A stretch of 35,483 nucleotides of DNA, from positions 1 through 35,483 of the forward strand of contig JAJEPU010000035.1 in NCBI GenBank assembly GCA_020686985.1. Reading direction: 5' to 3'. Of the stretch, positions 1-35,483 are shown one piece after another. Below the pieces are notes generated by a model. That model searched no databases. It had not been told where the DNA came from and saw only the letters and a list, made by a program, of their open reading frames with translations. Both the position numbers and the translations under genes were made by a program. The stretch's first letter is position 1. Each line of letters starts with the position of its first letter. The DNA comes from Brotaphodocola catenula (lineage in GTDB: Bacteria; Bacillota; Clostridia; Lachnospirales; Lachnospiraceae).

Positions 1-117
1 AAATGCTATGATAAAGGCTTTAAAACAACTGGCTTGCCAGCACGTCTACCATTTATAAAGTTGTAAACTGGTGTATATAGTATAAAAGTTATCGAAATCT
101 CTTCCGTTTTCACATCT

Positions 118-138
118 TTTCCATATATGATATGGAAA
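118..138 (-). repeat. Perfect hairpin downstream of the edge c-di-GMP riboswitch
   Basis: A 9-bp perfect inverted repeat, TTTCCATAT and ATATGGAAA around a 3-base loop, lies immediately 3' (minus strand) of the riboswitch at 143-220. It may be part of the expression platform. No U-run follows on the minus strand, so it does not look like a finished intrinsic terminator by itself. Confidence 0.45.
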
Positions 139-142
139 CAGT

Positions 143-220
143 GGTAACCGGCTGACCTGGTCAAATTTTCTGACTTTAGCCCCTTCTGGCTTTGCGTCCC
201 TGCCTTTCAGCAGGTTTGCC
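143..220 (-). promoter_or_regulatory. c-di-GMP-I (GEMM) riboswitch reading out of the left edge
   Basis: On the minus strand the element starts with GGCAAACC, then has a P1b hairpin (CTGCT, GAAA tetraloop, GGCAG), the near-invariant GGGACGCAAAGCC joining segment, a GGGGCTAA segment, and a 3' part ending GCCGGTTACC. These are the landmark blocks of the GEMM class I aptamer, in the right order and at the right length (about 78 nt). It lies downstream of the kinase ending at 305 and has its own promoter, so it should control a gene beyond position 1. That gene is not visible. Confidence 0.9.
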
Positions 221-249
221 TTTAAATAATTTCTATTTTTATCAAAAAT

Positions 250-278
250 AAAATACCATGAATGTTTTTACACGTCAA
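250..278 (-). promoter_or_regulatory. Sigma-A promoter for the edge riboswitch transcript
   Basis: On the minus strand TTGACG (273-278) and TATTTT (250-255) are 17 bp apart. The predicted start is about 243, roughly 20 nt before the riboswitch aptamer. This makes the riboswitch a separate transcription unit and not a 3' tail of the kinase operon. Confidence 0.6.
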
Positions 279-304
279 TAATGTTGATAGAAAATCTGTA
301 TATT

Positions 305-3175
305 TTATATTATCTGCCCACTGCTTCTCAACTCTTTGCTTATGGTCTGCTTAATTTTTTTATCATCCAACGGCTTTGCAAGATGTGCGTTCATTCCTGC
401 TTCCATACACTTTTCTGCATCTTCCCTGAATGCATTTGCAGTCATAGCAATAACAGGGATTGTTTTTGCATCCTGCCGCTCCAAAGCTCTTATTGTTCTC
501 GTGGCAGTAAGACCATCCATCACCGGCATCATAACATCCATCAAAATAACATCGTATGTTCCCGGTGCGGAAGCTTCAAAGTGCTGAACAGCTTCTAACC
601 CATTATTCACTGCTTCTACTTCAGCCCCATTTTCCGTCAGTATGAATTCTGCTATTTCCACATTCAGCTCATTATCTTCAACCAGTAATACCCGGACGCC
701 TGATATATCTGCATCAAAATCTTCTTTTTCTTCTGGTCGTGCATTCGTATCAATTTTAAATGGAAGTACTACAGTAAAACAGCTCCCTTCACCCAGCTTA
801 CTCTCAACGGTTATCGTTCCGCCCATCTTTTCTACAAGTTGCTTCACAATAGGCATTCCAAGACCTGTCCCGCTATAATCAGAACGTGCAGAATTGTCTG
901 CCTGTACAAATGGAGTAAATAATTCATTTTTTATAAATTCTTCCGACATTCCAATTCCATTATCTCTTATTTTAAATTCACATGTCATATGATCTTCTGA
1001 TCTTTCAATCGTTCTCATACTCATGTAAATAGTTCCATTCACCCTATTGTACTTCATACTGTTTGTAAACAAATTCATCAATATTTTTTTCAGATGAACT
1101 GCATTGCTCCAAACATATACACCGCTATAATCATCATGTTCGCCTATGATGCAAAGTCCTTTTTCTTCTGCCTGAAAGGATAGTGGCTCCGTGATTTCTT
1201 TACATACCTGATCCAGATTGATGGATTCATCACTAAAAACCACTGTATCCGATTCTAACTTTGCCATATCTAAAACATCATTTACCAACGATAATAGCAG
1301 TTTTGAAGACTCCTTTATTTTATTCAGACAATCTTTTGCCCGCTCACCATCATTTCCGCTTTTTTCAAGAATTGTAAGCATACCAATAATGCCATTGATC
1401 GGTGTCCTGATATCATGAGACATATTATTTAAAAAGGAAGTCTTAGCCTTATTGGCACTCTGTGCTTCTACAAGTGCATTATGTAATTCCCGCTGTTTTT
1501 CTTCAAGTTCCTGATTCAGCTTCAATGCCTGCTCAGCAGACTTCTTGGATTGTTCTTCCGCACGTTTTGACTTTTTTAAAGAATCAAGAATGATACACAG
1601 AACAACGAAAAAAGAAATTCCAACTATAAGTGAGACTGTCAGTAAATTATCCTGAATAAAATCCCTCGCTGTAACTTTGCGTGAGGAAGCATTATACGAA
1701 ACTACTGCACCCGAAAATTGAGTTGTAGGCATAGATGTCAGTGTTTTATTCAGAATGGACAAAAGAACCGGTTCTCCCTGCTGAACAGCAAATGAAACAT
1801 CCGCTTCTTTTGTCAGGAAAACGCTATGAAGTTTATTATCTTTCAAATAGTCAGAAACCGTACCTGAATTGCTTACAATACAATCTGCCACCTCTTTCTG
1901 CATTGCTTTTACTGCTGCATCTGATGTCTCATATTCCACGATCTCCCATTGCGGATAATTGTACGAAAGATATGCTTTCAATGCAAAATTGTCTTTTTCA
2001 ACGGCAACTATATTCTCTTTATTTTCATCAAAAGAATCCTTTGCCGTAATTGCTGCCATATTGAGAGCCAATAGTGTATCTGACAAAGCAAATCCATTTG
2101 TTTCCGCAAAGTATGGATTCTGGTTTGCATGAAAAATCAGGTCTATTTTTCCATCCTGCAATGCCTGAAGCAGTTTACTTCTTGTATCATACCCCTTTAA
2201 TTCAAATTCCAACGTCTGGCCTTGCAGACAATTTTCTGCAAGATCCACATAATCTGTGATAACACCTGTCAGTTTACCTGTTGATGGATCTACACTGCTG
2301 ATACCTCCATCCTGATTCAGATACCCTATCCAGATTGCACCATGCTGCCCAACCCACTCCCTTTCTTCTTTTGAAAGAAACGAGCTGCTCTGTGCAGAAA
2401 GATAACGCCTGTAGAGATCATCTGTGTAAAATGGGTTGTCATCCTTGATTCTGCGCATAGCACGATCCAATGCTTCTTTGATATCCGGACGTTCTGGATT
2501 TATAGCGAAATAGATTTCTGTCTCTCCAATACTTGTAAGCGGTGAAATATCCGATTCTTCCCAACGGGATTCTTCTACCGAAACGAAGCAGTCAATTTCA
2601 TGTTTCGACAGTTTGTCCATAATTTCTGTGGTTGTAGAAACATTGATATGCTTCGTATGCAGACCATATTTTGATTCCCATTCATTAAGCACATCCTCCA
2701 TTATATTATCTTTAGACACACCAATATTTTTCCCCTCAAAAGAATCCAGATTTCCTGCTGTAAGATCCATATTGGATGCATCTGTATAGATGTAATATTT
2801 CTCTTTCCCCATAGGCATATCGGAAAAAAGCATATTTTCAGCACGTTCGTCTGTATAGGAAATACCGCCAAGAATATCAATTTCTCCGTTTTCCAACTGT
2901 GTAAAGCAATCTTCCCAATTACTTGTTATGTATTCATAACTCCATCCTGCATAACCTGCAATGTCTTGAAGATACTCATAACCATATCCTCTTCGTTCTC
3001 CCTTTTCATTGACGATATTATAAGTTTCTTCAAAAGATCCTACCCGGACAACATTATCAGAATTTTCTTTGGCAGATGTGGAAACAGGAAAAACAATCAA
3101 GCATATCATTGTGCAAAATATAAAGTAACAAAATTTGAAATTCATTATATTCTGTACTAATCTGCACTTCTTCAT
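305..3175 (-). CDS. Hybrid sensor histidine kinase with two periplasmic-type solute-binding domains
   Basis: This 956-residue membrane hybrid kinase should sense a small solute and feed a phosphorelay. A signal/anchor segment occupies about residues 10-35. Two tandem SBP_bac_3-like modules follow (about 40-260 and 275-490), then a membrane helix (about 510-535) and a coiled coil. The HisKA domain has its phospho-acceptor in SHDIRTP (His587). The ATPase domain shows an N box (NLFTNSMKYN), DNGIGMS and GTGLGMPIV. A C-terminal receiver has the acidic pair in LLVEDNELN, phospho-Asp880 in ILMDVMMP and a late AKP lysine. An upstream in-frame ATG exists at 3247, but the ATG at 3175 follows GGAGGGTGGGAG and puts the signal segment at the N-terminus, so 3175 is preferred. 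It is the last gene of a four-kinase minus-strand array. The ligand is unknown; EvgS/BvgS-type architecture is the closest known analogy. Confidence 0.92.
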   Translation of the reverse strand: MKKCRLVQNIMNFKFCYFIFCTMICLIVFPVSTSAKENSDNVVRVGSFEETYNIVNEKGERRGYGYEYLQDIAGYAGWSYEYITSNWEDCFTQLENGEIDILGGISYTDERAENMLFSDMPMGKEKYYIYTDASNMDLTAGNLDSFEGKNIGVSKDNIMEDVLNEWESKYGLHTKHINVSTTTEIMDKLSKHEIDCFVSVEESRWEESDISPLTSIGETEIYFAINPERPDIKEALDRAMRRIKDDNPFYTDDLYRRYLSAQSSSFLSKEEREWVGQHGAIWIGYLNQDGGISSVDPSTGKLTGVITDYVDLAENCLQGQTLEFELKGYDTRSKLLQALQDGKIDLIFHANQNPYFAETNGFALSDTLLALNMAAITAKDSFDENKENIVAVEKDNFALKAYLSYNYPQWEIVEYETSDAAVKAMQKEVADCIVSNSGTVSDYLKDNKLHSVFLTKEADVSFAVQQGEPVLLSILNKTLTSMPTTQFSGAVVSYNASSRKVTARDFIQDNLLTVSLIVGISFFVVLCIILDSLKKSKRAEEQSKKSAEQALKLNQELEEKQRELHNALVEAQSANKAKTSFLNNMSHDIRTPINGIIGMLTILEKSGNDGERAKDCLNKIKESSKLLLSLVNDVLDMAKLESDTVVFSDESINLDQVCKEITEPLSFQAEEKGLCIIGEHDDYSGVYVWSNAVHLKKILMNLFTNSMKYNRVNGTIYMSMRTIERSEDHMTCEFKIRDNGIGMSEEFIKNELFTPFVQADNSARSDYSGTGLGMPIVKQLVEKMGGTITVESKLGEGSCFTVVLPFKIDTNARPEEKEDFDADISGVRVLLVEDNELNVEIAEFILTENGAEVEAVNNGLEAVQHFEASAPGTYDVILMDVMMPVMDGLTATRTIRALERQDAKTIPVIAMTANAFREDAEKCMEAGMNAHLAKPLDDKKIKQTISKELRSSGQII

Positions 3176-3292
3176 CGTTCTCCCACCCTCCAGGCTACAG
3201 CCGCCTGCTTGCTTCCAGATTTTAATTTTACATTCATTAGCGTTCAATACCCCACAACAGTTTTTTTAGTTTCTCTGCGGTCGGTACATAAC

Positions 3293-3309
3293 AAGCGCCA
3301 CTGGCGCTT
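3293..3309. repeat. Perfect 7-bp hairpin between kinase genes
   Basis: AAGCGCC and GGCGCTT are separated by ACT in the 157-bp gap between the GAF-PAS kinase and the downstream SBP kinase. No U-run follows on the minus strand, so a processing or partial-attenuation role is more likely than termination. This is inference from sequence only. Confidence 0.4.
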
Positions 3310-3332
3310 TGCACCCTTGCGGAGCGTATCAC

Positions 3333-5534
3333 TCAGAAGAGGATTGTCTCCCCTCCTGAGAAGACTTGTGATGTCAGCAATTTTGTGATTGCTCTTTTTA
3401 ATAACGGAATATCAATCGGCTTCCCGATATGTTCATCCATCCCGGCATCCAGACAAGCTTTTCGGTCTTCCTCAAAAGCATTTGCCGTCATGGCAATGAT
3501 CGGGATCTTTTTGGCATCTTCACGTTCCAACCCACGGATTGCTTTTGTTGCTTCCAGTCCATCCATGACCGGCATCATCACATCCATGATGATAAAATCA
3601 TACTCACCCATCTTAGAATTTCGGAATATTTCAAGTGCTTCTTTTCCGTTTTTTGCTTCAACAATATCCAGGTGCTCTTCTTCCAGTATTGCATGGGCGA
3701 TCTCCATATTGATGGCATTATCTTCAACAAGAAGCACCCGCTTCCCTGACAGATTCATGCTCTGCGGGCAATTATCCTTCTGCGGATCGTTATTTTCAGC
3801 CAGATGATCTATCTCAAATGGAACCGTAAATGTAAACGTGCTTCCTACATTTTCTTTGCTTTCCAGTTCTATTGTTCCACCCATCAGTTCAACTATATCT
3901 CTCACGATTGAAAGCCCCAGACCAGAACCACTGAATGTCGTAGTTGACCGTTTACCTTCCTGCGCAAAAGCATCAAACGCATGTTTTTGAAATTCCTCAC
4001 TCATTCCAAGACCGGTATCTGAACATACAAACTGAAAAACCGCCGTATCCCCATCATCTGATAATTCTTCGCAATGAATATTCACTGTTCCATGAAAATG
4101 ATTATATTTAATCGCATTGGAAGAAAGATTCATCAAAACCCTGTTCAGATATAGCGGACTTCCAATCAAATGTCTGTGGCGGATTATGCTTTCTTCCACA
4201 CCGCCTTCAAATCTCACGCCATTCTCATAAGCACTCATTGCAATAACCGTCAGCTGATTATTTAACAGGTCTACCAGATCAAAGGGCTTATTATCCAGCA
4301 CAAGGGAGCCTGATTCCAGTTTACTGATGTCCAAAACGTTATTAATTAGATCCAACAAATAATCTGTGGACTGAAGCACCTTCTGCCTGCATTCCCGCAG
4401 CTTGACCACATCTTTGTTATGTTTTTCAGCGATATGGATCATCCCCACGATTCCGTTTAGCGGTGTACGGATATCGTGGCTCATACGCCGGAGAAAGGCT
4501 GTTTTTGAAAGATTCGCGCGATGAGCATCTTCCATGCTTGCCTTAAGCTGTTTCTGATACATGAGTTCTCGTGATTTTTCTTCCGTAATATCCCGTGCGA
4601 CATAAAGCACATCCACAGCGTTTCCCTGTGCATCTCTGCTCTTTACAATAAATCTGGACAGCCGCCATTCTCCATTTGCTCCCATAAATTCAATCGAAAT
4701 AGAATTTGCATTCCGGAGTCTCTCGGTCAATGTATCAAATTCAAGAAACTTTTGGTACTTTTCTCTCTCTTCAAGACCAGCAAATGCTGTTGGAAGCTGT
4801 TCCATAATATCATCAATTTTTCCCTTTTGACCAAGTATTTTTCGCACAAGGTCATAGCCCTCCAGAAGCTCATATGTCCGTTCCTTAATATTAGCATACA
4901 CAATCGTTACATACAATGTGGCAATTGCAGAAATAATCTCTGCCTTTTTTGTTGCCTCATCAAAAGCCTTTTTCAACAGTACCGTATTTTTCAGATTTTC
5001 CCTCACACATCCAAGATGCCCGCCAACGTCAGACAGCAGTGTAATGGAAATCTCATTCTGTCTCAAATCAGGATTATCTACTCCGATGAATCCATTCATC
5101 TGATGATTGGCATAAATCGGCACTGCAATCAATGAACATATTTCCTGTGTTTTTAACAATTCATATTCTTCCGGTTCAGAATATTTTGTCGCTTCCAGAT
5201 CATCGATCACGATTACTTCCTTGTTTTCAAATCGTTTCATCCAGTTTGGCATTAGACTGACTGGGATTGCCTGAAGATTATCTATCTCTGGTATCACTCC
5301 ATCAGCACACCATTCAAACGTATTACTCAGGCTGTCCTTCTGATCGGTTTCCCAGTCAAAAACATATACCCGGTCTGCCCCTGTATAATTTCCGATTGCC
5401 TGCAGCAAAGATGGTATGACTTCTGACACCCCCTGCTCATTTTCCACCTGATCCATGAGTGATATCTGATGCAGAATCGTATCCATGCTATGTAATTTTA
5501 TCTGATAGAATTCCTGAATATCTTTTGTTCCCAT
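3333..5534 (-). CDS. Cytoplasmic GAF-PAS hybrid sensor histidine kinase
   Basis: This 733-residue hybrid kinase has no signal peptide or membrane segment and so should sense an intracellular signal. Residues 30-180 resemble a GAF domain, with the typical core around EICSLIAVPIYANHQMNGFI. Residues 200-320 look like a PAS domain ending in the characteristic VARDITEEK junction. HisKA follows with His353 in MSHDIRTP. The ATPase domain has NLSSNAIKYN, DTGLGMS and GSGLGLSIV. The C-terminal receiver has LLVEDNAIN and phospho-Asp651 in IIMDVMMP. The ATG at 5534 is preceded on the minus strand by GGGGGATAAAAA. It sits 45 bp from the upstream twin-SBP kinase and is probably co-transcribed. No cofactor-binding residue for the GAF or PAS can be assigned by eye, so the stimulus is unknown. 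Confidence 0.9.
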   Translation of the reverse strand: MGTKDIQEFYQIKLHSMDTILHQISLMDQVENEQGVSEVIPSLLQAIGNYTGADRVYVFDWETDQKDSLSNTFEWCADGVIPEIDNLQAIPVSLMPNWMKRFENKEVIVIDDLEATKYSEPEEYELLKTQEICSLIAVPIYANHQMNGFIGVDNPDLRQNEISITLLSDVGGHLGCVRENLKNTVLLKKAFDEATKKAEIISAIATLYVTIVYANIKERTYELLEGYDLVRKILGQKGKIDDIMEQLPTAFAGLEEREKYQKFLEFDTLTERLRNANSISIEFMGANGEWRLSRFIVKSRDAQGNAVDVLYVARDITEEKSRELMYQKQLKASMEDAHRANLSKTAFLRRMSHDIRTPLNGIVGMIHIAEKHNKDVVKLRECRQKVLQSTDYLLDLINNVLDISKLESGSLVLDNKPFDLVDLLNNQLTVIAMSAYENGVRFEGGVEESIIRHRHLIGSPLYLNRVLMNLSSNAIKYNHFHGTVNIHCEELSDDGDTAVFQFVCSDTGLGMSEEFQKHAFDAFAQEGKRSTTTFSGSGLGLSIVRDIVELMGGTIELESKENVGSTFTFTVPFEIDHLAENNDPQKDNCPQSMNLSGKRVLLVEDNAINMEIAHAILEEEHLDIVEAKNGKEALEIFRNSKMGEYDFIIMDVMMPVMDGLEATKAIRGLEREDAKKIPIIAMTANAFEEDRKACLDAGMDEHIGKPIDIPLLKRAITKLLTSQVFSGGETILF

Positions 5535-5579
5535 TTTTTATCCCCCTGTGCCCCCAATTGTATTCCAAAGAACGATCTC

Positions 5580-8408
5580 CTAATCATTATGTACATATCT
5601 TAAAATCGTTTTTATAACTTCATCAATCACAATCGGCTTTGACAAATGTGCATTCATTCCTGCATCCAGTGATGCCTGAACATCTTCAGCAAATGAATTG
5701 GCTGTCATTGCTATAATAGGAATGTTTTTTCCATCCGGTCTGTCATTCATCGCCCTGATTGCTTTTGCTGCTTCATAACCGTTCATTTCAGGCATCATGA
5801 TATCCATCAGGATTACATCAAATGTACCTTCCGGATGATCTCTGAAAATCTCAACAGCATTCTTTCCATCTACAGCTCTTGCTACATTCATTCCAAACGC
5901 TTCCAGCTGCACGGCAGCAATCTCTGCGTTCAGTTCATTATCCTCTGCCAGAAGAACATTGACACCTGTAAGATTTACTTTTTCAGAAAAAACTGTGTCT
6001 GACTTATTGCATTCCTTATCTGTAATTTCCAAAGGAATATCCACGGTAAATGTGGTTCCCTCATTCTTTTTGCTCTGTACGGAAATGGTTCCACCCATCA
6101 TATCCACATACTTCTTTACAATAGCCATCCCCAGTCCTGCTCCATGGTACTGCGTTCTCACATCAGAATCTTCCTGTGCAAATTTCTTGAAAACTTCTTT
6201 TATAAATTCCTCACTCATTCCAATACCGGTATCAGAGATGCGGTAACGCATATTTATATATCCATCCCCGTCATTTTCCTGATAACGGGCTTCAAAGGTA
6301 ATCGTCCCTCCATCCGGAGTGAACTTCACAGCATTACTCAGAATATTGACCAGCACATCACGCAGGCGCACAGGATCTGCAAGTACATTTGGGATCTTTG
6401 CCTCTTCACGCTGGATCTTAAAGTTGATATCCCGGTTTGTAAGAAAACCTTTGGTAATATCCAGTGCCGAATCTGTGATACTTTTCACATCTGCCGGTAC
6501 CGGACTGTATTTCACTTTTCCACTTTCCACGCGTGTCAGGTCTAATACGTCATTGATCAGCGACAGTAAATGCTCTGAGCTTTCGTTAATCTTTTCTAGG
6601 CATTTTCTCACCTCACCTGACGGATTGTTTTTCATTGCAATACCGGTAAATCCAATAATCGCATTCATCGGTGTCCTCATGTCATGGGACATGTGTGACA
6701 GAAATGCTGTTTTTGCCTTGTTTGCAGCCTGTGCATGTTCTGCCAGCTCCGCCATTTTCTTCGCATTCTGCTGAGCTGCCATCTGAGCTTTTTTTCTTGC
6801 ACTGAGACGCATCGTTATCACAGCCATAGTAACCAGCAGCCATCCAAAAATCAGAAGAATCAAAACAGTAAGAACAGGATGCAGACGAATCCAATCAACA
6901 ACTGTCAGATCTGTTGCTTTGTATGTGGTATACCGTGCTGCAATATCTTCGACAAGATTTCTTGGCATGCCATACATTGCTTTCGTCAGGATGCCAGCCA
7001 GCGCATGGTTCTCTGTTGATGAAATTACCATGCGGTAGGTGTATGTAGGCTGTTCCAGCAAAGTATATGTCAAGGTGCCTGTGGTGTCACTATTCACAAA
7101 TGCCTGAGTCATATAATAATAGACGAAGGCAGCATCGGCTTTTCCCCTGCGAACAGCTTCCATCATTTCCAGTCGGGTACCGCACATCAGTTTTTCCGCA
7201 CCGGGTGCCATTTCATCTGCAATTGAATTTGACGCTGTCTGGTCAACCGTAGCAACAACATTGATTTTTCCATCAAAGTCTCGGCGTGTCACCTTTGCCA
7301 GCTGCATCGTAATGTAAGGTGCAGTAAGTGCCCATTCTTTGGTCTCAGCATAGTTATCTGTTTCCAGGCGTGCATCAATGCTGATATCTGTAGCTTCTTT
7401 ATTTCCCTGATAAGCAATATACTCATCTCTGGTGACAGGTGTGAGGAACTCATAGGAAATTCCGGCATAATCCGCAATTTTCCGGAAATAATCCGGGATA
7501 ATCCCCTTCATCTCACCGTTTTCATTATAAGAATATGGATAACGGGTCGGATCACACAGAATATGAAGCGGATTGTCCCTGGAATATTGTGCAATAATAC
7601 TCTGTTCTTTCTCTGTATATTCTAGCCTCTTAGTTTCTGTGCTTTCATAGTTTTTATTATAAAGCGTAGTTTTCCAGTCATCCTCAACTGCATTCATCTG
7701 ATCGATCGCATAATTGACCTCATTCAGTAATTCCGTATTGCCTTTTTTTACAATGACATAGAAATCACTGTTGCCAAATTTATCTACGATACGCTCATTC
7801 TTTGTTTTTCTCAGAGAACTGGTAACAATAGCATCAACAGCTCCGCTCTGAAGGGCTTCATCCATTTCTGCGGTCGTATCAAAATAAGATGGTACATATG
7901 TAAATCCTTTGTTGTCTGCAAAATTCTCAAACTCTTCATTCCGGGTGTTTCCGTTCAAAAGCGCCACGCGCATACCATTGTAGGTACTGTAGTTTCCATC
8001 TATAATCGTGCTGTTGTCACTGCGGACGGTCAGAATCCCATTATTGGTTCCGATCGGACGTGAAAAATCAAACTTTCCTTCTCTGTCCGGTGTTTTGCGG
8101 GCAGATGTTACCATATCAATCTCGCCATCTTCAAGCATCTGCTGCATATCTTCCCAACTCTTATCATATCCAACATATTCATAATTTACATCCCAATAAC
8201 GGGCCATCAGCCGAAGAAAATCATAGCCATACCCACTGCGGTTGCCCTTTTCATCCATCATGTGATAACCATCCATGGCAAAGAAACCGACTTTGACAGT
8301 TTCATGCTGTGAGGCTTCCTTGGCTGCATATACCGCCTGCGGATACATCGTCAATATACACAACAAAGTCATCAGCAATGCCATGCACTTTTTTACCCCT
8401 GAAATCAT
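5580..8408 (-). CDS. Hybrid sensor histidine kinase with two solute-binding domains
   Basis: This 942-residue kinase has the same architecture as the gene ending at 305. It has a cleavable-looking signal peptide (hydrophobic core then VYAAKEA), an SBP_bac_3-like module at about residues 37-255, a second at about 280-490, and a membrane helix at about 510-535. HisKA carries His575 in MSHDMRTP. The ATPase domain shows NILSNAVKFT, DTGIGMS and GAGLGMAIV. The receiver has LLAEDNELN and phospho-Asp869 in ILMDIMMP. The start at 8408 is chosen over the in-frame ATG at 8450 because AGAAGGAG lies just upstream and the signal peptide is then N-terminal. Its closeness to the kinase at 305 suggests an old duplication, but the sensor halves have diverged strongly, so the two probably bind different ligands. 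Confidence 0.92.
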   Translation of the reverse strand: MISGVKKCMALLMTLLCILTMYPQAVYAAKEASQHETVKVGFFAMDGYHMMDEKGNRSGYGYDFLRLMARYWDVNYEYVGYDKSWEDMQQMLEDGEIDMVTSARKTPDREGKFDFSRPIGTNNGILTVRSDNSTIIDGNYSTYNGMRVALLNGNTRNEEFENFADNKGFTYVPSYFDTTAEMDEALQSGAVDAIVTSSLRKTKNERIVDKFGNSDFYVIVKKGNTELLNEVNYAIDQMNAVEDDWKTTLYNKNYESTETKRLEYTEKEQSIIAQYSRDNPLHILCDPTRYPYSYNENGEMKGIIPDYFRKIADYAGISYEFLTPVTRDEYIAYQGNKEATDISIDARLETDNYAETKEWALTAPYITMQLAKVTRRDFDGKINVVATVDQTASNSIADEMAPGAEKLMCGTRLEMMEAVRRGKADAAFVYYYMTQAFVNSDTTGTLTYTLLEQPTYTYRMVISSTENHALAGILTKAMYGMPRNLVEDIAARYTTYKATDLTVVDWIRLHPVLTVLILLIFGWLLVTMAVITMRLSARKKAQMAAQQNAKKMAELAEHAQAANKAKTAFLSHMSHDMRTPMNAIIGFTGIAMKNNPSGEVRKCLEKINESSEHLLSLINDVLDLTRVESGKVKYSPVPADVKSITDSALDITKGFLTNRDINFKIQREEAKIPNVLADPVRLRDVLVNILSNAVKFTPDGGTITFEARYQENDGDGYINMRYRISDTGIGMSEEFIKEVFKKFAQEDSDVRTQYHGAGLGMAIVKKYVDMMGGTISVQSKKNEGTTFTVDIPLEITDKECNKSDTVFSEKVNLTGVNVLLAEDNELNAEIAAVQLEAFGMNVARAVDGKNAVEIFRDHPEGTFDVILMDIMMPEMNGYEAAKAIRAMNDRPDGKNIPIIAMTANSFAEDVQASLDAGMNAHLSKPIVIDEVIKTILRYVHND

Positions 8409-8505
8409 AATAGATCTCCTTCTGTCTGTCAAATATATTTCTCTATCCATCTCCCTGCCAATCTCCTGGTTTAATAAAATTGCACTACCGCATCAAATCC
8501 ATTTA

Positions 8506-9846
8506 TTACTGTTCAATGACCTGCGTTTCGGTTCTCCCGCCGTATTTTATGCATCTAATCGTCTTTTCCAATCCCTTCATTGCAACCGGTTTTGAAACAT
8601 GTGCATTCATACCAGCTGCCAGAGAATGCTGAATATCCTCTGAAAATGCATTGGCCGTCATGGCAATGATCGGAATTGTCTTTGCCAGTTCATGAGAACT
8701 TCTGCGGATTGCTTTTGTTGCCTCATAACCATTCATAACTGGCATCTGCACGTCCATCAGAATCATGTCATAATCCCCAGGAGCAGACTTTTCAAATGTC
8801 TCAAGAACTCTTTCACCATTTTCACAGATGGTACATTCTGCACCTTCAATCTTTAACAGTTCCGTCAGTATCTCTGCATTCAGTTCATTATCTTCCGCAC
8901 ACAGGAATCTCATTCCCCGAAGGATACTATCATCCTGTTCATCCTTTTCTGTCTGTGATGCTGAAGAAACAGATTTATCCTCTGCAATTTTCAGATCTAT
9001 GAGAACCTCAAAACAGCTTCCCTGTCCCAGTTCACTCTCCACATCAATGGTGCCTCTCATTGCTTCAACCAGCTTTTTGGTAATAGCCATTCCAAGACCG
9101 GTTCCCTGGATCTCATTAGTCACAGAACTTTCGGCACGAGTAAAAGCATCAAAGATTATATCTGTAAAATCTGCTGACATTCCTATTCCATTATCCCTAA
9201 CTAAGAAACGGTACTTTGCATAGACAGGTGAATTTGTCTCACATTCTTCTACCAGAAACTGAATTTTTCCACCTTCCTGCGTGTACTTCACTGCATTAGA
9301 AAGCAGGTTGCTGAAAATCTGCATCAGGTGAACCTGATCCCCGTTCACCCATTCATGTCGGATATTTTTCTTTGTTGTAAGAGTCTGTTTTTTTTCGTCT
9401 ATCTGTGAATAAAATAGATTATTGATTTCCTGTATAAAATTCAGAATGGAAAAATCATTGTATTTAAAAACTGTTTTTCCTGCCTCAATTTTGCTCATAT
9501 CCAGAACATCATTAATAATCCCTAACAGATGCCGGGATGAAATATCTATTTTATCTGCATACTCTATTACTTTATCTTTATTTCCTGCATCATGTCTTAT
9601 TAATGATGTCATACCAATAACTGCATTCATAGGAGTACGTATATCATGTGATATATTAAACAGAAAATTAGATTTTTCAACACTGGCTGTTTTCGCCTGC
9701 TCCAATGCTTTCTGCAGCTTTTTATTTAATTCCAATACTGTATTTTCCGATTTCTGTGTTCTGTGCAGTAACATAAGAACAAAAACAAATCCAGTTAAAA
9801 GCAAAACAATTAATAAACCGCAGCCCCATAATATATATCTTTTCAT
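8506..9846 (-). CDS. Histidine kinase-receiver half of a frameshifted CHASE hybrid kinase
   Basis: This 446-residue open frame starts with one membrane helix (residues 4-27) and a coiled coil. HisKA follows with His67 in NISHDIRTP, then an ATPase domain (LLSNAVKYT, DNGIGMS, GTGLGMAIT). The receiver has LCAEDNELN, phospho-Asp365 in ILMDVQMP and a SKP lysine near the end. It lacks a sensor of its own. The sensor lies immediately upstream in another frame (9722-10630), and the two frames overlap by 125 nt. The single helix here is exactly the second transmembrane segment expected after a CHASE domain. I infer one ancestral gene split by a one-base indel near 9846. No strong ribosome binding site precedes the ATG at 9846, which argues against an independent gene. 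Confidence 0.85.
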   Translation of the reverse strand: MKRYILWGCGLLIVLLLTGFVFVLMLLHRTQKSENTVLELNKKLQKALEQAKTASVEKSNFLFNISHDIRTPMNAVIGMTSLIRHDAGNKDKVIEYADKIDISSRHLLGIINDVLDMSKIEAGKTVFKYNDFSILNFIQEINNLFYSQIDEKKQTLTTKKNIRHEWVNGDQVHLMQIFSNLLSNAVKYTQEGGKIQFLVEECETNSPVYAKYRFLVRDNGIGMSADFTDIIFDAFTRAESSVTNEIQGTGLGMAITKKLVEAMRGTIDVESELGQGSCFEVLIDLKIAEDKSVSSASQTEKDEQDDSILRGMRFLCAEDNELNAEILTELLKIEGAECTICENGERVLETFEKSAPGDYDMILMDVQMPVMNGYEATKAIRRSSHELAKTIPIIAMTANAFSEDIQHSLAAGMNAHVSKPVAMKGLEKTIRCIKYGGRTETQVIEQ

Positions 9847-10630
9847 TTCTATTCCATCCGTTTTTAGGCATCACTTCCAGCATCCATTGACTGTCACCTA
9901 ATTCAAAAGTATATGTAACAGGATCAATCATTTCCACACCTGAGCCATACACTTCTTTGTATGTTTCATCCCACGGTGCAATATTTTTGGACAACTTATA
10001 TTCATAGCCAAAATCGGAAAGAGACTTTATAGAATCAGCGAATATATCTGGTACACGAATAATTACAATTGTAAATCCCCAAAATGTCCTTTCGCCGTTT
10101 TTCTGCTCCAGATACACTGGATTTCTTACAGCGATCCCCATTCCACCCTGTTTCAGGGAAAACGGTCCCTGCATGGTTATCACATCATTGTCTCTGGCAT
10201 AACAAGATATCTTTCCTCGTTCTTTATCATGAATAAGATCTATCTTTCCAGTTTCATTTCCGGCTTCCGGGTAAATCTCAGCCACTACACCGTCTGGTGC
10301 GATCTGAATACTCTGGATATAATCTGCCATCATATTCTCCGCAACTTTCGAGAACATAGAAATTTTTCCATTTTTACTAATAACAATCTGTTCAAAAGTA
10401 TTTGTAATATCAATTCCTCTCACAATATCAGCCTTCATATGATCTGCATACGTTACTGCGTTTAATTCAGCTCTTGACCTTATCAAATCCCTTTGACTGC
10501 TATCCGCACAAACGCCTATTTTCACCAGAACAATCAAACCGATAATCAATACAAATACCGGAATCCATAACTCTTTTTTTATCCTAAATGTATTTTTTCG
10601 TTCCTGTGCTGACCTAATTTTCTTCCACAT
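9722..10630 (-). CDS. CHASE-type sensor half of the frameshifted hybrid kinase
   Basis: This 302-residue frame opens with a cytoplasmic stretch and a membrane helix (about residues 21-43). An extracytoplasmic domain of about 210 residues follows, and its composition and ending (SQWMLEVMPKNGW) fit CHASE sensors of hybrid kinases. The part after about residue 267 (LRFINCFAFNW onwards) reads like out-of-frame sequence: the same DNA in the next frame encodes a proper membrane helix and the kinase. The ATG at 10630 has AAAGGAAATAGG upstream. This is the first gene after the c-di-GMP riboswitch at 10827-10889. Removing one A from the AAAA run beside the junction would join the halves smoothly. This may be a real mutation, an assembly error or recoding. 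Confidence 0.8.
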   Translation of the reverse strand: MWKKIRSAQERKNTFRIKKELWIPVFVLIIGLIVLVKIGVCADSSQRDLIRSRAELNAVTYADHMKADIVRGIDITNTFEQIVISKNGKISMFSKVAENMMADYIQSIQIAPDGVVAEIYPEAGNETGKIDLIHDKERGKISCYARDNDVITMQGPFSLKQGGMGIAVRNPVYLEQKNGERTFWGFTIVIIRVPDIFADSIKSLSDFGYEYKLSKNIAPWDETYKEVYGSGVEMIDPVTYTFELGDSQWMLEVMPKNGWNRNEKIYIMGLRFINCFAFNWICFCSYVTAQNTEIGKYSIGIK

Positions 10631-10734
10631 AACCTATTTCCTTTACACCTACGTTTTTATCTGCTCCATTTTTATATTTTAGCGGTCACCAATTATTACC
10701 TGCTTGTTTTAGTTTCCTTTCCTGCGCCGAGTGC

Positions 10735-10784
10735 GCATCCTAGCGGATGCTTTTTTTACATGATAGGATGCAATTTCCTATCAT
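10735..10784 (-). promoter_or_regulatory. Secondary hairpins of the riboswitch leader
   Basis: Two further inverted repeats lie between the terminator and the CHASE kinase. One is ATGATAGGA with TCCTATCAT (10760-10784). The other is GCATCC-TAGC-GGATGC (10735-10750). The first contains, on the minus strand, TGCATCCT, which is complementary to AGGATGCA at the base of the upstream terminator. It could therefore form an alternative antiterminator pairing. Confidence 0.55.
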
Positions 10785-10786
10785 AT

Positions 10787-10815
10787 AAAAAAAGCATTGT
10801 CATTGCAGACAATGC
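10787..10815 (-). terminator. Intrinsic terminator controlled by the c-di-GMP riboswitch
   Basis: On the minus strand a perfect 8-bp stem, GCATTGTC and GACAATGC with a 6-base loop, is followed by seven U residues. It lies 11 nt downstream of the aptamer and before the first kinase gene, the standard place for a transcriptional expression platform. Confidence 0.85.
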
Positions 10816-10826
10816 ATCCTTAACGT

Positions 10827-10889
10827 GGCAACTGGCTACCATTTTACAGGCCCTATAGCTTTGCGTCGCAGACTTTCATCTGTTTTGCC
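10827..10889 (-). promoter_or_regulatory. c-di-GMP-I (GEMM) riboswitch of the kinase operon
   Basis: On the minus strand the element runs from GGCAAAACAG through a GAAA tetraloop hairpin (CAGAT and GTCTG) to the hallmark CGACGCAAAGC. Then come TATAGGG and CCTG, and a 3' block ATGGTAGCCAGTTGCC. The terminal GGCAA can pair with TTGCC to close the aptamer. Class I GEMM elements bind cyclic di-GMP and commonly control motility, adhesion and signalling genes. Here the downstream gene is the CHASE hybrid kinase heading a four-kinase array. Recognition rests on the conserved joining block and on order and spacing; no covariance score was computed. Confidence 0.92.
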
Positions 10890-10931
10890 GATTTTCTTAT
10901 TATAGCTTTTAAGCATGAAAAAACTGGTTTT

Positions 10932-10960
10932 ATTATACTCTAATGCTCTGCTATATACAA
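10932..10960 (-). promoter_or_regulatory. Promoter of the riboswitch-kinase operon
   Basis: On the minus strand TTGTAT (10955-10960) and a perfect TATAAT (10932-10937) are exactly 17 bp apart. The predicted start near 10925 is about 35 nt before the aptamer. A second TATAAT lies closer to the aptamer (about 10897-10902) but has no recognisable -35 box. Confidence 0.7.
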
Positions 10961-11112
10961 GAAAAACATTACCTTTTTAATGCTAAAAAATGATGAGGCA
11001 CATTAATTGCGATGCTGGAGATATCAAAACAACCGGACTTCGGATTTCAGGCACAAAAGACTCCCCCTCTAATTTCTTAGAGAGAGTTCATTTCGGGATA
11101 GTTCTTCTATAC

Positions 11113-11148
11113 AAAAAGCGCCGGAACCACATGGATTCCGACGCCCTT
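11113..11148 (-). terminator. tsf transcription terminator
   Basis: On the minus strand a GC-rich stem (GGCGTCGGAA with TTCCGGCGC, one G-U pair) is followed by a run of five T. It lies about 60 bp past the tsf stop codon. The stretch between it and the kinase operon promoter (about 10961-11112) holds no gene I can support. Confidence 0.8.
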
Positions 11149-11207
11149 TGCTCTTTATCTTTATAAATTCATCTACAAATTTATAAGCTTGAGGAGAATG
11201 AATTAAA

Positions 11208-12146
11208 TTACATTCCCATCTGCTTTGCAACTTCCTCTGCAAAGTTCTCTTCCTTCTTCTCAAGACCCTCACCGGTCTCGAAACGAACGAACTTCTTAAC
11301 ACTGATCTTAGCACCGTTCTCTTTTGCAACCTGTGCAACGTACTGAGCTACGGACTGCTTGCCATCCTCTGCCTTTACGTAAACCTGATCAAGCAGGCAG
11401 ATCTCTTTGAGTTCTTTGTTGATACGACCCTGGATCATACCCTGGATAACCTTCTCCGGCTTAGATGCTTCCTTCGGATCGTTCTGGATCTGAGCCATCA
11501 GGATGCTCTTCTCATGCTCGATGAAGTCAGCGCTAACCTCGTCACGGCTGGTGTACTGCGGACGCAGAGCTGCTGCCTGCATTGCAACGTTTCTAGCCAT
11601 CTCACGAACTGCATCGTTTACTACGTCGGTCTCTACGTCAACCAGAACGCCGATCTTTCCGCCAGCATGGATGTAGGAAGCAACGAAACCGTTCTCCTCC
11701 TCAACCTGCTCGAAACGACGAATGTTCATGTTCTCGCCGATGATAGAGATCTGAGTGGACAGCTCTTCCTTAACGGTCAGAGACGGATCCTTCTCCCACT
11801 TCTCAGCCATGAAGTCGTCCATAGAACCAGCGGTGGTCTTCAGAGCCTGTGCTGCAACATCTGCTGCGAAGGTGCGGAACTTCTCGTTCTTAGCAACGAA
11901 GTCGGTCTCAGCGTTAACCTCAACAACAACTGCCTTCTTCTCGTCAGCGGTCAGATCGGTAACAACGATACCCTCAGCTGCGATACGGCCAGCCTTCTTA
12001 GCTGCACCAGCCAGTCCCTTTTCTCTCAGGAACTCAACTGCCTTGTCCATATCACCGTCGGTAGCTGCAAGTGCTTTCTTGCAGTCCATCATACCAGCAC
12101 CGGTCATCTCTCTTAACTCTTTTACCATTCCTGCGGTAACTGCCAT
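11208..12146 (-). CDS. tsf: Translation elongation factor Ts
   Basis: EF-Ts is the guanine-nucleotide exchange factor that recycles EF-Tu from GDP to GTP in the cytoplasm. The 312-residue product opens with the conserved UBA-like N-terminal domain (VKELREMTGAGMMDCKKAL). It also has the Tu-contacting motif ETDFVAKNEKF near residue 80, and a dimerisation/core region and C-terminal module typical of bacterial EF-Ts. The ATG at 12146 is preceded by GGAGGAGATTACA. It follows rpsB at 154 bp, the universal rpsB-tsf arrangement, and ends at a strong terminator (11113-11148). Confidence 0.97.
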   Translation of the reverse strand: MAVTAGMVKELREMTGAGMMDCKKALAATDGDMDKAVEFLREKGLAGAAKKAGRIAAEGIVVTDLTADEKKAVVVEVNAETDFVAKNEKFRTFAADVAAQALKTTAGSMDDFMAEKWEKDPSLTVKEELSTQISIIGENMNIRRFEQVEEENGFVASYIHAGGKIGVLVDVETDVVNDAVREMARNVAMQAAALRPQYTSRDEVSADFIEHEKSILMAQIQNDPKEASKPEKVIQGMIQGRINKELKEICLLDQVYVKAEDGKQSVAQYVAQVAKENGAKISVKKFVRFETGEGLEKKEENFAEEVAKQMGM

Positions 12147-12178
12147 TGTAATCTCCTCCGTGAATTAAATTTGACGTA

Positions 12179-12275
12179 ACGGTCCACAGAACAAAAGTCC
12201 ATGAACCGTCACAAATGAACGTATATCCAAATCTCTTTATAAGATCTCAGAAATCTCCTCGGAGCTCTGAGATCT
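12179..12275 (-). promoter_or_regulatory. Two hairpins in the rpsB-tsf spacer
   Basis: One stem is AGATCTCAGA with TCTGAGATCT (12242-12275), without a following U-run. The second, ACGGTTC with GGACCGT on the minus strand (12179-12209), lies just upstream of the tsf ribosome binding site. They could tune the ratio of S2 to EF-Ts by partial termination or mRNA processing; this role is inferred. Confidence 0.5.
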
Positions 12276-12300
12276 CATTCAGACACGTCTGTGAAGAGAA

Positions 12301-13035
12301 TTAGTTCTCCTCTACAGCCTCGCCAGCCTCAGCGAACTCAACCTCAGCTGCCTCGCCCTGCTTAGCCTCGATTACAGCGTCAGCCATCTTGGAAACGATC
12401 AGCTTAACAGCTCTGATTGCATCATCGTTACCCGGGATAACGTAATCCAGCTCCTCCGGATCGCAGTTGGTATCAGCGATACCGATCAGCGGAATACCCA
12501 GAGTATGAGCCTCCTGTACACAGATTCTCTCCTTCTTCGGATCTACGATGAAGATTGCATCCGGAAGGTGCTTCATCTCCTTGATACCGCCAAGGTTCTT
12601 CTCAAGCTTCTCCCACTCTTTCTTCAGCTCGATAACTTCCTTCTTCGGCAGTACCTCAAAAGTACCGTCCTCAGACATAGTCTCGATCTCTTTCAGTCTT
12701 GCGATACGGCTCTGGATGGTCTTGAAGTTGGTCATCATACCGCCCAGCCATCTCTCATTTACATAGAACATACCGCAACGCTCAGCCTCGGTACGGATTG
12801 CGTCCTGAGCCTGCTTCTTGGTACCAACGAACAGGATGGTGCCACCGTTTGCAGCAATATCAAATACAGCATTGTAAGCCTCGTCTACTTTGCCAACAGA
12901 CTTCTGAAGATCAATGATGTAGATACCATTTCTCTCGGTGTAGATGTACGGAGCCATTTTCGGGTTCCATCTTCTTGTCTGATGTCCGAAATGAACACCA
13001 GCTTCCAGTAACTGCTTCATAGAAATAACGCTCAT
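12301..13035 (-). CDS. rpsB: 30S ribosomal protein S2
   Basis: This is the 244-residue bacterial S2 protein of the small ribosomal subunit. Recognisable signatures are [22 protein letters not shown] at the N-terminus (split here only by family knowledge), the FVGTKKQAQ segment, [14 protein letters not shown], and [13 protein letters not shown] near the C-terminus. The acidic tail is common in Clostridia. The open frame extends upstream to 13203, but that extension is arginine/lysine-rich leader sequence. ATG 13035 has GGAGG nine bases upstream and gives the standard N-terminus. It is transcribed with tsf from a promoter at 13151-13179. Confidence 0.97.
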
Positions 13036-13068
13036 GTTACTACCTCCATTTGGTTTGGTTTTTTTCTT

Positions 13069-13105
13069 CCGCCTGCCTCTTGCACTTCCTCCGGAACCCA
13101 GGCGG
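13069..13105 (-). promoter_or_regulatory. Structured rpsB leader hairpin
   Basis: The rpsB 5' leader carries a 7-bp stem, CCGCCTG with CAGGCGG, enclosing a smaller TTCC-GGA-GGAA hairpin. It lies about 35 nt before the start codon. Its position suits an autoregulatory r-protein leader, but I cannot match it to a named family. Confidence 0.45.
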
Positions 13106-13150
13106 GCACCGCCGTCAGAATCAGCAGACGTGATTTTTGTCAACTTTTTG

Positions 13151-13179
13151 AGTTTATCATATCCTTTCTTATTTGACAA
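13151..13179 (-). promoter_or_regulatory. rpsB-tsf promoter
   Basis: On the minus strand TTGTCA (13174-13179) and TAAACT (13151-13156) are 17 bp apart. The start would be near 13144, leaving about 110 nt of leader before rpsB. A TTGACA further downstream lacks a matching -10 box. Confidence 0.6.
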
Positions 13180-13227
13180 GAGGTTTTTTTCTATTTTTTT
13201 CAAAAATTGAATCCGGAAGGAAAACTC

Positions 13228-13256
13228 TTGACATCACGGCATTTCCGGCGTATACT
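13228..13256 (+). promoter_or_regulatory. Near-consensus sigma-A promoter of the GntR-AEC-GH28 cassette
   Basis: TTGACA (13228-13233) and TATACT (13251-13256) are exactly 17 bp apart. The start would be near 13263, about 85 nt before the GntR gene. Such a strong promoter just upstream of a repressor-type gene suggests negative autoregulation. Confidence 0.8.
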
Positions 13257-13346
13257 TCGAGCAGATTTTTGCTGATATATCAGATGTTTTTCACGCTGTG
13301 TGCACTCATCACGCACACTCATACAGAAAGGATAGATTGAACCGCC

Positions 13347-14033
13347 ATGACAGATTTTTCTAATTTCGACCGCAAAACCCTCGCCTACGAAACACTAAAG
13401 AGACAGATTCTCACCGGCAAACTGCTTCCCGGAACTTTAATCAGTGAGAAATCACTCGCAGAACAACTTGAAATCAGCCGTACCCCCGTCCACGAGGCCG
13501 TTCAGGAACTCGTCCGCGAAAAGCTTCTAAATGTCATGCCACGGCGCGGAACTCTCGTCTCCCCGGTCTCTCTCGAGGATATCCGCCAGCTCTATGAACT
13601 TCGCCGGATTTTAGAGCCCCAGCTTTTGATCCTATCCCTTCCGAATTTAAACCGCACCGAACTCTTAGCCAGCCGTGACTATTATCAGCACTGTGCCTCC
13701 ACGCCCGGAATCGAAAACTCCGAGAGCGACCACGATGCCGATTTCCATCTTTTTCTCTCCGGCGGTTGCAGAAATTCCTACGCGATGAAAATTTTAAAAC
13801 AGCTCATGGAACAAACGCTTCGCATCCGCAGTCTCTCAAACATCTGGGATGAATCGCGCTACCTTCATGCCTGTGAAGAACATATCGCAATCGCAGATGC
13901 CCTGCTCGATAACAATCTTGATGGCGCATGTCAGGCAATGAACCTGCATTTAAACAACTCGGAGGAAGGCTACCGCCGAATGCTCTCTGAAACTCGCACA
14001 AAGGAGGAAGAAGTAAAATGGCTCTGGCAATAA
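13347..14033 (+). CDS. GntR-family transcriptional regulator (FCD subfamily)
   Basis: This 228-residue DNA-binding regulator has an N-terminal winged helix at about residues 10-75 (LISEKSLAEQLEISRTPVHE is the recognition region). A C-terminal all-helical FCD ligand domain occupies about 85-220. The Asp/His residues of the FCD pocket are visible in DADFHLFL, EEHIAIADAL and MNLHLNN. FCD regulators typically respond to organic acids or sugar acids. It is the first gene of a three-gene plus-strand unit and overlaps the AEC transporter gene by 16 nt, so the two are translationally coupled. With GH28 as third gene, a uronate or related sugar acid is a reasonable ligand guess. A weak AGAAAGGAT lies upstream of the ATG at 13347. 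Confidence 0.9.
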   Translation: MTDFSNFDRKTLAYETLKRQILTGKLLPGTLISEKSLAEQLEISRTPVHEAVQELVREKLLNVMPRRGTLVSPVSLEDIRQLYELRRILEPQLLILSLPNLNRTELLASRDYYQHCASTPGIENSESDHDADFHLFLSGGCRNSYAMKILKQLMEQTLRIRSLSNIWDESRYLHACEEHIAIADALLDNNLDGACQAMNLHLNNSEEGYRRMLSETRTKEEEVKWLWQ

Positions 14034-14944
14034 TCACTGCAAAACAGGTGTTTCAGCTCCTACTCATGATTTTAGCAGGTGTCCTCTGCTGTAAGACCGG
14101 CATCTTTAAACCAGCGGAAAAGTCTGTGCTCTCAAATATCCTGATCTATCTCGTTGTCCCGGCAATGGTCATTCACTCCTATCTCGTCGAATTTGACCCT
14201 GCGACCTTTCACAACCTTCTCTCCGCTTTTGTACTCAGCACGCTCGCGCTTCTGATCGGACTGATCTTCGCTTTTCTCGCAACGAGAGGAATCGCAAAGG
14301 AGGATCGCGCAATCATCCGCTTCGCCTGCGGATTTTCCAATGCCGCCTACATGGGATTTCCTCTGATCCGCGCGCTGTTCGGAAGCGAAGGTCTTCTCTA
14401 CGCGAGCGCGTTTGTGACCGTCTTCAACATCCTGCTGTGGACACTCGGCTACGGCATGGTGTCCGGAAAGACACAGATGAAAGAAGTACTTCGCAGCATT
14501 TTCACCTGTCCCTGCATCCTTGCCGTGATCGTCGGACTCATCCTGTATCTCGGGCGGATTCCGGTTCCGGAGCTTCTCGCAGGTCCAATCGGCACGATCG
14601 GAGATATGAACACTCCGCTCTCGATGCTGATCACCGGTGCGACGATCGCTTCAAGCGATCTCGGACATCTGCTCAAAAATCGCAGTCTCTTTCTCACCCT
14701 CGCCCTGCGCCTCTTCTTCGTGCCCGCTGTGACACTCGCCGTCTTTGCTCTGCTCGGACTGCACGGGACGGTTCCTACGATCGTTCTTCTCCTGGAAGCC
14801 TGCCCCTGCGCGGCGATCACAACCCTGTTTGCCATTCAGTTTCACCACGACGAGGAGCTTGGTGCGGGAGCAGTCGTCTTCTCCACACTTGCAAGCATCC
14901 TGACACTCCCGGTCTATGCTTTTGTTTTGACGGTTCTTTTATAA
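14018..14944 (+). CDS. AEC-family (auxin efflux carrier-like) permease
   Basis: This 308-residue integral membrane protein has about ten hydrophobic segments in the 5+5 arrangement of the AEC family. The central motif SNAAYMGFPLIRALFG matches the conserved discontinuous-helix region. AEC members in bacteria include malate and other carboxylate permeases. The start at 14018 lies inside the last codons of the GntR gene and has AAGGAGGAAGAAGTAAA in front. Placement between an FCD regulator and a GH28 glycosidase suggests transport of an acidic sugar-derived or carboxylate substrate; this is inference. A second, divergent AEC gene lies at 33163-34080. Confidence 0.88.
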   Translation: MALAIITAKQVFQLLLMILAGVLCCKTGIFKPAEKSVLSNILIYLVVPAMVIHSYLVEFDPATFHNLLSAFVLSTLALLIGLIFAFLATRGIAKEDRAIIRFACGFSNAAYMGFPLIRALFGSEGLLYASAFVTVFNILLWTLGYGMVSGKTQMKEVLRSIFTCPCILAVIVGLILYLGRIPVPELLAGPIGTIGDMNTPLSMLITGATIASSDLGHLLKNRSLFLTLALRLFFVPAVTLAVFALLGLHGTVPTIVLLLEACPCAAITTLFAIQFHHDEELGAGAVVFSTLASILTLPVYAFVLTVLL

Positions 14945-14977
14945 GGTATAACGTTTATTTTTTTAGGAGGAATGGAT

Positions 14978-16138
14978 ATGGAATTAAATAGGAAAATAAA
15001 TAAGGAAAATTTGAAAACCATCCAGAGCTGGATCGATCAGTGCCCGGATGGGGGAACCGTCTCGATCCCTGCCGGAACCTGGCTGAGCGGACCCTTGCAT
15101 TTAAAAAGCAATCTCACACTCTACTTGGAAGAGGGAAGCAAGATTTTATTCAGCAACCGCCCCGAAGACTATCTTCCTGTCGTCTTTACCCGCTGGGAGG
15201 GTGTTGAATGTTTCAACTATTCTCCGCTGATCTACGCAAAGGACTGTGAACACATCACGATCTCCGGTCCGGGAACCCTTGATGGAAACGGAAGCGCATG
15301 GTGGCACTGGAAGAAGCTCCAGCAGAATGCCGCTGACCGGCTGATCTGGGCGGAAAGTCGGGGAATTGCACCAAAAGACCGAATCTTTGCGACCGAAGCG
15401 GATGCCCTACGCCCGTCCTTTATGCAGTTTATCGACTGTCATAATCTGATCCTGCGCGATTTCACGATCACAAACGGACCCCAGTGGACGATTCACCCTG
15501 TCTACTGCTCTGATGTCACTGCCCGCAATCTTACCGTTTTGACGGGGGGTCCGAACACAGACGGTTTTAACCCGGATTCCTGCGAAAATGTCCTGATCGA
15601 GGATTGCACCTTCTCCACCGGCGACGACTGCATCGCAATCAATTCCGGTCTGAATGAGGATGGCTGGCGCGTCAATCGCCTCTGCCGAAACATCGAGATC
15701 CGCAACTGCCATTTCAACGGCGGTCATGCCTCAGTTGCGATCGGAAGCGGAATGTCCGGTGGAATCGAAAATATTCATGTGCACGACTGCGAGATCACGC
15801 AGAGCGAGCGCGGAATCCGTGTCAAATCCATGCGTGGACGGGGCGGATATGTCAAAAACCTGCGTTTTGAGCGAATCACCATGAAGCAGATCGACGAGGA
15901 AGCCATTCAGATCAGCATGAATTACGGCTCAAGCACCTCCATTCCCGCTTCCGACAAGGCTCCTGTATTTGAAGATATTGCATTTTGCGACGTCACCTGC
16001 GCTCACGCCAAACGCGGAATTGAGCTGACCGGTCTCCCGGAAAGTCCTCTGCGAAATGTACACCTGACGCGCTGTGCACTTCGCGGTGATCTCCCGGATA
16101 AGCGAGAATATGTGGAATCCAAAGAAAATGAAGTCTAA
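14978..16138 (+). CDS. Glycoside hydrolase family 28 (polygalacturonase-like), cytoplasmic
   Basis: GH28 enzymes cleave alpha-1,4 galacturonide or rhamnogalacturonan links by an inverting mechanism. This 386-residue protein has the family core: NTDG (Asp195), GDDC (Asp216 and Asp217), GGHASVAIGS (His250, usually GHGS) and the substrate-binding RVK (281-283), set in parallel beta-helix sequence. There is no signal peptide, so it should act inside the cell on imported oligogalacturonides, as exo-acting members do. AGGAGG at 14965-14970 is seven bases from ATG 14978 but only one base from ATG 14972, so 14978 is the likely start. It lies 33 bp after the AEC gene and belongs to the same operon. 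Confidence 0.9.
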   Translation: MELNRKINKENLKTIQSWIDQCPDGGTVSIPAGTWLSGPLHLKSNLTLYLEEGSKILFSNRPEDYLPVVFTRWEGVECFNYSPLIYAKDCEHITISGPGTLDGNGSAWWHWKKLQQNAADRLIWAESRGIAPKDRIFATEADALRPSFMQFIDCHNLILRDFTITNGPQWTIHPVYCSDVTARNLTVLTGGPNTDGFNPDSCENVLIEDCTFSTGDDCIAINSGLNEDGWRVNRLCRNIEIRNCHFNGGHASVAIGSGMSGGIENIHVHDCEITQSERGIRVKSMRGRGGYVKNLRFERITMKQIDEEAIQISMNYGSSTSIPASDKAPVFEDIAFCDVTCAHAKRGIELTGLPESPLRNVHLTRCALRGDLPDKREYVESKENEV

Positions 16139-16210
16139 AGTCAATTATTATTAGGAAAAGTTTCAAGGAACCATACCCCAACGATTAACATAGAGCCTTG
16201 ATATAAAGCA

Positions 16211-16249
16211 AAAAAATCCCACCACAGAACTTTTCCGTGATGGGATTTT
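16211..16249. terminator. Bidirectional terminator between the GH28 gene and codY
   Basis: AAAATCCCA-C-CAC pairs with GTGATGGGATTTT around an 11-base loop. On the minus strand it is followed by a long T-run and so should end codY transcription efficiently. On the plus strand the T-run is short (four), so it is a weaker end for the GH28 operon. Confidence 0.8.
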
Positions 16250-16323
16250 CCTATCTTACTTATCTTATATCGTACTTATTTTTTATTTTTTTATAATTTC
16301 ATTTTCTTAGCGTTTTACCCTAC

Positions 16324-17103
16324 TTAATTCTTTGCAACCTTGATATTCTTAAGCTCATCAAAGACTACATCGTTCAGAACTTTGATATACGTTCCCTTCA
16401 TACCGGAGGAACGAGACTCAATAACGCCTGCACTCTCAAACTTGCGGAGCGCATTGACAATCACGGAACGAGTGATGCCGACACGGTCTGCAATCTTACT
16501 TGCAACAAGGATACCCTCATTTCCGTCAAGCTCCTCAAAGATGTGGGTGATTGCCTCAAGCTCCGAGAACGACAGCGTGCTGATCGCAGACTTCACGATC
16601 TGAATTTTTCTGGTCTCCTCCGCATTCTCCTCGTTGACCGAACGCATCATCTCCAGACCAACTACGGTTGTGCCATACTCGCTCAGAATAATGTCATCGA
16701 TGTCATACTGCTCGTCACACTTGTAGATAAACAGAGTTCCAAGGCGCTCTCCCGCAATATCGATCGGGGTGATAATCGCCTGATATTTCTTGACATTCTC
16801 CTCTGCAAAGCCGAGGGTTGCAAGGTTTACATTCTCCTTTGTGGACAGAATGCTGAGCAGACGCTCATTGAGCATGCGATCTACGAAACCGCCTACCTGG
16901 TCCTCAATCAGCTCCTCAATCTCATCCACACCCGGGCAGAGCCCTACTCCGAGCACTTTTCCCTTCCGGCTGATGACCAGAATGTTGGATGACAAAATCT
17001 CGCTGAGCACTTTGCAGATGTCGTTAAATACGACTTTGTGTGAGTTATTATTATGCAATAACTTGTTGATTTTTCTAGTTTTATCCAGAAGCTGTACGCT
17101 CAT
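16324..17103 (-). CDS. codY: Global transcriptional regulator CodY
   Basis: CodY senses branched-chain amino acids and GTP and represses nutrient-scavenging and virulence genes in Firmicutes. The 259-residue protein has the N-terminal GAF-like ligand domain (starting MSVQLLDKTRKINKLL). A C-terminal winged helix has the near-invariant segment ASKIADRVGITRSVIVNALR (about residues 200-220), followed by ESRSSGMKGTYIKVLN. The frame extends to an ATG at 17121, but the ATG at 17103 lies nine bases from GAGGAGG and gives the family N-terminus. It is downstream of topA, the usual clostridial position, with its own promoter at 17161-17189. Confidence 0.97.
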   Translation of the reverse strand: MSVQLLDKTRKINKLLHNNNSHKVVFNDICKVLSEILSSNILVISRKGKVLGVGLCPGVDEIEELIEDQVGGFVDRMLNERLLSILSTKENVNLATLGFAEENVKKYQAIITPIDIAGERLGTLFIYKCDEQYDIDDIILSEYGTTVVGLEMMRSVNEENAEETRKIQIVKSAISTLSFSELEAITHIFEELDGNEGILVASKIADRVGITRSVIVNALRKFESAGVIESRSSGMKGTYIKVLNDVVFDELKNIKVAKN

Positions 17104-17160
17104 TTCAAAAAACCTCCTCAATTATCTGTATTTCTGCCACGATACCGATTTGCTGATTAA

Positions 17161-17189
17161 ATCTTAGCACGATACACAAATAATAACAA
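17161..17189 (-). promoter_or_regulatory. codY promoter with extended -10
   Basis: On the minus strand TTGTTA (17184-17189) and TAAGAT (17161-17166) are 17 bp apart. A TG dinucleotide precedes the -10 box by one base (TGCTAAGAT). The predicted start is about 50 nt before the codY ATG. Confidence 0.6.
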
Positions 17190-17190
17190 G

Positions 17191-17205
17191 AGTTTTTTGA
17201 AATTT
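17191..17205 (-). promoter_or_regulatory. Possible CodY box upstream of codY
   Basis: The 15-mer AGTTTTTTGAAATTT (plus strand) matches 12 of 15 positions of the CodY consensus AATTTTCWGAAAATT. It abuts the -35 element. AT-rich DNA gives such matches by chance, so autoregulation is only a suggestion. Confidence 0.3.
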
Positions 17206-17286
17206 TTTCATTATTTTTCTAATTTACTTATTTTTTATAATAGTTCAATGTAATCGTTCTTTGTGCAGATTGAAAAAACGCACAAA

Positions 17287-17364
17287 AACAGCCACCCCGC
17301 CGAATGTTTGCGATTCCTTTTGCGAAATTGCAATCCGATTTTTCAGCAGAGTGGCTGAATATCC
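17287..17364 (-). terminator. Probable topA terminator hairpin
   Basis: On the minus strand CAGCCAC (near 17360) can pair with GTGGCTG (near 17290), and the latter is followed by five T. The loop is long (about 55 nt), so the structure is less certain than the other terminators here. Confidence 0.45.
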
Positions 17365-17384
17365 AAAAAATTGCTTCCTACTAT

Positions 17385-17408
17385 CTACTACTCACGCTAC
17401 TACTCACG
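17385..17408. repeat. Two tandem copies of a 12-bp repeat
   Basis: CTACTACTCACG occurs twice head to tail directly past the topA stop codon. Neighbouring sequence (CTACTATCTA, ACTACTTACT) is a degraded continuation. It looks like simple slippage-derived repetition with no obvious function. Confidence 0.7.
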
Positions 17409-17425
17409 ACTTCCTACATTACTAC

Positions 17426-19531
17426 TTACTTTTCTTCGTGCGTCTCTTCTTCACGTTTCTTCTCAACAGTCATGCGATATCCGCACTGCTCATTCGAGCA
17501 AAGAAGGTTATTTCCCTTTTCTACCATGTAGCTTCCACACTCCGGACACTTCTTGTCGGAAGGCTTCTGCCAGGACATGAAATCGCACTCCGGATTATTC
17601 TCGCATCCATAGTAGCGACGTCCCTTCTTCGTCTTCTTGACCACGACCTCTCCGCCGCACTTCGGGCACTTGACACCAATCTTCTCAAGATACGGCTTCG
17701 TGTTCCGGCAATCCGGGAAGCCCGGGCAGGCGAGGAACTTGCCATGAGGACCATACTTGATGACCATGTTGCGTCCGCAGACGTCACAGATCACATCCGT
17801 CACCTCATCCGCAATCTTAACGGACTCGAGCGTCTTCTCCGCCGTCTTGACTGCCTCATCGAGATCCGGGTAGAAGTTTTCCACAATCGTCTTCCACTTT
17901 ACAGTGTTGTCTGCAACCTTATCAAGCAAAAGCTCCATGTTTGCCGTGAACTGAAGATCCACAATACTTGGGAAACACTTCTTCATGATTCCGTTTACTG
18001 CCTCACCAAGCTCGGTCACATAGAGGTTCTTGTTCTCCTTTGTGACATAACGGCGTGCAAGAATCGTCGTGATCGTCGGTGCATAGGTGCTCGGACGACC
18101 GATTCCCTGCTCCTCCATCGCTTTTACAAGAGAGGCCTCGGTGTAGTGTGCCGGTGGCTGGGTGAAGTGCTGACTCGGCTCAAGCGCAGAGAGTGTGAGC
18201 ACATCGCCCTTCTCGAGCTTTCCTGACAGCGTATTCGATGCCTCCGTGTCGTCCTCCTGCACATAGACCGTCATAAATCCATCAAAGGAGAGACGGGAAG
18301 CTGACATCGTAAACAGGTAATCCCCTGCTCCGATCTTTACAGATGTCGTCTCGTAAATCGCCGATTGCATACGGCTCGCCGTAAATCGTCTCCAGATCAG
18401 CTGATAGAGACGGAACTGATCTCTCGAGAGAGATTCCTTTGCCATCGCCGGAGTCAGCGTAATATCCGTCGGACGAATTGCCTCGTGTGCGTCCTGAATC
18501 TTTGCGCTCGACTTGCGCGCCTGCTCATTCTGGAGCACATACTTCTCTCCGTAATTGCTGTTAATATACTCGCGCGCCATCGCATCCGCCTCATCCGCAA
18601 TACGGGTGGAATCGGTACGCAGGTAGGTGATCAGACCGATCGTTCCGCGTCCCTGCACATCCACGCCCTCATAAAGTTGCTGTGCCAAACGCATCGTCTT
18701 CTGTGTGGAGAAGTTGAGCACCTTGGAGGCTTCCTGCTGAAGCGTACTTGTTGTGAACGGGATCGGCGGTTTCTTTGTGCGCTCACCCTTTCGGATATCC
18801 TCCACAATAAAGCTCTTGCCCTGAAGATCTGCCACAATTCGCTCTGCCTCTTCTCTGCTATGGATTGCGAGCTTCTCCTGCTTCGTTCCGTGGAACTTCG
18901 CTGTCATGATCTTCTTGCTTCCGCCCTGCTGAAGTTTCGCCTCAAGATTCCAGTACTCCTCTGGAATAAATGCCGAGATCTCATCCTCGCGATCACAGAT
19001 CATGCGAAGTGCAACAGACTGCACGCGTCCCGCACTCAGTCCGCGCTTCACCTTCGCCCAGAGCAGAGGGCTGATCGTGTATCCAACCATACGGTCAAGA
19101 ATTCTTCTCGTCTGCTGAGCATCCACAAGTCCCATGTCAATCGCACGCGGATTCTTTAAGGATGTCTTGACTGCATTCTTCGTGATCTCATTGAAACTGA
19201 TTCGATATACCTTCTTGTCTTTTGCCTCATCCAACTTGAGTGCCTTTGTCAAATGCCAGGAGATTGCCTCTCCCTCACGGTCCGGGTCGGTTGCCAGATA
19301 AATCTTATCCGCCTTCTTGACTTCCTTGCGCAGTTTCGCCAGAATATCTCCCTTTCCTCGAATCGTGATGTACTTCGGCTCATAGTCATGCTCCACATCA
19401 ATACCGAGCGTACTCTTTGGCAGATCCCGCACATGTCCGTTTGAAGCATCCACCACATAATTTGATCCTAAAAATTTTTTGATTGTTTTTACCTTTGCAG
19501 GCGACTCTACGATAACCAAACTGTTTGCCAT
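17426..19531 (-). CDS. topA: DNA topoisomerase I (type IA)
   Basis: This enzyme relaxes negative supercoils through a transient 5'-phosphotyrosine link. The 701-residue protein starts with the Toprim domain (LVIVESPAKVKTIKKFLG, acidic DPDREGEAISWHL). The active-site tyrosine is Tyr303 in GLITYLRTDSTR, and the helical gate is complete. The C-terminus holds three zinc-ribbon modules with four-cysteine patterns (CDVCG...CPGFPDC, CPKCG...CENNPEC, CPECG...CSNEQC). ATG 19531 gives the standard MANSLVIVES start. An in-frame ATG at 19552 lies inside the end of dprA and would add seven residues. The short spacing implies coupling to dprA. Confidence 0.97.
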   Translation of the reverse strand: MANSLVIVESPAKVKTIKKFLGSNYVVDASNGHVRDLPKSTLGIDVEHDYEPKYITIRGKGDILAKLRKEVKKADKIYLATDPDREGEAISWHLTKALKLDEAKDKKVYRISFNEITKNAVKTSLKNPRAIDMGLVDAQQTRRILDRMVGYTISPLLWAKVKRGLSAGRVQSVALRMICDREDEISAFIPEEYWNLEAKLQQGGSKKIMTAKFHGTKQEKLAIHSREEAERIVADLQGKSFIVEDIRKGERTKKPPIPFTTSTLQQEASKVLNFSTQKTMRLAQQLYEGVDVQGRGTIGLITYLRTDSTRIADEADAMAREYINSNYGEKYVLQNEQARKSSAKIQDAHEAIRPTDITLTPAMAKESLSRDQFRLYQLIWRRFTASRMQSAIYETTSVKIGAGDYLFTMSASRLSFDGFMTVYVQEDDTEASNTLSGKLEKGDVLTLSALEPSQHFTQPPAHYTEASLVKAMEEQGIGRPSTYAPTITTILARRYVTKENKNLYVTELGEAVNGIMKKCFPSIVDLQFTANMELLLDKVADNTVKWKTIVENFYPDLDEAVKTAEKTLESVKIADEVTDVICDVCGRNMVIKYGPHGKFLACPGFPDCRNTKPYLEKIGVKCPKCGGEVVVKKTKKGRRYYGCENNPECDFMSWQKPSDKKCPECGSYMVEKGNNLLCSNEQCGYRMTVEKKREEETHEEK

Positions 19532-19536
19532 AGTTC

Positions 19537-20841
19537 CTATCCGTTCTCCCACATATCAGACTTTTTTCCATAATAATGATTTGCAGATCGAAACACATAT
19601 CCGCCCAGCTCCAGTTCCAGCAAAATCCCCATACAATCGCTGATGCCAAGACCGGTCTGTGCCACAATCTGATCCAGATGTTTCGGTTTGAAATCTAGGC
19701 AACTATACACCAATTTTTCTTTCTTTGCAAGACCATTTACATTTTTTTCATGGATTATTAACTTTTTTTGGTACTTTACTCCGAGAAATTGCAGCACATC
19801 TTCCGGCGAAGTCACCAAATGTGCGCCCTGCTGGATCAGATGGTTACACCCCTCACTCAGGTGATCGGTGACTCTTCCCGGAAGTGCAAAAATCTCCCTT
19901 CCCTGTTCCATTCCAAGATCTGCTGTGATCAGAGATCCGCTCCTTGCACGCGCCTCCACAACGACAATCGCATCCGCCATCCCACTGATAATCCGATTTC
20001 TCATCGGGAAATTCATCGCTTTCGGCGGAGTGTCGGGACCAAACTCAGAGAGAATCCCACCTGTGCGCCCCATCTCCTCATAGATCCGAAAGTTCTCCGA
20101 CGGATAGCAGATATTCACCCCACATCCAAGTACCCCAAATGTCGGCTTTCCCGCCCGGAGAGCTCCCCGGTGCGACGCTCCATCGATTCCGGAGGCGAGT
20201 CCACTGACAATCTGGACTCCATTCTCGGCAAGTGTCATCGAAAAACGCTCAGCAAGCTGTTCCCCGTATTCGGAACACCCTCGTGCTCCGACGACTGCTA
20301 CGACCGGATGATTCTGGTCCGGCAATTTTCCTCTCACAAACAAGCCCATCGGATAGTCATAGATTTCCCGAAGTTTCTCTGGATATTCCTCGTCACACCA
20401 AATCACAAAGCGCATTCCTCGCTCGGAAAGTTCCTCAAATTCCGCTTTGCAGGTCTCGTAGTTTGCGCGGTGAGAAAGGATTGCCATCTGCTGGCGTTTT
20501 GAGAGAAATGGACATTCTCTTTCCAGAAATGCCTCAACTGTACTTTTTTCTTCTATATTATTAACACCTTCCTTGCTCGTGCACGCAAAGCTAAAACCAC
20601 TCTCAAACATCATCTCATAAAATGCACCCAGACTTCTAAAATGTTCCTGAATCTTCCGGATCGACACGGCTCCCAAAATCACCAGTTTGCTCAGCCAGTA
20701 AAGAACCTCCCGCTCCTTCTCCGGATTCTCGTTTTTTTCTTTTCTATTTTTCTCTTTCCCCTTCTTTTCTTCTTCATTTTTCATTTTCTCTGCTTCATTT
20801 TTCTCTTTCTTGTCATTCTTTTTCTCGCATTCTTTTCCCAT
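19537..20841 (-). CDS. dprA: DNA-processing protein DprA
   Basis: DprA loads RecA onto single-stranded DNA taken up during natural transformation and protects that DNA. The 434-residue frame contains the Rossmann-like core: VVGARGCSEYG, SGLASGIDGASHRGAL and GVLGCGVNICYPSENF at about residues 180-260, then GREIFALPGR. A winged-helix-like C-terminus ends the protein. The N-terminal 45 residues are almost entirely Lys, Glu, Asn and Arg and are not part of the family. They come from a polypurine tract, and no strong ribosome binding site marks 20841, so the true start may be internal (for example the ATG at about 20784). It lies between comM and topA, a common Firmicute order. Confidence 0.93.
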   Translation of the reverse strand: MGKECEKKNDKKEKNEAEKMKNEEEKKGKEKNRKEKNENPEKEREVLYWLSKLVILGAVSIRKIQEHFRSLGAFYEMMFESGFSFACTSKEGVNNIEEKSTVEAFLERECPFLSKRQQMAILSHRANYETCKAEFEELSERGMRFVIWCDEEYPEKLREIYDYPMGLFVRGKLPDQNHPVVAVVGARGCSEYGEQLAERFSMTLAENGVQIVSGLASGIDGASHRGALRAGKPTFGVLGCGVNICYPSENFRIYEEMGRTGGILSEFGPDTPPKAMNFPMRNRIISGMADAIVVVEARARSGSLITADLGMEQGREIFALPGRVTDHLSEGCNHLIQQGAHLVTSPEDVLQFLGVKYQKKLIIHEKNVNGLAKKEKLVYSCLDFKPKHLDQIVAQTGLGISDCMGILLELELGGYVFRSANHYYGKKSDMWENG

Positions 20842-20941
20842 GGCTTATTTCCCTTCCCTGTTTTCTGTTATCTTTTTCTTGTATCCTTTAGTTTGTATCT
20901 TTTTCCTAATCCTGCTTCTTCTGTTTCGTCAAATTCAGAAC

Positions 20942-22546
20942 CTATTTTTTCGCTGTGAATTGGCTCTTGTGCTCTTGTTTGGAAAAACTCTGGTTTGTAA
21001 GTTTCTCTCGTTCTCCCTGCCCTCCCCAGTAAATTTCCTCAATCTCCCGGTAACTCACTGCTTCTGCAAGATGGCTCTGCAAAATTTGCTCTGACTGTTC
21101 AAGATCTGCTATTGTCCTTGCCACCTTCAAAATTTTATGACAGCCTCTCGCACTTAAAGACAATCTCTTGTAAATCTTTTCCAAAAATTGTTCTTCCGTC
21201 GCTCCAAGTTCACAAAATCTCTCGATCTGTCTGCCTCCCATCTCACTGTTAAAATAGATTCCAGTGTCTGCAAAACGCGCTCTCTGAATTTTGCGTGCCA
21301 TCTCAACCCGTTTTCGGATTGTCTCAGATGACTCATTTTTCTGTTTCGTCCGGATTTCCTCGAAAGCGACGGAAGAAGCCTCAACGCAGATATCAATTCG
21401 GTCTAAAAGCGGTCTGGAAATTCGGTCTGCATACCGTCTGACCTGCATTTTTGAACACCTGCACCGTTTACGATCAGGATAATAGCCACATGGACATGGA
21501 TTCATCGCTGAAACAAGCATAAAATGTGCCGGGAATTCAAAACTCCCAGAAATTCTTGCAACGGTTACCCGATGCTCCTCAAGAGGCTGGCGTAGAATTT
21601 CAAGCGTCTGACGCTGAAACTCCGGAAGCTCATCGAGAAATAACACTCCACGGGATGCCAGGGAGATCTCTCCGGGTCTTGGACGACTTCCACCTCCTGC
21701 CAATGCCTGAGCTGTGATCGTGTGATGCGGGGCGCGAAACGGGCGAAGTCCCATCAGTGCCTGTCCCGGAGGCAAAAGTCCGCATATGCTGTAAATCTGT
21801 GAAATCTCCATCTGTTCCTCCCGCGAAAGTTTCGGCATGATTGTTGGAATTCTCGATGCCATCATGCTCTTTCCACTTCCTGGTGGTCCGATATAAAGCA
21901 GATTATGTCGACCGGCAACTGCCACCTCGGTCGCGCGTCGCATCAAGAGTTGTCCATTTACCTCCGAAAAATCTACGGAGTAGGAAATGGGAGGCTGGGA
22001 TGTATTCTCATCTGCTTTCTCATACACAATAGAATCTGGATCACGGATAAGACTCACAAGTTCCGCAAGTGTCTGGACTTTAACAATTTCCATCACCTCA
22101 CCGGCAAGTCCTTCCTGTACATTCTCTTCTGGCAGAAAACAGCGTCTTATTCCGGTCTTTCCCATCGCAAGCACCATTGAGAGCACTCCACGGACAGGTT
22201 TGAGGGAACCATCGAGTCCGAGCTCTCCAAGAAAACCCGATGATTCTAAGATTTCACTTTTTATAATTCCATGAGCAGAAAGCACCGCGATCGCTATTGA
22301 GAAATCATATCCGGTTCCCTCTTTTCGTAGATTCGCCGGAGAGAGATTGATCGTCACTTTTTTCGGTGGAAGTGTAAAACCGGAATTCTTTATTGCAGTG
22401 CGAACTCGCTGTTCTGCTTCTTTTACTTCAGAAGCAAGAAATCCTACCATATGGAATCCGGGTAAACCATCGCTCACATCTGCTTCCACCTGAATCACAC
22501 AGCCATTTACACCGAGTAGACCTGCACTGAATGCGCGTTTAAACAT
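20942..22546 (-). CDS. comM: YifB/ComM-family magnesium chelatase-like AAA+ ATPase
   Basis: Relatives of this 534-residue protein act as a hexameric branch-migration helicase during integration of transforming DNA. The N-terminal domain has the Lon-like fold (GLPGFHMVGFLASEVKEAEQ). Walker A is GPPGSGKSMMASR (about residues 218-230). The diagnostic FRAPHHTIT and LFLDELPEF segments follow. A cysteine motif (PCPCGYYPD...CRC) and a C-terminal AVSYREIEEIYW region complete the family. The ATG at 22546 has AAAGGAG eight bases upstream. It is followed by dprA and topA in the same direction. Together with dprA it suggests a competence-type DNA-handling locus, but no uptake genes are in the window. Confidence 0.93.
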   Translation of the reverse strand: MFKRAFSAGLLGVNGCVIQVEADVSDGLPGFHMVGFLASEVKEAEQRVRTAIKNSGFTLPPKKVTINLSPANLRKEGTGYDFSIAIAVLSAHGIIKSEILESSGFLGELGLDGSLKPVRGVLSMVLAMGKTGIRRCFLPEENVQEGLAGEVMEIVKVQTLAELVSLIRDPDSIVYEKADENTSQPPISYSVDFSEVNGQLLMRRATEVAVAGRHNLLYIGPPGSGKSMMASRIPTIMPKLSREEQMEISQIYSICGLLPPGQALMGLRPFRAPHHTITAQALAGGGSRPRPGEISLASRGVLFLDELPEFQRQTLEILRQPLEEHRVTVARISGSFEFPAHFMLVSAMNPCPCGYYPDRKRCRCSKMQVRRYADRISRPLLDRIDICVEASSVAFEEIRTKQKNESSETIRKRVEMARKIQRARFADTGIYFNSEMGGRQIERFCELGATEEQFLEKIYKRLSLSARGCHKILKVARTIADLEQSEQILQSHLAEAVSYREIEEIYWGGQGEREKLTNQSFSKQEHKSQFTAKK

Positions 22547-22606
22547 AGGTATTCGACTCCTTTCGTTTTAAGATTTTGAGGTTTTAATATTTTGATATTT
22601 GATTCG

Positions 22607-22612
22607 ATTATA
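22607..22612 (-). promoter_or_regulatory. Possible -10 box of the comM operon
   Basis: A perfect TATAAT on the minus strand lies about 60 bp upstream of comM. No clear -35 element sits 16-18 bp before it. The remainder of the 470-bp divergent region (22613-22911) is AT-rich, and I see no gene in it. Confidence 0.4.
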
Positions 22613-22911
22613 GAAAAACAAACTGATTTCCCAGATTTGTTACCTTGAAATTCAAATGAGATGATAAAGAACTATTGCCATTTAAAAATATAAAAAACAA
22701 GAAACAAATAAGAATATTAATAAGTAGTATGAAATATAAACATTTGATTAATCAGATTAAAAAGAGCCTATAAGAAATAAAAATAGATTGTTATAAAGGT
22801 TGTCTTAACATCACTTTTCCTGATATGTTTACTATACCTTCTTCTTTCAAAAAATGCAAGAAAAAAGTAGCGATCCGGTAAGAAAAAAGAAATACTCTCA
22901 AATCGATTCTT

Positions 22912-22920
22912 TGTTATAAT
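22912..22920 (+). promoter_or_regulatory. Extended -10 promoter of the SIMPL lipoprotein gene
   Basis: TGTTATAAT is a consensus extended -10 (TGnTATAAT). The -35 region is poor, which extended -10 promoters tolerate. It would give a leader of about 90 nt before the gene at 23018. Confidence 0.5.
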
Positions 22921-23017
22921 AAATTTAGAAAAATAATTGTATATTATCCAATAATAGTTTTTATTGAATGTTTTATTCGCGCATCTTAACGAATTTTATA
23001 TTTCAGGGAGGGATTTT

Positions 23018-23767
23018 ATGAAACATTATCTCATCGCCGTAGCAACGGCATCCACACTCATTCTCAGTGGTTGTAGCTCCACTGTACAACTTCCAGACAC
23101 AGTAAAAGTAGAAAATATCGCCAGTGAACGCAACAGTATTTCTGTCTCCGGTCAGGAGGAAGTAAAAGTCACTCCGGATATCGCTGAGATTCGTTATTCT
23201 GTATATACAAGAGCTGAGACTCCGTCTGAATGTCAGCAAAAGAATACCACGGATGTTAACTCTACCCTTGAGGTGTTAAAAGGACTTGGCATCAATGAGA
23301 ATTCCATCCAAACTTCTGCCTATGGTTTGAATCCTATCCGTGACTGGGAGTCTTCCAACGGAGATGTCGTTGGGTACGAGATGACAACCACATTGACTGT
23401 CTCAGATATTCCAATTGACCAGGCTGGTACAATTATTTCTCAGTCCGTCTCTGCTGGAATTAATGATATTGATTCCGTCAGCTATTCTGCAAGCAATTAC
23501 GATGCCAGCTATCAGGAAGCTCTGAAGGGTGCAATGGCAAATACAAGAGCAAAAGCTGACGCGATCGCTGAAGCTGATGACAAATCGGTTGTCGGTATCA
23601 TTCATGCAGAAGAAAATGGTTATAATCCGTCAACCCGTTATTCGGTTTATGAGTCCGCAGCTGCCGGTTCTTCCATGAAATCTTCCGCTTCCGTAGAAGA
23701 TCTAAGTGTAATGCCTGGTCAAGTAAGCATTACTGCCTATGTTCAGGTCGAATATGAAGTAGAATGA
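23018..23767 (+). CDS. SIMPL-domain (DUF541) lipoprotein
   Basis: This 249-residue surface lipoprotein has a signal peptide ending in the lipobox LSGC (Cys at about residue 19). A SIMPL/DUF541 domain covers the rest (SVSGQEEVKVTPDIAEIRYS at the start, later ALKGAMANTRAKADAIAEA and a final PGQVSITAYVQVEYEV strand). These proteins form oligomeric envelope structures of poorly known role, sometimes linked to oxidative stress. An in-frame ATG at 22964 exists, but AGGGAGG lies just before ATG 23018 and the signal peptide then starts correctly. It stands alone between the divergent comM operon and a gene-free region. Confidence 0.9.
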   Translation: MKHYLIAVATASTLILSGCSSTVQLPDTVKVENIASERNSISVSGQEEVKVTPDIAEIRYSVYTRAETPSECQQKNTTDVNSTLEVLKGLGINENSIQTSAYGLNPIRDWESSNGDVVGYEMTTTLTVSDIPIDQAGTIISQSVSAGINDIDSVSYSASNYDASYQEALKGAMANTRAKADAIAEADDKSVVGIIHAEENGYNPSTRYSVYESAAAGSSMKSSASVEDLSVMPGQVSITAYVQVEYEVE

Positions 23768-23773
23768 CAAAAT

Positions 23774-23816
23774 GAGAAAAAATATCGCACCTGAATATAC
23801 CGATCCAGATGCGATA
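23774..23816 (-). terminator. Terminator-like hairpin past the SIMPL gene, oriented best for the minus strand
   Basis: TATCGCA-C-CTG pairs with CAG-A-TGCGATA around a 12-base loop. On the minus strand it is followed by six T, so it should stop transcription arriving from the right. On the plus strand no T-run follows, so termination of the SIMPL transcript there is less certain. Confidence 0.6.
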
Positions 23817-23879
23817 CGAATAGGTTATATTAATTTCAGTAGACACGTATTAATTTCCTGCAAGCATTGACTTAAATAC

Positions 23880-24078
23880 CTGTTAGCCTAAAGCCACAGA
23901 GTGCGAGAAAGTGCAGGCAAACCCGTGTGAGACGTCGGTGCTTAGGCTGTGTATTTTACAGCCTTATGCACCGCTACGTTGCTCTGCATGTCGAGGAAGC
24001 GCCAGTGACGCTTCCGCTGACCGAATCCGGAGTGAGAACAAGTTTGCCTGACTTTACTCGCCGGAGGAGCAATGAATA
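23880..24078. other. Gene-free, strongly folded region; candidate structured RNA
   Basis: The 450 bp between the SIMPL gene and the citrate-type transporter contain no plausible gene. They hold a set of nested inverted repeats. There is a 13-bp interrupted stem (CGGTGC..AGGCTGT with ACAGCCT..GCACCG, 23936-23973) and a 7-bp perfect stem (GGAAGCG with CGCTTCC, 23995-24015). A 9-bp long-range pair (CAGGCAAAC at 23914 with GTTTGCCTG at 24042) encloses both. TCCGG (24026) and CCGGA (24061) give a further pairing that crosses the long one. The region is GC-richer than its flanks. Strand is undecided; the terminator at 23774-23816 would suit a minus-strand transcript. Confidence 0.45.
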
Positions 24079-24220
24079 CGGAAGAATCACGAATAATAAA
24101 TATAATTGCAAAACTCTGCTCCAAATCTCCCATTTTTTAATTTTTAAGTGAGCTAATGACTAACACACTTCTAATTGTTTCTATTTATCATTTTTCAAAT
24201 TGAAAAGGGCATTTCACCCC

Positions 24221-25525
24221 TCATCCCAGCCACTTTCCAAACAGCACACTTCCAATAATCAACACAATCGCGCCTCCAAACCTCGATGAGAACTGTGCAT
24301 ATGCCATCAATCCCATTCTCTTCGATGCACCAAGAACTGCCAAATCACCGGCTCCACCACGGTTTGCCATGCAAAGTCCTGCCGTGATCGCCGCATCGAT
24401 TGGGAAGAATCCGACAATCTGCCCTACAATCGCCGATCCGATTGTCGCTCCGAGCACAATTGCAATCGCAATCACCACATTCCTCACCGTCAAAAACTCC
24501 AGCATCTCCAGAAAATTCGTATCACTTCCGATTCCAACCATAATCACAAGAACCAGATTTCCTCCGAAGAATGCCTGGAGACGTTTCACTGCAACACAAA
24601 TATTCTCCGGCACAATGCCGAGTGCTGCCGCAAGCACGACAAACACCACCATATAAGCGAGCGGATGGATCGCCACTCCAAAAATCTTCGGCACAATGAC
24701 ATTGGCAAAAAGTCTTCCCAGCGCACAAAATCCCAGTGTCAAAAAGAATGCTCCACCGAGATCTCGCGCTGACACACCAGACTTCTTTTCCTCCTTTACA
24801 TATCCATTTCCACTTCGCAAAAGCGTCTTTCCATCCCCCGTCCACTCCGGAAGACGTTTTCCAAGATGATTCAGAAGTGCTCCCATAAAGATTGCAAAAA
24901 CATTTGCGATTGTCAGGATCGTGAGCGCAAACGAATAATATCCGGATGCAGACTGTCCGGTTGCACTCTTATAAATTTGGCTCAGCGGCACAGCTCCCGC
25001 TCCATTTCCGCCTCCCATAATCGGAAGCACATAGCGCACCATCACATCCATCGGTGTCACCCCGTAGAGCATTCCCGCGAAAATTCCAAACAGAGATGCC
25101 CCGACAATTCCCCCAAAAATCGTCGGCAGATACCGTGCAAACGAGCGCAAAAGTAATCTCCGATCAAGCGACAAAATCGAGCCCGTCACCAGAAAAATAA
25201 TGAAAAATGACAGAAAATTCACATCGAGCACAAGAAACTGCATGCTCTCTGCATACTCCTGCGGAATAATCTTGTACGTAAATAAAATTGCAGATACAAG
25301 AAATGCAAATACCAGACCACCACCCACATAGCTGTTCCAGATCGGAATCCTCTCCCCGACCTCATTACAAAGAAATCCTATCGCAAGCATCAGCGCCAGA
25401 CACCCCGTCATATCCGTCGTCAATGCTCCCGTCCAAGCTGACACAATCACCACGAGCGCCAGCCCGGCAGCCAGCCACCACGGCATTCCAAATGTCACGA
25501 GTCGCGGTCTCTTCTTTTCCCCCAT
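24221..25525 (-). CDS. 2-hydroxycarboxylate transporter (CitS/CimH-type)
   Basis: This 434-residue membrane protein with about eleven helices belongs to the 2HCT family, secondary transporters for citrate, malate or lactate driven by Na+ or H+ or by exchange. The two family-defining re-entrant-loop motifs are present: GGGNGAGAVPLSQIY in the first half and NRGGAGDLAVLGAS, followed by FSSRFGGA, in the second. The frame reaches ATG 25552, but ATG 25525 follows GGAGGAGAG and gives the usual short N-terminus. It lies downstream of citF beyond a terminator, so it may be expressed by read-through or a separate promoter. Citrate is the likely substrate because of citDEF; malate cannot be excluded. 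Confidence 0.9.
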   Translation of the reverse strand: MGEKKRPRLVTFGMPWWLAAGLALVVIVSAWTGALTTDMTGCLALMLAIGFLCNEVGERIPIWNSYVGGGLVFAFLVSAILFTYKIIPQEYAESMQFLVLDVNFLSFFIIFLVTGSILSLDRRLLLRSFARYLPTIFGGIVGASLFGIFAGMLYGVTPMDVMVRYVLPIMGGGNGAGAVPLSQIYKSATGQSASGYYSFALTILTIANVFAIFMGALLNHLGKRLPEWTGDGKTLLRSGNGYVKEEKKSGVSARDLGGAFFLTLGFCALGRLFANVIVPKIFGVAIHPLAYMVVFVVLAAALGIVPENICVAVKRLQAFFGGNLVLVIMVGIGSDTNFLEMLEFLTVRNVVIAIAIVLGATIGSAIVGQIVGFFPIDAAITAGLCMANRGGAGDLAVLGASKRMGLMAYAQFSSRFGGAIVLIIGSVLFGKWLG

Positions 25526-25602
25526 GCGAATCACTCTCCTCCTTTTTGTCATCTCATATATTTTATAATGGATGCAATTACGTTTTTTCTACTGACTATT
25601 AT

Positions 25603-25638
25603 AAAAAAAAATCCGGAGACCGTAAAGTCTCCGGATTT
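25603..25638 (-). terminator. Strong terminator after citF
   Basis: A perfect 10-bp stem, ATCCGGAGAC with GTCTCCGGAT around CGTAAA, is followed on the minus strand by a T-run of eight or more. It separates citDEF from the transporter gene at 24221-25525. Confidence 0.9.
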
Positions 25639-25689
25639 CCAAATTGTCTATGTTCGTAATTTTGAACATAAATATCTGGCATTTATTTA

Positions 25690-27252
25690 TCAGTCTTTGA
25701 ACTCATACTGCTTGATCTCATGTACAACGTCCATGATCGTACCATCACGACCCTCAATGATGCCGACTACACGATCGCCAAACTGTACCGGGTCCGGCTC
25801 TCCTACGATTGCATATGCCTTATCACGCAGTTCCTCAATGGTGCAGAACGGAAGGTTTACACCCTTCATGCACTCGATCAGATCCTGACGTCTCGGGTTG
25901 ATTGCAATACCGTAATCGGTGATAACAACGTCAACGGTCTCACCCGGGGTGGTTACAGTTGTAACGTTGGTACAGATTGCCGGGATTCTACCCTGAAGAA
26001 GCGGTGCGATTACAATGGTGCACTTTGCGCCGGCAGCCGTATCCGGATGTCCGCCCTGTGCTCCGGTGATCATACCGTCAGAACCAACAACTACGTTACA
26101 GTTGAAGTTTACATCGACCTCAAGGGAAGCCAGGATAACGAAATCCAGCTTGTTTACATATGCGCCCTTGTTGAACGGATCAGCGTACTCAGAAGCAGAG
26201 ATCTCGATATGGTTCGGGTTGCTCTTGATGGACTCGATTGCGCCCATATCAAAATCCTGAGTATCCACGATCTTGTCGATCAGGCCCTTTGCAAGCAGGT
26301 CACACATCGGGGTGGTGATACCGCCAAGACCAAGTCCCATCTTGATTCCGCGCTCTTCCATGATCTTTCCAAGAGAGATCGTGGATGCGATGGATGCTCC
26401 GCCGACACCAGTCTGATAGGAGAATCCGTTCTTGAAGTACGGAGTGTTGATTACGAACTGGGTGCAGTAATCAGCCATCATGATCTTACGAACATCGGTG
26501 GTTGGCTTCGCAGCGCCGGTTGCGATCTTTGCCGGGTTACCGATCTCATCTACTACACATACATAGTCGACGTTGATCATGGAGATGCTTGCCGGGATGT
26601 TCGGGAACGGAACGAGGCAGTCGGTAATTGCGACAACCTTGTCTGCATACTGTGCGTCTACCATTGCGTAGGACAGAACGCCACAGTCGCTCTTTCCGCC
26701 GTTTGCACGCATGTTACCGTACTCATCACAGGTCGGAGCACCGATAAAAGCGATGTCGATGCGAACCTCACCGGATTCGATCGCACGAACACGACCACCG
26801 TGAGAACGCATGATTGCTAAATCCTGTAACTTACCAGTGGAAATTGCCTCACCGATCTTACCACGAACACCGGAAGACTGGATGCCAACGATGGTGCCAT
26901 CCTCGATGTACGGAACGATCGGATCGTTTGCCTTACCAAGAGAGCTTGCGCAGATGGTGATGCCCTTGATTCCCATGTTGTGAATCTCTTCCATTACCAT
27001 ATTTACAACATAATCTCCCTCACGGAAGTGATGGTGGAAGGAAATAGTCATGCCATCCTTGATTCCGCACTTTACAAGAACGTCATGGATGTTCTCAACC
27101 AGCTTGCTTCTCTTCGGGTCCATCATCGTTCTTGCCTTCGGAGCTGCCTTGGTGTACTCATAGTTATCATATACATAAGCGCCCTTGAACGGCTCTTTGC
27201 CTGTTTTCTTCAGAATCTCTTCCGGGATTTCTCTACCTACTGCATTAATCAT
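25690..27252 (-). CDS. citF: Citrate lyase alpha subunit (citrate:acetyl-ACP transferase)
   Basis: CitF exchanges acetyl on the acyl carrier subunit for citrate, giving citryl-ACP and acetate. The 520-residue protein aligns by eye with CitF throughout. It has a GREIPEEI N-terminus, the SFHHHFREGDYVVN segment, SSLGKANDPIVPYIEDGTI, and IAFIGAPTCDEYGNM. Near the C-terminus are GAQGGHPDTAAGAKC and VVITDYGIAINPRR, as in CoA-transferase-like folds. ATG 27252 is preceded by GAGGGGGATCTGTAAG and overlaps the region of the citE stop codon, so the two are translationally coupled. It is the last gene of citD-citE-citF. Confidence 0.96.
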   Translation of the reverse strand: MINAVGREIPEEILKKTGKEPFKGAYVYDNYEYTKAAPKARTMMDPKRSKLVENIHDVLVKCGIKDGMTISFHHHFREGDYVVNMVMEEIHNMGIKGITICASSLGKANDPIVPYIEDGTIVGIQSSGVRGKIGEAISTGKLQDLAIMRSHGGRVRAIESGEVRIDIAFIGAPTCDEYGNMRANGGKSDCGVLSYAMVDAQYADKVVAITDCLVPFPNIPASISMINVDYVCVVDEIGNPAKIATGAAKPTTDVRKIMMADYCTQFVINTPYFKNGFSYQTGVGGASIASTISLGKIMEERGIKMGLGLGGITTPMCDLLAKGLIDKIVDTQDFDMGAIESIKSNPNHIEISASEYADPFNKGAYVNKLDFVILASLEVDVNFNCNVVVGSDGMITGAQGGHPDTAAGAKCTIVIAPLLQGRIPAICTNVTTVTTPGETVDVVITDYGIAINPRRQDLIECMKGVNLPFCTIEELRDKAYAIVGEPDPVQFGDRVVGIIEGRDGTIMDVVHEIKQYEFKD

Positions 27253-27253
27253 C

Positions 27254-28156
27254 TTACAGATCCCCCTCATATACGCCTGATGCTTTCGCTAATGCGATTG
27301 TTCTCTTTGCTCCATCGTAGAAGGCGATATCGATCATCTTGCCGTCTACGGTAAATACGCCGATACCCTTTGCTTTCTTGTCATCAATCTCCTTGACAAC
27401 CTTCTCTGCAAAGATGATCTCTTTCTGAGTCGGGGTAAATACCTTATGTACTACTGCGATCTGACGCGGGTTGACAAGAGACTTTCCGTCAAAGCCCATC
27501 ATCTTGATCATCTCACACTCTTTCTCAAATACATCCATCGCATCCAGGTTTGTGAATACGGTATCCCAGCACTGTACACCAGCTGCACGCGCTGCGATGA
27601 TCATCTGCTGTCTTGCACCCTGAAGCTCTACACCAGTTCCGGTGATTACAGTCTGAAGATCCTTGGTGTAATCTCCGCCGGACAGTGCGATACCGATCAG
27701 ACGCTCGGAAGACTTACATACCTCAAGGGCATTTAACACGCCCTTACAGGACTCAAGTGCTGCCATCAGCAGAGTGGAACCCTCCGGACGACCAAACTCA
27801 CGCTCTGCTGCAAGTACATGCTCCTCAACGGTATGTACATCCTGAGCAGTCTCAGTCTTTGCGATACGGATCGTATCAGCTCCGCCTGCTACGCAGACAC
27901 GGATATCTTCTTTCCAGTGCGGGGTGTCCAGTCCATTGATACGAACAACACGCTCTACTCCGCGATAATCAATCTCCTGAAGTGCATGATACAGGGAGTA
28001 TCTTGCAGCATCTTTCTGGTTCTCTGCAACAGCATCCTCCAGATCCAGCATGATGGAATCCGGCTTATAGATGTAAGGATCTTTGATCAGACCCGGCTTC
28101 TGGCAGTTTAAGAACATCATGGAACGTCTCAGTCTTTTTTTATTCGGATGAATCAT
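27254..28156 (-). CDS. citE: Citrate lyase beta subunit (citryl-ACP lyase)
   Basis: CitE splits citryl-ACP into oxaloacetate and acetyl-ACP. It is a Mg2+-dependent TIM-barrel enzyme of the HpcH/HpaI type. The 300-residue sequence shows RRSMMFLNCQKPGLIKDP at the start and the metal/substrate region MLDLEDAVAENQKD. It also has RINGLDTPHW, ALESCKGVLNALE and GIALSGGDYTKDL. ATG 28156 overlaps the citD stop codon as ATGA, and GGGGAGG lies before it. This gives tight coupling of citD to citE. Confidence 0.96.
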   Translation of the reverse strand: MIHPNKKRLRRSMMFLNCQKPGLIKDPYIYKPDSIMLDLEDAVAENQKDAARYSLYHALQEIDYRGVERVVRINGLDTPHWKEDIRVCVAGGADTIRIAKTETAQDVHTVEEHVLAAEREFGRPEGSTLLMAALESCKGVLNALEVCKSSERLIGIALSGGDYTKDLQTVITGTGVELQGARQQMIIAARAAGVQCWDTVFTNLDAMDVFEKECEMIKMMGFDGKSLVNPRQIAVVHKVFTPTQKEIIFAEKVVKEIDDKKAKGIGVFTVDGKMIDIAFYDGAKRTIALAKASGVYEGDL

Positions 28157-28452
28157 TTGATTACACCTCCCCACGGAAGATTCTCGGTAATATCATTGGA
28201 ACGATACACAGCGCACTCCACGCGTGCCTTTAAGGTGCAGTCCAAAGCTCCCTTATCGACTACGTTTACCTTTGCATCCTTAACATCCAAACGATCTAAG
28301 GTCTCTAAAACGGTCTTGCGGATCTGCTTGCCAAACTGGTGAATTACACTGCTCTCAATGGAAAGTTCAATGCTTCCATTGCCCGGCTCTACGGTTACCT
28401 GGGCATCGCTGGACTCAAGAGTACCAGCTACTGCTGCTTTCTTAACTTCCAT
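28153..28452 (-). CDS. citD: Citrate lyase acyl carrier protein (gamma subunit)
   Basis: This 99-residue carrier protein bears the 2'-(5''-phosphoribosyl)-3'-dephospho-CoA group of citrate lyase. The attachment site is in AGTLESSD, where Ser14 coincides with the modified serine of characterised CitD proteins. ATG 28452 lies five bases from AAGGAGG; the ATG at 28467 would add only MKEEN, which includes the binding-site bases. It is the first gene of the operon. The modifying genes citX and citG, and the ligase citC, are not in this window. Confidence 0.95.
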   Translation of the reverse strand: MEVKKAAVAGTLESSDAQVTVEPGNGSIELSIESSVIHQFGKQIRKTVLETLDRLDVKDAKVNVVDKGALDCTLKARVECAVYRSNDITENLPWGGVIK

Positions 28453-28560
28453 GTTTTCCTCCTTCATACTGCTGTGTTAGTGTATTGCTTACGAAATGAC
28501 GTGAGCCTCGTTTTTCGGTTCTTGTCGCCAAATTCTCATTTTCGATCGCTCCGTCAAATT

Positions 28561-28574
28561 CACTAAAATTAGTG
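28561..28574. promoter_or_regulatory. Inverted repeat overlapping the cit operon start site
   Basis: CACTAA and TTAGTG, separated by two bases, cover the predicted -10 box and start site of citDEF. It is a plausible operator half for the LysR regulator or for another regulator; no direct evidence. Confidence 0.35.
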
Positions 28575-28599
28575 TATCACTTCCCATACATTTGTTCAA
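28571..28599 (-). promoter_or_regulatory. citDEF promoter
   Basis: On the minus strand TTGAAC (28594-28599) and TACACT (28571-28576) are 17 bp apart. The start is predicted near 28564, about 110 nt before citD. The imperfect boxes fit an activator-dependent promoter. Confidence 0.55.
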
Positions 28600-28610
28600 A
28601 TACATATATT

Positions 28611-28627
28611 CTTATAATAATTATAAG
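28611..28627. promoter_or_regulatory. Perfect palindrome, likely LysR regulator site
   Basis: CTTATAAT-A-ATTATAAG is a perfect 17-bp palindrome that contains a T-N11-A core, the general LysR-type recognition pattern. It is centred about 55 bp upstream of the predicted cit start. That is near the classic position of a LysR recognition site and within the divergent citD/lysR region. Confidence 0.5.
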
Positions 28628-28826
28628 ATGTTTCCTATATTTCCCTCTAAAGTATATAGGTAGTCAGCTATTGCTTTTGATTGATTTTTTTTTGACAATG
28701 TGGTATCTTAGGGGAGGGAGATTTTTGTTTTTGCAATCTCAAAGCATAAAAGAAAAATAAAAACAAAACAGAGAGTGAAATTGGAAATCAGACTGCATAT
28801 CGCACAGAAACAGACAGGAGGGTTTT

Positions 28827-29762
28827 ATGAATATTAAACATGCACATTATATGCTGACCGTTCTGCAAGAGGGAAGCATCACTGCAGCGGCCAAGAAGCT
28901 TTATATTTCTCAGCCGTCTCTGAGCCAGATGATCAAACTCGTGGAGACGAATCTCGGAACTCCGATTTTCAACCGGAGCACCGACCCCATCACCCTGACT
29001 TACGCCGGACAGAAGTACATCGAAGCGGCAAAACAGATTCTCACAATCAACAACAATCTCCAGAAAGAGATCGATGAGATTAACCACGAGGATCACGGCA
29101 CAATCCGCCTCGGCATCCCTGTTCAGCGCGCCATGCAGGTACTCCCGCTGATTGTTCCGCCATTCAAGCAGAAATATCCATTTGTCGACCTTGACATTCA
29201 GGAACACGGATCGGCAACCACAGAGTCTCTCGTCCTTGAGGGAAGCATTGACCTCGCCTGTCTGAATACCTATCCGAAACACGAGGAACTGGAATATATA
29301 TTTGTAGAGCCCGAAGAACTGGTACTTCTTACCAGCAAGAATTCCTCGATTGCAAAGAGAATTCCTACCGGAACTCCGATTGACATCTCAGAAGCAAAGA
29401 ATGAGACTTTTATCAATATCAAAACCGGACACAGTGTCCGCAATACCCAGGATCGCCTCTTTGTCCAGAAGGACATCCAGCCAAAGATCCTGTTTGAGAC
29501 GATCAGCATCGAAGTCGCCAAGCGCACTGCGATTGCCTGTGACGCCGTGATGATCTGCCCGGAGAACTACATCGACATGTCTCCGGAACTTCTGCCACAC
29601 TGCGTCACCTATCCGATCAAGGGAATTGAAAACAACCGCAACTTCTACATCTGCCACCGGAAAGACCGCTACCTCACAAAATACATGCGCGATTTTATCA
29701 CGATGCTGACAGAGATCGAACAGTCTTTTACCCGATCACAGGAAAAATTGCTGAAAAACTGA
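28827..29762 (+). CDS. LysR-family transcriptional regulator, divergent from citDEF
   Basis: This 311-residue regulator has the LysR N-terminal helix-turn-helix at about residues 1-60 (EGSITAAAKKLYISQPSLSQ). A linker helix follows, then a C-terminal substrate-binding co-inducer domain (DHGTIRLGIPVQRAMQVLPL onward). AGGAGGG lies just before the ATG. Divergent placement from the citrate lyase operon, with a palindromic site between them, is the usual layout for a LysR activator of its neighbour. The co-inducer is probably citrate or a related acid, though this is inference. It ends in a strong terminator. Confidence 0.9.
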   Translation: MNIKHAHYMLTVLQEGSITAAAKKLYISQPSLSQMIKLVETNLGTPIFNRSTDPITLTYAGQKYIEAAKQILTINNNLQKEIDEINHEDHGTIRLGIPVQRAMQVLPLIVPPFKQKYPFVDLDIQEHGSATTESLVLEGSIDLACLNTYPKHEELEYIFVEPEELVLLTSKNSSIAKRIPTGTPIDISEAKNETFINIKTGHSVRNTQDRLFVQKDIQPKILFETISIEVAKRTAIACDAVMICPENYIDMSPELLPHCVTYPIKGIENNRNFYICHRKDRYLTKYMRDFITMLTEIEQSFTRSQEKLLKN

Positions 29763-29780
29763 AAAATTGATTCTAATATA

Positions 29781-29816
29781 AAAAACGGAGTCTTCCCTGA
29801 CGGAGACTCCGTTTTT
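29781..29816. terminator. Bidirectional terminator of the LysR gene
   Basis: CGGAGTCT and AGACTCCG form an 8-bp stem around a 10-base loop, flanked by A- and T-runs on either side. It ends the LysR transcript. It can also end the convergent SH3/NlpC gene, which stops about 100 bp away. Confidence 0.85.
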
Positions 29817-29916
29817 ATCTGGTAACCGGTTGAACACTCAAACAGTCAATTTGTAAATCTGTCACTTCAGTTAATCTTCCTGACCATAACCTACCGCAAC
29901 CAACACGAAACTCTTT

Positions 29917-31842
29917 TTACGGAAGGACACGGCGGATCGTCTTCGGTGTCCGGTAATTCCATGTTGAAATCTTGATTCCACTTCTGCGGCTTGCAGCATG
30001 AACGATCTGACCATTTCCGATGTACATGGCGACATGATTCACCGTTCCGCTCTTATTGGCATAAAAGATCAGATCTCCCGGTCTCATCTCGCTCGACTTG
30101 ATCGCTGTACCTGTATTTGCCTGCTCTCTTGAGGTACGAGGAAGACTAACTCCTGCGACATTTCTCATCACATACTGCACAAATCCGGAGCAGTCCGCTC
30201 CCGTGTTCGGGTTCGTTCCCCCCCACACATATCTTCCACCTACAAACTTCAGCGCATAGTTGACCGTCTGAGTCCGCAGAGACGCCTGCTCATTCGACTT
30301 TTCCTCAAGCGGAGAGAATTTGATTGCCTCTGAGAGCGCATAGCGCACATCGACGTTATTGTCACGCGTCGAGATATAGGCGCGGTCATCCGATCCGCCC
30401 TCCTCGCTGTCTCCGCCGTCAAGTTCAATCTGCACCCAACCATCAAGCTGGGAGACAACGTTGTATCGCTCCTCCTTTGAGATCTGGGTCCAGATCTTGG
30501 AATCGGTCGACGGCTCTGAACGGACATTGAGCTTATCGGTGTTGACGATTGCCATCAGCGATGCCGACTCAAGCGCAAGGTCTTTTGCCTCCTGACCGAC
30601 TGCGACATACTGCGGATCAGCTGAGATATATCCGGTGATCTGACCAGACTTGATCTTGTACCAACCGTCAAGTGTCTCAAGAATCTCTCCCGCTGCCCGG
30701 CTTGTCATCTTTCCAATCACATTTCCATTTCCCGGGTCCGTCGTCGGCTCAGAACGGATATTTAAGTAGTTATCTACCTTCGAGATCACGATGTTGTCGT
30801 ACTGGTTGAGCACCATCTCCCTCATATCCATCTTTCGCGCTTCATTGAGTGCATACTTCACAACCACATAGTCGGCGGAGACATATCCCTCCTTGATCTG
30901 CACCCAGCCGTCCGTCTCACCGATCACCGGATAACGCTCATCCTTAAGTGCCTGCCCGACCACATTCTCATAGCTTGAGGAATCCGGAGTCGAGCGAATA
31001 TTCAGGCTGTTCTCCTCCGTGTTGATGATCGCCATCTTTGTCACATACTCGACCGCCTTCTGCTTTGCCTCCTCGCCGGTCAGAATATACTGGCTGTGCA
31101 CATATCCCTCAACCTCACCGGATGTGATGTGATACCACTCGCCCTCTGTTCCGATGATCTCACACGCACTGTTCTCCTGAAGTTTTCCGATAATATCCGC
31201 ATCCTGCCCCGGATTTCTTCGCACATTCAAGTAGCCGGAAACCTGCACAAGACCGAGATTGGTGTAGGAGTCCACAACCTCCTGCTTTGCCTTCTGCTCC
31301 TCCTCTCTCGCCTTTGCCTCTTCCTCTGCCTTACGGGATTCCTCCTCGGCACGCGCCTTCTCATCTGCCTGCGCCATTCTTCCCGTCTGAGCAGTCTGCT
31401 CGGTCTTATCTGCGGACAGATACGAAGCCGTTGCCACGCCTCCGACAAGAAGAATCACTGCGCCTGCGGTCACAGCAAGTTTTCTCCATTTCTGCCGTTC
31501 CTGTCTTCTGCGCTTTTCCTCGCGCACCCGCTCTAAGATCCGGGTGTGTCTGCCACGATCCGCCTGATCTGCGCCCTCCACGCTTTCCACGTTCTGATTC
31601 TCACCACGATGTTGATCTAGATGTTCCACGATGTCAAACTCTGGTTCTCGCTCGTTTCCATTGTCACTGTCACGACGGCTATCGCCTTCCATCTGATCCT
31701 CGCGATCGCCACTTGTCTCATTCTGGTCTCTGAAACTGTCCTGATTTCTATCATCGACACTCATTTTCTCCTGAGCGCCAAGCTCCTGTTTCTCATCACG
31801 GATCTCTGTATCTTCATAATTCCTGTTATTTTCTTCTGACAT
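29917..31842 (-). CDS. Membrane-anchored SH3-domain NlpC/P60 peptidoglycan hydrolase
   Basis: This 641-residue cell-wall enzyme should cleave peptide stems of peptidoglycan. The first 120 residues are acidic and probably cytoplasmic. A membrane helix follows (about 124-146), then a charged EEE/KAR helical stretch. Four bacterial SH3 domains (about 190-490) lead to a C-terminal NlpC/P60 domain with Cys551 in GADCSGF, His603 in NHVAMYIG and His615 in IVHAASR. ATG 31842 is used because GAGGAG lies upstream; the ATG at 31857 overlaps that binding site. It has no cleavable signal peptide. The SH3 domains alternate in type, suggesting duplication of a pair. Confidence 0.93.
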   Translation of the reverse strand: MSEENNRNYEDTEIRDEKQELGAQEKMSVDDRNQDSFRDQNETSGDREDQMEGDSRRDSDNGNEREPEFDIVEHLDQHRGENQNVESVEGADQADRGRHTRILERVREEKRRRQERQKWRKLAVTAGAVILLVGGVATASYLSADKTEQTAQTGRMAQADEKARAEEESRKAEEEAKAREEEQKAKQEVVDSYTNLGLVQVSGYLNVRRNPGQDADIIGKLQENSACEIIGTEGEWYHITSGEVEGYVHSQYILTGEEAKQKAVEYVTKMAIINTEENSLNIRSTPDSSSYENVVGQALKDERYPVIGETDGWVQIKEGYVSADYVVVKYALNEARKMDMREMVLNQYDNIVISKVDNYLNIRSEPTTDPGNGNVIGKMTSRAAGEILETLDGWYKIKSGQITGYISADPQYVAVGQEAKDLALESASLMAIVNTDKLNVRSEPSTDSKIWTQISKEERYNVVSQLDGWVQIELDGGDSEEGGSDDRAYISTRDNNVDVRYALSEAIKFSPLEEKSNEQASLRTQTVNYALKFVGGRYVWGGTNPNTGADCSGFVQYVMRNVAGVSLPRTSREQANTGTAIKSSEMRPGDLIFYANKSGTVNHVAMYIGNGQIVHAASRRSGIKISTWNYRTPKTIRRVLP

Positions 31843-31996
31843 TCCTCTTCTCCTCAAATGGATTTCGTTTTTTAGTATAGCATAATCCTGCTCTCTTTAC
31901 GAGGTGAAGATTTTAAAAAAATGTGATTTTTTTGTTACGGAATATTACAGTATTACAATCATTGTTTCCAGTTTTCTGGCAGCTATTGGCAAGTAT

Positions 31997-32545
31997 TTAC
32001 CCAATCAAAAGTCCGAGAATCGCTGAGAGCAGAATCGTTTTCGGGATCGACCACTTTCGTTTCATTAAAAAATATCCCGCGATCACGGCAATCAACACGA
32101 GGTTCCAGGAGATCGAAAAGTTTCCCGTAAGTCCCGTCTCCGGCAAAAACGTCGAGATCGCAAGCGTCACTCCCGCTGCCACCAGCATCCCAAGACTCGC
32201 CGGACGAACGCCCCGCATTGCACTCTCCAGCCACGGGTTTCCCTTTAATCGGAAAATAAACTGCGCCGCGAGCAAAGAAAGCGTCAGCGACGGCATCATC
32301 ACACCAAGACTTGCCACCATCGAGCCGAGAAGCCCTGCGGTTCGCAGTCCTACAAAGGTCGCACAGTTGATTCCGAGCGATCCCGGCGTCATCTCTGCGA
32401 CTGCGACAATATCCATGACCTCTGACGGCGTCATCCAGCCATAGCGCAAAACCTCATCATTGATGACCGGAATCATCGTCATTCCGCCAAAACTGCAAAA
32501 TCCAATTTTCATAAAAGAGAGAAACAATCTAAGATAAATCATCAT
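31997..32545 (-). CDS. CHR-family (chromate-type) transporter, half-size, second of pair
   Basis: This roughly 182-residue protein of about six helices belongs to the short-chain CHR family, which works as a pair of single-domain subunits. Family marks are KIGFCSFGGMTMIPVINDE near the N-terminus and TPGSLGINCATFVG, the site of the usual PGP motif. The start is ambiguous: ATG 32545 and ATG 32542 both follow GGAGAGG, and 32575 would lie further inside the upstream gene. The 17-base overlap with the upstream half indicates coupled translation. Chromate export is only the family label; the physiological anion is unknown. Confidence 0.87.
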   Translation of the reverse strand: MMIYLRLFLSFMKIGFCSFGGMTMIPVINDEVLRYGWMTPSEVMDIVAVAEMTPGSLGINCATFVGLRTAGLLGSMVASLGVMMPSLTLSLLAAQFIFRLKGNPWLESAMRGVRPASLGMLVAAGVTLAISTFLPETGLTGNFSISWNLVLIAVIAGYFLMKRKWSIPKTILLSAILGLLIG

Positions 32546-33086
32546 CCACCTCTCCTCTCCAAATAAAAAGTCCAACTGCCAGAGCAGCTGCGACGATCAG
32601 CGCCTTGTTGAAATCCGTGAACACACAGATCAAAAAAGAGAGCAGCAGAATCACAAGCGCCGATTTCCCCTTCATTGCCGTATCTTTTAAGCGTAGGGAG
32701 GCACTGATGATGATCGGTACTACCACACTGCGAACTCCATTTAAAATCTTTGCTACATAATAATTGTCCCTCAAAGACGCATAAAAATACGTCACGACGG
32801 CAATCGCAATCAGTGCCGGAGCCGAGAGTGCAGCTGCCGCCGAAATTGCGCCCAGTGTCCCCGCCATCGCATATCCACAGAACACGGACATATTGATGAT
32901 CATGATTCCCGGAAAAGATTTTGCAAGTGACATGTAATCGACGATCTGCTCCTCACTCATCCAACCCCTCCGGTCCACGAACTCATTCTGCATCTGCGCA
33001 ATGATACTCCATCCACCTCCAAATGTGAAGGCACCGATCTTGAACATCGTGATCATAATAATCCCTATCTTCTTTAATTTGTCCAT
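32529..33086 (-). CDS. CHR-family (chromate-type) transporter, half-size, first of pair
   Basis: This 185-residue membrane protein has the CHR signature KIGAFTFGGGWSIIAQMQNEF, read as two adjoining blocks at the N-terminus. KSFPGIMIINMSVFCGY sits where PGP-type motifs are found. It pairs with the overlapping downstream half gene. CAGGAGATATGGG lies before ATG 33086. The two genes are related but not identical, consistent with antiparallel heterodimer formation known for short CHR pairs. Confidence 0.88.
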   Translation of the reverse strand: MDKLKKIGIIMITMFKIGAFTFGGGWSIIAQMQNEFVDRRGWMSEEQIVDYMSLAKSFPGIMIINMSVFCGYAMAGTLGAISAAAALSAPALIAIAVVTYFYASLRDNYYVAKILNGVRSVVVPIIISASLRLKDTAMKGKSALVILLLSFLICVFTDFNKALIVAAALAVGLFIWRGEVDDDLS

Positions 33087-33162
33087 TCAGCCCATATCTC
33101 CTGTCTCAAAATTCTTTCACTTTCTGTTATCTTTTATCCATTCTTGCAGATCTTGCAGATAA

Positions 33163-34080
33163 TTAGTTCAGAAAAACGCACCAGATCGGAACCGTAATTA
33201 TCGAGAGAATCGTTGAGAGCACAACACATTTTGTCGCAAAGATCTCATCTTTTCCGTATTTCGATGCCATAACCGCGGTTACGCTTGCAGCGGGCATTCC
33301 GGACAAAGTCACCGAAACTCCGGTCACGAGGGCATCGACACCTCCCAGTCTGCATCCCGCAAAGACGAGAAACGGAATAAAGATCAGGCGCACAAAACAG
33401 TAATACAAAGTAGCCTTCTCCGGAAGAGTTTTGAGCGGGACATCAGCAAGAATCGTTCCGACAAGCATCATTGCAAGAAACGTGTTCGCACCTGCGACAC
33501 TCTTGATCGTCTGTGTCAGAAACAGCGGAAGCTGGATCTGTGTAACCATTATAATAAAGCCGATCACAACCGTAACGATACACGGGTGTGTCGCCACTTT
33601 CTTCACGAGAGTCTTCTTGTCCGGTGCCTCCGTAAAGTAAGTCAGGCCGACCGACCACATGAAAACTCGTTGCGGGATCACATAGATCGAAGCATACAGG
33701 AGTCCAAGTCCCCCAAAGATTCCCTCTGCAATCGGATTGCCGAGAATTCCCGCATTTGAACAGATTGTCGCATACTGGAGAACCTTCCTGCGGTCATCCG
33801 AAAATCCCGGATACAGCACCATTCCAAGGAAATAGCTTCCCACCTGAATCAAAACCGCCACGATCGCAATCACCATACAGCTGATCAGAATCTGGTGGTT
33901 AAACTCCATCTGAAACGACTTGAGAATCGATGCCGGAAGCGTCACGTTGATGACTAAATCTGTCAGAAGTTCCTTGCCCCCTTTTTTAATCATCCCTCTC
34001 TTCTTTAAGACCAGACCGAGAACCATAATCAGGAATAACATTCCCTGCATCGCAAACAGTCCCGAAAAATCAAGATCCAT
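33163..34080 (-). CDS. AEC-family permease (second copy in window)
   Basis: This 305-residue AEC carrier has about ten membrane segments, with the central motif SNAGILGNPIAEGIFGGLG and the closing half VSVTLSGMPAASVTAVMAS. The start at 34080 is preceded by AGGAGGAAAGGG; ATG 34104 would only add binding-site sequence. It lies 76 bp upstream of the CHR pair on the same strand. It is distantly related to the AEC gene at 14018 and not a recent copy. The substrate is probably a carboxylate but cannot be assigned. Confidence 0.88.
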   Translation of the reverse strand: MDLDFSGLFAMQGMLFLIMVLGLVLKKRGMIKKGGKELLTDLVINVTLPASILKSFQMEFNHQILISCMVIAIVAVLIQVGSYFLGMVLYPGFSDDRRKVLQYATICSNAGILGNPIAEGIFGGLGLLYASIYVIPQRVFMWSVGLTYFTEAPDKKTLVKKVATHPCIVTVVIGFIIMVTQIQLPLFLTQTIKSVAGANTFLAMMLVGTILADVPLKTLPEKATLYYCFVRLIFIPFLVFAGCRLGGVDALVTGVSVTLSGMPAASVTAVMASKYGKDEIFATKCVVLSTILSIITVPIWCVFLN

Positions 34081-34104
34081 GTTTCCCTTTCCTCCTCTTT
34101 CCAC

Positions 34105-34582
34105 CTTTTTCTTTTTACTGTTCTCTTCTTACCCTTCTCTTTCTACATTCCTCTTTCACGCTCTTTTTCCGCGATCTCCCATTTTTCTTTTTTTCGCGGT
34201 TTCCGCCAATCCTCCCTGCTCCGGCGGTTCAGTCCTTTGTCACAATCTTTTCCATAGATACATAGACAATGACAAAAATTTACTTGTTTTTTATCATAAT
34301 ATGTTTTTTTCTGCCCGTCAAATACCCTTTATCAATGTCAGATATAACTCCCTCTCTATAAACTCTCTATTTTTCCTGTTTGTCCCTCCTCTTGTTTTCC
34401 TGCATTCTCTGAAAATTTAGGAAAACTTTCATACTTCCTAATAAAATTTAATAAAAAATCAATAGCATTTTTGCGTCCAATGTAGTAAACTCAGAAGCAT
34501 CCGAAAGGAAATTTTTCAAAGACACTTTTCAAAAACTAGGAAACTCAAAAATTGAAAAACGTTGAAAAAGAGGAGAATTGTT
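34105..34582. other. Gene-free divergent region with a polypyrimidine stretch
   Basis: No gene is supported in this 478-bp interval between the AEC permease and the repeat lipoprotein. The first about 100 bp are nearly pure C/T on the plus strand, which makes the AEC mRNA leader purine-rich. The rest is AT-rich and probably carries both promoters, but no -35/-10 pair of convincing quality was found. Confidence 0.6.
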
Positions 34583-35395
34583 ATGAAGAAAAAATTATTA
34601 TTTGTAGCTGTTGCTGTTATGGCGATCGGTATGACCGCATGTTCTAAGAAGCAGGATACACCGGAGACGACAACTGCCGTAGAGACCACCACGGAGGCTG
34701 AGACCACGGAAGCAGAAACCGAGGACATCGATGAGGATTCCATCAACGGTAAGATCACCAAGATCGATGGCGACATTCTGACTGTCAAGAACATTGATGA
34801 TGACACAGAGAAGAATTATGATACCTCCAAGGCTGAGATCACCAAAGATTTCCCGTTCGCAGTTGGCGATCAGGTAGAGGTTATCTTCCCGGAGGGTTCT
34901 GAGGAAGATCCAGTTCCGGCACTCGCTGTTACCGTTACCGAGTCCGCAACTGAGGCTAACACTGATTCCGATCCGACCGTAGAGGGAAAGGTTGTTGATG
35001 CAGCCAACGCAACCCTGACACTTGAGGTTGACGGCGAGCAGTACAGCATGAACAAGGCAAACGCTTACGTCGTTGCAAAGGACGGCATCACTGTTGACAA
35101 GAATGCAAAGGTTACCTACCTTGGCGACCTCGATGACGAGCCGATGGCAGTCAAGATCGTCATGGAAGACTCCTACGATACCCCGGAGGCAGAGCTGAAC
35201 GTCTTCACCGGAAAAGTTGCTCAGATCGGCGAGGATGGAAAGAGCATTGTTCTCGAGGCAGATGGCGGTGACTTCTTCACCTTCGTTTCTGACAGCTTGA
35301 GCTTTGACGATTACAAGGATGGCGATACCGTAAAGGTTACCTACCAGGGTTCGATCGGAGTAAAGGAGATCCCTGCTCTCGAGATTGAGAAATAA
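34583..35395 (+). CDS. Lipoprotein of three tandem beta-type repeats
   Basis: This 270-residue protein has a signal peptide ending in the lipobox MTAC (Cys about 20). A Thr/Glu-rich linker follows (about 28-52) and then three related units of 65-75 residues. Each begins with a GK-hydrophobic strand and a D/N-rich turn: INGKITKIDGDILTV, VEGKVVDAANATLTL, and FTGKVAQIGEDGKSIVL. Each ends with a VxVxY/F strand and a PALAV- or PALEI-like strand. This suggests repeated OB-like or small beta-barrel folds on the cell surface. GAGGAG lies seven bases before ATG 34583; ATG 34562 would place charged residues before the signal. I do not recognise a named family; the function is unknown. Confidence 0.88.
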   Translation: MKKKLLFVAVAVMAIGMTACSKKQDTPETTTAVETTTEAETTEAETEDIDEDSINGKITKIDGDILTVKNIDDDTEKNYDTSKAEITKDFPFAVGDQVEVIFPEGSEEDPVPALAVTVTESATEANTDSDPTVEGKVVDAANATLTLEVDGEQYSMNKANAYVVAKDGITVDKNAKVTYLGDLDDEPMAVKIVMEDSYDTPEAELNVFTGKVAQIGEDGKSIVLEADGGDFFTFVSDSLSFDDYKDGDTVKVTYQGSIGVKEIPALEIEK

Positions 35396-35410
35396 GATAT
35401 TATATAAAAA

Positions 35411-35459
35411 AGGGGCTGTCGCATTAGCAAATATTTTTGCTGGGCGGTAGCCCTGCTTT
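35411..35459 (+). terminator. Terminator-like hairpin after the repeat lipoprotein
   Basis: GGGCTGTCGC pairs with GCGGTAGCCC with two wobble pairs, capped by an inner AGCAAA/TTTGCT stem. The following T-run is short (GCTTTATG). On the minus strand the element is followed by T6, so it may mainly serve transcription from the right. Confidence 0.6.
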
Positions 35460-35483
35460 ATGTCAAAATGGGATCGAAATCGG

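Follow-up and report, generated by a model that had tools for sequence, protein, structure and literature searches.

The window, that is, the whole stretch of 35,483 nucleotides from Brotaphodocola catenula that was analysed, carries a row of hybrid histidine kinase genes with a c-di-GMP-I riboswitch at each end. These elements, all on the minus strand, are the following:

10932..10960 (-), promoter of leader 1, TTGTAT-17-TATAAT, read in the sequence
10824..10899 (-), riboswitch 1, a c-di-GMP-I aptamer of 76 nt (RF01051, 58.1 bits, E 4.9e-9)
10805..10839 (-), predicted antiterminator, 10839-10826 (aptamer 3' part) with 10817-10805 (terminator 5' arm)
10794..10815 (-), intrinsic terminator of leader 1, an 8-bp stem followed by a T-run
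9722..10630 (-), sensor half of kinase 1, CHASE domain (ORF and domain search)
8506..9846 (-), kinase half of kinase 1, HisKA-HATPase_c-REC, in a different frame from the sensor half
5580..8450 (-), kinase 2, SBP_bac_3 (two stretches), HisKA, HATPase_c and REC, start probably at 8408
3333..5534 (-), kinase 3, GAF, HisKA, HATPase_c and REC (ORF and domain search)
305..3247 (-), kinase 4, SBP_bac_3, HisKA, HATPase_c and REC, start probably at 3175
250..278 (-), promoter-like site of leader 2, TTGACG-17-TATTTT (promoter scan)
140..230 (-), riboswitch 2, a c-di-GMP-I aptamer of 91 nt (RF01051, 73.8 bits, E 7.5e-13)
74..82 (-), 9-bp target-site duplication TACTATATA, whose second copy opens the resident sequence on contig C29
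1..73 (-), end of an IS701-family element, present in 11 copies in the genome, the window's included

An earlier note on this DNA had placed a promoter, a c-di-GMP-I aptamer and an intrinsic terminator before the first kinase, and all three are borne out. The covariance search gave a significant match on the minus strand of 10800-10910, which confirms the c-di-GMP-I aptamer placed at 10824-10899; the RF01051 gathering threshold of 35 bits is exceeded by both aptamers of the window. GGCAAA, GACGCAAAG and GUUGCC or GUUACC, the ligand-contact segments, are found in both, and we take the positions equivalent to Vc2 G20, A47 and C92 to fall within this consensus. The available portions of PMC11218506 and PMC9049102 describe these three nucleotides as ligand contacts, and the former also provides the aptamer types used here. 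Riboswitch 1 keeps the GAAA loop and has a P3 without the apical stem and tetraloop receptor (2 bases against 13 model positions), so that the combination of a GNRA tetraloop and a matching P3 receptor characteristic of type I is missing, which concerns its subtype only. In riboswitch 2, a GAAA loop accompanies a full-length P3, and the loop and receptor regions are both kept with one deviating position, the receptor presumably lying where we place it within P3.

The leader 1 promoter was absent from the consensus promoter scan because its -35-side hexamer, TTGTAT, matches the consensus at 3 of 6 positions only; TTG...-17-TATAAT is common to all 13 aligned related leaders. The terminator stem also pairs in 13 of 13, with one pair altered on both sides in three of them. 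This two-sided change is seen only in leader 1 of the window, in MSJ-9 (L039) and in the second leader of C. catus, and as many such pairs arise in 297 of 500 shuffles.

The description of four consecutive minus-strand hybrid kinases holds for the kinase cores, all four of which carry the H-box and the REC Asp motif that mark hybrid histidine kinases, and for three intact genes as sequenced (kinases 2-4, full length). It does not hold for kinase 1, which consists of two overlapping ORFs separated by a frameshift as sequenced and has hybrid-kinase character in its kinase half only, out of frame with the sensor.

The view that one switch gates four kinases proved too simple, given two aptamers, the frameshifted kinase 1 and an insertion sequence before kinase 5. 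Likewise, the limits of 305..10960 first assigned to the array had left riboswitch 2 and the IS end outside, unnoticed. Riboswitch 2 lies at the far end of the array, beyond kinase 4, and scores above riboswitch 1; some 10.6 kb separate the two, and each has a promoter-like site and a gene of its own. The source genome holds at least two RF01051 matches, both in the window (150 of 238 candidates scored). ATTGACG occurs upstream in 4 of 5 leaders resembling leader 2, all 5 of these retrieved leaders stand before a kinase 5 orthologue, and leader 2 is 94.6% identical over 186 bp to a leader that precedes such an orthologue in another genus. In the source genome, kinase 5 is found on contig C29, downstream of the second half of leader 2, the IS element (assigned through the transposase of one genomic copy, of the IS701 family) having parted riboswitch 2 from its own terminator and from kinase 5. 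With this insertion, the kinase 1 frameshift and an in-frame stop that cuts kinase 5 short at 172 of its roughly 1,070 codons, the array of the source genome is partly decayed.

Related leaders and units in other Lachnospiraceae

Fourteen closely similar 76-nt leaders with a short P3 were found in 10 Lachnospiraceae genomes, aptamer counts in other genomes being lower bounds (117 and 10 candidates scored per genome in two scans), and riboswitch 1 as an isolated oddity is thereby ruled out. Hybrid kinases lie downstream of 13 of these leaders and a GGDEF gene alone downstream of one; per genome, the leaders stand before hybrid kinases in nine and before the lone GGDEF gene in the tenth. The 20 fetched regions were selected for an aptamer of 74-76 or 91-92 nt once arrays had come to light and are not a random sample, and several loci with masked stretches were read as they stood.

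Kinase orthologues are reshuffled between the riboswitch-led units. Full-length orthologues of kinase 2 (85.4-88.5% identical) occur in six related units and those of kinase 4 (90.5-92.4% identical) in four, while Blautia sp. MSJ-9 has a remnant that is 95% identical to kinase 3. The CHASE region of kinase 1 is 49-54% identical to that of proteins in nine array-bearing genomes, and the two such relatives that were read both carry a GGDEF motif. Kinase remnants lie behind several leaders of relatives. Additionally, the related units contain Hpt in two cases, directly behind the kinase 2 orthologue, REC-HD-GYP in one (L039) and GGDEF in one; a GGDEF gene stands behind two leaders. The arrangement recurs in other Lachnospiraceae, where the earlier note had proposed a synteny search, and the unit is probably mobile and rearranged within the family. 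Plasmids gained no support as carriers of kinase 2, the best match on them reaching 31% identity.

Kinase control as a rule for all GEMM-I leaders of the family is ruled out by a wider survey. Among 79 loci from the top-scoring part of the list, read for the first five downstream ORFs within about 5.5 kb and without L225 (the same place as L122), two clear leaders and one weak one precede kinases and 76 do not. From the side of the kinases, an aptamer was present at only 4 of 80 loci of kinase 3 relatives. A restriction of the short-P3 aptamer to kinase arrays is likewise excluded by other downstream genes: it precedes genes whose starts resemble signal peptides by eye (L121, L125, L128, L129), it occurs in two 'Bacteriophage sp.' records whose downstream genes gave no kinase matches (one read whole, the other over 12 kb), and on an Ilyobacter plasmid it stands before a substrate-binding protein and an HD phosphohydrolase.

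A predicted OFF switch and its candidate output

From the complementarity and the conserved elements of the leader, we infer an OFF switch. In the absence of c-di-GMP, the terminator's 5' arm would be taken up in pairing with the aptamer's 3' part, allowing read-through into the kinase array; once c-di-GMP is bound, the aptamer would hold its 3' strand, the terminator would form and the array would be off. The antiterminator strand is supplied by the aptamer's 3' part, so a bound ligand should release the terminator. A 12-pair antiterminator is possible in 10 leaders, with computed energies at most 2.7 kcal/mol from the terminator state. Only 10 of the 12 pairs can form in the window, MSJ-9 (L039) and second C. 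catus leaders, and there the antiterminators are computed to be 8.6, 15.2 and 19.1 kcal/mol, respectively, less stable than the terminator state; because of this weakness, the three leaders may be stuck off. Over the alignment, the pairing is possible in 96% of cells versus 16-56% in slid controls. Two-sided changes are absent from the antiterminator among the aligned leaders, and shuffles are not beaten (500 of 500 reach it).

The opposite direction, with bound c-di-GMP favouring read-through, would make the sensors, and in a relative a phosphodiesterase, at high c-di-GMP, as ordinary negative feedback. We consider this ON switch unlikely: a phosphodiesterase behind the switch (L039; Ilyobacter) would fit homeostasis, and the available part of PMC6837544 has CmrRST of Clostridioides difficile raised by c-di-GMP through the riboswitch Cdi-2-2, but the pairing of the terminator 5' arm with the aptamer 3' part speaks for the OFF switch.

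Under the OFF switch, the array would supply hybrid kinases with different inputs, namely CHASE, substrate-binding-protein-like and GAF domains. No Hpt domain was found in the array kinases, so a stand-alone Hpt probably relays their phosphate to response regulators. The one Hpt match of the source genome, on contig C16, adjoins a REC-HD-GYP gene whose product carries the HD and GKGYP motifs; both partners needed for a phosphorelay to a c-di-GMP phosphodiesterase are thus encoded in the genome, and this REC-HD-GYP protein would be the likeliest regulator downstream of Hpt. Given an OFF switch and a phosphodiesterase output, the sensors would be made when c-di-GMP is low and would then adjust it, a loop in which the messenger and a multi-input phosphorelay act on each other. 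Feedback of the array on c-di-GMP turnover is probable. It is quite possible, if short of an even chance, that the kinases instead act on DNA-binding or other outputs unrelated to c-di-GMP turnover, and that the HD-GYP, Hpt and GGDEF link is neighbourhood noise. The genome offers many other possible partners (64 listed matches to the kinase-REC query, many of which have REC alone), and an HD-GYP gene lies within about 1.5 kb at 6 of 22 stand-alone Hpt loci, one of them weak, leaving 16 without (of at least 48 Hpt matches, 30 have loci, and 8 of these, with the Hpt domain in an open frame of more than 700 aa, were excluded). Such noise accounts less readily for the Hpt, REC-HD-GYP and GGDEF genes within the riboswitch-led units themselves, or for the sole Hpt match of this genome adjoining REC-HD-GYP.

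A further alternative concerns the reach of the leader, whose control of all array genes, like the extent of the transcript and its output, is what the arrangement would imply. The aptamer might control the first gene only, or nothing, the array being a decaying remnant with kinases 2-4 on other promoters. The decay described above, the weak antiterminator of the window and the kinase remnants of relatives agree with this; against it stand kinases 2-4, full length with their H-box and REC motifs, and their orthologues behind leaders in other genomes. Moreover, the window scan lists no minus-strand terminator-like site in the short gaps between the kinases, and the best promoter-like match, 8432-8404, extends across the point where kinase 2 probably begins. 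We hold the remnant to be a rather improbable account, compatible in any case with the OFF-switch reading for the relatives.

The earlier proposal, which set a second messenger over a multi-input phosphorelay, gains support beyond this one genome from the leaders before hybrid kinases in nine genomes and from the Hpt, GGDEF and REC-HD-GYP genes of some units, and is weakened for the window by its antiterminator. A terminator-type OFF riboswitch set over such a phosphorelay and feeding back on c-di-GMP turnover is, as a whole, a reading to which we give an even chance. More tentatively, and with the doubt due to a speculation, the leader may belong to a mobile sensory module: a conserved promoter, riboswitch and terminator would cross gut Lachnospiraceae genera with exchangeable hybrid kinases, Hpt and c-di-GMP enzymes, low c-di-GMP would switch on sensors that hold it low or release it, and exchange of sensors would retune the inputs. 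To our knowledge, little work has been done on c-di-GMP signalling in the commensal Lachnospiraceae of the gut. With a leader that recurs ahead of sensor kinases, at times together with c-di-GMP enzymes, environmental sensing would stand below the messenger as well as above it, which suggests that the level of c-di-GMP may decide which sensors are made. The units also show how sensors come, go and change places behind a single conserved RNA switch, and a feedback loop between c-di-GMP and sensors becomes testable.

Comparison with known systems

Rfam matched two aptamers of class I in the window and nothing else, with none of class II, the class to which the name Cdi-2-2 points; the genes between the two are hybrid kinases, unlike the CmrRST layout of one kinase and two OmpR-family response regulators. 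Among the open-access literature matches listed, none pointed to this exact arrangement of riboswitch and kinase array. Tandem c-di-GMP-I riboswitches, of which the accessible text of PMC9481103 counts 347 doublets, also bring two such aptamers near each other, although those of the window do not form a tandem within one leader. Cd1, before the flagellar operon of C. difficile, belongs to the same aptamer family and uses a terminator/antiterminator platform; it is an OFF switch in which the terminator and the ligand-bound aptamer coexist (PMC9262584, in part). It differs in controlling flagellar genes, whereas the window has hybrid kinases and an aptamer without the P3 apical stem.

On the output side, the HptB cascade of Pseudomonas aeruginosa is comparable: three hybrid kinases feed into a single Hpt, and c-di-GMP is affected. 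It is proteobacterial, its output is HsbR/HsbA/HsbD and not REC-HD-GYP, and the sections of PMC5085249 at hand mention no riboswitch. Finally, CmrRST shares with the window a c-di-GMP riboswitch before a histidine kinase/response regulator system and differs by its positive regulation through Cdi-2-2, its one kinase with two DNA-binding regulators and its phase-variable inversion (PMC6837544, in part). By analogy, a c-di-GMP riboswitch before a kinase system has its precedent in CmrRST.

Riboswitches and kinase genes of the contig

The host assembly comprises 3.32 Mb in 112 contigs, the window (35,483 bases) being contig C41, with tsf and rpsB situated upstream of the kinase array. The c-di-GMP-I aptamer that the earlier note had placed before the kinases was borne out by the Rfam model (58.1 bits, E 4.9e-9), while a second aptamer (73.8 bits, E 7.5e-13) had been overlooked. 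With 150 of 238 first-look candidates scored, the host genome yielded no further c-di-GMP-I aptamer. The four kinase genes lie between the two.

Features of the array
10824-10899, minus strand: aptamer 1
9722-10630 and 8506-9846, minus strand: kinase 1, split over two frames (CHASE, HisKA, HATPase_c, REC)
5580-8450, minus strand: kinase 2 (SBP_bac_3, HisKA, HATPase_c, REC)
3333-5534, minus strand: kinase 3 (GAF, HisKA, HATPase_c, REC)
305-3247, minus strand: kinase 4 (SBP_bac_3, HisKA, HATPase_c, REC)
140-230, minus strand: aptamer 2 (91 nt), oriented off the contig end

The proposal of four minus-strand hybrid kinases holds as regards their HisKA, HATPase_c and REC domains, present in each, with H-box and REC motifs in all four cores; it does not hold for the first gene as one intact frame. 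A terminator scan of the window lists no terminator-like sites on the minus strand in the gaps between the kinases. Of the promoter-like sites, the highest-ranking one, at 8432-8404, runs across the likely start of kinase 2; relatives of this kinase start at the residue that corresponds to 8408. Over its best segment, kinase 3 is 95% identical to a kinase of Blautia sp. MSJ-9, which makes the host probably a Lachnospiraceae member resembling Blautia. Directly behind the terminator of leader 1, another long inverted repeat is visible by eye at 10735-10795 (arms of about 20 bases, including the T-run), together with a small hairpin readable as a plus-strand terminator; neither was seen in the other leaders inspected.

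Recurrence and reshuffling of riboswitch-led kinase units

Within the host genus, at least two of 24 genomes, the host counted, carry a c-di-GMP-I aptamer, which in the other genome precedes a large Ser/Gly-rich protein. Under stricter filters, at least 135 of 397 family genomes carry one. Among loci of kinase 3 relatives in named genomes, 4 of 80 hold such aptamers: L039 (Blautia sp. MSJ-9), L041 (Coprococcus catus, two aptamers), L078 (Blautia wexlerae) and L043, the last with a kinase behind a less similar, partly masked aptamer. From the family, 20 regions picked by aptamer length and 79 others were fetched. Thirteen leaders, including that of riboswitch 1, can be aligned over their whole length with an identity averaging 86% per column, and a 14th from MSJ-9 (L327) is closely similar.

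Genomes carrying the 14 related leaders
Two leaders each: MSJ-9, C. catus, G141, G125
One leader each: host, B. wexlerae, G244, G285, G182, G049

At least one hybrid kinase follows 13 of these 14 leaders, the exception being G049, where a GGDEF gene stands without a kinase; in G182, a GGDEF gene likewise comes first and kinases follow. Kinase 2 has orthologues in six units (85.4-88.5% identity) and kinase 4 in four (90.5-92.4%); their position and combination vary among units, and kinase remnants directly follow some leaders. Orthologues of kinase 5, encoded on another host contig (C29), stand behind all five fetched riboswitch 2-like leaders (78-96%; G182, G213, G125, G285 and, truncated, G254); other genes follow two 92-nt aptamers (L135, L136) and one of 91 nt (L207). 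Among the 79 other c-di-GMP-I loci, by contrast, a kinase core lies downstream in two clear cases and one weak case; riboswitch-led kinase units are a recurrent minority.

The core of kinase 1 shares 73-84% identity with kinase cores in G125, G285, G244 and G141, and 78% with the first kinase core of an array on host contig C64, and the CHASE profile found no match in the open reading frames carrying these cores. Proteins with 49-54% identity to its CHASE half occur in 9 out of 12 distinct genomes compared, and both CHASE-region relatives examined contain a GGDEF motif. Together, these comparisons suggest that sensors have been exchanged and that this one is shared with a probable cyclase.

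Several further observations concern related loci. C64 (4000-14960, L268) holds a second array, with two substrate-binding-type proteins and three hybrid kinases, at which no c-di-GMP-I aptamer was found. In MSJ-9, a remnant (L039 9296-10798) joins part of a kinase 2 sensor to a kinase 3 core, with broken frames and about 10 bp of overlap at the join, and resembles a chimera formed naturally by deletion. Seven of the 14 leaders have a small HTH-type gene immediately before them (L041 7767-8099, L078 1527-1859, L122, L123, L126, L132, L327 4839-5156); it codes for 110 aa where intact and was assigned by Pfam search for L041 only. The window has none at this place. Outside the family, a short-P3 c-di-GMP-I aptamer on Ilyobacter polytropus plasmid pILYOP01, from another phylum, stands before genes for a substrate-binding protein and HD phosphohydrolase (L333 5001-7636). 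Others occur in 'Bacteriophage sp.' records (L331 9659-9936, two close together; L332 5994-6069), which may be bacterial contigs.

Predicted switching of the leader

The promoter and intrinsic terminator claimed for leader 1 are both kept across the alignment: all 13 leaders share the promoter pattern TTG...-17-TATAAT and a paired 8-bp terminator stem. A T-rich tail follows, with interruptions in both leaders from C. catus. In three leaders, which form a related subgroup, one terminator pair has changed at both of its bases; the covariation score was reached by 4 of 500 shuffles and the number of two-sided pairs by 297 of 500. When free of c-di-GMP, the 3' part of the aptamer would pair with the 5' arm of the terminator as an antiterminator, computed at 12 pairs in ten leaders and 10 pairs in three (those of the window and L039, and the second from C. 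catus). No two-sided changes in it were found among the 13 leaders. In the ten leaders, the computed energy difference between the two states ranges from -2.7 to +2.7 kcal/mol, as should be the case for a bistable switch, and in the other three the antiterminator comes out 8.6 to 19.1 kcal/mol less stable; in folds of incomplete transcripts, the window and MSJ-9 show an alternative pairing with P2. The design matches that of the C. difficile flagellar riboswitch Cd1, described as an OFF switch with an aptamer strand as antiterminator (PMC9262584). The leader is therefore predicted to be an OFF switch, with some reserve for the window's own copy.

Interrupted riboswitch 2, possible output and known systems

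As far as the 9-mer TACTATATA, the surroundings of aptamer 2 match one of the G125 leaders, at 94.6% over 186 bp. C29 begins with 75 foreign bases, followed by TACTATATA, the remainder of that leader and its gene start (91.8% over 1,397 bp). The foreign ends (window 1-73, C29 1-75) carry CACCAGTTTACAA and CACCACTTTACAA as inverted repeats. Counting this copy, the window's end is present 11 times in the genome, in 7 cases no more than 10 bases from where a contig stops or starts, and one copy of the element encodes an IS701-family transposase. The two foreign ends belong to an IS701-family element at which the assembly broke; its insertion, with a 9-bp duplication, thus parts aptamer 2 from its terminator and kinase 5. 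The latter, a PAS-HisKA-HATPase-REC-REC protein, is cut short by an in-frame stop once 172 of its roughly 1,070 codons have been read. We infer that both aptamers formerly served one larger array.

Hybrid kinases of such build usually act through an Hpt protein. The profile search gave one Hpt match in the host genome, in a 122-aa protein whose gene directly adjoins a REC-HD-GYP gene, in which both the HD and the GKGYP motif are present; the genome also has 6 GGDEF, 1 EAL and 2 HD-GYP-type matches. Riboswitch-led units that include Hpt occur in MSJ-9 (kinase 4, kinase 2, Hpt) and G244 (substrate-binding protein, kinase, kinase 2, Hpt), and the other MSJ-9 unit contains REC-HD-GYP. Counting against such a link, an HD-GYP neighbour is present at only 6 of the 22 loci with a stand-alone Hpt, and weakly so at one of these. 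A step from phosphorelay to phosphodiesterase has roughly equal chances of being right or wrong.

Among the matches listed from the open-access literature, titles and abstract openings describe no c-di-GMP-I-led hybrid-kinase arrays in Lachnospiraceae. Two of their elements are already known: CmrRST has a c-di-GMP riboswitch, acting positively, in front of a kinase/regulator system (PMC6837544), and in HptB several hybrid kinases converge on one Hpt, with an effect on c-di-GMP (PMC5085249).
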